Of a stretch of DNA of 58,689 nucleotides, positions 1 through 58,689 are shown piece after piece. A program made the translations under genes and the position numbers. Position 1 is the first letter of the stretch; every line of letters starts with the position of its first letter. Location of the stretch: contig JAFRDB010000112.1 of assembly GCA_017404065.1 (NCBI GenBank), forward strand, positions 1-58,689, read 5' to 3'. The DNA is from Clostridia bacterium. GTDB lineage: Bacteria; Bacillota; Clostridia; UBA1381. The notes beneath the pieces are model-generated. The model saw only the letters and a program-made list of their open reading frames with translations, searched no databases and was not told the DNA's origin.

Positions 1-30
1 CATCGAGTAATCGCCGTTGCTGTGCGCTTT

Positions 31-84
31 TGACGAAAACAAACTCTAACGTACCAACGTACGCCGACGAGCTTGTTTTCGTCA
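31..84. repeat. Inverted repeat flanking a 30-bp core
   Basis: TGACGAAAACAA (31-42) is matched by its exact reverse complement TTGTTTTCGTCA (73-84). The loop between them contains the shorter repeat ACGTACCAACGT. There is no T-run, so this is not a classic terminator. It resembles the hairpin-rich intergenic elements seen elsewhere in the window. Function unknown. Confidence 0.6.
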
Positions 85-111
85 AATCCAACCTAATTTT
101 TCGACGTCTGC

Positions 112-177
112 CAGCGTGTAGACAGGTTTGTCTACACGCTGTGGGGATGTAAAAAAACTTTGTTTTTTTACATCCCC
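112..177. repeat. Two consecutive perfect hairpins
   Basis: A 13-bp perfect stem (112-124 with 129-141, loop GGTT) is followed by a 16-bp perfect stem (143-158 with 162-177, loop TTT) whose inner part is an A7/T7 pair. The second could act as a terminator in either direction for a gene upstream of the window. Its GGATGTAAA core recurs in the hairpin at 24985-25019. No convincing gene lies in 1-309. Confidence 0.6.
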
Positions 178-187
178 TTCGTATTAT

Positions 188-236
188 TGCCGAACAAAAG
201 TTTTTTTCAACAATGCCGAACAAAAGTTTTTTTCAA
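188..236. repeat. Tandem 23-bp direct repeat
   Basis: Two identical 23-bp copies (188-210 and 214-236), beginning TGCCGAACAAAAG and ending TTTTTTTCAA, are separated by 3 bp. They lie just upstream of the promoter for the YifB-type gene. No known binding motif was recognised. Confidence 0.6.
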
Positions 237-241
237 AACCA

Positions 242-270
242 TTGCAATATATCCGCATATATGATATAAT
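242..270 (+). promoter_or_regulatory. Sigma-A-type promoter for the YifB-like gene
   Basis: TTGCAA (242-247), a 17-bp spacer and TATAAT (265-270). The initiation site would fall about 30 nt before the start codon at 310. A purine-rich site, AAGGGA, precedes the ATG. Confidence 0.6.
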
Positions 271-309
271 TAGGATAATTATGCATATTAAAGAAGGGAC
301 GGACAAATA

Positions 310-1839
310 ATGTTTTCGAGTCTTTATACCGTATCTCTCACCGGACTTGACGGCAACATCGTAGAGGTGCAGACAGATATATCAAACGGCATTGTCGCCT
401 TTGAAATAATCGGTCTGCCTGACACTACCGTGCGCGAGGCGCGCGACCGCGCGAAGGCATCCATCAAGAACTGCGGATGCGATTTTCCGCGCAAGCGCAT
501 AACGATGAACCTTGCCCCCGCATCACTAAAAAAAGAAGGCTCAAGCTTCGATCTCGCAATAACGCTCGCGATCCTGCACGCATCAGGTCAGCTGAACGTA
601 AGCGACCCCGACCATACGGTATTTTTGGGCGAGCTTGCTCTTGACGGCTCCGTAAAGCCGGTGCGCGGCGTGCTGCCAATGGTTATTACCGCGTATGAAA
701 AGGGCTTTAAGCGCTGCTTTGTTCCCGCCGAAAACGCAGACGAGGCGGCAGTCATTGACGGTATAGAAATATATCCGCTGACGCATCTTTCCGACGCTAT
801 AAATTATTTTGATTGCATAAAGCAGATAGAACCGCATAAAACGGACATCGACGCGCTAAGAGCGGCAAGGCTCACAGAGCTTGTCGATATGCGCGACGTT
901 AAGGGTCAGGAGCAGGCAAAGCGCGCAATAGAGATAGCTGCAAGCGGAGCGCATAACGTGCTTATGTCAGGTCCCGCCGGAACGGGCAAGTCCATGCTTG
1001 CAAAGCGTGTCGGCACGATACTTCCGGATATGACCTTTGACGAGATGCTTGAGGTAACAAAGCTTCATTCCATAGCCGGCGTACTGCCGCAGGGGACGCC
1101 GCTCGTTACGGAGCGCCCGTTCAGGAGTCCGCACCACACCGTATCGGCAAACGCGCTCTCGGGCGGAGGCGCAATGCCGCGTCCCGGAGAGCTTTCGCTC
1201 GCTCATTGCGGCGTGTTGTTTTTGGACGAGCTGCCTGAATTCAAGCGCGACGCGCTTGAGGTCATGCGGCAGCCGCTTGAGGACGGAGTCATAACAATAT
1301 CGAGAGTGAACGCTACCCTGTCCTACCCATGCAATATTATGCTTGTCGCGGCAATGAACCCCTGTCCCTGCGGCAACTTCGGCAATCCGAAGCGCGCGTG
1401 CACCTGCTCGCCGAATCAGATACAGCGATACCGCTCTAAAATATCCGGTCCGCTCCTGGACAGAATAGATATACAGATAGAAATACCGCACGTTAGCTAT
1501 GACGATCTTTCAAAGCTTGCCGACGGCGATTCAAGCAGCGTTATCCGCGAGCGTGTTAACAAAGCACGTAGGCAGCAGCTTGTCAGGTATGAAAACGACG
1601 GCATAACCTCAAACGCGCAGCTTACCGCGCCCATGCTTGACAAATACTGCCGCCTGGGCGAAGCGGAGAGCAACCTCCTACGGACCGCCTTTGACAGACT
1701 CGGACTCAGTGCGAGAGCGCACAGCAAGATACTGAAGGTAGCAAGGACTATTGCCGATCTTGACGGCAGCGATGATATAAAAACGCCTCACATCGCAGAG
1801 GCGATACAGTACAGAAATCTTGACAGAAAAGGTTTTTAG
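310..1839 (+). CDS. YifB/ComM-type Mg-chelatase-like AAA+ ATPase
   Basis: 509 aa, usual length for the YifB/ComM family. The N-terminal ChlI/Lon-protease-like fold covers about residues 15-140. The AAA+ core starts near residue 190, with Walker A GPAGTGKS (about 220) and Walker B LFLDELPE (about 305). A Cys cluster (NPCPCGNFG, ACTC) sits near residues 350-365, and the C-terminal Mg-chelatase domain near 400-500. Members in transformable bacteria (ComM) act as branch-migration helicases for incoming DNA; the role in Firmicutes is less clear. It has its own promoter at 242-270. Family is certain; physiological role is inference. Confidence 0.93.
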   Translation: MFSSLYTVSLTGLDGNIVEVQTDISNGIVAFEIIGLPDTTVREARDRAKASIKNCGCDFPRKRITMNLAPASLKKEGSSFDLAITLAILHASGQLNVSDPDHTVFLGELALDGSVKPVRGVLPMVITAYEKGFKRCFVPAENADEAAVIDGIEIYPLTHLSDAINYFDCIKQIEPHKTDIDALRAARLTELVDMRDVKGQEQAKRAIEIAASGAHNVLMSGPAGTGKSMLAKRVGTILPDMTFDEMLEVTKLHSIAGVLPQGTPLVTERPFRSPHHTVSANALSGGGAMPRPGELSLAHCGVLFLDELPEFKRDALEVMRQPLEDGVITISRVNATLSYPCNIMLVAAMNPCPCGNFGNPKRACTCSPNQIQRYRSKISGPLLDRIDIQIEIPHVSYDDLSKLADGDSSSVIRERVNKARRQQLVRYENDGITSNAQLTAPMLDKYCRLGEAESNLLRTAFDRLGLSARAHSKILKVARTIADLDGSDDIKTPHIAEAIQYRNLDRKGF

Positions 1840-1840
1840 A

Positions 1841-1961
1841 CAAAATGCTCGTCATATCTCGCGTGTCTTTGCATGCTCGCATATCGGTATATAGCATCGC
1901 GTGCGGAGCCTCTCGACCTATTTAGAGCATTTTGCCTAAAAAATTTGGTATGCTCGTCATA
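1841..1961. repeat. Intergenic inverted/direct repeat element
   Basis: CAAAATGCTC (1841-1850) pairs with GAGCATTTTG (1925-1934). The 12-mer ATGCTCGTCATA occurs at 1845-1856 and again at 1950-1961, 105 bp apart, so the element looks like an inverted repeat with a duplicated end. The interior contains more short GC-rich inverted segments. It sits between the ATPase gene and the GH13 gene and could terminate or process transcripts; no promoter was recognised here. Confidence 0.5.
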
Positions 1962-1987
1962 CCGATCAAAAGAAAGGAAAAAAGATA

Positions 1988-3298
1988 ATGTGGATAGATA
2001 ACAGTGTATTTTATCAGATATACCCGCTCGGCTTCTGCGGAGCGCCGTTTGAAAATGACGGTGTGCCCCAAAGCCGGATAAAAAAGATGTCGGAATGGAT
2101 ACCGCATATAAAGCGGCTCGGCGCGGACGCGATATACTTCTCGCCCGTTTTTGAGTCGGACACACACGGATATAACACGCGCGATTTCTTTAAGCTCGAT
2201 ACGCGCCTCGGAACGAACGAGGACTTCAAGGCGCTTGTAGGAGAGCTGCACCAAAACGGCATACGAGTTGTGCTTGACGGCGTATTTAACCATGTAGGAC
2301 GCGGCTTTTGGGCATTCCGTGACGTGCTTGAAAAAAGAGGTGACTCCCCATACAAGAACTGGTTCAACATCAGCTTTGACGGAAACAGCAGCTATAATGA
2401 CGGACTCTGGTACGAGGGCTGGGAGGGCAACTACGACCTTGTAAAGCTGAACCTATGGAACAACGATGTCACAGAGCATCTTCTCAGCGCGGTAAGGTTC
2501 TGGGTGGACGAGTTCGATATAGACGGACTGCGGCTTGATGTCGCCTATTGCTTAACGCCCGAATTTCTCACGCGTCTGCGCAGATTTACAAACGAGCTCA
2601 AGCCGGATTTCGCGCTCATCGGCGAGATACTACACGGCGATTATTCGCAGCGCGTAAATGACAGCATGCTCCACTCCTGCACAAACTACCAGTGCTACAA
2701 GGGATTGTATTCCTCATTCAACTCCATGAATATGTTTGAGATAATCCACTCGATACAACGCCTGTTCGGTTCAGAGCCGTGGTGTATGTGCAAGGGGCTG
2801 CATCTTATGAATTTCGTTGATAACCATGACGTTACGAGGATAGCGAGCATACTTTCAAACGAAAAGCATCTTCCGCTTATTTACGGGCTGATGTTCGGTA
2901 TGCCGGGTTATCCGTGCATATACTACGGCAGCGAGTTCGGCGTTAAGGGCGAAAAGAAGGACGGGGATCCGGCTCTGCGCCCATGCATTGAAAAGCCGGA
3001 GGAAACTGAGCTTACGGCATTTATTGCGCGGCTTGCAGAGATAAAAAAGGCAAGCGACGCGCTTACAAGCGGCTCGTTCCGCTCGGTTCTGCTGCAAAAC
3101 AAGTATTGCATCTTTGAGCGCAAAACGGACAGCGAGCGCGTTATGGTCGCGATAAACGCGGACGAAAATCCCGTTACCTGCCATTTTGACGCGGGCTGCG
3201 GCATGGCGACGGAGCTGATAACCGGAAAGACGCACGATTTCGGCGGAGGCTCAGAGCTGCCTCCGTACAGTGTGCAGTTCTGGCAAATGGAAAGATAA
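1988..3298 (+). CDS. GH13 alpha-amylase-family glycosidase
   Basis: 436 aa, no signal peptide, hence an intracellular enzyme. GH13 regions are all visible: DGVFNH (97-102), GLRLDVA with nucleophile D184, IGE with acid/base E213, and FVDNHD with transition-state Asp D278. The protein begins directly with a (beta/alpha)8 barrel and ends with a short beta domain, so it is a compact amylase or maltodextrin-type hydrolase acting on imported alpha-glucans. Substrate cannot be read from sequence alone. An SD-like AAAGGAAAAAAG precedes the ATG. uvrB follows after 18 bp on the same strand, suggesting co-transcription with DNA-repair genes, an unrelated function. Confidence 0.88.
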   Translation: MWIDNSVFYQIYPLGFCGAPFENDGVPQSRIKKMSEWIPHIKRLGADAIYFSPVFESDTHGYNTRDFFKLDTRLGTNEDFKALVGELHQNGIRVVLDGVFNHVGRGFWAFRDVLEKRGDSPYKNWFNISFDGNSSYNDGLWYEGWEGNYDLVKLNLWNNDVTEHLLSAVRFWVDEFDIDGLRLDVAYCLTPEFLTRLRRFTNELKPDFALIGEILHGDYSQRVNDSMLHSCTNYQCYKGLYSSFNSMNMFEIIHSIQRLFGSEPWCMCKGLHLMNFVDNHDVTRIASILSNEKHLPLIYGLMFGMPGYPCIYYGSEFGVKGEKKDGDPALRPCIEKPEETELTAFIARLAEIKKASDALTSGSFRSVLLQNKYCIFERKTDSERVMVAINADENPVTCHFDAGCGMATELITGKTHDFGGGSELPPYSVQFWQMER

Positions 3299-3316
3299 GA
3301 AGCAAGGAGAACATAC

Positions 3317-5272
3317 ATGGATAAATTTGAGCTTGTTGCTCCATACGCGCCGTCGGGCGATCAGCCGCAGGCGATCAAAACGCTTGTTGACGGACTTCGT
3401 CGCGGCGAAAAATTCCAGACGCTTTTAGGTGTCACCGGGTCGGGCAAGACCTTTACCATGGCGAACATTGTTGCCGCCGTTAACCGCCCGACCATTGTTC
3501 TTGCGCATAACAAAACTCTTGCGGCGCAGCTTTGCAGCGAGTTCAAGGAGTTCTTCCCCAACAACTGCGTTGAATTTTTCGTCAGCTACTACGACTACTA
3601 CCAGCCGGAGGCATATCTGCCGCAGACCGACACTTATATAGAAAAGGACGCGATGACAAACGAGAACCTTGACAAGCTCCGTCACAGCGCGACCTTTGCG
3701 CTGCTTGAGCGGCGCGATGTGCTGATAGTGTCGAGTGTGAGCTGCATCTACGGTCTCGGCGATCCGGACGATTACAAGAACATGATGCTGTCGCTCAGAG
3801 TCGGCATGGAGCGCGATCGTGACGAGATGCTTCGGCGGCTCGTTGATATGCAGTACGAGCGGAACGATATCAATTTTGTGCGTAACAAATTCCGCGTCAG
3901 AGGCGATGTCGTGGAAATATTCCCGTCAAACAACGGCGAGAACGCGATCCGCGTTGAATTTTTTGGCGATGAGATAGAGCGGATAACCGAGATAAACGCG
4001 CTCACGGGCGAGGTGATCGGCACATATCGGCACACGGTGATCATGCCGGCTTCACACTATGTTACCACCCATGAGAAGATGCTGATCGCAATGGCTGCCA
4101 TTGAGGAGGAGATGGAGGAGCAGGTGAAGTATTTCAAGGATCGCGATATGCTTATCGAGGCACAGCGCATAGAGGAGCGCACGCGTTATGACCTTGAAAT
4201 GCTGCGCGAAATAGGCTTCTGTCAGGGCATAGAGAACTACTCCCGTCTGATCAGCGGCAGAGAGCCCGGCTCCGCGCCGTACACGCTGCTTGACTATATG
4301 CCTGAGGATTACCTGATGATAATAGATGAGTCGCACCAGACGCTACCGCAGGTACGCGCCATGTATAACGGTGACCGCGCAAGGAAAGAGGTTCTTATAA
4401 AATACGGGTTCCGGCTGCCGAGCGCGCTCGATAACCGTCCGCTTAAATTTCCGGAATTTGAGGAGCACCTCAATCAGGTGATATTTACAAGCGCGACCCC
4501 CGCAGCTTATGAGGAGGAGCACGCGACAGTCGTTGCCGAGCAGGTGATCCGTCCGACCGGACTGCTTGACCCTGTTGTTGAGGTCCGACCGACAGAGCAT
4601 CAGATAGACGATCTTATAGGCGAGATCAATTCCGTTATAGAGAACGGCTTCCGCGTGCTTGTAACAACGCTCACAAAAAAGATGGCGGAGGATCTGTGCG
4701 ATTATCTGAAGGAGATAGGAATAAAGGTCACCTATATGCATTCGGATATAAAGACCATAGAGCGGACAGAAATAATAAAGGATCTTAGGCTTGGCGTTTA
4801 TGATGTGCTTGTCGGAATAAACCTGCTGCGCGAGGGGCTTGATATACCCGAGGTCGCGCTTGTCGCGATACTCGACGCGGACAAGGAGGGCTTTTTAAGA
4901 AGCGAGATGTCGCTCATCCAGACCATAGGCAGGGCGGCGCGGAACGCCGAGGGGCGAGTTATCCTCTACGGTGATACCATAACAGGCTCCATGCGCCGCG
5001 CGATGGACGAGACGGAGCGCAGACGCGCAAAGCAGAGCGCGTATAACGCTGAGCACGGTATAATCCCGCGTACCGTTACAAAGGATATACGCGATATACT
5101 TGAACCCATGCAGCCTGTAGAGACTGACAAGAAGCTTCCTGCTATGGATATTAAGAGACAGATAGCCGAGCTTGAAAAGCTTATGCTTGACGCGGCGGAG
5201 CGGCTTGAATTTGAGAAGGCGGCGGAATACCGCGACAATATGCGAAGATTGGAGAAAGAGTTTAACCTATGA
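3317..5272 (+). CDS. uvrB: Excinuclease ABC subunit B
   Basis: 651 aa, full length. UvrB is the damage-verifying helicase of nucleotide-excision repair; it receives DNA from UvrA and recruits UvrC. Visible are Walker A GVTGSGKT (about 38-45), the beta-hairpin region rich in Tyr ([10 protein letters not shown]) that clamps DNA, the DESH box (IIDESHQ), helicase motif VI (QTIGRAARN) and a C-terminal UVR coiled-coil motif (from about residue 615) that binds UvrC. SD AAGGAG lies upstream. Its stop overlaps the start of the next gene by 4 nt (ATGA), and uvrA follows, so this is a uvrB-x-uvrA operon. Confidence 0.98.
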
Positions 5273-5652
5273 CATACGAGGAAAAGCTTGCCGAGGCGGT
5301 GGAAATAATACTTGAAAACATCCTCACGCCGATCATATATTTTTACCCTGAAGAGATCGCTGAGTTTATCGTCTACAGCGACGGACGAGCGCTCTCTGAT
5401 GAAACACTTCACAGCACAGAAGAGCTTATCTATAAAAACTTAGGGATAAAGGTAGAGATAGTTGATATGCGCGAATTCGACAAGGCGGACAGATCAAGAA
5501 TAGTGATGAACGCGGACATAGCCTATACCGAAAGCGACGAGATGCTGGAGCTTTTCGAGAACGCTATGTTTGAGGATCTTGAAATGCTCGTGGCGGACAA
5601 GCTGTTCGCGATCGACAGGAAGACCGAAACAGGCACGTACTATTTAAGCTAA
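5269..5652 (+). CDS. Conserved-looking hypothetical protein between uvrB and uvrA
   Basis: 127 aa, acidic, no membrane segment or signal peptide. I do not recognise a family. It overlaps the uvrB stop codon by 4 nt (ATGA) and ends 10 nt before uvrA, so translational coupling with uvrB is likely. Predicted helices near both ends flank a beta-rich middle ([23 protein letters not shown]). Codon use resembles that of its neighbours, arguing for a real gene. Its position suggests a link with excision repair, but that is guilt by association only. Confidence 0.75.
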
Positions 5653-5662
5653 GGAGAATTAT

Positions 5663-8491
5663 ATGCTGAATGAGATAAAGATACAGGGCGCGAGGGTGAA
5701 TAACCTGAAAAACATAGATGTAACGATACCGCGCGACAAGCTTGTTGTGCTTACCGGACTTTCCGGCTCAGGCAAGAGCTCGCTCGCCTTTGACACTATC
5801 TACGCGGAGGGACAGCGGCGCTATGTTGAGTCGCTCTCATCATACGCGCGAATGTTTCTGGGACAGATGGATAAGCCGGATGTTGATTATATAGAGGGAC
5901 TTTCCCCTGCCATATCCATCGACCAGAAGACTACGTCAAAGAACCCTCGCTCGACAGTGGGAACGGTAACGGAGATATATGACTACCTGCGTTTGCTTTA
6001 CGCGCGCGTAGGCATCCCCCACTGCCCCAACTGCGGCAGAGAGGTTAAGAGGCAGACGGTCGATCAGATAGTGGACAGGATAATGTCACTCCCCGAACGG
6101 TCGAGGATACAGATACTTGCGCCGGTCGTAACGGCAAAGAAGGGTGAGCATAAAACCGTGTTTGAGAATGCGAAAAAAAGCGGCTATGTCCGCCTTCGCG
6201 TTGACGGTGAGATGTACGACGTTGCCGATCCGCCGGAGCTGAAAAAGACATTTAAGCACAGCATAGAGATAGTTATAGACCGCATTGCCGTTAAGGAAGG
6301 TATTGAGCTGCGTCTCGGCGATTCGATAGAGACGGCGTTCAAGCTCTCGGGCGATACGGTAATGGTAGAGGTGGTCGGCGGCGAAACAATGCGGTTTTCA
6401 CAGAGCTACGCCTGCGATGAATGCGGCATAAGCCTTCCGGAGCCGGAGCCGAGACTGTTCTCGTTCAACAACCCGTTCGGCGCGTGTCCGAAATGCGATG
6501 GACTCGGCGTGCTTATAAAGATAGATCCCGACCTCGTTGTTGTGGATAAGGATGCGAGCCTTATTGAGGGCGCGATACGCTGTAGCGGCTGGAACAGCTA
6601 TGACGAGCCGGGCAGCTTTGCGAATATGTTCTATCGCGCGATAGCCGACAAATACGGATTTGATATAAACACTCCCTATCGTGACATACCGGAGGAGGCA
6701 AAGGACGTTATCCTCTACGGCTCGGGCGAGGAGAAGCTTAAAATAAAATATGACCGCTCTTACGGCAGCGGCAGCTATGAGATGCCGTTCGAGGGTGTTA
6801 TAACCAATCTACAAAGGCGGTATGACCGCCCGACCTCTGAATACGCAAGAAGCGACATAAGCCGGTACATGAGCGACAGCCGCTGCCCTAAGTGCGGCGG
6901 CGCAAGGCTTAACGATGAAGTTCTGGGCGTTACTATAGGCGGAAAGAATATATACGACCTCACAGCCATGAGCATCCGTGAAGAGATGGATTTTGTAAAC
7001 GGACTTAAATTCACGGACCGCGAAATGATAATAGCGCGGCAGATAATAAAGGAGATAAAGGCGAGACTTCAATTTATGCTTGACGTGGGTCTTGACTACC
7101 TCTCGCTGTCGCGTTCCTCGGGCACGCTCTCAGGCGGTGAAGCGCAGCGTATACGTCTTGCCACGCAGATAGGCTCCGGACTTACCGGCGTTTTGTATAT
7201 CCTGGACGAGCCGAGCATCGGTCTGCATCAGCGCGATAACGACAGACTGATCGGCACGCTTCTGCACCTGCGCGACCTCGGCAACACCGTTATTGTTGTT
7301 GAGCACGACACGGACACGATGCTTGCCGCGGACTATATAGTTGACGTCGGCCCCGCCGCCGGCATAAACGGCGGCGAGATAGTCGGCACAGGAACGGCAA
7401 AGGAGCTTATGAGCTGCGAAAGATCGCTCACAGGCAAATACCTTTCCGGCGAGCTTAAAATAGACGTGCCGGAAAAACGGCGCAAGCCGACCGGCTGGAT
7501 CTCGGTAAAGGGCGCAAGGGAAAACAACCTTAAAAATATAAATGTACGCTTCCCCACCGGAGTATTTACCTGCGTTACCGGAGTTTCCGGCTCCGGCAAA
7601 AGCTCTCTGGTCAACGAGATACTCTACAAGAGCCTTGCCAACCGTCTGAACCGCGCACATCTTAAGACAGGCGCGTTCAAAGAGATAACAGGGACAGAAA
7701 ACCTTGATAAGATAATAGATATAGATCAAAGCCCGATCGGACGCACTCCGCGCTCGAATCCGGCGACATATACCAACCTCTTTAACGATATACGCGATGT
7801 GTTCGCAAACACGAACGAGGCAAAGATACGCGGGTACAGATCAGGACGGTTCAGCTTCAACGTCAAGGGCGGGCGCTGCGAGGCGTGCTCCGGTGACGGC
7901 ATAGTTAAAATAGAGATGAACTTTCTCTCGGACGTATATGTCCCCTGCGAGGTCTGCCGCGGCAAGCGCTATAACCGCGAAACACTTGAGGTCAAGTACA
8001 AGGGCAAGAACATTTACGAGGTGCTTGAAATGACCGTTGACGAGGCAGTGGAATTCTTTGAGAATATACCAAAGCTCAAGAACAGACTGAAAACCATACA
8101 GGAGGTAGGTCTTGGCTACATCAAGCTCGGCCAGAGCTCGACCCAGCTATCCGGCGGCGAGGCGCAGAGAGTCAAGCTTGCAACGGAGCTGTCAAAGCGC
8201 TCGACCGGCAAGACTGTATATATTCTTGACGAGCCGACCACCGGTCTTCATTCGGAAGATGTGAAAAAGCTCATAGACGTGCTGAACCGCCTTGTAGAAG
8301 GCGGAAACACCGTTATCGTTATCGAGCATAATCTTGATGTTATAAAAACTGCCGATTATATTATAGACCTCGGTCCGGAGGGCGGTGACGGCGGCGGCAC
8401 GGTAGTAGCAAAGGGCACGCCGGAAAAGCTCGCTGAAAGCGAAGATTCATACACGGGGCATTACCTCAGAAAAATTTTGAAAGCAAAGTGA
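5663..8491 (+). CDS. uvrA: Excinuclease ABC subunit A
   Basis: 942 aa, standard length. UvrA is the dimeric ABC-type ATPase that finds helix-distorting lesions and loads UvrB. It has two ATPase modules: Walker [10 protein letters not shown] near residue 31 and GVSGSGKSS near 640, and ABC signatures [11 protein letters not shown] and [11 protein letters not shown]. Zinc-finger CxxC pairs are visible: CPNCGR near 120, CDECG and CPKCDG in the 250s-270s, and CEACSGDG with CEVCRGKR near 737-765. A strong SD, AAGGAG, precedes the ATG. It is the third gene of the uvr operon. Confidence 0.98.
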
Positions 8492-8499
8492 CGATATAA

Positions 8500-9786
8500 A
8501 TGAGAAAGTATTTCAAAACAGTATTGATCCATTCAAGGGAGGTTGTTATCTGCTCCGCGATCGCGATCCTAATCGGACTGCAGCTCGGTTTCATTTCCGG
8601 TATGTTCGGACGCGCGCTTGAGGGTATAGAAGCCCTTCGCGCGAAGCATTATCTCCTGCTTGTGCCTTTTATGGGCGTAGCGGGTGTTGCGATAATCTAC
8701 CTTTACAGACATATCAGTCCGAACTCGGAGCAAGGTCTTAACCTCGCCATTGCCTATAATATGGGCGAGGTGGACGATCACGGCAAAATAAAGGAGACTG
8801 AGCGCCACTACAGAGCAGGTGAATATCCGAACGCTTATGTGCTGTTAAAGCTTACGGCAAACGCGCTGATGCTGCTCGTTGGCGCAAGCACCGGCAAGGA
8901 GGGAACTGTCGCTACCTGCGGCGCGGCAGTCGGCGATTACATGTCACGATTGCTGCACGTGAGAAGATACGCGCGCACGCTGCTTATCTCCGGTGTCGCC
9001 GCGGCTGTATCGGGACTGTTCCAGACACCCTTGGGCGGTATCTTTTTCGCGCTTGAATTTTCCGCATCGGGACTGCTATATTATCAGGCGCTGATACCGG
9101 CGGTGATCGCGGCTTATACCTCGTATTACATTTCCGAGGTCTGCGCGTTCCACGCCTTCCACCACCATGTATCTCTCGGCGCGGGCATCGGCGGATTGCA
9201 GCTCTTTTTTATCCTGCTCTCAGCTATCATCTTCGGACTTGTCGGGCGATGGTTTGTGACCGCGCTTGAAGGCGCAAAGGCATATTACGCAAAAAAAATA
9301 AAGAACCGCTATCTCGGCGTACTCATCATCGGCACCATAACAGCGGGGCTTCTTATCCTCTGCCATGCCGGACGGTACTGCGGGACCGGTTCCGCGCTCA
9401 TTGAAGAGCTTCTCCGCGGCAAGCCGTATATGCTGTATGACTTTGCCGCAAAGTTTATATTTACGATTATCTGTATAACCATCGGCTTCTCAGGCGGTGA
9501 GATGATGCCGATAATGTCTATCGGCGCGGCTCTTGGCGCGGCGATCTCCGCCCTGTTCGGACTCCCGCCGGAGCTGATGATAGTTTTAGGCTGCGTTGCC
9601 GTATACAGCAGCGCTACAAACACGCTTTTAGCGCCGATATTTATAGGCATAGAGATGTTCGGCACGGACATTGCTCTGTACATAGCCGCTGCCTGCGTTA
9701 TCGCATTTGCGATAAACGGCAACCGCTCGGTATACACAAAGCAGGGACATATTCCGCACTCGGTTTATGTGCGCCTCAGGCATTGA
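8500..9786 (+). CDS. ClC-family chloride channel/antiporter
   Basis: 428 aa polytopic membrane protein with about ten hydrophobic segments. ClC landmarks: GKEGT (gating Glu, in GASTGKEGTVA near residue 130), an AAAVSGLFQTPLGGIFFALE helix, and GFSGGEMMPI near residue 330. ClC proteins move Cl- either passively or in exchange for protons; the glutamate of GKEG is kept. The usual GSGIP selectivity motif is not evident near the N-terminus, as in some divergent short ClCs. It starts 8 bp after uvrA without an obvious SD. Its 3' end overlaps the convergent nifU-like gene by 11 bp. Confidence 0.85.
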   Translation: MRKYFKTVLIHSREVVICSAIAILIGLQLGFISGMFGRALEGIEALRAKHYLLLVPFMGVAGVAIIYLYRHISPNSEQGLNLAIAYNMGEVDDHGKIKETERHYRAGEYPNAYVLLKLTANALMLLVGASTGKEGTVATCGAAVGDYMSRLLHVRRYARTLLISGVAAAVSGLFQTPLGGIFFALEFSASGLLYYQALIPAVIAAYTSYYISEVCAFHAFHHHVSLGAGIGGLQLFFILLSAIIFGLVGRWFVTALEGAKAYYAKKIKNRYLGVLIIGTITAGLLILCHAGRYCGTGSALIEELLRGKPYMLYDFAAKFIFTIICITIGFSGGEMMPIMSIGAALGAAISALFGLPPELMIVLGCVAVYSSATNTLLAPIFIGIEMFGTDIALYIAAACVIAFAINGNRSVYTKQGHIPHSVYVRLRH

Positions 9787-10153
9787 CTTTGCGCTTATAA
9801 TAATCATCAATGGCGGACTTTACGGCCTCCTCCGCAAGAACGGAGCAGTGAAGCTTATGCGCCGGAAGTCCGTCAAGCGCTTCGGCAACAGCCTTATTGG
9901 TAAGCTCAAGCGCCTCCGCGATCGGCTTTCCCTTTATCATCTCCGTAGCCATCGAGCTTGACGCTATCGCGGAGCCGCAGCCAAAGGTATTGAATTTCAC
10001 ATCGGTTATCACATCATTTTCTATTTTAAGATATATCTTCATTATATCCCCGCATTTAGCGTTGCCAACCTCACCGACACCGTCGGCATCCTCGATCACA
10101 CCTACATTACGCGGATTTGTAAAGTGGTCCATGACCTTCTCACTGTATAACAT
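9776..10153 (-). CDS. nifU: NifU/IscU-type Fe-S cluster scaffold
   Basis: 125 aa, the IscU-like N-domain only; the C-terminal NFU domain is absent. The three cluster-ligand cysteines are in place: AKCGD (about 34), FGCGSA (about 59) and LHCSV (about 102). It accepts sulfur from the adjacent cysteine desulfurase and assembles clusters. The start overlaps the end of nifS by 14 nt, a translationally coupled arrangement common for the NifS/NifU pair of Clostridia. The 3' end overlaps the ClC gene on the opposite strand. Confidence 0.95.
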   Translation of the reverse strand: MLYSEKVMDHFTNPRNVGVIEDADGVGEVGNAKCGDIMKIYLKIENDVITDVKFNTFGCGSAIASSSMATEMIKGKPIAEALELTNKAVAEALDGLPAHKLHCSVLAEEAVKSAIDDYYKRKVNA

Positions 10154-11327
10154 AGCTTCTCTTACCCTCCATAAGATCTCTCCACACCGGCGACATACCG
10201 CGCAGATACTCTACCACCTTTGATATTTCCGTTGCCATTATCTCTACTTCATCCATGGTATTTGCCTCTGACAATGACAGTCTGAGCGAGCCGTGCGCTA
10301 TCTCGTGCGGTCTGCCTATGGCAAGCAGAACATGGCTCGGATCAAGTGCGCCGGAGGTGCACGCTGAGCCGGACGATGCACATATACCCGCGCGGCTCAG
10401 CAGCAGGAGCAGCGATTCACCTTCTATCCCCTCAAAGCAGACATTTATATTCCCCGGCAACCGATTTTTAATGTCCCCGTTCAGCACAGTGTGCGGTATC
10501 TCAAGCAGATGCTCTATAAGCTTATCACGCATCCTTGTTATCTTTGGAATGTTTTTATCCAAATTCTCCGCCGCTTCCTTCAGCGCGGCAGCCATGCCGG
10601 CTATAGCCGGAAGATTTTCTGTCCCCGCGCGTTTGCCGCGCTCCTGAGCACCGCCCTCGATAAGATTTGTCAGCGGTATACCTTTTTTTGCGTACAGCAC
10701 ACCCGCGCCCTTCGGCCCATGAAATTTATGAGCCGAGAGCGAGAGCATATCTATATTATCCCGATCAACATCAACATCTATATGTCCAACTGCCTGTACG
10801 GCGTCTGTATGGAAGATCACGCCTTTTTCGCGGCAAATACACCCTATCTCGCGTATTGGCTGTATGGTACCTATCTCATTGTTCGCGTACATTACCGTCA
10901 CAAGCGCAGTATCGGGACGGATCGCCTTTTCAAGCTCATCTATCCTTACGATGCCATCCTCATGCGCGTCCAGCAGTGTTATATTAAATCCCCTGTCCCT
11001 GAGTCTGTCCAGAGTATGGAGAACAGCATGGTGCTCTATCGCGGAGGATATTATATGCTTCTTCCCCTTCCTCTCGCCTATGGCGGCTGCGGAGAGTATC
11101 GCCTGATTATCCGCCTCGCTGCCTCCGGATGTAAAATAAATCTCCTTAAAATCAGCGCCGAGAATATCCGCAACGGTTTCCCTCGCCTCTGACAGTCCCT
11201 CATGCGCGACCTGACCCGCCGAGTGCAGACTCGACGGGTTAGCATATATCGTGTCGAAATAAGGAAGCATGGCATCTATTGCGGCTCTGCTCATTTTTGT
11301 TGTAGCCGCGTTATCACAATAGATCAT
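10140..11327 (-). CDS. nifS: Cysteine desulfurase, NifS/IscS family
   Basis: Pyridoxal-phosphate enzyme that removes sulfur from cysteine for Fe-S assembly on the neighbouring scaffold. PLP lysine lies in SLSAHKFHGPKG, and the persulfide cysteine in CASSGSACTSG (about residue 325). I prefer the ATG at 11327 (395 aa, beginning MIYCDNAATT) because GGAG sits 9 nt upstream and the family starts here; an in-frame TTG at 11342 is an alternative. Upstream is a hairpin-rich element separating it from cysK. Desulfurase and cysteine synthase next to each other tie sulfur supply to Fe-S formation. Confidence 0.95.
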   Translation of the reverse strand: MIYCDNAATTKMSRAAIDAMLPYFDTIYANPSSLHSAGQVAHEGLSEARETVADILGADFKEIYFTSGGSEADNQAILSAAAIGERKGKKHIISSAIEHHAVLHTLDRLRDRGFNITLLDAHEDGIVRIDELEKAIRPDTALVTVMYANNEIGTIQPIREIGCICREKGVIFHTDAVQAVGHIDVDVDRDNIDMLSLSAHKFHGPKGAGVLYAKKGIPLTNLIEGGAQERGKRAGTENLPAIAGMAAALKEAAENLDKNIPKITRMRDKLIEHLLEIPHTVLNGDIKNRLPGNINVCFEGIEGESLLLLLSRAGICASSGSACTSGALDPSHVLLAIGRPHEIAHGSLRLSLSEANTMDEVEIMATEISKVVEYLRGMSPVWRDLMEGKRSYVIQ

Positions 11328-11370
11328 CCCTGTTGTCTCCAATCCTTATTATATGATTTCTGAAAAGCCG

Positions 11371-11538
11371 TTTGAGGAAAATGCGCAACGAAGATTGTGC
11401 GTATGAGCAAGCGAGGCTATTAGCACCGCCAAGATGGGCGGACAGCCGTCAGGCTGGCTTTTGACGTAGTCAAAAGTGCTGAATGACTATATGCGAGCTT
11501 GCGAATGCGTGCAAGATTCAAAGCGCATTTTTCTCAAA
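11371..11538. repeat. Composite inverted-repeat element between cysK and nifS
   Basis: TTTGAGGAAAATGCGC (11371-11386) pairs with GCGCATTTTTCTCAAA (11523-11538), one mismatch. Inside are several smaller hairpins: CCGCC/GGCGG near 11437, CAGCC-GTCA-GGCTG near 11452, and CTTTTGAC-GTA-GTCAAAAG near 11459-11477. The element starts 2 bp from the cysK stop. It could attenuate or process the cysK-nifS transcript, or be an inserted palindromic repeat. No promoter was recognised between cysK and nifS. Confidence 0.6.
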
Positions 11539-11539
11539 C

Positions 11540-12478
11540 TTATTCGCTGAACATTGGCGTTGACAGATACCTGTCTCCCGTATCCGGCAAGAGCGCAACT
11601 ATGGTCTTGCCCTTGTTCTCGGGACGCTTGGCAAGCTCGGTCGCTGCCCAAAGCGCAGCGCCTGAGGATATGCCCACAAGAACACCCTCCGTACGCGCAG
11701 CCGTTCTGCCGACTGCAAAGGCATCCTCGTTCCTTACGGTTATGATCTCATCATAAACGTCAGTGTTAAGCGTATCGGGCACAAACCCCGCGCCTATACC
11801 CTGTATCTTATGCGCTCCGGCTCTGCCCTCCGAAAGCACCGGTGAATCGGCAGGCTCTACGGCTACTATCTTAACCTTCGGGTTCTGCGACTTCAGATAC
11901 TCGCCCACACCCGTTATCGTACCGCCGGTGCCTACTCCGGCAACAAATATATCCACCTTGCCGTCCGTGTCATTCCAGATCTCCGGTCCCGTGGTTTTTT
12001 TATGGTATGCCGGATTTGCCGGATTTGTGAACTGACCGGGAATAAATCCGCCCGGTATCTCCCTTGCAAGCTCCTCCGCCTTTGCAATAGCACCCTTCAT
12101 GCCCTTTGCACCCTCTGTGAGCACGAGCTCCGCTCCGTATGCCTTCATAAGATTGCGTCTTTCAACGCTCATCGTTTCCGGCATGGTTATAATTATCCTG
12201 TAGCCTCTTGCCGCCGCGACAGATGCAAGACCGATACCGGTATTGCCTGAGGTCGGCTCGATTATTACCGAATCGGGCTTTAACAGTCCCTTCTCCTCGG
12301 CGTCATCTATCATAGCCTTTGCTATTCTGTCCTTTACCGAACCGGCGGGATTAAAATATTCGAGCTTTGCGAGAACCCTCGCCTCAAGTCCGTTTGCCTT
12401 CTCATAATTGCTAAGCTCCATGAGCGGTGTGCCGCCTATAAGCTCTGTTAATGTGCTATAAATTCTTGACATTTTCAT
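11540..12478 (-). CDS. cysK: Cysteine synthase (O-acetylserine sulfhydrylase)
   Basis: 312 aa, standard length. PLP enzyme making cysteine from O-acetylserine and sulfide. Visible are the PLP lysine in [11 protein letters not shown] (about 47), the substrate-loop TSGNTG (about 75), and the phosphate-binding [10 protein letters not shown] (about 180). It starts 12 bp after the metY-type gene with SD GGAAG, so both share the promoter at 13831-13858. In Bacillus, CysK also acts as corepressor partner of the Rrf2 protein CymR; an Rrf2 gene lies just upstream here, though it looks more IscR-like. Confidence 0.96.
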
Positions 12479-12490
12479 TACTTCCTTTCA

Positions 12491-13780
12491 TTATAACGCT
12501 GCGAATGCATCATCGAGCGCCGCGATGAGATCGTTTACATTTTCTATACCTATTGAAAGCCTTATTGTGTTTGGCTTGATCCCCTGCTCCCTAAGCTCCT
12601 CCTCCGTGCACTGCGAATGCGTTGTAGTAGCCGGATGGATAACAAGCGACTTTACATCCGCAACATTTGCAAGCAGCGAGAATATCTCAAGATTATCTAT
12701 GAACCTCTGCGCCGTCTTATCATCACCCTTTATTTCAAAGGTGAAGATCGAGCCGCCGCCCTTCGGGAAATATTTCTTATATAGCTCGTGTGACGGATCG
12801 CCCGGCAGAGCGGGATGATGCACTGCCTCTACCTGCGGATGGTTACTGAGATACTCTACTATTTTCAGTGAGTTCTCAACATGTCTTTCAAGTCTGAGCG
12901 AAAGCGTTTCAAGTCCCTGTAGGAAGATGAACGCGTGGAAGGGTGAGAGCGTTGCGCCCGTGTCGCGAAGCAGTATTGCCCTTATATATGTTACAAACGC
13001 CGCCGGACCGACCGCGTCGGCAAAGGATATGCCGTGGTACGACGGATTTGGCGCTGCTATCCATGGGTACTTGCCGGATGCTTTCCAGTCGAATTTACCG
13101 CCGTCTACTATAACTCCGCCTATCGCTGTACCGTGGCCGCCGATGAACTTTGTCGCGCTGTGTATTACTATATCCGCGCCATATTCTATAGGTCGAAGCA
13201 GATACGGTGTCGCAAAGGTCGAATCTATCACAAGCGGTATACCATGCGCGTGAGCGACCTTCGCAAGCCCTTCTATATCTATTATATTAGAATTGGGGTT
13301 GCCGAGCGACTCTATAAATATCGCCTTTGTTCTCTCGTCTATCTCATCGGTGAACGCCTCAAGTCCGCCCGCCGGATCGACAAATTTTGTCGTTACTCCA
13401 AAACCGGGAAGCGTATTTGCCAGATAGTTATATGTCCCTCCGTATATCGTCTTTGAGGCTATTATGTTTTCGCCCGTATGTGCAAGCGCCTGAATCGTGT
13501 ATGAGATAGCCGCTGCTCCCGACGCTACAGCGAGCGCCGCAACACCTCCCTCCAGAGCAGCTATCCTCTGCTCAAATATATCCTGCGTCGGGTTTGTAAG
13601 TCTGCCATATATATTACCCGCATCACGCAGACCGAACCGATCCGCCGCATGCTGAAAATCGTGAAAAACATAAGATGTGGTCGCGTATATAGGTACAGCT
13701 CTCGCATCCGTTACCGGATCCGCATTCTCCTGTCCTATATGTAACTGCTTTGTTTCAAATCTCCATTTCTTGTTTGCCAT
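12491..13780 (-). CDS. metY: O-acetylhomoserine sulfhydrylase (MetY type)
   Basis: 429 aa, Cys/Met-metabolism PLP enzyme of the long (MetY/Met17) class, which converts O-acetylhomoserine plus sulfide to homocysteine. The PLP lysine is in HSATKFIGGHG (about 210), with SGAAAISY and the substrate region GRLTNPTQD near the N-terminus. The length and the insertion around DWKASGKYPW are typical of O-acetylhomoserine rather than cystathionine enzymes. SD AGGAAGG precedes the ATG. It is the first gene of the metY-cysK unit. Confidence 0.92.
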   Translation of the reverse strand: MANKKWRFETKQLHIGQENADPVTDARAVPIYATTSYVFHDFQHAADRFGLRDAGNIYGRLTNPTQDIFEQRIAALEGGVAALAVASGAAAISYTIQALAHTGENIIASKTIYGGTYNYLANTLPGFGVTTKFVDPAGGLEAFTDEIDERTKAIFIESLGNPNSNIIDIEGLAKVAHAHGIPLVIDSTFATPYLLRPIEYGADIVIHSATKFIGGHGTAIGGVIVDGGKFDWKASGKYPWIAAPNPSYHGISFADAVGPAAFVTYIRAILLRDTGATLSPFHAFIFLQGLETLSLRLERHVENSLKIVEYLSNHPQVEAVHHPALPGDPSHELYKKYFPKGGGSIFTFEIKGDDKTAQRFIDNLEIFSLLANVADVKSLVIHPATTTHSQCTEEELREQGIKPNTIRLSIGIENVNDLIAALDDAFAAL

Positions 13781-13806
13781 TTTATATACCTTCCTTCGTC
13801 TATATT

Positions 13807-13816
13807 TCCTATAGGA
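13807..13816. promoter_or_regulatory. Candidate operator: TCCTATAGGA palindrome
   Basis: A perfect 10-bp palindrome placed 15 bp downstream of the -10 box of the metY promoter, overlapping the expected transcription start. Rrf2-family repressors of cysteine/Fe-S genes bind dyads in such positions, and an Rrf2 gene is adjacent. The link is inference. Confidence 0.4.
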
Positions 13817-13830
13817 TTAGTATGGTTTAA

Positions 13831-13858
13831 ATTATACCACACTTTTCTGAAAAGTCAA
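13831..13858 (-). promoter_or_regulatory. Promoter of metY-cysK
   Basis: On the minus strand: TTGACT (13853-13858), 16-bp spacer, TATAAT (13831-13836). Near-consensus sigma-A promoter. The leader of about 45 nt is too short for an S-box or T-box riboswitch. Confidence 0.8.
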
Positions 13859-13934
13859 GACTTTTTTACGAATAAGAGTATATTTATGCAAAATCAACAA
13901 AGCTTCGGCTGTATAAAAACAGTTTTCAGTAGAA

Positions 13935-13982
13935 AAATCACGCTGCATGGCCGGCTGAACAGCCTGTCATGCAGCGTGATTT
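13935..13982 (-). terminator. Terminator after the Rrf2 gene
   Basis: 15-bp perfect stem (13935-13949 with 13968-13982; arms AAATCACGCTGCATG/CATGCAGCGTGATTT), followed on the minus strand by a T-run (TTTTTC). It separates the Rrf2 gene from metY-cysK, which has its own promoter. Confidence 0.85.
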
Positions 13983-13999
13983 CTTATATATAGCTGCTG

Positions 14000-14440
14000 T
14001 CAGATATATAAGCTCATATCCATGGCGTCATTCTTTTTATTATTCAAAAGATCGCTCACTGTCGTATTATCAAGATATTCATTGATGATCCTATAAAGCC
14101 CCTTCCAGAACGGCAGTGTGAAACACTCCGCCGCGCGCGGACAGGTATTGGCAGTGTCAGCAAGGCACGAAACAGGCGCGATATCACCCTCTGTTACGCG
14201 CAGTATATCACCGACCGTTATTTCCTCCGCGCTTCTGGCGAGCCTGTAGCCGCCCTGCGCTCCGCGCTGCGAGCGTACAAGCCCCGCGTGGCTCAGCATA
14301 TTCACGATCTGCTCAAGATATTTAAGGGAAATATCCTGACGAGCGGAAACATCCTTTAATGAAACGTTACCGCCAGCTGAGTATTTCGCAATATCGAGCA
14401 TGAGTCTTATCGCGTATCTGCCCTTCGTTGATATCTTCAC
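14000..14440 (-). CDS. Rrf2-family regulator with IscR-like cysteines
   Basis: 146 aa. N-terminal winged HTH (KISTKGRYAIRLMLDIA...; recognition region RSQRGAQGGYRLAR about 56-70). It keeps three cysteines, C92, C100 and C106, spaced C-x7-C-x5-C; E. coli IscR uses C92, C98, C104 to bind [2Fe-2S]. It is therefore more likely an Fe-S sensing IscR-type regulator than a cysteine-free CymR. A GTG start is used, with AGGGGG 8 nt upstream. Adjacent targets would be metY, cysK, nifS and nifU. Cluster binding is inference. Confidence 0.9.
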   Translation of the reverse strand: MKISTKGRYAIRLMLDIAKYSAGGNVSLKDVSARQDISLKYLEQIVNMLSHAGLVRSQRGAQGGYRLARSAEEITVGDILRVTEGDIAPVSCLADTANTCPRAAECFTLPFWKGLYRIINEYLDNTTVSDLLNNKKNDAMDMSLYI

Positions 14441-14472
14441 AGCATTTCCCCCTGTCCATAGTACATCTTATT

Positions 14473-14619
14473 TTACCATGATATTATAAAAGTCTTATCT
14501 GAGCCGGCAATGCTATCCGCCGCCGCTGTTGCATTCTTAACTGCGGTCGCGCTGCCTGTCAGGATGTTTTCACTATGGAAGCTCATTAATATTATTTCCG
14601 GTTTGATAAATTTCTTCAT
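14473..14619 (-). CDS. Small peptide, 48 aa, KKFxKPEI...ENILTGS type
   Basis: ATG with AGGGGG 7 nt upstream, reading MKKFIKPEIILMSFHSENIL and continuing TGSATAVKNA to a stop at 14473. It resembles a poorly described group of short Clostridia peptides with the pattern K-[FY]-x-KP-x-[IV]...[EF]..[ED]-[ND]-[IV]-[IL]-T-x-S. No transmembrane segment or cysteine. It lies 11 bp after the phosphatase gene and before the Rrf2 gene, on the same strand. Function unknown; could be a peptide precursor or a small regulatory protein. Confidence 0.6.
   Translation of the reverse strand: MKKFIKPEIILMSFHSENILTGSATAVKNATAAADSIAGSDKTFIISW
14483..14510 (-). promoter_or_regulatory. Possible promoter for the Rrf2 gene
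   Basis: TTGCCG (14505-14510), 16-bp spacer, TATAAT (14483-14488) on the minus strand, inside the 3' end of the 48-aa peptide gene. The -35 box is weak. Confidence 0.35.
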
Positions 14620-14630
14620 AGCGTTGCCCC

Positions 14631-15848
14631 CTATTCAAGAAACTTGTCCTTGAGCGTTTGTATCTGCTCATGTGTAACTCCGAGCCCCTGTGTGATGTAT
14701 CCTACCACAGAGCCGTAGTCAGCCTTCATCCAATTGATCGCTTTCTCCATATACTGCTGATTTACCTGATCTCTGGCTGACATTATCGTTTCCAGCTCCT
14801 CGCCGGAGTATCCTGCATCCATAAGCGCCCTTCTCTCAACTGCGATAAGATCGGCGTTATATGTATTGGTAAGCATGAAATCCTTTATGATCGTATTTTC
14901 ATCAACACCGAGCGCCGAGAGTATCAGCATTGCCGCGCAGCCTGTCCTGTCCTTGCCCTGTGTGCAGTGGAACAGCAGAGATTTCCCCTCCGGCAGCTCA
15001 AGCAGCTCGTCAAACATTTCTTTATAGCCTTTCTTGCCCTTATCTGTAGACAGGAAATTTATATACATATCCTCACCGACAATGCCCAGCTTAATAGCGA
15101 TCTTGAGCCTTCCAATAGGATCTGTCGGATCTATCCCTTCCATATCCTCTGCGGTGAGCGTTTTCGACTTCTCTGCCAACGCCTCCTCATCTATGATGCG
15201 GAGATTAAGGTTTTTAACTCCTTCGATCTCCAGATCCGGAGATGCCTCTACCTCGCGGGTCATACGCAAGTCGATCACCGTTCCCAGATGATAATCGTCA
15301 CGAAGCTTTTTTATATCCTCCTCACTCGCATTTCCGAGCGCGGCTGTACGCAGCAATACGCCTTTCTTCACCCTTTTGCCGTCTTCGGCAGCGTAGCCGC
15401 CGAGCTCACGCGCGTTATTCACGCTTGCAAGATGCAGACTGCGGCTGTCCGCTACCGCTTCTATATCGCTACCGTCCACGACTGCCGTTATGCCATCAAC
15501 ATCGGATGCCGGATGATTTACGACCACACCGAATACTACATCGCCCTGTGAAATAACAGGCAGCTCATACACATCATCGGTTGTATGGACATTACCCTCT
15601 TTATCCTTCACCTTTACGCTGATGCTGCTTATGGAATAGCTGCCCGGGGTAACTGTTACATTCCACAGTGACGCAACATTATCTGTTGCAGTTTCCGATG
15701 TGAAATCTTTGCCCGCCTGCATATAGGTCGCAATCGGATCGGTTCTATAGTCCGAAGAGTATTCCGCGAACGCTGTGACTGTAAATGCCGCATAGGATGT
15801 CATAACCACAGATGCAGCCGAAAAAATACTTATAAATTTTGTTTTCAT
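14631..15848 (-). CDS. Secreted tyrosine-protein phosphatase (Y_phosphatase3 type)
   Basis: 405 aa from the ATG at 15848 (GAGGGG 8 nt upstream; a TTG at 15854 is possible). The first about 32 residues form a signal peptide (MKTKFISIFSAASVVMTSYA... then VTAFAEYSS). The catalytic P-loop HCTQGKDRTG (CX5R, near residue 295) and the DxR-type region VIDLRMTREVE fit the atypical dual-specificity/lipid phosphatase group that includes ListeriaLipA-like enzymes. An extracytoplasmic beta-rich region (about 35-135) precedes it. Strong own promoter at 15924-15952. Substrate unknown: phosphotyrosine or phosphoinositide. Confidence 0.88.
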   Translation of the reverse strand: MKTKFISIFSAASVVMTSYAAFTVTAFAEYSSDYRTDPIATYMQAGKDFTSETATDNVASLWNVTVTPGSYSISSISVKVKDKEGNVHTTDDVYELPVISQGDVVFGVVVNHPASDVDGITAVVDGSDIEAVADSRSLHLASVNNARELGGYAAEDGKRVKKGVLLRTAALGNASEEDIKKLRDDYHLGTVIDLRMTREVEASPDLEIEGVKNLNLRIIDEEALAEKSKTLTAEDMEGIDPTDPIGRLKIAIKLGIVGEDMYINFLSTDKGKKGYKEMFDELLELPEGKSLLFHCTQGKDRTGCAAMLILSALGVDENTIIKDFMLTNTYNADLIAVERRALMDAGYSGEELETIMSARDQVNQQYMEKAINWMKADYGSVVGYITQGLGVTHEQIQTLKDKFLE

Positions 15849-15923
15849 TTCCAAAACCCCTCTTTTCTTATAATGTTAATAATACAACATGTATCATTTA
15901 CACATAATCTATTGCTATATTTT

Positions 15924-15952
15924 ATTATAGCACAAGACTTAACCTATGTCAA
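15924..15952 (-). promoter_or_regulatory. Consensus promoter of the phosphatase gene
   Basis: TTGACA (15947-15952), 17-bp spacer, TATAAT (15924-15929) on the minus strand. Perfect sigma-A consensus. The -35 box overlaps the stop codon of the short frame at 15949-16050. Confidence 0.85.
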
Positions 15953-16050
15953 TCATAAATCGCCTTATAATCCTCAAGGGTAAAGGCGTCCAGAGTCTCT
16001 TGATAGATCGTGCTCGTAATGCCGTTTTTCTCGCAAAGCACGCCAAGCAT
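15949..16050 (-). other. Short open frame downstream of addA, possible gene remnant
   Basis: Beyond the addA stop codon the same frame stays open for 43 codons to a TGA at 15949, with an ATG at 16050 (33 aa: MLGVLCEKNGITSTIYQETL...). The composition looks protein-like, but only a weak SD is seen. It may be a decayed 3' gene fragment or a small gene. No family recognised. Confidence 0.3.
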
Positions 16051-16080
16051 ACGCCTGCTCTCAGCAGATTGTAAAGTGTT

Positions 16081-19000
16081 TTATACCGTCTCGCCGGTAT
16101 CGAACAGATACAGCAGGCTTTCCTTCACGCTGCTTCGCAACAGCCTTTCTATTGCCATTGTGTACAGCTCCAGCTGTTTTTCGTACCGCGCCCTGATCTC
16201 CGGCGCGCCGCTCTCTTTAACACGGTCGGTCTTGTAGTCAACGAGCACGTAACCGTCGCCCTCCTTAAAGAAGCAATCGATTATACCCTGTAAGATCACC
16301 GTTTCATCCGCATAGCTGTCCGGAAGCGACGGATCGTACAAAGTCGCGGGTATATTTATCTGAAACGGCGCTTCGCGGCGGACTTCATCCGATGCGAGCA
16401 TACGGCGGCACAGCTCGCTTTGCGCGAACCTCTTTATCCTGTCCGCATCTATATTCCTTATATCCTCCGGCGCGATCTTTCCGCAATCGACAAGACGCGC
16501 AAGCTCCATTTCAATACACTCCGCGCCCTCTGCTCTGAGACGGTCAAGGTCAAGCTCGCTCATAACCGTATGGTACAGTGTGCCTATCTCGTTCGCGGGC
16601 TTGTCCCCCTTTTCGCGCATGAACGCCGGCTTGCGGTGCAAAGGCGAAAACATCAGCTCCGCCATATCGTCCGCGCCGGAGCTGCGGCGGCTGTCCGGCT
16701 CATACACAGGCTCGTCTATGCCTCGCTCTATTGTAAGCTCCTTAAGCTGAGTTACGGATGTCCTTGACGGGACGGTACTGCCCTCGGTGTACGGGTAGCG
16801 GTAATCAAGAATATCATATACCGCCCTTTTAACCGCGTCCTTATCCGCGACCTCCTCCGGCATAGACTCATACGGTGCCTCGCTCTCCGCGGCTGACGCG
16901 TGATGGAACTCGCATTTCCACGTATCCTTTGAGGCAAATGCCGCCGGACAAATCCAGCCGTACATTCCCTTTGCCGCAAGCGCGTCAACCGGCAGCATCC
17001 TTCCGCCAACAAGCTTATCTGTATATGACTTTATGATATCCTCATCCATGACATCCTCCGGATGCTTCACGGCGGCAGTAACAAAGAGTCTCTCCCTTGC
17101 GCGCGTGAGCGCCACATATAAAAGCCGCATACTCTCCGCGCGTCTTTCGCGTTTGTTCGTTTCATATATAAGATCATATACGACGGTATTTTGCGTATAA
17201 TGTCCCTTATAGTTGATATCACGCACGCCGAGCCCAAGCTCCTTGTGCCGTCTTACTGCGGAAACACCGTCACTTCTGCTAAAGCCGGAGCCGGTATTTA
17301 TAAGGAACACATACGGAAATTCCAGACCCTTGCTCTTATGTATCGTCATTATCCGTACAACGTCATTATTCTCTCCTACCGCCTTTGCGCCCTCTACATC
17401 CTTACTGCTGTTCTCTGTCAGCTCTATATATTTAATGAAGCTGAACAGACCCCGAAAGCCGGCGCGTTCATATTGCTTTGCCCGCTCATAGAGAAGCCGG
17501 AGATTTAGCTGCGCCTCCTCGCCGAACTCTATCGCGCCCATTATATCGTAAAAATATGTTTCCTCATAGATCGTCCATATAAGCTGCGCCACAGACATAC
17601 GTCTGACATAGCCGCGCCAGCGGTTAAGGTCGGCAAGAAATCCACGGCAGTGAGCCGAAAGCTGCTTTCGTGTCCCCGAAGTATATTTCTTTGGCGCTGC
17701 CGCGCGGCAAAACACCTTATCTTTCAGCCGGTATTCCGGCTTTTTTGCGTACTCCTTTACGGCATTTAAGAAGCAATCCGTGTTTTTCGTAAAAAGACGG
17801 ATACGGGCAAGGTCGTTATCGGAAAACCCGCCTATCGGCGAGCGCATCACCGCGGCAAGCGGAATATCCTGACGCATATTGTTTATAAGCGAGAGCAGCG
17901 AGATCATCACCCTTATCTCGCGTCTGCTGAAAAACAGCTTCGTGTCGCAGTATGCGTCTATCCCCGCTCTTGCAAGCTCCTGCGCCATTCTTGCTCCCAT
18001 CGCTCGTGTGGAGTCAAGGATCACGATATCCTTTTTTCTTATCGGGCGCATTTTTCCTGTCCCCGTATCGTACACCTTTGCGTCGCTGCCAAGAAGCTCC
18101 TTTATCTTGTTTACGGTAAAAATGATCTCCTCTGTCCGCCGCTCCTCCGCGCTGCCGTCCATGCGTATATAATGCAGCTCCGCGCGGCAGCCGCTGCCTT
18201 CCAATGGATAATAGTCGCGCTCCTTATCGCGCACCACAAGCTCCTTGCCTCTGTAGTCCACGTCGCCCGCCTCATCGCTCATGACTGCCGTGAACACATC
18301 ATTTACGCTGTCGAGCACTTCTATGCGGCTTCTGAAATTCTGCGCCAGCGTTATTTTTCTGTGATGTGCTCCGTCCGCGCCGTATGTTTCGCTCTTATCC
18401 TTAAAAATATACGGGTCACCGCCGCGAAAAAGGTATATGCTCTGCTTGAGATCGCCGACCATGAAAATATTATCATGCGATATAAGCTCAAATATCCCGT
18501 CCTGTAATCCGTTCGTATCCTGATATTCGTCTATAAGTATCTCATCGTACTTATCCCTGTACACCTCGCGTATATCCCCATTCGTACTGAACAGATCATA
18601 AGTCAGATGCTCAAAATCCGAAAACTCCAGCACTCTGCGCCTGTCCTTTACCGCTGCGTATTCACGCATAAACCGCTTGACGATCCATGCTATATCCTCC
18701 GCCGCCTCCGCAAGCGCATCGGAGCGTTCAAGATCCTTTTCCACTCTCGCGCTCTCAAACGCCGCGCCCGCGCTGAGCCTTGCTGCGAACACATCGCCTA
18801 TATAGCTTAGCCGTTCGCTAAGCGCGATATTCTCCGAGATTGGCGGTGAGGGGACAGTAAATGTATGCTTCCCGTCCATCTTGCCGACTCTGTACTTAAA
18901 CGCGCCCTTACAAATATCAAGCGTCTTGTCCCAATCCGTCTCGGCTATTATATCCTGCGCGGCAAAAAGAAGCATTTGCGCGTACTCCCTAAGCTCCGGG

Positions 19001-19725
19001 AAAGCTTCCGTCTCCGGCATTATCTCCTCTATATTTTCGATGCATCTTTTCGCTGCGTCCCGCGTGATCCTCATAAGCCGCCTTGCGTACGGCGTTTCAA
19101 GCGGCGGCAGACGATACCCCTCCGCTGCCTTGTCGAGCCATTTTTCCGGCTCGGCAAATGACGTTATGAATTTATAGATATCAAGCACCGTTTCGCACAG
19201 GCCGCGATCGTCGCGGTTTGAAGAATACGCGTCCGTAAGGCGCGCAAACCGCGTCTGCTCCTTTTCATCCTCTGTCTTATACAGCTCCGTCATAACAGCC
19301 TCAAGCGCCTCCGCCTGCATAAACACCGCAAGCGCCTCATCGGCTATACCTACATCAGGATCTCTATCGAGCACATAGAAATTATTCTGTACGGTACGGA
19401 TGCAAAAGGCGTCTATCGTCATTATATCCGCCGACTCCGAAAGCTGTACCTGTCGCCTGAGATGCCGCACGGTCTTTTCATTCTTCGCGTCATCAAGCGC
19501 GGCGGTAAGCCGCTTTATGATCCTCTCGCGCATCTCTGCCGCCGCGGCGTTCGTAAACGTAACGATAAGCATACGGTCTATGGATGCGCCGCCAATTATC
19601 CGCTGCACGACCCGCTCAACAAGAACCGCCGTCTTGCCCGAGCCTGCCGCCGCGGAAACGATGATATTGCCCTTACCGGCGGGTGCGGAAATGACCTTCT
19701 CCTGGTCAGGTGTCCAGACAGCCAT
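16081..19725 (-). CDS. addA: ATP-dependent helicase/nuclease AddA
   Basis: 1214 aa, normal for AddA. It is the UvrD-like helicase/nuclease subunit that with AddB processes double-strand breaks to 3' tails for RecA. Walker A AAAGSGKTAVLVERV (about 25-40), motif II IDEYQDTN (about 390), helicase motif VI LLYVALTRARERLFV, and a C-terminal RecB-like nuclease with LQGIIDCFF and VLVDYKTDR (Asp and Lys catalytic residues). ATG overlaps the addB TAA by one base (TAATG), so translation is coupled. Confidence 0.97.
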   Translation of the reverse strand: MAVWTPDQEKVISAPAGKGNIIVSAAAGSGKTAVLVERVVQRIIGGASIDRMLIVTFTNAAAAEMRERIIKRLTAALDDAKNEKTVRHLRRQVQLSESADIMTIDAFCIRTVQNNFYVLDRDPDVGIADEALAVFMQAEALEAVMTELYKTEDEKEQTRFARLTDAYSSNRDDRGLCETVLDIYKFITSFAEPEKWLDKAAEGYRLPPLETPYARRLMRITRDAAKRCIENIEEIMPETEAFPELREYAQMLLFAAQDIIAETDWDKTLDICKGAFKYRVGKMDGKHTFTVPSPPISENIALSERLSYIGDVFAARLSAGAAFESARVEKDLERSDALAEAAEDIAWIVKRFMREYAAVKDRRRVLEFSDFEHLTYDLFSTNGDIREVYRDKYDEILIDEYQDTNGLQDGIFELISHDNIFMVGDLKQSIYLFRGGDPYIFKDKSETYGADGAHHRKITLAQNFRSRIEVLDSVNDVFTAVMSDEAGDVDYRGKELVVRDKERDYYPLEGSGCRAELHYIRMDGSAEERRTEEIIFTVNKIKELLGSDAKVYDTGTGKMRPIRKKDIVILDSTRAMGARMAQELARAGIDAYCDTKLFFSRREIRVMISLLSLINNMRQDIPLAAVMRSPIGGFSDNDLARIRLFTKNTDCFLNAVKEYAKKPEYRLKDKVFCRAAAPKKYTSGTRKQLSAHCRGFLADLNRWRGYVRRMSVAQLIWTIYEETYFYDIMGAIEFGEEAQLNLRLLYERAKQYERAGFRGLFSFIKYIELTENSSKDVEGAKAVGENNDVVRIMTIHKSKGLEFPYVFLINTGSGFSRSDGVSAVRRHKELGLGVRDINYKGHYTQNTVVYDLIYETNKRERRAESMRLLYVALTRARERLFVTAAVKHPEDVMDEDIIKSYTDKLVGGRMLPVDALAAKGMYGWICPAAFASKDTWKCEFHHASAAESEAPYESMPEEVADKDAVKRAVYDILDYRYPYTEGSTVPSRTSVTQLKELTIERGIDEPVYEPDSRRSSGADDMAELMFSPLHRKPAFMREKGDKPANEIGTLYHTVMSELDLDRLRAEGAECIEMELARLVDCGKIAPEDIRNIDADRIKRFAQSELCRRMLASDEVRREAPFQINIPATLYDPSLPDSYADETVILQGIIDCFFKEGDGYVLVDYKTDRVKESGAPEIRARYEKQLELYTMAIERLLRSSVKESLLYLFDTGETV

Positions 19726-22700
19726 TATTCCTCACCCCTTTCATCCTCAAGACGCTTCCATACGTCATTATCCTTTTCCTCTACGCTCCACGGCTCCTTG
19801 TGCTCATCATCAAAGCCGCATACGTCGCTGAATTCACAGTAGTCACACACGCTGCCGTTGCCGTCTGTAAGCGGCGCGGGAGTTATCCTACCGCCGCGTA
19901 TGCTGCGGTCGGTCTCTATTATCCTGTCTCTGACCTCGTCCATAAGTCTGCCTCCCGCCGCGCGGCTGTGCAAATTGCCGCCGATCGAGAGCTTCCTGCC
20001 GAAGAATACAGAATCCTCCGCGCGTGACAGTTCGCTCTCTATCCTGTTTACCGACTCCGGCAGCGGACTTCCGTCCGGCGCGATCTCAACAAAGGTCGCA
20101 CCGTCAAGCATGGTATTTTTTTTCAGATCACTTACCACTGTTGAAAGCCTTGAGGTCGTTTTTATATGTGAATAATCGTTTCTGACTCTGTTATAGTACA
20201 TACCGGATATCACCGCTTTGTCGTTTTCGGCAGCTATCGCGAGTGAATATATAACCGGCTGCATATCGAGTCCTGCGCATATATCCGCCACCGAAAAGCC
20301 CTTTCTTCCCGTCTTGTAATCTATAACACGGTATTCCTCTATATCGTCATGGTGACACACATCAACGCGGTCTATCATGCCCTTTATACCGACATCGGGC
20401 GTAAGCCTTACCCTTATGCTTTTCTCGTATGCATACGGCACAAAGCTGCCGCATGCGATAGACCTTGTGACAGTCTCCGCAACTCGCGCAACGGTCCTTC
20501 CCATGCGTCTTAAAATATTTGTTGTCTTCTCCTTGTCATGTAGCTCTGTATCCCTTATATTATCAAGCGTTATCTCAACGATCCTGTCTATCATCTCCTC
20601 CGCTTTGCCGCTGTCTATCCTGTCCCAGCCGCAGGTGTTGTCCACCTCCTCACAGAACCGCTTGACTATCTCATGCGCATACGTGCCCGCATCAGCGGCG
20701 GTCAGCTCCTGCTCCTCGCGCTCGGACAGTCCGAGACCGTATTTCAAATAGTTCTTGAACGGACACTGCGCATAAGTGTTAAGATGCGTGGGGCTATAGA
20801 AAATGCTGCCCTTATACATCGCCGAGGCAAGGGACGGATCAAGCTCGATAAGCCTCTTTCCGTAACGGTTCCTCGCGCCGCGCACCGAAAAAAGCTTATG
20901 CCGCCACTCTCCATGCTCATCATACCACTCGTTCACACTTGCCCAGAGCGGATTGCTTACAGGGTTTATAAGAAGCTTATGCATGGTCGCGGCAGGAGAT
21001 GAAACATAAAGCGCTCTCGCGCTTTCGCTGTCTATTACTATATCGTTTCCGCGCGGTATCCCCGGCAGCTTCGCGCAGATATCAAGCACAAGCTGCGCCG
21101 GTCTGCACGCGCTCCCGTCCGGTGTCTGGATCGGATAGCTGAGATACAGCCTGTCGCTTGCCGCCGCCAATGTCTTGTACACGTTATTTGCCGATTTAGC
21201 GGTTTTTTGCACCGTGGTCGGCGCAAGCCGAATATCCATATCCTCCGCAAGCCTTTCTCTGTCCGCATTGGATAAGAAGCCCTCCTGCTTGCTTTCAGTA
21301 GGGAATGTGCCGGAGCGGGCGCCTATCGCAAATATAACCCGCGAATTGTCCGAGCGGTTCTTGTCCACCGAGCCGATAAAAACGCGGTCAACACCTGACG
21401 GTATCGTGCGTATGCCGCAGCTGCCCATTGCCGCGCGAATAAGATCGCCGAACTCCTCCGCGTTGACCTCATGCCCCCCGAGAGCCGTGCATACCTGATC
21501 GAGCACGTCAAGGACAAGATTCCAGATCTGTCCGAACCGCTGCGCGTCAGCCGTTGCGCGGTTCATCGCAAGTCCGAGCAGCTCGGCGCGGAGCCCGTTA
21601 TATAAATTAATATCCTCAAAAAACGCATACAGCGCCTCACAGAAGTCCGTAACCGTTTTTGCATTTTTGCACGCGTCGCAATACGCCGCAACAGGCGCAG
21701 TAACAGCCGCGCGAAACGGTTCAAGCGCGGCACCATCCTCCTCTTTGCCGCTGTCAAGCTCAAGCGCTTCGTCAACAAGCGTGCGCCGCTTATCTGTCCA
21801 GCTGCAACAGTACATACTCCTGCCGCGTATGCCGTATTTGAGGACGTAGTTATCGAACCGATCGATATCATCGCCCGGTATTCTTCTGTATTTGCCGTCT
21901 GACCTGAGATATACAAACCCCGCCCGCAGATAGCTCATCACGGAGCTGTAGTCCCAGTTGTTTTCATATATATCAAAAAGCGAAAGCACCTGCATCGCTA
22001 TAGGATGCTCGGCTATGGAAAACCGCTCATCGGTATAGTACGGTATATCGTACTCGTCAAACACAGCCTCGATTATATGACTGTAGTTATCCGGCTCACC
22101 GCAGATTATGGAAATATCCCTGAACCGGTAACCGTCCTCACGGACAAGCTCAAGTATCTTTGCCGCTGTGTGCTCCGTTTCTGTATACACATCTCTCGCC
22201 TCAAAGAGCGAAATATTATTTACCTCTCCCTCGTATCGGCTCCTGTTAAACCACGTTGACAAGAGAAAGCCGAGATCGGGCGCCGCGCTCACATGGCGCA
22301 TACCGCCGCCGAGCATTACCGTTTCCGGCTTCGCGATCCGCCCAACTGACGCCATAGCCGCTTTCGTGCCGTAGTAGGTATCATCGCCGTTATATGTAAA
22401 CGTCATTGTGACCTCCGCACCGCTTTCTATTATCGCGCGGAGAACCTCAAGCTGCTGCGGCAGCAGCTCATCAAACTTATCCACCCACACAGACACGTCT
22501 TCGCCAAAGCCTCTGCCCGCCACAGCCGCAAGCCGCGTCAGATCCTCGTCACTGTCTATATAGTCAGCGTCCTTTAAAAGCAGCTCGTACTTGTCCGAGA
22601 TCATTGCCGCAAGCAAAAGCTTTTGCCGCAGCGTGCCGTCGGCAAGCTCCGCTCTCTCGCGCAGCATATCCGCCGGTACAGAGTACCTGCGCAGCTCGCT

Positions 22701-23084
22701 GATAAGCGATGCGGCAACATCGGCAAACCCGCGACGCGCCGCCGCCGCAAGCAGCCGCGCGTCAAATTCGCCGCGGTCCAGCTCTGCAAGCGCAAGCTTT
22801 ACGGCGCGTGAGATCATCGCCTGCTTACCCGGAGCGGCAAGCCGGCGCTCCGCGCCGGTAAGAAGCTCCCGCGCGAGCTTTTCAAATGACGTTACCTCTA
22901 TATTATTAAGCCCCGTCCCGCCGAACCGGTCACAGACGAGCTTTTCCGTCTCATGCGAAAAATGCGACGGAACTAAAATAACGCACCGCCGCTGAGGCTG
23001 TTCTGTGCGCAGCCTCGCTATCTCGTCCATACAATATGTGGTCTTGCCCGACCCTATACTGCCAAGAACAAATTTAACCTTCAT
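19725..23084 (-). CDS. addB: ATP-dependent nuclease subunit AddB
   Basis: 1119 aa. The N-terminal Walker A is GSIGSGKTT (about 8-16). The C-terminal nuclease has VIDYKTGRKGF. Four cysteines expected to hold the AddB [4Fe-4S] cluster are present: one in QCPFKNYLKYGL (about 780) and three in CDYCEFSDVC (C-x2-C-x5-C, about 1086-1095). The AddB protein recognises Chi and cuts the 5' strand. A promoter lies at 23194-23222 with a leader of over 100 nt. First gene of the addBA operon. Confidence 0.96.
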   Translation of the reverse strand: MKVKFVLGSIGSGKTTYCMDEIARLRTEQPQRRCVILVPSHFSHETEKLVCDRFGGTGLNNIEVTSFEKLARELLTGAERRLAAPGKQAMISRAVKLALAELDRGEFDARLLAAAARRGFADVAASLISELRRYSVPADMLRERAELADGTLRQKLLLAAMISDKYELLLKDADYIDSDEDLTRLAAVAGRGFGEDVSVWVDKFDELLPQQLEVLRAIIESGAEVTMTFTYNGDDTYYGTKAAMASVGRIAKPETVMLGGGMRHVSAAPDLGFLLSTWFNRSRYEGEVNNISLFEARDVYTETEHTAAKILELVREDGYRFRDISIICGEPDNYSHIIEAVFDEYDIPYYTDERFSIAEHPIAMQVLSLFDIYENNWDYSSVMSYLRAGFVYLRSDGKYRRIPGDDIDRFDNYVLKYGIRGRSMYCCSWTDKRRTLVDEALELDSGKEEDGAALEPFRAAVTAPVAAYCDACKNAKTVTDFCEALYAFFEDINLYNGLRAELLGLAMNRATADAQRFGQIWNLVLDVLDQVCTALGGHEVNAEEFGDLIRAAMGSCGIRTIPSGVDRVFIGSVDKNRSDNSRVIFAIGARSGTFPTESKQEGFLSNADRERLAEDMDIRLAPTTVQKTAKSANNVYKTLAAASDRLYLSYPIQTPDGSACRPAQLVLDICAKLPGIPRGNDIVIDSESARALYVSSPAATMHKLLINPVSNPLWASVNEWYDEHGEWRHKLFSVRGARNRYGKRLIELDPSLASAMYKGSIFYSPTHLNTYAQCPFKNYLKYGLGLSEREEQELTAADAGTYAHEIVKRFCEEVDNTCGWDRIDSGKAEEMIDRIVEITLDNIRDTELHDKEKTTNILRRMGRTVARVAETVTRSIACGSFVPYAYEKSIRVRLTPDVGIKGMIDRVDVCHHDDIEEYRVIDYKTGRKGFSVADICAGLDMQPVIYSLAIAAENDKAVISGMYYNRVRNDYSHIKTTSRLSTVVSDLKKNTMLDGATFVEIAPDGSPLPESVNRIESELSRAEDSVFFGRKLSIGGNLHSRAAGGRLMDEVRDRIIETDRSIRGGRITPAPLTDGNGSVCDYCEFSDVCGFDDEHKEPWSVEEKDNDVWKRLEDERGEE

Positions 23085-23130
23085 TATAACTCAACACCTT
23101 GTAGTTCTCGTCTTTTTTCGCTCTTTTCAT
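23074..23130 (-). CDS. Possible 18-aa leader peptide overlapping the addB start
   Basis: ATG at 23130 encodes MKRAKKDENYKVLSYNEG, stopping at 23074 inside the first codons of addB in another frame. AGGAG lies about 20 nt before, which is far. Such an overlap could couple addB initiation to leader translation, and addB itself has a weak SD. Could be chance. Confidence 0.25.
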   Translation of the reverse strand: MKRAKKDENYKVLSYNEG

Positions 23131-23193
23131 TACATCAGGTTTTTTCAGATCTCCTGTATATCAAACTCAATGATCCAATCATCTTATATATAA

Positions 23194-23222
23194 AGTATAC
23201 CACACCTCCGCAAATAAATCAA
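23194..23222 (-). promoter_or_regulatory. Promoter of addBA
   Basis: TTGATT (23217-23222), 17-bp spacer, TATACT (23194-23199) on the minus strand. The untranslated leader would be roughly 105 nt. Confidence 0.65.
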
Positions 23223-23249
23223 GCCAATTTTCTCTTGCACCTGCAACAG

Positions 23250-23364
23250 TAAATTTCAGTTTATCGGGGGACTGCCGTCCCCCGCGCCCCTTGCTTAGCT
23301 ATTGGTGCAGCGGGGGTTTTAGGGGGCGGCAGCCCCCTAAGCTACTAATTTAAACTGAAATTTA
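23250..23364. repeat. Palindromic element, copy 1 (type A, 115 bp)
   Basis: Perfect 14-bp terminal inverted repeats, TAAATTTCAGTTTA (23250-23263) and TAAACTGAAATTTA (23351-23364). Inside are two 8-bp GC-rich hairpins: CGGGGGAC-TGCC-GTCCCCCG (23265-23284) and TAGGGGGC-GGCA-GCCCCCTA (23320-23339); their tetraloops are mutually complementary. The same design and length occur at 54680-54794 in opposite orientation. Looks like a non-autonomous mobile palindrome (REP/MITE-like). No transposase was seen in the window that would obviously match it. Confidence 0.85.
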
Positions 23365-23380
23365 TCTTCCGATTCCGGCA

Positions 23381-23479
23381 GCGCCGGTTTGATGCGCGTT
23401 CAGCTAAAGCCATAGCAAAGCCCTTGCGAAACTTCAAACAAACACAAGCAACAAAGCGCAGAGCGCAGCAAACCGGCGC
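23381..23479. repeat. Second inverted repeat abutting palindromic copy 1
   Basis: GCGCCGGTTTGATGCGC (23381-23397) pairs with GCGCAGCAAACCGGCGC (23463-23479), 16 of 17 matching, with 65 bp between. The stretch from the element end through this left arm (TCTTCCGATTCCGGC...) also follows copy 2 at 30816-30846, so it is part of the repeated unit or a preferred neighbour. Confidence 0.6.
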
Positions 23480-23532
23480 GATACATTATGCTGTTTGTGT
23501 ATAAGCCTTATGTGTGTATGGGGGTTAAAGGT

Positions 23533-23700
23533 GGAAACGCAGTTTCCAAACTACGGCGTTTGTCTGGTCGGTCGCTCTGCGACCTGCACGACCTGGCATC
23601 CTGGTTGCTATGCAACAGGTACCTGAAAGAAGTCAGGCGGGGCATAGCCCCGGACTTGCTTAGCAAGTCTACTGAACGCCTACGACACGCCAGCGTGTCG
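23533..23700. repeat. Array of short GC-loop hairpins (nested module)
   Basis: Consecutive small hairpins: GGAAAC-GCA-GTTTCC (23533-23547), GGTCGC-TCT-GCGACC (23570-23584), GTTGC-TAT-GCAAC (23604-23616), CGGGGC-ATA-GCCCCG (23638-23652), GACTTGC-TTA-GCAAGTC (23653-23669), CGACACGC-CA-GCGTGTCG (23683-23700). Most share a GC-NNN-GC centre. Five lie within or next to an outer pair CTACGGCGTT (23551-23560)/AACGCCTACG (23675-23684), which also frames the insertion in palindromic copy 4 (57003-57053). No gene is credible in 23131-23731. Confidence 0.75.
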
Positions 23701-23731
23701 TTCACCCTGCCGAAATTTACATCCCTTTCAC

Positions 23732-23760
23732 TCATATTTTCGGACATCCCCGCGTAAAAT
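23732..23760 (+). promoter_or_regulatory. Sigma-E-like sporulation promoter for spoIIP
   Basis: TCATATT (23732-23738), 14-bp spacer, CGTAAAAT (23753-23760). This fits the mother-cell sigma-E pattern (KMATATT-N14-CATACAMT) with 6 of 8 in the -10 box. spoIIP is sigma-E controlled in Bacillus. Confidence 0.5.
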
Positions 23761-23791
23761 TAAATACATGAGATTTTTCAGAGGTAGACAA

Positions 23792-24910
23792 ATGAAATGG
23801 TTAGGAATATGTATAATAAATAAAAGACGTTTTTACAAGCGGCTTACCGCCGCGGCATTGGCTGCTATGGCAGCGGGCGCTGCGGCGGGACTTTGCATCG
23901 GAGCGTACCGCGGTATGCCGGAGGCGGCGCCCGCATTCTCACCGCAGGACGTTATAAAGGAAGGTCTGCCGCACGAGGACGAACCGTTTAACATAAAAGG
24001 GTTCGTGAACACTCTGCTTGGCTTCGATACAGACAAGCCGGAGACGATAATCGAGCAGTCCTCCGTACTCTTTACCACACCTGTGCCGACAGCGACGCCC
24101 ATATCAACGGCCGAACCCACGCTGCCGCCGCCACCGCCGCCTGCCGCCGGCGAGCTTCCGCAGCTGCCGGAACACGACGCGATAATCGCAGCGAACGGAC
24201 TAAAGATTAATAATGCGACCGGATACAGCGTTGACCTTGACGCGCTTGCCGCGCAGCCGAGCGAGGTGAAGGCTGCTTTGACCGACGCTCCGGAGGTGCT
24301 TATAATGCACACTCACACCACAGAATGCTACATAGGTGACGAGATGAGCGGCGAGTCCGAGCGAACGACCAATGAGAACTACAACGTCTGCGCGGTTGCG
24401 GATGTGCTTGCCGGATCAATAGAGGCATACGGCATACACACTGTTCACGATAAGACCATACACGATTACCCGTCCTATCAGGGCTCATACACAAGAGCGC
24501 TCAATACCATAACGGAGGACATGAAAAAATATCCCTCCGTAAAGGTCGTTATCGACCTGCACCGCGACGCGTACGTATACCCCGACGGAACAAAGCTGCG
24601 TGTTGCCGCAAACGTAAACGGCCGCGAGACAGCGCAGGCAATGCTTGTGCTCGGCACCGACAGCATGGGGCTTTACCATCCGTACTGGCGCGCGAACCTC
24701 TCCCTTGCCGCAAAGATACAGAGCGCTGCGGAGATAATGTATCCCGGCATGATGCGGCCGATCAACCTGCGTCGGGAGCGTTTTAATATGCACGTTACAA
24801 AGGGCTCGATCCTTATAGAGGTCGGCAGCAACGGCAACACACTTGCCGAGGCAAAGGCAGCTGCCGAAAACCTCGGCGCGGCGATCGCCGCGGCACTCAT
24901 AAACGGATAA
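23792..24910 (+). CDS. spoIIP: Stage II sporulation protein P (SpoIIP)
   Basis: 372 aa from the ATG at 23792 (GAGG 7 nt upstream; an ATG at 23768 lacks an SD). SpoIIP is a peptidoglycan amidase/endopeptidase that, with SpoIID and SpoIIM, thins septal wall during forespore engulfment. A basic N-terminus and one hydrophobic segment (about 18-38) anchor it to the membrane. A Pro/Thr-rich linker (around 95-120) precedes the catalytic domain with zinc-site motif MHTHTTECYI (about 171-180) and VVIDLHRDAY (about 252). The second copy of the motif Ser in HTHTTES is Cys here. Its presence implies an endospore former. Confidence 0.93.
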   Translation: MKWLGICIINKRRFYKRLTAAALAAMAAGAAAGLCIGAYRGMPEAAPAFSPQDVIKEGLPHEDEPFNIKGFVNTLLGFDTDKPETIIEQSSVLFTTPVPTATPISTAEPTLPPPPPPAAGELPQLPEHDAIIAANGLKINNATGYSVDLDALAAQPSEVKAALTDAPEVLIMHTHTTECYIGDEMSGESERTTNENYNVCAVADVLAGSIEAYGIHTVHDKTIHDYPSYQGSYTRALNTITEDMKKYPSVKVVIDLHRDAYVYPDGTKLRVAANVNGRETAQAMLVLGTDSMGLYHPYWRANLSLAAKIQSAAEIMYPGMMRPINLRRERFNMHVTKGSILIEVGSNGNTLAEAKAAAENLGAAIAAALING

Positions 24911-24984
24911 ATAAAACAAAGCAAACACGCCGCTGCTTTCCCGCCTTCGGGCGTGTATGTTCCTTAAATAGCGCAAATTAAAAG

Positions 24985-25019
24985 ACCGTGGATGTAAAAA
25001 CAAGCTTTACATCCACGGT
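24985..25019. terminator. Bidirectional hairpin between spoIIP and the GH4 gene
   Basis: 14-bp perfect stem ACCGTGGATGTAAA (24985-24998)/TTTACATCCACGGT (25006-25019), loop AACAAGC. It lies between convergent genes, just before the GH4 stop. No long T-run on either side. A weaker ACACGCC/GGCGTGT hairpin lies at 24925-24956. The GGATGTAAA core is also in the hairpin at 143-177. Confidence 0.6.
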
Positions 25020-25027
25020 ATGTTAGT

Positions 25028-26416
25028 TTACAGGTACTCACCTAAATACGCCTTTGTATTATCTACCATCTCGTCAAAAAGCTTCCTCGCGTCAGCCCAG
25101 TCTATAGTTGTTACGAGCGGATCGCATATAAACGCGCAAAACGCCTTTTCAAGGTCACGCTCGGCGCACGCCTCGCTTATAAGCTGCTGCTCGCCGCATA
25201 TACGGCTTACAAGCGGATATATCTCCGGCGGTATCTCTCCGGCAAATACCGGCTCCACACTGTCGGCGGAGAACCTCGCGTTCGTTTCGACAACTGCGCC
25301 CATCGGCAGGTTCGGTATCTGACCTCGGTTTTGTATGTTCACGTTTGTTACCATGTCCTCAAGTCCGAGCAAGGCACGCATCTGACGAACACCCTCCTCG
25401 CCCGTCTCTTTTATCTCAAACTCCTTCTTTCCCTCATAAAGCTCCGCGCTCTTCCGGAGTCTTTCCTTCAGGTCATTCTTTCGCCACGATACAGGCGTGA
25501 GCGCAAATTTCCACCGGCTTACCGTCTCCGGATCCTTCAAAAACCAGTTTCCGGGGCAGAACTCGGCAAGGTGTCTGTCACCCGCCGCAGCGATATATCC
25601 AAACCGCCGGAACAGATTTATCTTTACCTTTTCCGCCGATACAAAGAAATTGTTCATCCAGTTATCGTCCGCCTGATGGTCGGCGCCGTCCTGATGCTTC
25701 TCGCAATACTCCTTGTAAACCGGATAGAGATCCCTGCCCATATAGTTAGCCTTTGTTATCCATGTAAAATGGTTAACGCCAAGGACATTTATCTTTATCT
25801 CCGACCGATCCGGCTTCTCTATGCCGAGCATTTCTGCCGCAGCCTCCGCCAAAAACTTCTGCGTGCCGAACACCTCGTGGCAGCAGCCAAACGCTTTTAT
25901 CTTCGGAAACGCCTTATACAGCCCCTGCATACAGACAGTCATGGGGTTGGTATAGTTTATGACCCACGCGCGGGGACAATTCCTCTCGACCGCCTTTGCG
26001 ATCACCTCAAGCATGGGTATCGTGCGCAGCGCGCGTATTATTCCGCCTGGACCTGAGGTATCGCCCACCGATTGGTATATGCCGTATTTCTCAGGCGTGT
26101 GCACGTCCGATTCCATCTCATCAAACGTGCCGGGCAGGATAGATATTACCACAAAATCCGCGCCCGCAAGCGCTTCGTCGATCGTCTCCACTGCCTTATA
26201 TGACCACGGCGAGCGGCAGCCGTCAACATTTTTTATGCGGTTACCTATGACCTCGTTCTTTTTCGCAGCATCATGATCTATATCATAGAGATATACCGTA
26301 CCGCACATATCCTCCGCCTTTGCAAGGTCTGACATCAGTCCCCACGCCCACCCGCGTGAGCCGCCGCCGACATAAGCTATTTTTACATCCTCAACTCTGT
26401 TTCCCAAATGCTTCAT
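25028..26416 (-). CDS. GH4 glycosidase, probable alpha-galacturonidase
   Basis: 462 aa from the ATG at 26416 (AGGAGG 6 nt upstream). GH4 enzymes use NAD+ and Mn2+ and cleave by redox elimination. The N-terminal Rossmann motif is IAYVGGGSRGW (13-23). The family signature is C179-H180-E181-V182 (GCCHEVFG); in GH4, CHEV marks alpha-galacturonidases (LplD/PalH type), whereas CHSV marks alpha-galactosidases and CHSI alpha-glucosidases. GVNHFTW near 215 supplies further metal/substrate residues. No signal peptide, so it acts on imported galacturonides from pectin. It is the last gene of a housekeeping operon (methyltransferase-coaBC-trmB), 29 bp after trmB. Confidence 0.85.
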   Translation of the reverse strand: MKHLGNRVEDVKIAYVGGGSRGWAWGLMSDLAKAEDMCGTVYLYDIDHDAAKKNEVIGNRIKNVDGCRSPWSYKAVETIDEALAGADFVVISILPGTFDEMESDVHTPEKYGIYQSVGDTSGPGGIIRALRTIPMLEVIAKAVERNCPRAWVINYTNPMTVCMQGLYKAFPKIKAFGCCHEVFGTQKFLAEAAAEMLGIEKPDRSEIKINVLGVNHFTWITKANYMGRDLYPVYKEYCEKHQDGADHQADDNWMNNFFVSAEKVKINLFRRFGYIAAAGDRHLAEFCPGNWFLKDPETVSRWKFALTPVSWRKNDLKERLRKSAELYEGKKEFEIKETGEEGVRQMRALLGLEDMVTNVNIQNRGQIPNLPMGAVVETNARFSADSVEPVFAGEIPPEIYPLVSRICGEQQLISEACAERDLEKAFCAFICDPLVTTIDWADARKLFDEMVDNTKAYLGEYL

Positions 26417-26445
26417 CACGATCCTCCTGTCTATCGCAAACGGGG

Positions 26446-27087
26446 TTATCCCGTATATACTGCCTCCAGCCTGTATATAGGCTGTCCCAGATCCAAAAAC
26501 TTTTGCTCGTATTCCGTTACTATATTCCCTTCAAATCCCGAATTATGCAAATCGAGCGTTATGTTTTTCATCTTGAAGTTTTCCTCCGCGAATGAGTTCA
26601 ACGAAAATTCAAACAGCTTCTGATTATCGGTCTTGAACCATATCTCGCCGCCGATCGGCAGCACAGCCTTGTACCTGTCTAAAAACCGCTTATGTGTGAG
26701 CCGCCGCTTCGCCTGTTTTCCCTTCTTCCATGGGTCAGAGAAGTTCAGATATATCCGTGACACCTCGCCCGTCTCGAAAAAGTCCTCTATCCGCTCCGCG
26801 TCAAGATCCATGAACCTCACGTTCGTAAGCTCCGCCGCCATAACCCTTTCCATAGCCATGACGATCACATCCTCCACCTTTTCTATAGCTATAAAGTTCA
26901 CATCCGGATGCGCCCTTGCCATGCCGGTTATAAAAGCGCCCTTGCCGCAGCCGATCTCTATATGTATCGGAGCATCGTTGCCGAACAAATCCTTCCATCC
27001 GCCCTTATGCCGCTCCGGCTCCGCTATCCGCAAGGCGGCGCAGCGCTCCATGCGCACGGCGCAGTTTTTCTTTTTGCGCATTCTCAT
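26446..27087 (-). CDS. trmB: tRNA (guanine-N7-)-methyltransferase
   Basis: 213 aa. It makes m7G46 in tRNA variable loops. SAM-binding motif IHIEIGCGKGAFI (about 40-52), VEDVIVMAMERV, the catalytic/tRNA-binding NFSDPWKKGKQAKRRLTH (about 115-132) and a C-terminal ETEYE-like region (VTEYEQKF). The start overlaps the coaBC stop by 4 nt (ATGA). Confidence 0.95.
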   Translation of the reverse strand: MRMRKKKNCAVRMERCAALRIAEPERHKGGWKDLFGNDAPIHIEIGCGKGAFITGMARAHPDVNFIAIEKVEDVIVMAMERVMAAELTNVRFMDLDAERIEDFFETGEVSRIYLNFSDPWKKGKQAKRRLTHKRFLDRYKAVLPIGGEIWFKTDNQKLFEFSLNSFAEENFKMKNITLDLHNSGFEGNIVTEYEQKFLDLGQPIYRLEAVYTG

Positions 27088-28265
27088 TTTATCATGTCTC
27101 CGATCCTGTCAAGTATGGCATGAGCGGCGTCAAGCTTGCTCATCAGCGGCAGCTCTTCTTCGCCGTCTGCCGTTATTACGGTTATCACATTAGTGTCCGT
27201 TCCGAATCCGGCTCCGTCCTGCCTCAGTGAGTTCGCGCATATCATGTCCGCATTTTTAGACACAAGCTTTTTTCGAGAATTTTCTATGATGTTCTCCGTC
27301 TCCATCGAAAAACCGCATATAAACGCCCGCTTATCCGCGCCCAGAGCCTTTAAAATATCCTTTGTCCTTTTAAGCTTAATTTCCGCGTTGCCGTCTGTCT
27401 TTTTTATTTTCTCCGGCGCTACCGTCTCCGGCGTATAGTCAGCCACCGCCGCCGCCTTTATTACTATATCCGCATCGCGGCTTGTTACCGCGTTATACAT
27501 ATCCTCCGCCGATGTGACCTCAACAACATCCATAAGCGGCGGCGCGTCTACCTCCGTGCGCGCCTTTATAAGCGTCACCTCCGCGCCTCTGTGCATCGCG
27601 GCGCGAGCTATGGCTATCCCCATTTTCCCCGTGGAGCGGTTTGTTATATACCGCACCGGATCTATTGCCTCACAGGTCGCGCCGGCAGTCACAAGCACAC
27701 GCTTTCCGGCAAGATCATGCTCCCTGCATGCCTCACGAAGGATATACTCAAGCAGCACACTCTCCTCCGGCATACGCCCGTCACCGGTATCGCCGTTTGC
27801 AAGCATACCGCGCTCCGGCGGTACGATCTCGTATCCAAACCTTTTCAGCTTTTCTATATTGTCCTGCAATATCGGGTTATGATACATATTATGGTTCATC
27901 GCAGGCGCTATTATCTTTTTGCACGGGCAAGCCATAACGGTGGTAGTCAGCATATCGTCCGCTATCCCCGATGCGATCTTGCCAATGACGTTAGCGGATG
28001 CCGGCGCGATCATCACCGCATCCGCCTCTTTAGCTATAGCCACATGCTCAACGCTGTACTGAAAGCCTCTGTCGAACGTGTCTATTAAGCATTTGTTCTG
28101 CGTTAGTGTTTCAAACGTAAACGGATTAATAAAATTCTCCGCATTCCTTGTCATAAGCACATGAACATTCGCGCCAAGCTTTTTGAGCATCCGCGCAAGA
28201 TTCGCGGTCTTATACGCCGCGACCGATCCGGTCACGCCCAATACTATAGTTTTGTTCTTTAACAT
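27084..28265 (-). CDS. coaBC: CoaBC bifunctional PPC decarboxylase/PPC synthetase
   Basis: 393 aa from the ATG at 28265, giving MLKNKTIVLGVTGSVAAYK; an in-frame ATG at 28277 is also possible. It makes 4'-phosphopantothenoylcysteine and decarboxylates it in CoA synthesis. The FMN-dependent CoaC half has the active-site His (VEHVAIAKEAD), PASANVIGKIASGIADDMLTT and substrate clamp MNHNMY. The CoaB half begins near residue 180 with GKRVLVTAGAT and dimer motif RYITNRSTGKMG. The start overlaps the preceding methyltransferase gene, and the stop overlaps trmB. Confidence 0.96.
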   Translation of the reverse strand: MLKNKTIVLGVTGSVAAYKTANLARMLKKLGANVHVLMTRNAENFINPFTFETLTQNKCLIDTFDRGFQYSVEHVAIAKEADAVMIAPASANVIGKIASGIADDMLTTTVMACPCKKIIAPAMNHNMYHNPILQDNIEKLKRFGYEIVPPERGMLANGDTGDGRMPEESVLLEYILREACREHDLAGKRVLVTAGATCEAIDPVRYITNRSTGKMGIAIARAAMHRGAEVTLIKARTEVDAPPLMDVVEVTSAEDMYNAVTSRDADIVIKAAAVADYTPETVAPEKIKKTDGNAEIKLKRTKDILKALGADKRAFICGFSMETENIIENSRKKLVSKNADMICANSLRQDGAGFGTDTNVITVITADGEEELPLMSKLDAAHAILDRIGDMIK

Positions 28266-29128
28266 AACTTCCACCATCTTCCCGATATTCCTGCCGGCAA
28301 TATCATTCCGCTTTCGATCGGCAAGCCTATCTCATCAGCATCCATCTCACCGCCAAAGCGCTTCCTTGCCGTTACTTTCATTACATTTTTGAGCACCGTT
28401 GCCGACAGCCCTGTCGTATATGAGTTTATCAGCATAAACAATGGATCGTCCGAGAGCAGCTCCACGCAATCCTTCACGAGCGGAAACAGCGCATCCTCTA
28501 TCTTCCACAGCTCGCCCGACGGTCCCCGCCCGTATGACGGCGGGTCCATGATTATCCCGTCATAGCGGTTGCCGCGGCGCAGCTCGCGCTTTACGAACTT
28601 TACAACATCATCTACTATATATCTCACGCGCCTGTCGCCAAGTCCCGAGCTTTCGACATTCTTCTTTGCCCATGTTACGATACCCTTCGCCGCGTCAACA
28701 TGGCAGACCTCCGCGCCTGCCGAAAGCGCGCTTACGGTCGCGCCGCCTGTATAGGCAAAGAGGTTCAGTACCTTTACCGGTCTTTTTGACGCTTTTATCA
28801 GCTCCGCTATCCAGTCCCAGTTGACCGCCTGCTCCGGGAACAGACCGGTGTGCTTGAACCCTGTCGGACGCACGTTAAAAACAAGCTCACGGTATTTTAT
28901 CTGCCATTCGTCGGGTATATGCTTATTAAACACCTGCCAGCTCCCGCCGCCCTTTGCCGAGCGGTGATACCATGCGTCAGGACTGTTCCATGCCTGAATG
29001 TCGCCCTTATCTTCCCAGACCGCAATCGGATCCGGACGGCGCAACAGGTATCTGCCCCAGTATTCGAGCTTCTCACCGCCGGATGCGTCAACTATTCTGT
29101 AATCTTCCCATTTATCTGATAAATACAT
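28259..29128 (-). CDS. SAM-dependent methyltransferase, RlmI/RlmK-like
   Basis: 289 aa from the ATG at 29128, chosen because AGGAGAAGG stands directly upstream; the longer frame has no SD. The fold is class I: VLNLFAYTGGATVSALSAGA (SAM motif I, about 137-156), VDAAKG (motif II), and catalytic MDPPSYGRGPSGE (motif IV, about 208). The DPPS and FAYTGG motifs are typical of 23S rRNA m5C/m2G enzymes RlmI and RlmK. The PUA domain of RlmI is absent. First gene of the operon with coaBC, trmB and the GH4 enzyme. Exact base modified unknown. Confidence 0.85.
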   Translation of the reverse strand: MYLSDKWEDYRIVDASGGEKLEYWGRYLLRRPDPIAVWEDKGDIQAWNSPDAWYHRSAKGGGSWQVFNKHIPDEWQIKYRELVFNVRPTGFKHTGLFPEQAVNWDWIAELIKASKRPVKVLNLFAYTGGATVSALSAGAEVCHVDAAKGIVTWAKKNVESSGLGDRRVRYIVDDVVKFVKRELRRGNRYDGIIMDPPSYGRGPSGELWKIEDALFPLVKDCVELLSDDPLFMLINSYTTGLSATVLKNVMKVTARKRFGGEMDADEIGLPIESGMILPAGISGRWWKLC

Positions 29129-29224
29129 GATCCTTCTCCTGTATCGCAATGTCGTCAGGTTTAGCGGGTAATACTCGTAAGCATACGTTAACTTGAGGGC
29201 ATTGCCTGTATCTGATATACAGAC

Positions 29225-29253
29225 AGTATACCACATAACGTGCGCTATATCAA
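29225..29253 (-). promoter_or_regulatory. Promoter of the methyltransferase-coaBC-trmB-GH4 operon
   Basis: TTGATA (29248-29253), 17-bp spacer, TATACT (29225-29230), minus strand. The leader to the start at 29128 is about 90 nt. Confidence 0.7.
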
Positions 29254-29338
29254 GCTAATATTAAAAAATATGTCATTAAAAACGGCAATTAGCACAAACA
29301 AACCGAAATACGCCACAAAAAAACCGTCGTATTTCAAC

Positions 29339-29367
29339 TTGCATTTCAGTCATAAAAATAGTATAAT
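29339..29367 (+). promoter_or_regulatory. Promoter of the Zn-PLC-like gene
   Basis: TTGCAT (29339-29344), 17-bp spacer, TATAAT (29362-29367). It diverges from the promoter at 29225-29253. Confidence 0.65.
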
Positions 29368-29428
29368 ATTCATAGGAAAAAGGATATTTATGCATGACAC
29401 TATGCATGAGGATGAAAGGAGCCGTTTA

Positions 29429-30094
29429 ATGGCAACATGGATAGTACATCTGAGGCTGGCAGACGAATACATCAAACGCGGTGATATACCTGCGAAATAT
29501 AAGCGTGAATTTGTTCTTGGCTCGGTCGCTCCCGACTGCGGCTATGGCAAAAAGGATAGCAACGGAGAATTTATGCCGCCTCCGGAGGTAACACACTGGG
29601 CACCAGGCGGAGTTAAGCTATACTGTGAATATTGGAAATTCTTAGACACGTATCTGAAGGACCGCGAGCGTGACGGGGATTATTATTTCTACCTCGGCTA
29701 CTATATTCATCTTATAACAGACATAATATGGTCGAGCACAATGTATTTACCCACAAAGATAAAATACGCGGACGAATACCGTGATGACCCTGACTTTTTA
29801 CGGGTAATAAAGGGCGACTGGTATGATCTTGATTTCAAATTCCTGCGTGAGCATCCGGATTTTGAACCGTACAAAATGCTTGCCGAGCGCAAGCCGGTAA
29901 AAGACTATCTGCCCTACTACGAGCCGGGACAGCTCACCGTTCAGACTGCGTTCATCGCAGACTACTATGCAAACGCCGGAGACCGCGTTCTTGACCGTGA
30001 ATACCCGTATCTTGACGAAAGAACAATGAATGAATTTATAACGTGCACAACCGAGCTTGTCGATTTTGACCTGAACAGAAAAGGACTTCTATAA
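29429..30094 (+). CDS. Zn-dependent phospholipase C-like protein
   Basis: 221 aa from the ATG at 29429 (AAAGGAG 7 nt upstream); upstream in-frame residues lack an SD. It matches the small family related to zinc-dependent phospholipase C: an early His in TWIVHLRLAD, Asp in GSVAPDCGY, His in VTHWAPGG, and HLITDIIW, giving the spaced His/Asp pattern of the metal site. No signal peptide, so it is probably cytoplasmic and not a secreted toxin. Substrate unknown. Monocistronic, followed by compound terminator hairpins. Confidence 0.7.
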   Translation: MATWIVHLRLADEYIKRGDIPAKYKREFVLGSVAPDCGYGKKDSNGEFMPPPEVTHWAPGGVKLYCEYWKFLDTYLKDRERDGDYYFYLGYYIHLITDIIWSSTMYLPTKIKYADEYRDDPDFLRVIKGDWYDLDFKFLREHPDFEPYKMLAERKPVKDYLPYYEPGQLTVQTAFIADYYANAGDRVLDREYPYLDERTMNEFITCTTELVDFDLNRKGLL

Positions 30095-30154
30095 AAAAGT
30101 CCCTATCGGGACGGTCGTTCCGCTAACGCTCCACTCCAATAGGTAGACTTTTTT
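30093..30154 (+). terminator. Compound terminator with a hairpin insert
   Basis: AAAAAAGTCCCTAT (30093-30106) can pair with ATAGGTAGACTTTTTT (30139-30154), which ends in T6. The left arm also forms an alternative small hairpin GTCCC-TATC-GGGAC (30099-30112). The gene's stop codon lies in the left arm. Looks like a terminator whose loop has acquired extra sequence. Confidence 0.6.
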
Positions 30155-30155
30155 G

Positions 30156-30197
30156 CTATTAAGAAATTAGTACTTATCGGTACTAATTTCTTAATAG
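30156..30197. repeat. Perfect 18-bp hairpin
   Basis: CTATTAAGAAATTAGTAC (30156-30173)/GTACTAATTTCTTAATAG (30180-30197), loop TTATCG. It lies between two terminators in a convergent gap and has no obvious T-run. May be an inserted palindrome or a protein-binding dyad. Confidence 0.7.
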
Positions 30198-30199
30198 AT

Positions 30200-30228
30200 A
30201 AAAAAGGGGCTTCAGACGCCCCTTTTTT
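30200..30228. terminator. Bidirectional Rho-independent terminator
   Basis: AAAAAAGGGGC (30200-30210)/GCCCCTTTTTT (30218-30228) with a 7-nt loop. Serves the minus-strand membrane-protein gene ending at 30232 and backs up the plus-strand gene. Confidence 0.9.
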
Positions 30229-30231
30229 ATG

Positions 30232-30534
30232 TTATTTTATCTTGGATCTCAACCTTCCCTTATCATCCTTTAGAAGGACAATGACAAGCCAGATCACAAG
30301 TCCGAGCGCAACGACCGATAAGCCTAAATATGCGTCATTAAGCATATCAGCGCCCGACGGCGTAAAATATTCGGCGCCAAGCTCTATGTATTCCACAACC
30401 GCGTCAACAAGCCACATCAGCGATGCGCCCCAAAACATCAGAGAAAGCGCGCCCATCCTCATGCCGCCATCCGGCTTTGTATACCACAGCACGGTCGATA
30501 TTATCGCCGCAAATACAGTTATGAGTAATGTCAT
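30232..30534 (-). CDS. Small membrane protein, 3 TM segments
   Basis: 100 aa from the ATG at 30534 (AGGAGG 8 nt upstream). Three hydrophobic helices: about 1-18 (LLITVFAAIISTVLW), 27-50 (LSLMFWGASLMWLVDAVVEY) and 68-90 (AYLGLSVVALGLVIWLVIVLL), with a basic C-terminal tail. No recognised family. The gene is monocistronic between two gene-poor stretches. Function unknown. Confidence 0.75.
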   Translation of the reverse strand: MTLLITVFAAIISTVLWYTKPDGGMRMGALSLMFWGASLMWLVDAVVEYIELGAEYFTPSGADMLNDAYLGLSVVALGLVIWLVIVLLKDDKGRLRSKIK

Positions 30535-30654
30535 TTTTATATCCTCCTCACATTTTGTCACTTGATATTATATCACATATCTCCCCCCGTTGCAAGTCCT
30601 AACGGCATAATTTTTAAGTTTTTAAAAACAGTAAGTTTCTTGCGAATAAAATTG

Positions 30655-30815
30655 TAAATTTCAGTTTGTCGGACTCCCTCCGTCAGCCCTTACGGGCTGC
30701 CACCTCCCTCAAGAGGGAGGCAAGAATTGTGGTACACCGATACTTGACCCCCTCTTGAGGGGGTCGGCGCGATAGCGCCGGGGGGAGTTGACACTCCCCG
30801 ATAAACAGAAATTTA
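30655..30815. repeat. Palindromic element, copy 2 (type B, 161 bp)
   Basis: Ends TAAATTTCAGTTTG (30655-30668) and TAAACAGAAATTTA (30802-30815), near-perfect to the other copies. Internal hairpins: CAGCCC-TTAC-GGGCTG (30684-30699), CCTCCCTC/GAGGGAGG near 30703-30720, CCCCCTCTTGAGGGGG near 30748-30763 and CGGCGC-GATA-GCGCCG (30765-30780). Copy 4 (56888-57108) is the same type inverted. The 30562-31043 gap otherwise holds only the SLH promoter and a 23-bp tandem duplication. Confidence 0.85.
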
Positions 30816-30928
30816 TCTTCCGATTCCGGCGGCGCAGGTTTGCTGCACATTTCCCTTTATTTGCGCTTGCCAAGGGGACGGTTGCCATTCCGATAAGCCG
30901 GAGTCCGGAATGCTTGTATAAGTTATGT

Positions 30929-30974
30929 TGTAATGATTATATGATTTATAGTGTAATGATTGTATGATTTGCTG
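30929..30974. repeat. 23-bp tandem duplication
   Basis: TGTAATGATTATATGATTT(ATAG) at 30929-30951 and TGTAATGATTGTATGATTT(GCTG) at 30952-30974. They lie directly upstream of the SLH gene promoter and could be activator or repressor sites, or slippage. Confidence 0.5.
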
Positions 30975-30975
30975 A

Positions 30976-31004
30976 TTGAAGTTATTATAAGTTTATGTTA
31001 GAAT
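30976..31004 (+). promoter_or_regulatory. Promoter of the SLH protein gene
   Basis: TTGAAG (30976-30981), 17-bp spacer, TAGAAT (30999-31004). Confidence 0.55.
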
Positions 31005-31043
31005 GTAATTGAATAATTTTAAAATATGAAAGGAATATTCATA

Positions 31044-32165
31044 ATGAAAAGGTTTTTATCCATAATGCTGAGTGTATTGTTATTAACTATGACCACAATC
31101 AACGTTTCAGCGTCAAACACGCCTTCTGATTGGGCATTGAACGAAGTTACAGATGCCAAAAACGAAGGGATTATAACCGACGCTGTAACTCTTGACTATC
31201 AAGCAAATATAACGAGAGAGCAGTTTTGCGAGCTTGTTGTTCTGGCGTACCAGAAAATCAGCGGAAATCAAGCTACGTCCGGCAATATCTCATTTAATGA
31301 TACACAGAATAATGAGATTATGAAGGCTGCAAATTTAGGTATTGTAACCGGTTATGGATACGGTATATTTGCGCCAAATGATTTAATTACAAGAGAGCAA
31401 ATTGCCACTATGATCGTCAGGATGATAGATAAAGCTGTAAAGTCCGTAAACATAAACAGATATAAGAATAACAGTTTTGCGGATTTAGATTCTATAAGTG
31501 ATTGGGCACTGCCTTCGGTTAATTTTGCTTATGATAACGGGATCATGCAAGGCGTTGGAGATAATTATATTGCACCTAAGGCGAACACTACCTGTGAACA
31601 GGCTATTATGTTAGTATACAACGCTGTAAAGCTATATGCAAATACATCTTCTGATGAAGACTTTACTGATGTCTACGCTGCTACTAATTACAAAAAAATC
31701 CTCAATGATAACAATATAACCGATTATATGTATCTGCTTCCCGATGACTATGATGATGATGGTAAGGCGGAGGCTTATGTTATCACCGGTACAAGTACGG
31801 AGGATGAGTTTCTCACATGGGAAATGGTCGATGCTGAAATTTATTTCATTGATTCCAGCGATAATTTATATTATGTAGAAACCCTCCCGACGGGATATGC
31901 GCGTTATGCGGGACAAATCGTTGTACCAAACGGTAAATTTATTGTTGTGGAAACAAGCACAAGTGGTATAAGCGGTTGGTCAAACCTATATGGGTGTAAC
32001 AACGGAAAAGCATTTATACCTGATATATCCCCATTAAACGGAAGCATAGTCGAAGAGAACGGCAAATATATTCGTTTGGAGGAAGATCTTAGTACTGATT
32101 ATGGTGATTTCACAGAAACCGAATTAGGCTATGATGAGAATACCCGTCAATTTTATGAAAAATAA
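31044..32165 (+). CDS. Secreted protein with three SLH domains
   Basis: 373 aa from the ATG at 31044 (AAAGGA 9 nt upstream). Signal peptide about 1-25 (MKRFLSIMLSVLLLTMTTIN). Three S-layer-homology repeats follow: about 26-75, 85-135 (with ANLGIVTGYGYGIFAPND and ITREQIATMIVRMI) and 140-195 (AYDNGIMQGVGDNYIAP). These bind secondary wall polymers and anchor the protein to the cell surface. The rest (about 205-373) starts with a DDYDDDGKAEAYVITG calcium-binding-like loop and has no family that I recognise. The coding sequence is AT-richer than the core genes to its left. Confidence 0.85.
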   Translation: MKRFLSIMLSVLLLTMTTINVSASNTPSDWALNEVTDAKNEGIITDAVTLDYQANITREQFCELVVLAYQKISGNQATSGNISFNDTQNNEIMKAANLGIVTGYGYGIFAPNDLITREQIATMIVRMIDKAVKSVNINRYKNNSFADLDSISDWALPSVNFAYDNGIMQGVGDNYIAPKANTTCEQAIMLVYNAVKLYANTSSDEDFTDVYAATNYKKILNDNNITDYMYLLPDDYDDDGKAEAYVITGTSTEDEFLTWEMVDAEIYFIDSSDNLYYVETLPTGYARYAGQIVVPNGKFIVVETSTSGISGWSNLYGCNNGKAFIPDISPLNGSIVEENGKYIRLEEDLSTDYGDFTETELGYDENTRQFYEK

Positions 32166-32227
32166 TTCTTGATCTAAATCATACATTATTATGTTTGCTC
32201 AGAAGTAAACTAAATACCCGCAAAAGC

Positions 32228-32278
32228 TGAACCGACTCCCAAGTCAGATCAAAAACCTGACGATCGGAGGTCGGTTCA
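32228..32278. terminator. Long hairpin, possible terminator of the SLH gene
   Basis: TGAACCGACTCC near 32228-32239 pairs with GGAGGTCGGTTCA near 32266-32278 with one bulge; an inner GTCAG/CTGAC pair extends the stem. No T-run follows immediately. No gene in 32166-32464. Confidence 0.5.
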
Positions 32279-32326
32279 AATTGTGTAGCCGGTTTTTATG
32301 TATACTCTTTCTGTTTTTTTGGGTGT

Positions 32327-32335
32327 TTCCCACTC
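32327..32335. other. Candidate left attachment site of the integrated element
   Basis: TTCCCACTC is an exact direct match to the guaA 3' end at 41279-41287, next to the integrase side. It would define an element of about 9 kb. A 9-bp match is short, so this is tentative. Confidence 0.35.
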
Positions 32336-32464
32336 GTTTCACAGGGAGTTAATCAAGGTGATTTTTCTTAAATTGCCTTAATTTTATTGCTCATATTTCA
32401 TGACTTGTTATCTCGTAGTTTGTTTTCAAAAGTTTTTGTACTCAAAGATTCTAAATACGCTATT

Positions 32465-33061
32465 CTATAAAGCGCACTCTCTCAAAACGCCAATCAGCGC
32501 TTTATAATCATCAACTGAACGAATTGATGCTTCAAGAATTTCATCTTTAGTCGCATTACCCCAATTCAAATTGCAACCCAACTTCTTTGCCATCAAACGA
32601 ATGAATTCGCGGATTGTTCTGCCGTTTCCTTCTCTGAATGGGTGTATAATATTAAGCTCTGCCATTACGTAAGCTAAATTATCAAAAGTTTTATTTTCAT
32701 CTTTTTCTTTTAACATATTTTTCTCTTTTATTTTAGCGAATACCTTATCAAGTTCTCTATCAATCAAGTTCGGTGGATAAAACATTGTATCAGCTTTGCT
32801 TATCTGCTCTTTTCGTATTTTGCCTGCAAAAGGATAAATATCCTCAAAAAGGAGTTTATGAATATGCAGCAGATGTGTTTTTGTAAAATTTCCTCTTATA
32901 GGATTTTGCAAAAGCTCCAGCTGTTTTACAGCAGTTATTTCTTCTTCCGCTTTCTTTAGTAATTCAAAATCTTTTATATTCAATTTATTTTTCAGGATGT
33001 TTGTATCCGGATAGCAGTACAACGATTGCGTTATAGTATAAACCTCATATTTAGAAAACAT
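32465..33061 (-). CDS. Fic-domain protein (toxin of a TA pair)
   Basis: 198 aa. Fic motif HPFREGNGRTIREF with catalytic H140 and phosphate-binding GNGR (145-148); such proteins AMPylate target proteins. The flap region KIRKEQISKADTMFYPP (81-97) is intact. No inhibitory (S/T)xxxE(G/N) helix is visible in the protein itself, so inhibition must come in trans (class I arrangement). The gene lies 6 bp after its putative antitoxin, the VbhA-VbhT order. It sits at the left edge of the integrated element. Target unknown; gyrase/topo IV are known targets of FicT relatives. Confidence 0.9.
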   Translation of the reverse strand: MFSKYEVYTITQSLYCYPDTNILKNKLNIKDFELLKKAEEEITAVKQLELLQNPIRGNFTKTHLLHIHKLLFEDIYPFAGKIRKEQISKADTMFYPPNLIDRELDKVFAKIKEKNMLKEKDENKTFDNLAYVMAELNIIHPFREGNGRTIREFIRLMAKKLGCNLNWGNATKDEILEASIRSVDDYKALIGVLRECAL

Positions 33062-33067
33062 TTTAAA

Positions 33068-33439
33068 TTACACCCTTTGCATATACTTTTGCTTTAGTTC
33101 TTCTATAATTTCAGAGCAGGAAGCTTCACCGGTTGCAAGACGCTTCAAATTTGATATGGAATCGTCGCTTATATCCATTCCTTCAACTGCAAACGTGCCC
33201 TTTATGTTTTTAAGATTACTTTTATAATCACTTGATGACATATCCATGTTGCTTCTCCAATTCACATACTTACCGCTTTTAATTCTGGCATCAGCGGGCT
33301 TTTTACTGTCAAGCGGCAGAATCCACACACCGGCAGCCTTTACAGCTCCGGGAATCCTTCCTTGTTTGCAAAGAGTAGCTATTCTTCTTTTTGATATACC
33401 CCATAATTCACCTGCTTCTTTAATCGTCAAAATTTCCAT
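33068..33439 (-). CDS. HTH-fused antitoxin of the Fic pair
   Basis: 123 aa from the ATG at 33439 (GGAGG 8 nt upstream). Residues 1-45 are an excisionase/MerR-like winged HTH (LTIKEAGELWGISKRRIATLCKQG). The C-terminal part holds T82-F-A-V-E86-G87, matching the (S/T)xxxE(G/N) inhibitory motif of class I Fic antitoxins, followed by a helical tail (SNLKRLATGEASCSEIIEEL) like VbhA-type domains. It probably both blocks the Fic ATP site and represses its own operon. Assignment of the inhibitory motif is by eye. Confidence 0.8.
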   Translation of the reverse strand: MEILTIKEAGELWGISKRRIATLCKQGRIPGAVKAAGVWILPLDSKKPADARIKSGKYVNWRSNMDMSSSDYKSNLKNIKGTFAVEGMDISDDSISNLKRLATGEASCSEIIEELKQKYMQRV

Positions 33440-33607
33440 AAATAAAACCTCCATATTTTAATATATTATATACTATATTCAGAATAATGTCAATATTAGA
33501 GTAATCTAAAAATTTTATATGCCATCAACATAATACCCTTTGCACAAAAATTATTTCTATTCACCGAGCGACTATTGGGTGATTTTCTCTATACAAAAAT
33601 CGCAATG

Positions 33608-33856
33608 TTAGGCTACCTCGCGAGAAGGTGCCTTTATCTTTGGCTTATTACGATTAATACTCTCGGAAATAATATCTATTGCTATTCTGCATTCCTCCAA
33701 AGAACGATATCTGCCAACAGGTTCTTCGAAATTACCGCTTATGACAACTACCAATGGGTACTGGTTATCATCTTCTTGCTTGGCTTTTACGGCAACAAAC
33801 ATGTCGATAGTATCAACATTTATTGATGTATCCCCATTTTGATTTACAATAAACAT
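33608..33856 (-). CDS. Hypothetical protein of the integrated element
   Basis: 82 aa from the ATG at 33856 (AAGGAG 7 nt upstream, inside the 3' end of the preceding gene; a TTG at 33862 is less likely). Starts MFIVNQNGDTSINVDTIDMF. Alternating strands suggest a small beta domain, followed by a helix (SLEECRIAIDIISESINR). It reads like the 'sequence-context' phage proteins that report residues of a PH-like fold, but I cannot assign a family. It follows the 377-aa gene directly. Confidence 0.7.
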   Translation of the reverse strand: MFIVNQNGDTSINVDTIDMFVAVKAKQEDDNQYPLVVVISGNFEEPVGRYRSLEECRIAIDIISESINRNKPKIKAPSREVA

Positions 33857-33858
33857 AA

Positions 33859-34992
33859 TCAAGCTCCTTTCTGGCAGCTCATGCAGAGCACGCGCCCAAA
33901 CTTGTTTCCGCTATATGATGCAACCTTCGCGGATACAGCTCTGCCGCAGTTGGCGCAAAAATCACCGCTTGCGTTACCGGCATCGGCGGCTGCACTTGGC
34001 GAAGATGCGGTTTCATCAGGGAACGGACCCTCGTATTCCTCTTGATATCCGCTATCTAATTCCTCAAGTCCATCCATCGGATCATCTACTTTATCAGAAA
34101 TAAATGCAGGATTGCCAGCGAACTCTTCCGGATCAAAATCCATGTTCACGACGTCTTTTGCCGGAGTTTCGGGCAGAGCCGCTGGCACGGAACTTGTACC
34201 GAACATATTACCCATAGAGTTCATTCCCATGCTTAACATAGTCTGTCTTACCTCCGGATTATTATAATCCGGCGAGAACGTCACTCTCGGTATCGCGAAC
34301 GGTTTTTGCAGTTCCTGTTTTGTATATGTGCCTTTAAGACCTATCAAAGCTCGCACGACTCTGAGTATAGCGCCGGTCATTGCTTTCTCTGCGAATGTCT
34401 TTCTAAGTAGCATCATGTTCACCATTACCGACCTATCAATATAAGCCTGTCTGTCCTTTTCCTGCACTTTATATGCTTTGACGGGCTTATTAAACTTATC
34501 AACGGTATCTATCCATTCGCCGCCCGGAAACATCTTCGCCGTTTCAGTTGCCGCTTTCTGATCGACAATGCCTTGTACGGCTTTATCCATGAATTCCATG
34601 CGATACTTATCTTCTTCATCATCAAGACTGATTACCTTTTCGTCGCAATGAGTTTTGCCTGTGCCGTCCGCCATACGCATTGCGCCGTATGCCTTTGCTT
34701 TGTATATGTTTTTGCTTATGTATGTACCGTAAGTATGATTAGGATCAAACTGAATGCCGGCAGCAGCTGCAAGCTTCATAAGAAGCGGTTTAGCGGGCGA
34801 AAATAGTTCAACCCATTGTCCATTTACTTTGATTGTTCCGACCTTGAATATATCGCCGGTGTTCTCCGACAGATCAACATTAACAGTAGTTACCGTATAC
34901 TTATAGTACGGATTTAGCTGTGTCTCTGTTGCCAGAGGCATGAGCAAATTACAATTACTATACTGTGATTTAAGATTTTGAATGTCATTCAT
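33859..34992 (-). CDS. Phage-type protein with C-terminal zinc ribbon
   Basis: 377 aa from the ATG at 34992 (GGAGG 8 nt upstream). The N-terminal two-thirds (about 1-260) has the look of phage single-strand annealing proteins: FAEKAMTGAILRVVRALIGLKGTYTKQELQKPFAIPRV resembles the RecT/Rad52-like region near 200-245 in shape (keep as tentative). The acidic linker (about 285-345) ends in a zinc ribbon, CANCGRAV...CMSCQ. Such ribbons are common at the end of phage recombination proteins. Expected role: recombination or replication of the element. Function is inference. Confidence 0.6.
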   Translation of the reverse strand: MNDIQNLKSQYSNCNLLMPLATETQLNPYYKYTVTTVNVDLSENTGDIFKVGTIKVNGQWVELFSPAKPLLMKLAAAAGIQFDPNHTYGTYISKNIYKAKAYGAMRMADGTGKTHCDEKVISLDDEEDKYRMEFMDKAVQGIVDQKAATETAKMFPGGEWIDTVDKFNKPVKAYKVQEKDRQAYIDRSVMVNMMLLRKTFAEKAMTGAILRVVRALIGLKGTYTKQELQKPFAIPRVTFSPDYNNPEVRQTMLSMGMNSMGNMFGTSSVPAALPETPAKDVVNMDFDPEEFAGNPAFISDKVDDPMDGLEELDSGYQEEYEGPFPDETASSPSAAADAGNASGDFCANCGRAVSAKVASYSGNKFGRVLCMSCQKGA

Positions 34993-35083
34993 AAAAATTT
35001 CCTCCAAATACTTGATTTTTTAAAATTTTTATGATAAAATGAAAATGGTCTGTGAGGGCATTTCATTTAATGAGTGCTCTCTT

Positions 35084-35296
35084 TCATTTTATCATGAGTT
35101 TTGAAAGCCTTTCGACTAATATGATCTCACCAAGAAGCATTGCCAGATAGCAAGCTTCATTTCTCGTTCCATCGGCATCTCCTTCGTGGTCTATAATGCC
35201 ATTAAGCTTTCTTTTTGCGTCTGGCATATATTCTGTCACTTCCTCCTGTGATACAGAAAAGCCCGAACATTCTTCGACTAACGACTGCCAGTCCAC
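35084..35296 (-). CDS. Hypothetical small protein of the integrated element
   Basis: 70 aa, GTG start with GAGG 8 nt upstream. Helical, acidic (MDWQSLVEECSGFSVSQEEV). Two bases separate it from the zinc-ribbon gene before it, so the two are co-translated. No family recognised. Confidence 0.6.
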   Translation of the reverse strand: MDWQSLVEECSGFSVSQEEVTEYMPDAKRKLNGIIDHEGDADGTRNEACYLAMLLGEIILVERLSKLMIK

Positions 35297-35298
35297 TT

Positions 35299-35451
35299 CT
35301 ACACCTCGCTTTCATTATCAAATAGTGATATTTGCCCGTTGATTTCGTAAAGCTCAATTTTTTCATGATCTCCTCCTGGCTCTGTGCAATCGCACATTTC
35401 GCCGGGATCAAGATTGGCTCCGCACAACGGACAAACATATTCCCAACTCAA
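35299..35451 (-). CDS. 50-aa zinc-ribbon protein
   Basis: TTG start at 35451 with AAGGGGG 8 nt upstream. Reads MSWEYVCPLCGANLDPGEMC then DCTEPGGDHEK and ends SLFDNESEV. The four Cys in C-x2-C-x9-C-x-C form a likely zinc knuckle followed by an acidic tail. Proteins of this kind are common in prophage and conjugative regions next to recombination genes. It fits exactly between its neighbours (2-bp gap downstream), which supports it over the longer overlapping frame at 35202-35438. Confidence 0.65.
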   Translation of the reverse strand: MSWEYVCPLCGANLDPGEMCDCTEPGGDHEKIELYEINGQISLFDNESEV

Positions 35452-35660
35452 AAACTCTCACCCCCTTTACTGGTATGGTATTTCTACTCACACCGCCTAC
35501 AGAACGGCGGATTTTGCGACCGACATTCACGCCGGCGGCAGTTGTCCTTTAACGTCCGGACGCGTGACGAATATATTTAACGGAGAGATTCATATAAACT
35601 ATGACCATCGGCAAGTGGAAAGTTTTCCGCCGCTCCGTAAGCGATGTGAGCCATAAAGCA
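35452..35660. other. Gap within the element without a convincing gene
   Basis: The only minus-strand frame with an ATG encodes 25 residues (near 35652-35577, beginning MAHIAYGAAENFP). A GC-rich stretch at 35500-35580 differs in base composition from the AT-rich surroundings. I see no promoter or hairpin that I would defend. Confidence 0.4.
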
Positions 35661-35864
35661 TTATGTAATCATATCCTGACCGCAATATAACCTCTCTTGG
35701 AGATACCTCTTGGGGACTTTGCCCGGAAAGGTGATGCAACCTTTATCCTTTAATTCCTTGTTCAGATTCTGGACTAATTTATAGCAAAACGATTTTGACA
35801 TACCTATTAGTTCCGTTACCTGATCTACATTATAATAATCTCTCTGAACCAACGACTGACTCAT
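35661..35864 (-). CDS. Small excisionase-like HTH protein
   Basis: 67 aa from the ATG at 35864 (AAAGGGG 7 nt upstream). The core YYNVDQVTELIGMSKSFCYKLVQNLNKELKDKG is a helix-turn-helix of the kind found in Xis proteins and small element regulators, with a wing KVPKRYLQERLY. It starts 2 bp after the upstream XRE gene. Likely regulator or excisionase of the element; which of the two cannot be told. Confidence 0.7.
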   Translation of the reverse strand: MSQSLVQRDYYNVDQVTELIGMSKSFCYKLVQNLNKELKDKGCITFPGKVPKRYLQERLYCGQDMIT

Positions 35865-35866
35865 TT

Positions 35867-36355
35867 TTACACCCCTTTCCCGATATTCTTCTCCGCCCAT
35901 AGCATGAGCGATGATGATACCGCTACAATATCTTTCAGCGCAGCAAGCACGCTTTCCATTTTTGGCTGTTCATCTGCGCTTACCACCCCGTCAGCTGCTA
36001 TATTCAGCATATCCTCTTTGATCTGAGCCGTGCACTTCAACACCGATAGAAGTTTTACGGTCAGCCTGTCCAGATCTGCGATCTCCACAGGCGGCAGCTC
36101 CTCCCCAAGAGGACACATGTTATTGCAGTACCATCTCTTAAGCTCCGGAGCTCCGTATAGCTCCGCCATTAACATTATACTTTCCACCGGCACGACCTTT
36201 GTCAGCCCAAGCTCGTAGCTTGCAAGCGTAGACGATGAAAGCCCAAGCATTTCTGCGGCTCCTTCGCGGCTCTTTAGCTTATCATTATATTTTGAAGCTG
36301 CTAATCTGCACTGACAGTACATATTATCAGCGGCTTTCGTGGGTTGACTTCCCAT
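35867..36355 (-). CDS. XRE-family regulator with extended C-terminus
   Basis: 162 aa from the ATG at 36355 (AGGTG 8 nt upstream). N-terminal HTH: KSREGAAEMLGLSSSTLASYELGLTKVVPVESIMLMAELYGAPEL (about 28-72). Two Cys near CNNMCPLGEE follow, then a long helical C-terminal region (about 90-162), possibly for oligomerisation. Part of the minus-strand regulator cluster of the element. It probably controls lytic or transfer genes; ligand unknown. Confidence 0.75.
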   Translation of the reverse strand: MGSQPTKAADNMYCQCRLAASKYNDKLKSREGAAEMLGLSSSTLASYELGLTKVVPVESIMLMAELYGAPELKRWYCNNMCPLGEELPPVEIADLDRLTVKLLSVLKCTAQIKEDMLNIAADGVVSADEQPKMESVLAALKDIVAVSSSLMLWAEKNIGKGV

Positions 36356-36400
36356 TGATTTCACCTACCTTTTTGTGATAAACTATATTTCATAAGGAAG

Positions 36401-36595
36401 TTATTCAGAGGGAATACCTAAATGTTTGCATATTCTCTCCTGGGTTTTCGGGATAATAAATTTACCGTTGATGATATTGTTGATGTACGGTCTTGACATA
36501 TTAAGCTCAGTTGCTAATTGATCTACCGTCATACGCCTGTCAAGCAGCGTTTTTTTTACCTCGATCCCCCACTGAGGAACATCTTTCACTTTCAC
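36401..36595 (-). CDS. Small XRE-type (Cro-like) DNA-binding protein
   Basis: 64 aa from the GTG at 36595 (GGAGG 7 nt upstream; the longer frame begins 9 codons earlier without an SD). It reads MKVKDVPQWGIEVKKTLLDR and has the HTH TVDQLATELNMSRPYINNIINGKFIIP. Almost the whole protein is one HTH domain, as in Cro and Cro-like regulators. It faces the CI-like repressor across a divergent control region. Confidence 0.75.
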   Translation of the reverse strand: MKVKDVPQWGIEVKKTLLDRRMTVDQLATELNMSRPYINNIINGKFIIPKTQERICKHLGIPSE

Positions 36596-36665
36596 AAAAA
36601 TGCCTCCTTTCTTGATTGACATTATGATACTTTTGTGTTATACTAATGTTATATAATGAGAAAAA

Positions 36666-37001
36666 TTAATCAATGGCTATAAACCTATTACAGACACTAT
36701 ATCCTGCTGCTGGATTTTCTCTGCACCGAATATATCTGTGCATAAGGCAGAAGTCGCAGCAAGCGCATTTTTTGCATAAATTCGGATTTACCTCACTCTC
36801 TTCGGTGTAGCCGTCTGCATTTCGTACGCGCTTGTTACTGTTGGTGTAGTACTCGCATACTATCACGCATTTGACGATATCTTTTCTGTCGTCTGTGCGG
36901 TCCGGGCATTCTTGCGCACGCTCGCAGCTTACGCACAGAGACAAATCCGGCTCGATCATATTGCCGTAAAGTCCCGGCGGCTTAAGCTTGTATCGACTCA
37001 T
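36666..37001 (-). CDS. Cysteine-rich hypothetical protein
   Basis: 111 aa from the ATG at 37001 (AAAGGAG 7 nt upstream). It carries about eleven cysteines in CVSCERAQECP, KCVIVCEYY, NLCKKCACCDFCLMHRYIRC and VCNRF, implying two or more zinc sites. It resembles the cysteine-rich small proteins of Clostridia phages and conjugative elements, but I cannot name a family. It starts 47 bp from the divergent gene at 37049. Confidence 0.65.
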   Translation of the reverse strand: MSRYKLKPPGLYGNMIEPDLSLCVSCERAQECPDRTDDRKDIVKCVIVCEYYTNSNKRVRNADGYTEESEVNPNLCKKCACCDFCLMHRYIRCRENPAAGYSVCNRFIAID

Positions 37002-37048
37002 ATTAAACTCCTTTCCGGGGTTATAACAAATATAAGAAGGTGAATCAC

Positions 37049-37285
37049 ATGAACTCAACACTTATATCTGCTTGTGTTAATGACATACGACAAGCATTTA
37101 AACATACGGTCGTTCCAATGCCTTTGTATATAGAAGATGTTGTGACATTGCTCGATAACAAATACAATAAAGACATTGTTCAGCTTGCCTGTGATGATAT
37201 GTGCACAAAAGGTTTGATGACCACAACCCCAGATCCTGATGGTCATGTGTTCCTGATAGAGCACATATTTCATAGCGAATTATAA
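37049..37285 (+). CDS. Hypothetical small protein, divergent
   Basis: 78 aa from the ATG at 37049 (AGAAGGTG about 7 nt upstream). Reads MNSTLISACVNDIRQAFKHT; the middle (VVTLLDNKYNKDIVQLACDDMCTKGLM) looks like a small winged helix. It lies between the Cys-rich gene and the repressor control region. Function unknown. Confidence 0.55.
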   Translation: MNSTLISACVNDIRQAFKHTVVPMPLYIEDVVTLLDNKYNKDIVQLACDDMCTKGLMTTTPDPDGHVFLIEHIFHSEL

Positions 37286-37336
37286 TACAAAACATTGTTG
37301 TTTTGGTTGACTGTTTTGTATTATACATTAATTATA

Positions 37337-37354
37337 ATTAAGATTATTCTTAAT
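37337..37354. promoter_or_regulatory. Operator-like palindrome O1
   Basis: ATTAAGATTATTCTTAAT: perfect 7-bp arms ATTAAGA/TCTTAAT around TTAT. The half-site recurs at 37367-37381 and 37429-37446. Confidence 0.65.
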
Positions 37355-37366
37355 GTCAACATGATT

Positions 37367-37381
37367 TTAAGATTATTCTGA
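37367..37381. promoter_or_regulatory. Operator-like site O2
   Basis: TTAAGATTATTCTGA: one perfect half (TTAAGA) and one degenerate half (TCTGA). Spacing from O1 is about 30 bp, three helical turns. Confidence 0.55.
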
Positions 37382-37419
37382 TTTTTGTAAAAGTTGTATA
37401 ACTTCCGGAGGTGATTTTT

Positions 37420-37743
37420 ATGGATTTTGTTAAGAATATTCTTAACATCGCAAAAGAGCAAGGATATTCAAACAAGCAACTTTGCGAATTACTCGGCAAA
37501 AATCCAAGCTATATTACCGACTGGAAAAATGGCAAATCAAAGCCAAAAGCTGATGAAATAATCATTCTTGCTGATACTTTCGGAGTATCCACGGACTATT
37601 TACTCGGAAAAACCGATACACAGCATTCGCCTACTCCAGAACAATATGACGAACTATTAAAAGGACTTAATCAGCTCACCCCGGAACAAATAAAGCAAGT
37701 AAGAAACTATGTAGACTTCATAGCTTCTCAGAAAAACAATTGA
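37420..37743 (+). CDS. CI-like XRE repressor of the element
   Basis: 107 aa from the ATG at 37420 (GGAGGTGA upstream). HTH about 10-60: KEQGYSNKQLCELLGKNPSYITDWKNGKSKPKADEIIILADTFGVSTDYLLG, a classic XRE/CI N-domain. The C-terminal helical tail (PEQYDELLKGLNQLTPEQIKQVRNYVDFIA) probably dimerises. There is no LexA-type peptidase, so induction would not be by RecA self-cleavage of this protein. A palindrome, O3, lies within codons 4-9, and two more upstream suggest autoregulation. Confidence 0.88.
   Translation: MDFVKNILNIAKEQGYSNKQLCELLGKNPSYITDWKNGKSKPKADEIIILADTFGVSTDYLLGKTDTQHSPTPEQYDELLKGLNQLTPEQIKQVRNYVDFIASQKNN
37429..37446. promoter_or_regulatory. Operator-like palindrome O3 inside the repressor gene
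   Basis: GTTAAGAATATTCTTAAC is a perfect 18-bp palindrome in codons 4-9 of the repressor (encoding VKNILN), matching the O1 half-site TTAAGA. Intragenic placement could form a loop or roadblock for autorepression. Confidence 0.6.
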
Positions 37744-37802
37744 AGCGGAGTTATTTTTTGATATAATATAATTACAAAGCACCACAGAAAGAGGGTTTTA
37801 CC

Positions 37803-38849
37803 ATGGACAATATGAATTCGACAGATTCAATTAATTCCGATGTATCGGCAAATGCTTCATCAGAACTAAATGTAACCCCAAAAGCACCTAAAAGACCGAT
37901 TTGGGGACTGATTGCATTTGTAGTTATCATTGTAATTATGTTTATAATTATTGCAATAACTAATAATATAAAAACAAACACTATCAACACAAAAACAGAA
38001 ACTACAGCCCCTTCTGCAACACCTATTCCATATTCTCAATATGCAGGCTTTAAAAGGTATGATCCCACTGTATTGACGGCAGATAATTCTCCGTTCCCGG
38101 CAGCAGAAAACAATATGGTGATAGATTTCATTGATTGTTTGCATACTGTTAATCAAGATTTAGCAACACTTGATTATATAGATATATATGATGACTCAAC
38201 ATCTGCAGTATATTATTTCGGTTCTAAACTATTTAATATACATATGGAATGCAACGAACGAGGCGTATTTATGCAACGAATAAATTTTACTGACGCAATG
38301 TCAAATCCTCAGTATGTCAAAGATGTATTTGCTGCTACTGTTATGCATGTAGATAAGTCAATATCTTTAAACGAAGCAAAAACAAAAGCACAAGAAATTG
38401 CCAATTCATTTAAACCATCACTTCAATCAGAGATATTCAGTATTAACGGCTACAAGCTTTATACTGTTGGGACTCGTTATTATGGCGGTTTGGAACTGGA
38501 TGAGCTAAATGTTTTTGACAGCAATATTGGAGGATTGTCCGAAGAAGAAAAAGCAGAATATTTACCAGTCGACTACGATACTGCACAAAATCCATTATTA
38601 AATAAAGATATGAAAGTAAAAGTCACGGGTATAATGTCAACTTATACTCTTGATAATATTACAGATAGAAATTCGTACTGGAACTTTATAATTAAGTGTT
38701 CTGATGGTACGCAATATAATGTAAAATATAATTACAGTGACATTCCACATAAATTTTCTGTCGGTACACAATATACTTTGTATTGTAAAATCATTGATGA
38801 AACAAATTCAGCTGATCTTCCATCACTGTTATTGGATTGGTATGAATAA
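37803..38849 (+). CDS. Membrane-anchored hypothetical protein
   Basis: 348 aa, SD AGAGGG 8 nt upstream. Ser/Asn-rich cytoplasmic N-terminus (1-30), one TM helix about 33-56 (IWGLIAFVVIIVIMFIIIAI), then an extracytoplasmic region. The last 90 residues (VKVKVTGIMSTYTLDN... NVKYNYSDIPHKFSVGTQYTLYCKI, from about 262) look like an OB-fold of the tRNA_anti-like kind seen in Firmicutes surface proteins. It lies 60 bp after the repressor gene, where lysogenic-conversion cargo often sits. Function unknown. Confidence 0.7.
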   Translation: MDNMNSTDSINSDVSANASSELNVTPKAPKRPIWGLIAFVVIIVIMFIIIAITNNIKTNTINTKTETTAPSATPIPYSQYAGFKRYDPTVLTADNSPFPAAENNMVIDFIDCLHTVNQDLATLDYIDIYDDSTSAVYYFGSKLFNIHMECNERGVFMQRINFTDAMSNPQYVKDVFAATVMHVDKSISLNEAKTKAQEIANSFKPSLQSEIFSINGYKLYTVGTRYYGGLELDELNVFDSNIGGLSEEEKAEYLPVDYDTAQNPLLNKDMKVKVTGIMSTYTLDNITDRNSYWNFIIKCSDGTQYNVKYNYSDIPHKFSVGTQYTLYCKIIDETNSADLPSLLLDWYE

Positions 38850-38991
38850 TTAAATTCAGATTTCAAACGGAGAGAATTACTACGTTCAGAATTAAAGAGA
38901 TTGGATTTACCCACATTAAAATCATGAAAGGCAAAAATGTCCGTGACATATTGCATGGAATATGATACTATAATAACGAGGAGATGATTTT

Positions 38992-39234
38992 GTGAGATTA
39001 CGGATTAAAACCATGAAACTAAAAGAGCCGTCTTTGCCCAAAACTGAAGAAGAATTCATTCGCTATCAGCGTGAATATTTAGCATATCTTAAAAAGGTCA
39101 ATGCTGCAAAAAGAGCTGGGAAGAATGTTTCCGGTGCTATAAAAAAAATAGAACGCAGATGGATAGAAGCAGGCATAATGGATTCCAGAGGGCATGTTAG
39201 ACCTCCTTATGAAAAGGTAATTGTAAACAAATGA
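38992..39234 (+). CDS. Putative antitoxin/partner of the ART-like protein
   Basis: 80 aa, basic, GTG start with GAGGAG 8 nt upstream. Mostly helical (TEEEFIRYQREYLAYLKKVN) with a Lys/Arg-rich middle and a C-terminal IMDSRGHVRPPYEKVIV. Its stop overlaps the start of the next gene by 4 nt (ATGA), giving strict coupling. In such pairs the first gene is often the antitoxin. I do not recognise a family; the role is inferred from context. Confidence 0.6.
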   Translation: MRLRIKTMKLKEPSLPKTEEEFIRYQREYLAYLKKVNAAKRAGKNVSGAIKKIERRWIEAGIMDSRGHVRPPYEKVIVNK

Positions 39235-39848
39235 TAAACGATATTCAACATCGAATGTACACCAATGTTCCAAATTTGGTAATAGGTTTCCATGGTTGCG
39301 ACAAGACAGTTGCCGAAAAAGTAATAAATGGGGAAGCCGAATTAGATGAGAGCAAAAATAATTATGATTGGCTTGGACATGGAATGTACTTTTGGGAACA
39401 AAATCTGCGTAGAGCTTGGCAGTGGGCGGAAAACCAAAGAAAAGTTACAACACCTGCCGTTATTGGTGCCGTAATAGATCTGGGATACTGCCTTAATTTG
39501 CTCGATAGCCGTAGTATGGAATTGTTAAGAGAACATTACTCTCTTTTTGTTGAGAGTTGTGATGCATTAGGAAAAGTTCTCCCACAAAACAGAAATATTG
39601 GAAAAAATACCGATTTACTATTAAGGGACTTAGATTGCGCTATCATAGAGGATATGCACAAACTTCGTGACGCAAGTCCATTGCCGTCTTTTGATTCTGT
39701 TAGAGGTGTGTTTATAGAGGGCACAGAACTATATCAAGGATCGGGATTTAAGGACAAATCGCACATTCAGATCTGTGTTCGCAATCCGAACTGCATTAAA
39801 GGTTTCTTTTTGCCACGCAACGCAAATACCCAATGGAGCATACCCTGA
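39231..39848 (+). CDS. Putative ADP-ribosyltransferase-fold toxin
   Basis: 205 aa. The N-terminal motif order is that of ART-fold toxins of the DUF3990 kind: a strand ending in FHG (H21), S-x-N-x-YDWLGHGMYFWE (Y53), then RAWQWAEN. The third catalytic position near KSHIQICVRN (about 175-183) has Gln rather than an evident Glu, so catalysis as a transferase is uncertain. No signal peptide, hence intracellular. It overlaps the 80-aa partner gene. It may be a toxin-antitoxin or phage-defence unit carried by the element. Fold assignment is by motif only. Confidence 0.55.
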   Translation: MINDIQHRMYTNVPNLVIGFHGCDKTVAEKVINGEAELDESKNNYDWLGHGMYFWEQNLRRAWQWAENQRKVTTPAVIGAVIDLGYCLNLLDSRSMELLREHYSLFVESCDALGKVLPQNRNIGKNTDLLLRDLDCAIIEDMHKLRDASPLPSFDSVRGVFIEGTELYQGSGFKDKSHIQICVRNPNCIKGFFLPRNANTQWSIP

Positions 39849-39934
39849 ATTAACAGCCGCCGCTTGGCGGTTGTTCTCTTATTCGACATATTCTATCGTT
39901 ATAAGTTATTTCCTAACGACCGGCGTTTTGTCGT

Positions 39935-39968
39935 GTAATAATGTTGTAAAATAACCGTAACATTATTA
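39935..39968. promoter_or_regulatory. Inverted repeat upstream of the integrase leader gene
   Basis: TAATAATGTT near 39935 pairs with AACATTATTA near 39959-39968, about 14 bp apart, directly before the SD of the 43-aa gene. Could be an operator controlling integrase. Confidence 0.45.
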
Positions 39969-39985
39969 TATAGGAGGTGCTTTTC

Positions 39986-40117
39986 ATGAAAAACGATATA
40001 GAATATATCATTGAAAAGTTTAACACATTAACGCAGAAGGATGCGGAGCTGGTTCTTGAATACATACATAAGCTCCTCGGCGACACAGAAAGGGAGGACG
40101 ACGATGCCGGCATATAA
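39986..40117 (+). CDS. 43-aa protein coupled to the integrase
   Basis: ATG with AGGAGG 8 nt upstream. Reads MKNDIEYIIEKFNTLTQKDA then ELVLEYIHKLLGDTEREDDD. Amphipathic helical, acidic tail. It overlaps the integrase start by 14 nt. Short helical proteins in this position are frequent before tyrosine integrases of Clostridia elements. Function unknown, possibly a small recombination directionality or repressor-tail protein. Confidence 0.7.
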   Translation: MKNDIEYIIEKFNTLTQKDAELVLEYIHKLLGDTEREDDDAGI

Positions 40118-41150
40118 AGACGAAGATCGCGGTACATGGTATGCCTCTTTTTACTATACCGATTGGACAGGCAATAAAAAACTTAAAAAGAAGCGCGGAT
40201 TTAAAACCCAGCGCGAAGCCAAGGAGTTTGAGCGAGAGTTTTTAAACAAAGAGCAAAGAGATGTTGATATTACTTTTGAAATGCTTGTTGACGAGTATTT
40301 TAAGGATCTGAAAACTCGTCTGAAGGCAACTACTATCCAAAATAAAATAAGCATATTCGAAGAAAAGCTAACGCCATATTTTAAAAAATTAAAGATAAGC
40401 GAGATAACTCCTACTACAGTGAGAATGTGGCAAAATGAAATACTGAAAGCCGGATACGCTCCTACATATCAAAAGTCTATCCACAATCAGCTGTCAGCCA
40501 TCATGAACTATGCGGTCAAATATTATAACTTGCCCAATAATCCTTGCAGAGCTGCCGGAAGCATTGGCAAGAAAAACGCTTCTGCTATGCAAATATGGAC
40601 ACTTGACGAGTACAAGAAAGTTATCCAAGTTGAAAACAAACCTGCTGCTTATGTGGCATTTGAAATATTGTTCTGGTGCGGGATCCGGGAAGGCGAGCTT
40701 CTTGCTCTGACACCGGCAGATATAACAGACGAAAAGAAACTGAAAGTAACAAAGACCTTTGCTCATGTTGGCGGCGAGGATATGATAACAACTCCGAAAA
40801 CTCCTAAAAGTGTCAGAGATATATCTATGCCTGACTTCCTATATGACGAAGTTAAAGACTATATCTCAAGATTATACGGTGTCCAGCCGAATGATAGGTT
40901 ATTCTATTTCACAAAAGGATTTATTGGAAGAGAAATAAGCCGATGCGCTCCGTTGGCCGGAGTAAAGAAAATCCGAACTCATGACCTGCGGCACTCGCAC
41001 GCATCGCTCCTTATAGATATGGGGTATAGCATTTTCCTCATATCCGAACGGCTCGGGCACGAAAATGTTACCACGACAATGAATATATACGGTCATTTGT
41101 ACCCGAACAAACAGGATGAACTTGCAATAAAATTAAACAATATGAAATAA
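40104..41150 (+). CDS. int: Tyrosine recombinase (integrase)
   Basis: 348 aa from the ATG at 40104 (GGGAGG 6 nt upstream; the longer frame has no SD). N-terminal AP2-like arm-binding domain (1-50, YKDEDRGTWYASFYYTD), SAM-like core-binding domain (55-145), catalytic domain with R195 (CGIREGE), H293 and R296 (HDLRH), H319 (LGHEN) and nucleophile Y329 (MNIYGHLYP). Typical of phage/ICE integrases of the Tn916/phage group. It reads towards the guaA 3' end, the likely attachment site. Confidence 0.96.
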   Translation: MPAYKDEDRGTWYASFYYTDWTGNKKLKKKRGFKTQREAKEFEREFLNKEQRDVDITFEMLVDEYFKDLKTRLKATTIQNKISIFEEKLTPYFKKLKISEITPTTVRMWQNEILKAGYAPTYQKSIHNQLSAIMNYAVKYYNLPNNPCRAAGSIGKKNASAMQIWTLDEYKKVIQVENKPAAYVAFEILFWCGIREGELLALTPADITDEKKLKVTKTFAHVGGEDMITTPKTPKSVRDISMPDFLYDEVKDYISRLYGVQPNDRLFYFTKGFIGREISRCAPLAGVKKIRTHDLRHSHASLLIDMGYSIFLISERLGHENVTTTMNIYGHLYPNKQDELAIKLNNMK

Positions 41151-41228
41151 ATTATATAATAAGTATATGACTGATTATGATATATAATTTACTCTGATAA
41201 TGCCAAATTAATGCCACAGACCAAAAGT

Positions 41229-41271
41229 AAAACTCCGAAAACCGCATAAAATCAACGGTTTTCGGGGTTTT
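41229..41271. terminator. Bidirectional terminator between integrase and guaA
   Basis: AAAACTCCGAAAACCG (41229-41244)/CGGTTTTCGGGGTTTT (41256-41271), 15 of 16 pairs plus a G-T, with T-runs on both strands. Confidence 0.85.
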
Positions 41272-41275
41272 GCGT

Positions 41276-42808
41276 TTATTCCCACTCTATCGTAGCGGGC
41301 GGTTTGCTTGTGATGTCGTACACCAATCTGTTCACGTTTTTGACCTCGTTCACGATACGGTTTGATGTTCTTTCAAGCACATCATAGGGTATTCTTGCCC
41401 AGTCGGCGGTCATAAAATCGTCGGTCGTTACCGCGCGAAGCGCAAGAGTATAGTCATACGTTCTGCCGTCGCCCATAACGCCGACGCTGCGCATATCGGT
41501 AATTACGGCAAAATACTGGTTTATGCTGCGGTCAAGTCCCGCGCGCGCGATCTCCTCCCGGAATATCGCGTCCGCATCGCGCAGTATATCAAGCTTCTCC
41601 TCCGTTATTTCGCCTATGACGCGCACCGCAAGGCCCGGGCCGGGGAAGGGCTGCCGCCAAACGAATTTTTCCGGCAAACCAAGCTCTATTCCGAGTCTGC
41701 GCACCTCATCCTTGAATAAATCTCTGAGCGGCTCTATTATCTCCTTGAAATCGACATGCTCCGGCAGTCCGCCGACATTGTGATGACTCTTTATCACTGC
41801 CGCGTCTCCCGCGCCGGACTCGATGACATCAGGATAGATCGTGCCCTGGACAAGGAAGTCCACCTTGCCTATCTTTTCAGCCTCCGCCTCAAACACGCGT
41901 ATAAACTCCTCGCCTATCGCCTTGCGCTTAGCCTCCGGCTCGACAGCACCCTTGAGTCTGCCGAGAAACCTTTCCTGAGCGTTCACGCGGACAAGGTTTA
42001 TATCGTATTGCTTTCTGAAAACCGTTTCGACCTCATCGCCTTCGTTTTTTCGCAGAAGTCCGTTATCTACAAACACGCAGGTAAGCCGATCACCTACCGC
42101 CTTGTGGATCATCACCGCCGCAACAGAGCTGTCCACACCGCCTGAAAGCGCGCACAGCACCTTTCTGTCCCCTATCTTCTCGCGCAGCTCCATTACAGCG
42201 CGCTTTGCGTAATCCTTCATCACCCAGTCGCCACGACATTTGCAAACACGGTAAAGGAAGTTATGCAGCATCCGCTGCCCCTCCTCTGTGTGGTTCACCT
42301 CAGGATGGAACTGCACAGCATACAGCTTTCTTTCCGCATCCTCGTACGCCGCACACGGACACGCCTTTGAATATGCAGTTACCTTAAACCCCTCCGGCAC
42401 ACGGTCGATATAGTCCGTATGACTCATCCAGCAAACAGTCTTTTCATGCACATCCTCAAACAGTACGCTCTGCGATGTCCTTACCTCCGTCTTGCCGTAT
42501 TCGCGCGTGGGCGCAGTTGCAACGCTGCCGCCCAGCTCATACGCCATTAGCTGCGACCCGTAGCAGATACCGAGAATGGGTATGCCAAGCTCAAATATTG
42601 CCTTGTCATAATGCGGTGACGCGGGATCATACACACTGTTGGGACCTCCGGTAAAGATTATACCCTTCGGTTCCTTTGCCCTGATCTGATCGAGACTCGT
42701 CTTGTATGGCAAAACCTCACAATACACCTTCTCCTCACGCACACGCCGCGCGATAAGCTGATTGTACTGCCCGCCAAAATCAAGCACGATCACAAGTTCG
42801 TTTTTCAT
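41276..42808 (-). CDS. guaA: GMP synthase (glutamine-hydrolysing)
   Basis: 510 aa. It aminates XMP to GMP. The class I glutamine amidotransferase domain has the Cys in GICYGSQ (about 80) and His/Glu in [12 protein letters not shown]. The ATP-pyrophosphatase domain has the P-loop [12 protein letters not shown] (about 220). The C-terminal dimerisation domain ends with KPPATIEWE, the normal terminus, so the coding end is intact despite the adjacent element. The 3' end (GAGTGGGAA TAA) is a known insertion site for integrative elements. Own promoter at 42845-42873. Confidence 0.98.
41279..41287. other. Candidate right attachment site at the guaA 3' end
   Basis: TTCCCACTC covers the last three sense codons of guaA. 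A direct copy is at 32327-32335. Confidence 0.4.
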
Positions 42809-42844
42809 ATTGATCTATCATCCTTCCACCTTATATCACCTAAC

Positions 42845-42873
42845 ATTTTAACATAAAAAAAACGCTATTGCAA
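42845..42873 (-). promoter_or_regulatory. Promoter of guaA
   Basis: TTGCAA (42868-42873), 17-bp spacer, TAAAAT (42845-42850), minus strand. The leader is about 30 nt, too short for a purine riboswitch. Confidence 0.65.
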
Positions 42874-42906
42874 TCCCTGTGGAAAAACTTTTTTCGACAA
42901 AATTAC

Positions 42907-42935
42907 TTGACTAATCAACATAAAACCACTATAAT
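42907..42935 (+). promoter_or_regulatory. Promoter of the activase-like gene
   Basis: TTGACT (42907-42912), 17-bp spacer, TATAAT (42930-42935). Confidence 0.8.
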
Positions 42936-42989
42936 ATAGAATAGAGAAATATCATAATCTATAACATAACGATCAGGGAGGTTACAGAT

Positions 42990-45900
42990 TTGAGTAAGCT
43001 TCATATTGGAATTGACGTTGGCTCGACCACTGTAAAGGTAGTCGTTCTTGACGAAAACAATAAAATACTATACTCCAAATACAGACGGCATTTTTCCGAT
43101 ATAAAGAGCACGGTGCTTGCGCTGTTTGACGAGGTTCGCTCCGTTACCGGCGACACGCCGTTTTCGGTGGTGATAACCGGCTCAGGCGGTCTTTTGCTTT
43201 CAAAAATGCTTGAGCTGCCGTTCGTGCAGGAGGTAATAGCAAATAAAACCGCAATAGAAACCTTTTTACCTGACACCGATGTGGTTATCGAGCTTGGCGG
43301 CGAGGACGCAAAAATACTGTATCTCTCCGGCGGACTGGAACAGCGCATGAACGGCACCTGCGCCGGCGGTACAGGCTCCTTTATTGACCAGATGAGCATA
43401 CTTCTGAAAACCGACGCGGACGGGCTGAACGAGCTTGCGGAGCAGCACACGACCATATATCCAATAGCTGCGCGCTGCGGCGTGTTTGCAAAGTCCGATG
43501 TGCAGCCGCTCCTTAACGAGGGCGCGGCGCGCGAGGACGTGGCGGCATCGATATTGCAGGCTGTCGTAACGCAGACCATCTCCGGTCTTGCCCAGGGACG
43601 TCCCATAAAAGGAAATATCGTGTTCCTCGGCGGTCCGCTTCACTTCCTGCCGCAGCTGCGGAGGCAGTTTGAGGATACGCTCCGTGAAAACGCATCCTCT
43701 TTCAGAATACCCGAAAACGCGCAGGTGTTCGTAGCGCTCGGCGCTGCACTGATGCATGAAGGCAACACGACAAAAACTCTTGATGAGCTGAAAACAGCGC
43801 TTATAAACTCCAAGGGCGTTGACGCGGAGATCACGCGTATGCCCAAGCTGTTTGAGACAGAGGCGGACAAGCGCGAATTTGACGAGCGTCACGCAAAGGA
43901 CAGAGCAAAGCGCGGCGATATCTCCAAAGCCCGAGGACCGGTATTCTTAGGTCTTGACGTTGGCTCGACAACGATAAAATGTGTTGTTATAAACGAAAAC
44001 GATGAAATAATATATGATTACTACGGCAAGAACGAGGGCAGCCCGATAACACGCGGTCTCAACATCATGCGCGATCTGTATTCAAAGCTGCCGCGAGGCG
44101 CGTATATAGCGAACGGCTGCACCACCGGCTACGGCGAGCAGCTTCTCAAGACAGCGTTTCGCATCGATGAGGGTGAGATAGAGACTATCGCGCACTATAA
44201 GGCGGCAAACCACTTCTCCCCCGGTGTTGACTTCATAATCGACATCGGCGGACAGGACATGAAGTGCATGAAGATAAAAGACGGCGTTATAGACTCGATC
44301 ATGCTCAACGAAGCGTGCTCCTCCGGCTGCGGCTCGTTTATACAGACCTTTGCCGAAGGGCTCGGCATGGACAGCATAGCCTTCTCAAAGGAGGCTCTTA
44401 CAGCCGATAACCCCGTAGATCTCGGCACGCGCTGCACAGTGTTTATGAACTCACGCGTAAAGCAGGCTCAGAAGGAGGGCGCGACCGTTGGCGATATCAG
44501 CGCAGGTCTGTCCTATTCGGTAGTCAGAAACGCGCTGTACAAGGTAATAAAGCTGCGCGACACATCGCTAATGGGCGAAAAGATAGTCGTGCAGGGCGGC
44601 ACGTTTATGAACAACGCGATCCTGCGCTGCTTTGAGCTGCTTACCGAAAAGAACGTTATCCGTCCGGACATTGCCGGCATAATGGGCGCGTTCGGCGCCG
44701 CGCTTATCGCAAGGGAGCGCTGGAGCGGCGGCGAGTGTGACATAATCACAGCGGACGAGCTGGACTCGTTCACATTTGAAACCACGCTTACACGCTGCCA
44801 GAAGTGCAACAACCACTGTCAGCTCACAGTGACAGACTTCGGCGACGGCTCAAAATTCGTATCGGGCAACCGCTGCGAGCGTGGCGCGGGCGAGGAAAAG
44901 AAAAACAAGGACATACCCAATCTTTACGATTACAAATATAAACGCGCATTCCGCTATAAGGCGATAAAAACTGAGGACGCGGCACGCGGCACTATAGCTA
45001 TGCCGCGGGTGCTGAATATGTACGAGAACTATCCGCTGTGGTTTACATTCTTTACAGAGCTTGGTTTTTCGGTAAAGCTCTCCGGCCGCAGTACTCACAA
45101 GCTTTACGAGAAGGGTATCGACAGCATCCCATCGGAGAGCGCTTGCTATCCGGCAAAGCTTGTTCACGGACATATCCAGGATCTTATAGACCGCGGATAC
45201 AAGACTATATTCTACCCCTGCATACCGTATGAGCAGATAGAATACAGCGCGGCGGGCAACCACTTCAACTGCCCGATGGTGACCTCCTACCCCGAGGTCA
45301 TATATAACAATATGGATATACTGCGAGAGGAGGATGTGACCTTCCTCTATCCGTTTATAAACCTTGCCGATAAGCCGTCATTCAAGCGACAGATGTCAAA
45401 GGCACTGAAACCGTATTATGCCGATATCACCTTTAAAGAGATAGACGCGGCGGCAGAAGCGGCGTTTGCGGAGCTGAAGGCATACAAAAACGACATCCGC
45501 GCCAAGGGCGAAGAGGTCATAAAATGGCTTGACGACCATAACAAGCGCGGCATAGTCCTTGCCGGCAGACCTTATCATATAGATCCGGAGATAAATCATG
45601 GCATACCCGACATGATAAACTCGCTCGGATTTGCTGTGCTCACAGAGGACAGCGTCGCACATCTCGGTCACCTCAAACGCGATATCCGCGTTGTTGACCA
45701 GTGGGCGTACCATACGCGTCTTTATGAATCGGCATCGGAGGTAATAAAGAACGACCGGCTTGAGCTTATACAGCTCAACTCCTTCGGCTGCGGTCTTGAC
45801 GCGGTAACGACCGATCAGGTCATGGAGATATTGCAGTCTCACGAGAAAATATATACAACACTTAAAATAGACGAGGTTTCCAACCTTGGCACAGCCCGTA

Positions 45901-47303
45901 TACGCGTCCGCTCGCTCAAGGCGGCGGTGAAGGAGCGCGCGGACAGCGACTTTGTTCCGCATAAGGTCGAGGACTACACCATAAGCCGCGTAAAGTTCAC
46001 CGAGGAGGAGCGAAAGAACCATACGATAATTTTCCCGCAGATGAGTCCGACACACTTCGGTCTGTTCGAGGCGGTTTTCCGTTCCTGCGGCTATAATGCG
46101 ATGGTGCTTGAGCACGCGACACCGGAGGACGTCGAGGCGGGACTTAAAAGCGTCAACAACGACGCCTGCTATCCGTCCATCATGGTTACCGGTCAGCTTG
46201 TAAACGCGTTTATAAGCGGCAGATGTGATCCGGACAAGACTTCGATAATGATAACCCAGACCGGAGGCGGCTGCCGCGCGACAAACTACATAGCGTTCCT
46301 GAGAAAGGCGTTAAAGGAGGCAGGCTACGGACAGGTGCCGGTCATCTCGCTGAATGTATCGGGACTTGAAGGCAATCCCGGCTTTAAGATAACGCCGAGG
46401 CTCGTTGACGGGCTGCTGAAGGCTTGTACCTGGGGCGATCTGCTTCTTTCCTGCACGCAGCGCATACGTCCGTACGAGATACACGAGGGCGAAACAAACG
46501 AGGTCTATAACCGTTGGCAGCGGAGGCTATATAATGACATTCTCCACCACAATAAGTCCAAACTAAAGCTTAAAAAGGTCATTGACGAGATCGTAGCGGA
46601 CTTTGACGCGATACCTATAGATGAGACGGTAAAGAAGCCGCGCGTAGGCGTTGTCGGTGAGATACTCGTTAAATTCCAGCCGGATGCGAACAATGACGTT
46701 GTTGGCGTTATCGAGAGCGAGGGCGGCGAGGCGGTCATGCCGGGTCTTGCGGACTTCATGCTCTATTGCCTGTATAATAACAACTTCAAGCGCGACAATC
46801 TCGGCATGAAGGCATCTACGGCGCGCCTTTGCAACCTTGCTATATGGGGCATGGAAACCTACAGAAAGCATGCGGTAAAGGTCATGAAGGCAAATCCGAA
46901 GTTCGCGTCACGCGCACCGGGACATATCGCGGAGATAGCCGAGGGCGCAAAGAGCGTTCTGCAGCTTGGACACTGTACCGGCGAGGGCTGGTTCCTGACC
47001 GGTGAGATGATAGAGCTTATAACAACGGGCGTGCCGAACATAGTATGTGTTCAGCCGTTCGCGTGCCTGCCGAACCACGTTACAGGCAAGGGCATGATAA
47101 AGGAGCTGCGCCGCCAGTATCCGCAATCGAACATAGTCGCTATAGACTACGATCCGGGCGCTTCGGAGGTAAACCAGCTCAATCGTATAAAGCTCATGAT
47201 GGCGGTAGCCTTTGAGCAGATAAAGAAGGAAAACGAAAAGAGCGATCTTCTGATAGAGCGGCATCACGCAAAGCTGAAATCAACGGAAAAAGCAAGAGTT
47301 TAA
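42990..47303 (+). CDS. Fused double acyl-CoA dehydratase activase/HgdB-like protein
   Basis: 1437 aa, TTG start with AGGGAGG 8 nt upstream. Two ASKHA ATPase domains of the BadF/BadG/BcrA/HgdC type: about 1-265 ([13 protein letters not shown]) and about 315-590 ([13 protein letters not shown]). In HgdC a cluster-bridging Cys lies in this fold; here [11 protein letters not shown] (about 122) and [10 protein letters not shown] (about 440). A Cys motif, CQKCNNHC...CERG (about 602-630), follows, then DUF2229/HgdB-like regions about 670-980 and 1005-1430. Activases drive ATP-dependent low-potential electron transfer to 2-hydroxyacyl-CoA dehydratases or double-cubane proteins. This fused family is widespread in Clostridia but its substrate is unknown. 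Confidence 0.88.
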
Positions 47304-47310
47304 ATAACCA

Positions 47311-47350
47311 AACAGCCATGCTGATTTTGAATGATCAGCATGGCTGTTTG
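47311..47350 (+). terminator. Terminator of the activase gene
   Basis: AAACAGCCATGCTGAT (47311-47326)/ATCAGCATGGCTGTTT (47335-47350), 16-bp perfect stem, 8-nt loop. Confidence 0.8.
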
Positions 47351-47390
47351 CTTGTGAATATATATTACCTCATATTTATACGGAACACAG

Positions 47391-47423
47391 TAAGAGGGGG
47401 ACTGCCGAAGCAGTCCCCTCTTA
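47391..47423 (-). terminator. Hairpin after the secreted esterase gene
   Basis: TAAGAGGGGGACTGC (47391-47405)/GCAGTCCCCTCTTA (47410-47423), one bulged G. Lies 14 bp beyond the stop on the minus strand. T-run is weak. Confidence 0.65.
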
Positions 47424-47436
47424 AGTTTTATTCTGT

Positions 47437-50400
47437 TTATTCAACCGGTGTCGCTGCTGCCTGACAGGTTATTGTGTTACCCTGATTATCTGTAAATGTA
47501 TATACATAGTCTGTATTTACGATATCACCAAGACCAAGGTCTATCATGCCGCCCGCAACGATCGACGCCATCTTATGTGCGCCGTTGTAGGTGGAGTGGA
47601 GCCTGTCTGATACGTTGTATACAGAGTATACTGCAGCATCTGAGAAGCTGCTGCCATATGTGTCGCTAAAGAATTTATAGCTGGCTGCTGCGTGATCAAA
47701 ATACTTTGCTCCCGTCTCATCAGCTGCCTGTTTCATAACACCTGTCCATGATACTACGGCACGATAGTCATGTGCTGATGCAGGAGGTGATACAAGTACA
47801 ACATCTATACCATTTGCAGTAGCCGCTTCATACATATACTTAACTGCGGCAAGCATTTTATCCTTTGTTGATTTGCCGTTGTCATTATATCCGCTCTCAA
47901 GAAGCATAACATCACCGGTTTTACCGCTTGCTGCTACCTGTGTGATAGCCGTTGCTGCAAGTCCCTCAGCTATTGAGCCTGAATTACCAAGGTCTACTAC
48001 CTCAACATCATCTGTGAGATAGCTCTGGAGCACCTGTCCCCAGCCCGTCTGGTAATTATGCGCAGCATCGCCGCCGTTTGCATAGATACATACGAGCGAA
48101 TCGCCGAGAACATAAACCTTCTTAACTCTTTCAACAATTGACGGTGACTTAGCTATTGTAATAGCATTTACAGTCGCCGAAGTACCCTCCTTCAAATCTT
48201 TCATTGTAAGCACTGCATAGCCTTCATTTACAACTATATCATTTACACTGATATAGTTTAAAGTCTTGCCGCCCTGGAGCATATTATTAGCAAGCATCTG
48301 ATCATTTACATACGGATCAAAGTGCTCTCCATTCGCTCCTGTGATATTAAAGTTATAAGTATCAGCAGGGATATCTACAGTCTTTGAATTGGAGCTTGTC
48401 AATCCTGTAACTGTGAATACCGGTGCTATCTCAAACTTATCCGCGCCTGTTGTGTCAACAGTTGCCGGAGCTGCTGCAACTACTTCCTGCTTAACTATCT
48501 TGCCGTCCTTTGAGGTCGTTACCTGATAGCCGGTTATCGCGCCGCCGGATATAAGATTTGATGTATCAACTGTTGTTGAGTCGCCTGTCGCGTCCGCTGT
48601 GATATAATACTGTGCAACAGTTACCGGAACGGTAAGCTTTGTAATAGCATCACCGTTTGTTATCGTTGCAGTTATGCTTGTTTGACCATAGCCTGTAGTT
48701 GTAAGCTCTCCTGTAGCAGCATCTATAGTAGCAACATTCTCATCGTCTGATGTCCACACCGCCGCCGGGAGAAGCTCTGTTACATTATCACCGTAGCTGT
48801 CAACAAGCTTAGTAAGAGCGTATTTCTCTGTTTCGGCGATGTTATTAAACGCGTGAGCACCCTTGATCGTCGCATCGGCTGCTGCTATAGTCTGGAAGTC
48901 GCCTATCTCAACATTAACAGTTGCAGTCTTAGCATCATTTACGTTGCTTGTAGCGGTAAGTGTGTATGTTCCTACTGCTGCAGTATCTGCTACAGAAAGA
49001 ACACCATTCTCTACTGTTACGCCCTGATCTGCCGGTGACACTGTCCAGTTGAATACCTCATCAGGAACGATGACTGACTGACCAAGTTTATATGTGCGTG
49101 TTACCGTTGTGCCTGATACCTTAGCGAAATCAAGATCACCCGAGATCGAAAGGTAGTTGTTATCCGGCTCCTTCACCAATATCTTTGATACATTGAATGC
49201 ACCGTTATATCTGTAAAGACCGGTTGCAAAACCGCTTATAGCTGACGGGCTTACCGTAAGCGGCAGCGGAACGGTTACATCGCCGCATGAAACGGTTACA
49301 TTATTTGTAGCCTTATCTATTACGAATGTAACATCTATATCCTGTCCATATGTATATTCCGGAACCAATACAGCACTGTTTGTGAAGTTGTTAAGATCAG
49401 CATACTGGTTCATAGCAGCCGTGCCGTTATAGCCTGTAAACGCCTTGATTACTCTCTCAGCAGATGTAAGCTGAACACCCGCTACCTTACCCTCAGGAGA
49501 TACGAGCGCGAATGTACGTCCGTTATCAGTATAGTTTCCGAAGCTGCTGAAATTGAGTGTTACAGTAACGCTTGATGTGTCGGCAAGCGAAACGCTTTGT
49601 GCAAGATTTGTTGTATCATTTCTTGATCCGCCCGCTACGCTCCATGCGATCGGTTCATAATATGTAATATCATTATTACCGATTATAAGAGTCTTCTTAA
49701 CAGTCTGACCTCTCTGACCTTCGTTATTCATTTCAGCCGTTGCCGTAACATCGTACTCTGCTGTATCTCCCTTTGCTGCAAAGCCCTGATCTACGGATAC
49801 AACACCGTTTTCATCTATTGTTACATTGCTGTCCGGAGTGTCTGAACCAGCTGGATATATCGCCCATGTCAGAGTATATTCATCCGGCTCTACCTTTATA
49901 TCATACTGGTCAAGCACTGAAACAGTAAATGCTGCTGTTTTGCTCGGCTCAGCTGTCTTAGGCGCCGCTATAAATATCTGTCCGTTCTCTATTTTAACAG
50001 TCTCAGGTATCTTGTCGTATGACATAGCGCTGAGAACGAAATCAACAGCTATTGAATCCGAAGCAACAGTTATTGACTTCTTGTCATTGTCTGCCACACC
50101 CTTTGTATGCTCATAGCCGCTCTTTGAAGCCTCTGCGTCATATTTTCCGTTAGGAAGAACAACAGCTGCTGTGCCGTCCTCACCTGTCGTTACGGAGTAG
50201 TTATCGGTTATCTTTATATTAACTCCCGCTACTGCCGCATCAGATGAATCCTTAACTGAGAATGTAACAACACCAACGTCACTATCCTTTGTCTCTACCT
50301 TAAGGTTATCAATATATGTCTGAGCATTATTGATACGGAAGTTCAGACCGGTGAATGTTGTTGCTTTGAGGTCTTCAACCTTGGAATTAATAATTTCATT

Positions 50401-51318
50401 GTTGGTATCCGTCACTATTAGATACTGCTTGTTAGCTTTCTTATCAAGGATCACGCGTACATGAACATCATTATCTGTCAGTTCAGCTTTGGAAAGATTT
50501 CCGTAGCCGGACACCTCAAATGTACCGCTTGTCTTTGCATCAAAGCTCATCTCAAGCACCTTACCGTCAGAAATATCTGCGACTGCCGGAACTTTGCCAT
50601 CCGCAAAATCAAACCAAACACCTCTGCCATTGTTTGCATATCCATCAGCAAAAACATATAGCCTATTATTATCGATATTTGCGTAATCATTTATAGCCGT
50701 TGCATTAGCTCTGCGACCTGCTTTATATATAATATCACCGATCGTTACCGGATCAGGCGCAGTCTCTACATTGTTACCGACTGATCTTATTATAGTCTGG
50801 TTATCATATGTAAACGGCTCGTCAATGTATACCTTGTTCCCTGTTGCAGGTGCCTGTGTAGCCGGAGCTGCCGTTGCAGGTGCCTGTGTAGCCGGAGCTG
50901 CCGTTGCAGGTGCCTGTGTAGCCGGAGCTGCCGTTGCAGGTGCTTGTGTAGCCGGAGCTGCCGTTGCAGGTGCCTGCGTTTCCTCTGCCGGCTCTGTCGC
51001 CTCTACCGTATATGTATCCGCGAGCGGCTGCATTGTCTCACCGTCAATGCCGCTCCAAAGCATAAGCTTATCGCCCTCCGATACCTCTACTTCACAAGGC
51101 GTATCCGCCTCTACATCGTACAGCTTAACGCTAGCGAGTGTTCCGTCATCGTTATAGCTTGCGGCTATTAGCTTGCCGCTCGCCGTAGCCGTAGCATAAC
51201 CTTCGGCGTATGATACAGACGCCTCTGCCGCGCTTACGGTCACTGCAAACGATGTCAGCATCGAAGCCGTTATCGCCGCAGACGTAACTATCGACAGCGA
51301 TCTTCTGAATTTGCTCAT
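47437..51318 (-). CDS. Secreted multidomain SGNH esterase with Big-like domains
   Basis: 1293 aa, SD AGGAGG 8 nt upstream. Signal peptide about 1-30 (SAAITASMLTSFAVTVSAAE). A Thr/Ala/Pro linker of ATAAPATQAP repeats lies at about 114-158. Then beta-sandwich modules, one near 165-345 (lectin-like, FEVSGYGNLSKAELTD), a carboxypeptidase-regulatory-like repeat at 355-430 (VTFSVKDSSDAAVAGVNIKITD) and Ig-like/Big2 repeats (about 440-560, 760-950). The C-terminal SGNH hydrolase (about 1068-1265) has GDSLV, ESGYND and DRLHSTYNGAHK, the order of rhamnogalacturonan acetylesterases. Likely removes acetyl groups from pectin outside the cell. No anchor domain visible. Confidence 0.88.
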   Translation of the reverse strand: MSKFRRSLSIVTSAAITASMLTSFAVTVSAAEASVSYAEGYATATASGKLIAASYNDDGTLASVKLYDVEADTPCEVEVSEGDKLMLWSGIDGETMQPLADTYTVEATEPAEETQAPATAAPATQAPATAAPATQAPATAAPATQAPATAAPATQAPATGNKVYIDEPFTYDNQTIIRSVGNNVETAPDPVTIGDIIYKAGRRANATAINDYANIDNNRLYVFADGYANNGRGVWFDFADGKVPAVADISDGKVLEMSFDAKTSGTFEVSGYGNLSKAELTDNDVHVRVILDKKANKQYLIVTDTNNEIINSKVEDLKATTFTGLNFRINNAQTYIDNLKVETKDSDVGVVTFSVKDSSDAAVAGVNIKITDNYSVTTGEDGTAAVVLPNGKYDAEASKSGYEHTKGVADNDKKSITVASDSIAVDFVLSAMSYDKIPETVKIENGQIFIAAPKTAEPSKTAAFTVSVLDQYDIKVEPDEYTLTWAIYPAGSDTPDSNVTIDENGVVSVDQGFAAKGDTAEYDVTATAEMNNEGQRGQTVKKTLIIGNNDITYYEPIAWSVAGGSRNDTTNLAQSVSLADTSSVTVTLNFSSFGNYTDNGRTFALVSPEGKVAGVQLTSAERVIKAFTGYNGTAAMNQYADLNNFTNSAVLVPEYTYGQDIDVTFVIDKATNNVTVSCGDVTVPLPLTVSPSAISGFATGLYRYNGAFNVSKILVKEPDNNYLSISGDLDFAKVSGTTVTRTYKLGQSVIVPDEVFNWTVSPADQGVTVENGVLSVADTAAVGTYTLTATSNVNDAKTATVNVEIGDFQTIAAADATIKGAHAFNNIAETEKYALTKLVDSYGDNVTELLPAAVWTSDDENVATIDAATGELTTTGYGQTSITATITNGDAITKLTVPVTVAQYYITADATGDSTTVDTSNLISGGAITGYQVTTSKDGKIVKQEVVAAAPATVDTTGADKFEIAPVFTVTGLTSSNSKTVDIPADTYNFNITGANGEHFDPYVNDQMLANNMLQGGKTLNYISVNDIVVNEGYAVLTMKDLKEGTSATVNAITIAKSPSIVERVKKVYVLGDSLVCIYANGGDAAHNYQTGWGQVLQSYLTDDVEVVDLGNSGSIAEGLAATAITQVAASGKTGDVMLLESGYNDNGKSTKDKMLAAVKYMYEAATANGIDVVLVSPPASAHDYRAVVSWTGVMKQAADETGAKYFDHAAASYKFFSDTYGSSFSDAAVYSVYNVSDRLHSTYNGAHKMASIVAGGMIDLGLGDIVNTDYVYTFTDNQGNTITCQAAATPVE
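50843..50976. repeat. 30-bp tandem repeat coding the Thr/Pro/Ala linker
   Basis: GTTGCAGGTGCCTGTGTAGC plus CGGAGCTGCC, four full units (50843-50962) and a 14-bp partial. Nearly identical at the DNA level (one C/T change), so the copy number is likely variable by slippage. In-frame (10 residues each). Confidence 0.95.
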
Positions 51319-51345
51319 AATATTTTCCTCCTCTTATATTGATGT

Positions 51346-51369
51346 CGCGAAGCAGTCCGTAATGCTTCG
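51346..51369 (-). promoter_or_regulatory. Hairpin in the 5' leader of the secreted esterase
   Basis: GCGAAGCA/TGCTTCGC, 8-bp stem with an 8-nt loop, between the promoter and the SD. It may stabilise or regulate the mRNA. Confidence 0.4.
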
Positions 51370-51382
51370 CACAGTTACAAAT

Positions 51383-51411
51383 ATTATACAACATTCTTTG
51401 TAATATTTCAA
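51383..51411 (-). promoter_or_regulatory. Promoter of the secreted esterase gene
   Basis: TTGAAA (51406-51411), 17-bp spacer, TATAAT (51383-51388), minus strand. Confidence 0.8.
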
Positions 51412-51448
51412 TAGAAAAATTTATTTTTTTAAATATTTTGTACACACA

Positions 51449-51477
51449 TTGACAAACAATTCGATTTATACTATAAT
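51449..51477 (+). promoter_or_regulatory. Promoter of rhaB
   Basis: TTGACA (51449-51454), 17-bp spacer, TATAAT (51472-51477). Perfect consensus, diverging from the esterase promoter 38 bp away, so a shared regulator is possible. Confidence 0.85.
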
Positions 51478-51512
51478 ATAATCATAAATAACACAAAAAA
51501 GGAGAAAACGAG

Positions 51513-53006
51513 ATGGCTAAAACATATAAATTTTTGGCATTTGACTTTGGCGCATCCTCAGGCCGCGCTATATTGGCTAAGTTTGACGGCGAAAAACTGA
51601 CACTTGAGGAAAAGCACCGTTTTTCAAATGATCCGGTTACGGTAAACGGTGACTTTCACTGGGACGTGCTCCGTTTATTCTTTGAGATCAAGCAAGGCAT
51701 ATTAAAGTGCGCAAACTCCGGCGACCGCGACATAGACTGTATCGGCATTGATACATGGGGGGTCGATTATGGTCTCCTGGACAAGAACGACAAGCTTTTG
51801 GGAAATCCCTATCATTACCGCGACACAAGAACTGAAGGAATGTATGACAAGGCGTTTGCCGTTGTTCCCAAAGAGGATATATTCAAGGAAACAGGTATAG
51901 CCTTCAACTGGTTCAATACGCTTTATCAGCTGCTTGCGGCAAAGCTTTCTGATGACAGCGCTCTTAAGGAGGCAAAAACACTTCTTATGATGCCGGATCT
52001 GTTCAACTTTTTCCTTACCGGCGTTAAAAAGACTGAGTATACAAATGCCTCGACAACGCAGATGTTTAATTCAGAACGATATGAATGGTCTTATGATATG
52101 CTGAAAAAGCTCGGGATCCCAACAGATATACTTACCGATATAGTATATCCGGGCGAGATCGTAGGCACTATAAAGCCGGAGCTTGCAGAGGAGCTGGGCA
52201 TAGCGGAGGTTCCGGTCGTAGCGGTCGCATCCCACGATACAGGCTCGGCAGTAGCATCCGTTCCGGTCGTTGATAAAAAAGACTTTATCTACATATCCTC
52301 AGGCACATGGTCACTCATGGGCGTTGAGCTTGATAAGCCGAATATTTCTGACGGCGCTATGGAATATAACTTCACCAACGAGGGCGGCGTTAATAAAACA
52401 ATCCGTTTCTTAAAGAATATAATGGGGCTGTGGCTCATCCAGGAAAGCCGCCGTCAGTGGGACAGAGAGGGCACCCTTCTCTCCTTTGACGAGCTTGAGC
52501 AGGAGGCGCGCGCGGCAGAGCCGTTCGCAAGCCTTATCGATCCCGATTATCCCGCGTTCCAGACTCCGGGCAATATGCCAAAACGCATACGCGAATATTG
52601 CCGGATGACCGGACAGAAGGTGCCGGAGACAACAGGCGCTGTTATCCGCTGCATCGCGGAAAGCCTCGGGTTCCGTTACCGCTATACGATAGAGGGCATG
52701 GAGGCAGTGACCGGCAATAAGTACAATGTTGTAAACATCGTCGGCGGAGGCATAAAGGATAAAATGATCTGCCAGTTCACCGCAAACGCGACCAAGCGTA
52801 TTGTAAACGCCGGACCGGTAGAGGCAACGAGCATAGGCAACATAATCGTTCAGGGCATCGCAATGGGCGCTATAAAGGATCTCAACGAAGGCCGCCGTAT
52901 AGTCCGCAACAGCTTTGATATCGCGGAATACAAACCTATGGATGGCGCTGCATGGGATGCGGCATACGAAAAGTGGAAGAAGATCATAGCATCAACGCAA
53001 AAATAA
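51513..53006 (+). CDS. rhaB: Rhamnulokinase
   Basis: 497 aa, FGGY kinase with SD AAGGAG. It phosphorylates L-rhamnulose, released from rhamnogalacturonan or rhamnose. FDFGASSGRAILAKF (7-21) is the ATPase start, GIDTWGVDYGLLD (about 78-90) is typical of RhaB, HDTGSAVASVP (about 240) and VNIVGGGIKDKMICQ (about 410-425) follow. Rhamnose isomerase and aldolase are not in the window. Its divergent partner is a secreted pectin-type esterase, linking both to pectin use. Confidence 0.93.
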   Translation: MAKTYKFLAFDFGASSGRAILAKFDGEKLTLEEKHRFSNDPVTVNGDFHWDVLRLFFEIKQGILKCANSGDRDIDCIGIDTWGVDYGLLDKNDKLLGNPYHYRDTRTEGMYDKAFAVVPKEDIFKETGIAFNWFNTLYQLLAAKLSDDSALKEAKTLLMMPDLFNFFLTGVKKTEYTNASTTQMFNSERYEWSYDMLKKLGIPTDILTDIVYPGEIVGTIKPELAEELGIAEVPVVAVASHDTGSAVASVPVVDKKDFIYISSGTWSLMGVELDKPNISDGAMEYNFTNEGGVNKTIRFLKNIMGLWLIQESRRQWDREGTLLSFDELEQEARAAEPFASLIDPDYPAFQTPGNMPKRIREYCRMTGQKVPETTGAVIRCIAESLGFRYRYTIEGMEAVTGNKYNVVNIVGGGIKDKMICQFTANATKRIVNAGPVEATSIGNIIVQGIAMGAIKDLNEGRRIVRNSFDIAEYKPMDGAAWDAAYEKWKKIIASTQK

Positions 53007-53009
53007 ACC

Positions 53010-54599
53010 ATGGAACATGTAAAGAATTTTAAGGAGCTTGTGGAAGGCTGTGTCAGAGAAAAGCCAAATGCCGCCGGGTTCCGTTGGCTTGAAAACAACC
53101 GGATAAAAGAAAAGACCTATTCCGAATTTCAAAACGATATAAACGCACTCGGAACATACTTTTACTATAATGGGCTGAAAAAATCGCGAATAGCCGTTAT
53201 CGGAGAGAACTCATACGAGTGGATACTCACCTACTATACCACCGTTATAGGCGGCGGCGTTATAGTACCGGTAGACCGCGACCTCAAAACGGACGCGATC
53301 ATAAATGTTCTGCGTGACAGCGGCGCAAAGGCGCTAATCTACACCGACAGCTACAACGCCATAATAGAGGATGTGCGTAAGGGCGCGGGCGTTAAGGTCA
53401 TAAACAAGAACAGCTTCCCGGAGCTTATTGCTGAGGGCAAAACGCTTCTTGAAAAGGGCAAGGACAAATATCTGCGCATAGAGCCGAACGAGCGCGAGAT
53501 GTCGACCATAATCTATACCTCAGGCACGACCGGCAAGCCAAAGGGCGTGATGCTGTGCCAGCAGGGTATTATGGAGGACTGCTGGCAAGCAGCGCAGTAC
53601 GTAAAGGTAACGGGCGCATCAATGCTCGTGCTGCCCATACACCACACCTTCGGCTTCACTGCCGGAGTCGCGGCGGTAATGTTCTTCCGTGTGCCGCTCT
53701 GCATAAACAAGAGCCTTCGCACCTTCATGACGGATATGCAGGTATTTAAACCGAATAATATGTTCGTTGTCCCCATGTTCATAGAAGCAATGCATAAAAA
53801 GATCTGGAAAAGCATTGCCGACAAGAACATGACCACTGCCGTTAAAGCGCTTATCAAGACCTCAAACGGGCTCAGAAAGATAGGCATAGACCGCAGAAAG
53901 ACAATGTTCTCGCAAATACACGAAAGCTTTGGCGGCAATCTCAGCGTTATCATATCCGGCGGCGCCGCGCTTGACCCGATGTATGTTAAGGAGTTTGACG
54001 ACTTCGGCATAACGCTGCTTAACGGATACGGCATAACCGAGTGCTCACCCGTTGTTGCGGTAAATTCCAATAACGGCAAGGACGAAAACCGAATAGGCAG
54101 TGTGGGGCTTGTATTGCCCGACACAGACGTAAAGATAATCAATGAGGACGACAACGGAAACGGCGAGATCTGCGTAAAAAGCGATATTGTTATGCTTGGC
54201 TACTACAACAACAAGGAGGCCACAGCAGAGGCAATGGAAAACGGCTGGTTCAACACCGGCGACATCGGCTATCTTGATGAAGATAATTATCTTTACATCT
54301 CAGGGCGCAAAAAGAACCTCATAATCCTAAATAACGGTAAAAACATATATCCGGAGGAGCTTGAAGAGCTTATCATGCGCATCCCTGATGTTATTGAAGT
54401 CGTTGTCTATAACGAGGACGAAACAATAACCGCAGAGATCTATACCGAAAACCCCGCCGCCGTTCAGCGTGCTATGAAGGTGCTTAACCGCGGTCTGCCG
54501 GTTTATAAGGTCATAAAGAACATCAAATTCCGCACGACCGAATTTGAAAAAACAACCACAAAGAAAATTAAAAGAGCCCTCGTGGGCAGGAAAAGATGA
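53010..54599 (+). CDS. AMP-forming acyl-CoA synthetase/ligase
   Basis: 529 aa, ANL superfamily. Core motif IIYTSGTTGKPKGVM (about 168-182), GYGITECSP (about 344), and A8/A9-like FNTGDIGYLDEDNYLYISGRKKN (about 414-436), with the catalytic Lys in the C-terminal EKTTTKKIKR. Length and the short C-domain fit medium/long-chain acyl ligases. The substrate is unknown. It starts 3 bp after rhaB with no SD of its own, so translation depends on rhaB. A terminator follows. Confidence 0.85.
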   Translation: MEHVKNFKELVEGCVREKPNAAGFRWLENNRIKEKTYSEFQNDINALGTYFYYNGLKKSRIAVIGENSYEWILTYYTTVIGGGVIVPVDRDLKTDAIINVLRDSGAKALIYTDSYNAIIEDVRKGAGVKVINKNSFPELIAEGKTLLEKGKDKYLRIEPNEREMSTIIYTSGTTGKPKGVMLCQQGIMEDCWQAAQYVKVTGASMLVLPIHHTFGFTAGVAAVMFFRVPLCINKSLRTFMTDMQVFKPNNMFVVPMFIEAMHKKIWKSIADKNMTTAVKALIKTSNGLRKIGIDRRKTMFSQIHESFGGNLSVIISGGAALDPMYVKEFDDFGITLLNGYGITECSPVVAVNSNNGKDENRIGSVGLVLPDTDVKIINEDDNGNGEICVKSDIVMLGYYNNKEATAEAMENGWFNTGDIGYLDEDNYLYISGRKKNLIILNNGKNIYPEELEELIMRIPDVIEVVVYNEDETITAEIYTENPAAVQRAMKVLNRGLPVYKVIKNIKFRTTEFEKTTTKKIKRALVGRKR

Positions 54600-54616
54600 T
54601 TTTAAGGTGATGCAAG

Positions 54617-54663
54617 AAAAATTGCGCTCATAGACTGCCTTTCGGTCAATGAGCGCAATTTTT
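54617..54663 (+). terminator. Rho-independent terminator of rhaB-acyl ligase
   Basis: AAAAATTGCGCTCAT (54617-54631)/ATGAGCGCAATTTTT (54649-54663), 15-bp perfect stem ending in T5. Confidence 0.9.
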
Positions 54664-54679
54664 GGATATAGTAGTGATA

Positions 54680-54794
54680 TAAATTTCAGTTTAAATTAGT
54701 AACTTAGGGGGCTACCGCCCCCTAAAACCCCTGTTGCACACGCGTCTAAGCAGGGGGCGCGGGGGACGGCAGTCCCCCGACAAACTGAAATTTA
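54680..54794. repeat. Palindromic element, copy 3 (type A, 115 bp)
   Basis: Ends TAAATTTCAGTTTA (54680-54693) and CAAACTGAAATTTA (54781-54794). Same length as copy 1 but in reverse orientation. Inner hairpins TAGGGGGC-TACC-GCCCCCTA (54705-54724) and CGGGGGAC-GGCA-GTCCCCCG (54760-54779). The last three bases are the stop codon (TAA on the minus strand) of the small membrane-protein gene. Confidence 0.85.
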
Positions 54795-54992
54795 GTGTTG
54801 CAACGATCCCTTTTCTATTATCCTGATCCCCTCATACATCTCTGTTGTATCGGGCAAAACATGCTCGCTGCTTTTTTTACGACTTACATGGTTTTTGTAC
54901 AAACCCTTTGTTCTTACAATATCATACACGATCCAACCCAGTGTAGCAGAAAATCCTGCTGCACCGAAAACAATAAGCATAGCTCCAAGCAT
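54792..54992 (-). CDS. Small membrane protein with C-terminus ending in the repeat
   Basis: 66 aa, SD AAGGAG 8 nt upstream. One TM helix at about 4-25 (AMLIVFGAAGFSATLGWIVYD), then a basic cytoplasmic tail. It starts 19 bp after the kinase gene and is co-transcribed with it, so may be part of the same signalling unit. Its stop codon consists of the last three bases of palindromic copy 3, meaning the insertion may have changed the original C-terminus. No family recognised. Confidence 0.7.
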   Translation of the reverse strand: MLGAMLIVFGAAGFSATLGWIVYDIVRTKGLYKNHVSRKKSSEHVLPDTTEMYEGIRIIEKGSLQH

Positions 54993-55011
54993 TATCTTTT
55001 CTCCTTCGTAA

Positions 55012-56772
55012 TTATAGTCCTTCTACTATCTTTCGCAATGATTTAATGTCCTCGCTGTCCTCCGGCGCATACTCCTCCGCTTTCTTAAAGCTTTCTTTGG
55101 CAGCGGCATAATCCCGCAAATCCTCCGGCTTTTCATCCTCTTTTGATATATACATATACGTGCGCAAGATATGTCCCTGATAGTATTCCGGATAAAGCTT
55201 CTCCAGATCGCTCAGTATCTTCTCTTCGCTGTCCCATTTCTTTTGGGCATGGTATACTATCGCAAGATTAATATAAATATGCGGCAGCCTGCACTGCATA
55301 TCTATGAGCTCCTCATAAGCTGCCTCCGCTTCGCTGTAGCTGCCTGACTTGACATACGCCTCCGCAAGACCGCGCAATGAATTTTGCTTCAAGGTGTACT
55401 CTGTTGTCTCTGCCAAGGCGATCTTATAGTTCTCTATCGCGTTTTCATAGTCAGAACGCTCCTCATAAATATGACCTGCAATATAGTATGTGGATGCATC
55501 TACTCCGCTTATCTTCTTCAGCTCCTTTAATATGCTGCTTGCTTTCTTTTCATCACCATTTCTTGCACAAGCAACTGCCGCATCACGCATATACAGCTCA
55601 TTATACGGCTCTAAATCGACAGCATTACTAAGATATTCCGACGCCTCGCCATAATCAGACTGTCCGAAATACGCTGTTCCCATCAGATACATATAGCGTG
55701 CCTTTTCGGCATCATCATCAGGTTTATCCTTGTTTGCGGTAAGATATTGAATGCACAGGTCATACTGTCCTTGTTTGTTAAACTGATCGGCTGTTTCAAG
55801 ATATGAGTCACCCTCGTTTTCTGCTCCATTGTTAAATTCATAGAGATCCATTGCCGCCCGATCCGTTCCGGCATTACCGGCATCCTCCGTTTTTGTCGAT
55901 ATCATCCTGATCCCTTCAGCTATTATTGCTGCAAATATTATCATAAGAAACACTTTAACGATTTTCTTTCCGTTTTTACGGATCGACAACAACTTGTTCT
56001 TACCGCTGCTGTCATATACGTGCTCAAGCTGATACTTCAGCTCTATTGCAGACCCATAACGCTGCGACGGCTTTTCGCTCATGCATTTTTTTACTATATA
56101 TTCGATCCCTTCTGACAGTCCCGGCTTCAGTTTCCTCAGTGTGTCCGATTCCTTCTTGCGCTCTGCCGGGCTTATACCGGTAAGCGTATGGAACATAGTC
56201 GCGCCCAAGGAATAAATATCCGTGCGCGGGTCTGACTGTGACAGCTTATACTGCTCCGGCGCGGCATAGCCCCTTGTTCCGAAAGAATCGCTGTTGCTCC
56301 CCGCCTCGTACTCTCGCGCTATACCAAAATCGATCAGGCTTATTCTGCCGTCGGAGGAAATGATAATATTAGACGGCTTCATATCTCTGTATATGATCGG
56401 CGGATGCTGATTGTGCAGGTATATAAGCACATCACAAAGCTGCTTCGACCACTCTACCACAGTAAGCTCATCAAAACATCTGTGTCCGTCAAGCTGATCG
56501 CTTAGCACCTTGCCGTCTATATAGTCCTCAATGATGTAAAGATTATCCTTATCCTGAACAACGTCCACGATCTTCGGCAACGCAGGATGATCCAGCCGTT
56601 TCAGTATGGTCGGCTCCGCAAGAAGATCGAACGAGCGCGCATTCCTTTTGGGCACCTTTTTTATTGCCCGCAGCGCCCCATCGGATATGATCTCGGCAAG
56701 GTAAACCTCGCTCATACCTCCGCTGCCTATCTTTTTAATTATTTTGTACTTTCCGTCAAAAATCGTATCCAT
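55012..56772 (-). CDS. Membrane Ser/Thr protein kinase with TPR domain
   Basis: 586 aa. The kinase domain (8-265) has the Gly loop GSGGMSEVYLAE, AIKK lysine (about 38), YRDMKPSNI catalytic loop (Tyr replaces His of HRD), DFGIA, APE as AAPEQYK, so it should be active. A single TM helix lies at about 275-297 (FLMIIFAAIIAEGIRMI). The outside part (about 330-580) consists of TPR-like helices (FNKQGQYDLCIQYL, YIAGHIYEERSDYENAIENY). Unlike PrkC it has no PASTA repeats. It may sense a protein partner through the TPRs. A small membrane-protein gene follows. Confidence 0.9.
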   Translation of the reverse strand: MDTIFDGKYKIIKKIGSGGMSEVYLAEIISDGALRAIKKVPKRNARSFDLLAEPTILKRLDHPALPKIVDVVQDKDNLYIIEDYIDGKVLSDQLDGHRCFDELTVVEWSKQLCDVLIYLHNQHPPIIYRDMKPSNIIISSDGRISLIDFGIAREYEAGSNSDSFGTRGYAAPEQYKLSQSDPRTDIYSLGATMFHTLTGISPAERKKESDTLRKLKPGLSEGIEYIVKKCMSEKPSQRYGSAIELKYQLEHVYDSSGKNKLLSIRKNGKKIVKVFLMIIFAAIIAEGIRMISTKTEDAGNAGTDRAAMDLYEFNNGAENEGDSYLETADQFNKQGQYDLCIQYLTANKDKPDDDAEKARYMYLMGTAYFGQSDYGEASEYLSNAVDLEPYNELYMRDAAVACARNGDEKKASSILKELKKISGVDASTYYIAGHIYEERSDYENAIENYKIALAETTEYTLKQNSLRGLAEAYVKSGSYSEAEAAYEELIDMQCRLPHIYINLAIVYHAQKKWDSEEKILSDLEKLYPEYYQGHILRTYMYISKEDEKPEDLRDYAAAKESFKKAEEYAPEDSEDIKSLRKIVEGL

Positions 56773-56887
56773 TTCACTATCTGCCTTTTTATCTTAACCG
56801 GTCATATATGATCTTCTTTCATTCTATCATAGATCATTTAAAATTGCAAGAAAAAGAAACTGTGTTTACACGGTTTTTGAATAAGAG

Positions 56888-57108
56888 TAAATTTCAGTTT
56901 ATCGGGGAGTGTCAACTCCCCCCGGCGCTATCGCGCCGCCCCCCCTCAAGAGGGGGGTCAAGTATCGGTGTACCACAATTCTTGCCTCCCTCGGGAGGTA
57001 AAACGAAACGCTTGCGTTTCGTAGGCGTGTTGCATAGCAACAAACGCCGTAGCTAAAAGGTGGCAGCCCGTAAGGGCTGACGGAGGGAGTCCGACAAACT
57101 GAAATTTA
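56888..57108. repeat. Palindromic element, copy 4 (type B, 221 bp, with nested insert)
   Basis: Ends TAAATTTCAGTTTA (56888-56901) and CAAACTGAAATTTA (57095-57108). The interior is copy 2 inverted, interrupted by about 60 bp between GGT (56997-56999) and AAAAGGT (57055-57061). The insert has hairpins ACGAAACGC-TT-GCGTTTCGT (57003-57022) and TGTTGC-ATA-GCAACA (57028-57042) and matches the module at 23551-23700. The flank ACAATTTTATT is shared with copy 2. The gap 56773-57198 has no gene. Confidence 0.85.
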
Positions 57109-57139
57109 CAATTTTATTAACAAAAAACTTTCTCATGTA

Positions 57140-57177
57140 AAAACCGCGGGCAGTATACAATACCCTCCCGCGGTTTT
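57140..57177 (-). terminator. Terminator of the HtrA gene
   Basis: AAAACCGCGGG (57140-57150)/CCCGCGGTTTT (57167-57177), followed by T5 on the minus strand. Confidence 0.85.
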
Positions 57178-57198
57178 CGTAATAAAACACATTATCTA

Positions 57199-58449
57199 TC
57201 AGTCTGCCTTTTTATTGGTCGTGTCCTCTTTGAGTGTTACATTTACCTCCATAGTCTCACCTTCACGGAGGATCTTGAACTTCAGGACATCCCCGGGCTT
57301 TTTAGTATCACGGATCTTATTTATCTCCGCTGTAGACTTGACCTTCTGACCGTCCACTTCAAGGATCATGTCACCGGTTTTAAGTCCTGCATCCGCAGCG
57401 CCGCTGCCCTCTGATACCTGGCTTATAAACAATCCGTAGCCGGTCTCCTTTATACCTATACCCACAAGCGGTCTGCCTGTTACATAGCCTGTTGACATAA
57501 GATCATCGATTATAGGCTTAACCTCTGATATAGCTATAGCAAAGCCCATACCCTCAACGCCTGTTGTTGAAAGCTTTACAGAATTGATGCCTATTACCTC
57601 TCCATAGCGATTAATAAGTGCACCGCCCGAATTTCCGCTGTTGATCGCGGCATCTGTCTGGATAAGGTTATATGTTCTGTTCTCTATCGTCATAGAACGG
57701 TTCACCGCGCTGATTATACCAGCTGTAACCGAGCCTGAAAACTCCATTCCCATCGGGTTGCCTATCGCTACCGCAAGCTCTCCCACCTGAAGAGCTGACG
57801 AATCACCGAGCACCGCTGCGGTGAGCGGTTCCTCTGCCTTAGGCGTGATCTTCAGTACCGCAAGGTCTGTCTTTGTGTCCTGTCCTACTATCTCCGCGGT
57901 ATAAGTTGTTCCGGTATTAAGAATCACCTCAACCTCTTTTGCACCGTCAATAACATGCTGATTGGTTACCAAATAGCCGTCTGTGTTGATTATAATTCCT
58001 GAGCCTGAGCCCTGCTCAACCATTTCGTCGCTTTGCGACGGATCCGAATCATAGTAGTATCTGCCGCTGAACGGATCCCAGAACTGACGCGGCTGAACGG
58101 TAGTCTTATTTATAACACCGACAACAGCCGGACCGACCTTTGCCGCTATCTCCGGAATCGTAAGCTCGTCACCGTCAGATTTGGTAGCAAGAGTCGTTGC
58201 GGCAGACTCAGCCGTTCCGCCCGCGTTTCCGTTTGTGTATGAAGCGCTGCCATATAAGCCGTTTTTACTATGTCCGAGCGAAAACTGCAATCCGGCGGTA
58301 AGCGCCATCGTAAATACACTGGCAGCAAGCGCTGAGCTGATCGCAACTACCCACGTATTCGGCCTTTTCTTCTTTTTCTTTTCGTTTTCTGCATTTCTTA
58401 TATCATATACCACCATATCAGTGGACTCACTATACGGATATTGTTTCAT
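57199..58449 (-). CDS. HtrA/DegP-type membrane serine protease
   Basis: 416 aa. Cytoplasmic N-terminus (1-32), TM helix about 33-55 (WVVAISSALAASVFTMALTAGL), Ser/Thr linker, trypsin-like domain about 105-300 with His in VTNQHVIDGA, Asp in KTDLAVLKI and Ser in NSGNSGGALIN, then one PDZ domain about 315-405 (AGLKTGDMILEVDGQKV). It degrades misfolded proteins at the outer face of the membrane. Only weak promoter signals upstream; SD GGGAG. In Bacillus, HtrA genes are controlled by CssRS; nothing here shows that. Confidence 0.95.
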   Translation of the reverse strand: MKQYPYSESTDMVVYDIRNAENEKKKKKRPNTWVVAISSALAASVFTMALTAGLQFSLGHSKNGLYGSASYTNGNAGGTAESAATTLATKSDGDELTIPEIAAKVGPAVVGVINKTTVQPRQFWDPFSGRYYYDSDPSQSDEMVEQGSGSGIIINTDGYLVTNQHVIDGAKEVEVILNTGTTYTAEIVGQDTKTDLAVLKITPKAEEPLTAAVLGDSSALQVGELAVAIGNPMGMEFSGSVTAGIISAVNRSMTIENRTYNLIQTDAAINSGNSGGALINRYGEVIGINSVKLSTTGVEGMGFAIAISEVKPIIDDLMSTGYVTGRPLVGIGIKETGYGLFISQVSEGSGAADAGLKTGDMILEVDGQKVKSTAEINKIRDTKKPGDVLKFKILREGETMEVNVTLKEDTTNKKAD

Positions 58450-58689
58450 CTTTATTTCTCCCTTCGGTAAGAGTTGATATGCAACTCCTTTATTCAGTAT
58501 GGCATTATTGTAACATGCACTTATTACCTCCGTATGACATCTTTATGAATAAAAAGAACATGTTTTATGAACAAATTTTGAACAGAAATTTAAAAACTTT
58601 TATTATCAAACAGATTTTTTAAAGAAATGCCTGACGGCATATCAACCCCCCTGACCCCCCATTCTTGGGGGGAAGAGTAGAGTAGTTTC
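58450..58689. other. Gap upstream of htrA with small hairpins
   Basis: GAGTTG-ATATG-CAACTC (58471-58487) lies in the htrA leader. ATGCC-TGAC-GGCAT (near 58627) and CCCCCC-ATTCTT-GGGGGG (near 58655-58672) lie at the window end and resemble palindromic-element parts, so another copy may be cut off by the window edge. I see no gene. Confidence 0.4.

Follow-up and report, generated by a model that had tools for sequence, protein, structure and literature searches.

What is the dense cluster of small hairpins that lies in the addB-spoIIP intergenic region of this Clostridia genome, and how did it come to be there? Within the window, i.e., the whole 58,689-nt stretch of DNA analysed here, positions 23532-23701 hold six perfect short hairpins and one irregular hairpin (23622-23637). 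The perfect stems are TGGAAAC-GCA-GTTTCCA (23532-23548, forward strand), GGTCGC-TCT-GCGACC (23570-23584), TTGC-TAT-GCAA (about 23603-23613), CGGGGC-ATA-GCCCCG (23638-23652), GACTTGC-TTA-GCAAGTC (23653-23669), and ACGACACGC-CA-GCGTGTCGT (23682-23701, forward strand). A preliminary description had counted at least six hairpins with a common GC-NNN-GC centre. The six perfect hairpins stand, but the centre (GC-N2-3-GC) is found in only five of them, within about 120 bp, and is absent from the TGGAAAC hairpin, where the loop GCA lies between AC and GT, as well as from the irregular hairpin. These hairpins do not occur at chance frequency, as five GC-centred hairpins were observed in 170 bp, whereas the whole window, when shuffled 200 times at the dinucleotide level, yielded three per 170 bp at most. 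Likewise, a scan of 1.23 Mb of the same genome revealed 227 perfect stems with a GC centre (at least 6 bp, loop of 2-3 nt) versus 59 in shuffled sequence, an enrichment of ~4-fold that is somewhat inflated, like all densities from this sample, because 20 of its 80 pieces were picked for carrying the repeat. Clusters of four or more GC-centred hairpins were found 10 times in the same 1.23 Mb.

Comparing the array with its own genome by blastn gave 81 matches of differing lengths, which sort into modules by content. The core module runs from CTACGG to TTCACC (23551-23706, forward strand) and measures 156 bp here, where it carries two inserts, A and B, and 55 bp when empty. The empty core reads CTACGGCGTTTG-[TTGC TAT GCAA]-CACGCCTACG, after which come a second hairpin and YTYACC; about 24 such copies are present in the source genome, with 33-34 nt from CTACGG to CCTACG. 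The other forms in this genome measure 75 nt (core with A), 93 nt (core with B), and 134 nt (core with A and B), and the window copy is the 134-nt form, composed of 33 + 42 + 59 nt with A contributing 42 bp and B 59 bp. The terminal core hairpin is represented by the compensated variants GAAACGC/GCGTTTC and CAACACGC/GCGTGTTG in other core copies, and the TGGAAAC hairpin adjoins the core, recurring beside other copies as GGAAACTGCGTTTCC. As the preliminary description had noticed, the frame CTACGGCGTT/CGCCTACG is common to the array and a site at 57.0 kb, and the expansion, which it estimated at some 100 bp, amounts to exactly 101 bp (from 33 to 134), corresponding to A plus B. Its proposal of a Russian-doll insertion is also borne out, since cores that are empty, carry A only, carry B only, or carry both coexist in the source genome, and the outer repeat is found in the window with and without the core. 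Intermediate forms thus support the insertion of hairpin elements into another hairpin element. However, the repeated insertion of one hairpin type has to be abandoned in favour of at least three families, namely the core, the single-hairpin A, and the triple-hairpin B, together with outer MITE-like repeats. Close DNA relatives of the whole array were not detected by blastn in 60 relatives, phages, or plasmids.

The surroundings of the core are themselves repetitive, and further copies of most of 23247-23710 are found in other parts of the source genome. An outer MITE-like element with the inverted ends TAAATTTCAGTTTATCGG...TTTAAACTGAAATTTA occupies 23247-23365 (forward strand), and full copies that are 89-97% identical lie at 54802-54679 of the window and on another contig. 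It is followed by a second outer palindromic repeat block (23372-23547, forward strand) with arms GCGCCGGTTTGATGCGC (23381-23397) and GCGCAGCAAACCGGCGC (23463-23479), parts of which are found on several other contigs. The outer element without the core, i.e., an empty site, is seen at 30651-30840 (forward strand) when aligned with 57115-56881 (reverse strand), where the outer element at 56881-57115 carries the 33-nt core form in an arm of the hairpin CCTCCCTC-AA-GAGGGAGG. In the source genome, the core is found in several unrelated outer frames, including those with ends AAATTTCAGTTTRTCGG, those of the type TTGCAGGG...CCCTGCAA, and those with ends like GTTTGGATAAAATCG. The source genome contains 143 matches to the inverted-end motif, and facing pairs among the matches listed are ~0.16-0.37 kb apart. 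Four MITE-like elements with ends AAATTTCAGTTTRTCGG lie in the window (23247-23365, 30651-30820, 54679-54802, and 56889-57108); many of the 143 ends fall at contig ends, and the pairs listed include no autonomous partner. A further outer palindromic element of the GGCGGTAC...GTACAGCAC type, common to several genera, carries either A or B (L211, L212, L216, L218, L226, and L234).

Insert A is an irregular single hairpin of 42 bp, located by a 43-position match of model R1 at 23562-23604 (forward strand). It is laid out as GTC-TGGTC-G(head)C-TGCACG-AC-CTGGCATCC-TG, in which conserved motifs flank a variable head. The mismatches of TGGTC opposite TGCTCG are nearly invariant across copies, and every copy listed shows covariation at a conserved Y...R position. 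A is also present within other outer repeats of the source genome, and its outer 3 bp vary on both sides (GTC/GAC, CAC/GTG, CCC/GGG, and GGC/GCC). Three comparisons define its ends: the core (GGCGTTT^GTTGC); locus L202 (ATGCGATGG^GTCC), where A interrupts the reading frame of an IS6/IS240-type transposase; and locus L201 (GAAGACCG^GGATAAA), where two A copies lie in frame within a 933-aa ORF with PPDK_N and PEP-utilizers domains (a PPDK/PEP-utilising enzyme). The empty sites at L202 and L201 were deduced from the reading frame, and no intact copy of the IS6-type gene was found in the same genome to serve as an exact empty site. In all three comparisons, the junctions are precise within 1-2 ambiguous G, with a G after the junction and no longer duplication. 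Empty and filled sites leave at most 1-2 ambiguous bases at the target, so that insertion appears precise, with any duplication limited to 1-2 bp. Copies of A also sit inside the loop of a terminator-like hairpin in another species (L194), as tandem multiples of parts of A (L125, 8000-8370), and in head-to-tail arrays with a period of 42-44 bp (L299, 1501-1628, reverse strand, 3 x 44 bp; L309; L289). At several loci of other species and of presumed viral contigs (L198, L209, L210, L267, L271, L279, and L305), the end of A coincides with the Shine-Dalgarno sequence of the downstream gene or lies close to it. The 3' end of A (CCNRGG) may supply part of this sequence, and the abutment could arise if A prefers to land before a G.

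Insert B is a 59-bp triple hairpin, AGGTACC-hp1-hp2-hp3-TACTGA (23618-23676, forward strand), which model R2 matches at 23619-23676 with 88.5 bits; its boundary is ambiguous by an A at either end. A second, diverged B element is matched by R2 at 11423-11483 (forward strand, 33.5 bits, E 1e-9), inside another outer repeat (about 11361-11540).

The array was also considered as part of a gene or its control region. A coding gene was rejected, as the array holds just two chance ORFs of 89 and 79 aa on opposite strands and is absent from orthologous loci. In addition, the elements lie mostly outside long ORFs: of the copies counted, 1 of 32 for A, 2 of 40 for the core, and 1 of 14 for B fell within ORFs of 150 codons or more, which make up 83% of the sample. 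Neither of the conditions that the preliminary description named as refuting it, chance frequency and a coding array, thus applies. The array is absent upstream of spoIIP in 21 spoIIP loci of other species, where orthologous genes display a similar short AT-rich element without any hairpin array. The link to spoIIP implied by the preliminary description is therefore unsupported, and regulation of spoIIP by a conserved array was rejected. The distance of 31 bp to a sigma-E-like promoter is correct, the promoter itself being putative. No intrinsic terminator (a GC-rich hairpin followed by a T run) was found in 23085-23800, and neither the window nor the array nor 11 other loci gave a relevant Rfam 15 match, whether at the gathering score or as a credible weaker one.

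Both inserts extend well beyond the source genome. Using covariance models, A (E up to 0.01) was found in 22 of 246 other genomes (23 of 247 including the source genome) and B in 27 of 246 (28 of 247), with many strong and some marginal matches in either case; the marginal matches of A are probably due in part to chance. By its model A crosses genera and families, with matches in other genera in G013 (4.6e-17), G086 (3e-14), G200 (1.3e-12), and G172 (1.7e-11), several matches in other genera and families being very strong. B was likewise matched in other genera (G024, 4e-23; G077, 4e-19; G019, 9e-19); it scores highest in those belonging to the same family and reaches 8-9 copies in some. Among 391 genomes of the class, a pattern search located A in 15, whereas a backward control matched none; one genome holds 18 copies, and tandem arrays occur in others. 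The pattern also matched 36 presumed viral contigs, a good half of which have a properly paired head, the rest being GC-rich chance matches. In the phylum outside the class, the covariance model of A gave weak matches only, which were taken as chance. In other species, A and B are found without the outer repeat, and they spread independently within and between species. No paper in the literature searched contains the motif strings of the elements, and A and B seem to be very small mobile elements of a group not yet catalogued.

What A and B conserve is pairing rather than stem sequence. Across species, 99.3% of A is paired, with 74 two-sided versus 2 one-sided changes, and 99.1% of B, with 63 versus 0, where fitting of the A4 and A5 alignments to the models favours paired cells; the A1 alignment of the source genome, not fitted to structure, has 96.6% of its cells paired and 49 two-sided changes. 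We read the array as a nest of small non-coding mobile elements, in which A and B have inserted into the core and are recognised as folded single-stranded DNA, and assign this reading a probability of about 0.72. The double-hairpin core would have landed among the outer repeats that lie between addB and spoIIP, and come to carry A, one irregular hairpin of 42 bp, and B, three hairpins in a row over 59 bp. The unit recognised would be the folded single strand, and a trans-acting enzyme may read the irregular motifs (TGGTC/TGCTCG and the 3' tail in A; GNACC and TNCTGA in B), leaving the stem tips free to change while still pairing. The elements might gather inside one another as intergenic, hairpin-rich DNA tolerates insertion.

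One alternative is that the array is a true REP/BIME, moved by a RAYT/IS200-type tyrosine transposase that is missing from the assembly or was lost by it. On the reverse strand the core reads GTAG-GCGT-GTTGC-ATA-GCAAC-AAACGCC-GTAG, i.e., it starts with GTAG followed by an imperfect palindrome, and its GC-flanked loops of 2-4 nt are as described for GTAG REPs (PMC3733652). The stem irregularities of A recall those conserved in E. coli REP (PMC8266576), and a clear target duplication is lacking. However, this explanation is unlikely, as no Y1/RAYT transposase (PF01797) was found in the source genome (G000) or in the element-rich relatives G005 (10 A hits), G033 (6 A hits), and G062 (9 B hits), and neither A nor B has the terminal GTAG tag, which in GTAG REPs precedes a stem of 6-9 bp. 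Furthermore, GTAG families have been reported from Proteobacteria, Cyanobacteria, and Chloroflexi, with Firmicutes unmentioned (PMC3733652). Near A at 53 other loci no dedicated transposase recurs; the recurring genes are phage structural genes, a large serine-recombinase-like protein, and shared chromosomal neighbours.

A second alternative, which we consider improbable, is that the elements act in cis as transcribed structured RNA, e.g., a riboswitch-like leader or an element of stability or translation, that controls the gene next to it, with mobility being secondary. The strong covariation of the stems would fit, as would the copies of A just before Shine-Dalgarno sequences listed above, the sense strand facing the gene in 14 versus 5 of 97 A copies (a few of these 14 are weak or were found by the pattern alone), and the conserved G-U/U-G pairs of A, which exist on the TGGTC strand only. 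However, selection on RNA normally leaves G-U intermediates, whereas DNA hairpins gain less from G-U, and in the varying stems such pairs are almost absent: 2 of ~627 unconserved stem cells compared to 25 of 301 tRNA-stem pairs of the same genome (Fisher p ~5e-11, a guide only, as the copies are related). This near-absence, unlike in tRNA stems, points to pairing at the DNA level, although the low G-U could derive in part from recent common ancestry of the copies or homogenisation of the arms rather than DNA recognition. Nor does a cis-acting RNA agree with the lack of an Rfam match, the absence of the array at spoIIP orthologues, or the presence of A in both orientations, in other outer repeats, in the terminator-like hairpin (L194), and in genes (L201 and L202), and the A copies of the source genome have no sense bias (1 versus 1).

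Slightly less probable still is that one arm is copied onto the other by template switching at replication, without structural selection, and that only the outer repeat moves, as an ordinary MITE. Stem changes do come in matched pairs, and loops are flipped on identical stems (GGCGGC with TAT/ATA and AAA/TTT; GCAAGC with TAT/ATA), a pattern reported for template switching (PMC8604942). However, simple homogenisation of the arms would erase the irregularities TGGTC/TGCTCG, and their near-invariance suggests recognition by a protein; the copies of A and B without the outer repeat in other species also speak against it. Judging from the flipped loops, template switching may nevertheless act on the stems alongside the insertion of mobile elements. 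Finally, the idea that one element grew internally by slippage or tandem duplication, without any insertion, can practically be dismissed: tandem copies do exist at L125 and L299, but A and B are unrelated in sequence to the core and are found alone elsewhere as independent copies.

Since empty copies occur side by side with copies that carry one or both inserts, the ends of the elements and the order of insertion can be read directly. The families are defined by pairing rather than sequence and can be traced across genera and into presumed viral genomes, and with the covariance models and the pattern, gut-type Clostridia can be searched simply for this uncatalogued group of repeats. Such repeats break assemblies in these bacteria, with many copies at contig ends, and their covariation may be mistaken for that of regulatory RNA. 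Palindromic repeats of very small size abound in bacteria, and for most of them no mover is known. It could be speculated, with the odds somewhat against it, that A and B are founding families of undescribed, structure-defined mini-elements of about 42-60 nt in Clostridia and their phages, moved as folded single-stranded DNA by machinery other than that of REP/IS200, with tips that diversify as pairing is kept.

Among known systems, REP/BIME and REPINs come closest, being likewise small intergenic palindromes of high copy number that form mosaics of several units without clear target duplication, and they share the stem irregularities, the GC-flanked 2-4 nt loops, and the GTAG, here at the core end on the reverse strand. 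With its strand-specific irregular hairpins, the array works like REP/BIME, but it is not filed as REP because Y1/RAYT is absent from the source genome and several element-rich relatives and A and B lack GTAG; moreover, its units are nested rather than alternated, free in stem sequence within a family, and common to several genera. Rickettsia palindromic elements resemble A in forming hairpins that lie both in intergenic DNA and within genes, where they keep to the reading frame (as A in L201). However, they are 105-146 bp long (PMC2229807), whereas A and B measure 42-59 bp, are mainly intergenic, and are found in Clostridia and presumed viral contigs. Bacterial MITEs such as ERIC, RUP, and Correia are matched by the outer repeats, whose inverted AAATTTCAGTTTRTCGG ends are paired 0.16-0.37 kb apart, but not by the core, A, or B, whose ends are not inverted repeats of each other and for which no TA duplication was seen. 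Mitochondrial double-hairpin elements and GC clusters, which are short mobile hairpins, may bear some resemblance, whereas the elements described here are bacterial and belong to several families nested within one another.
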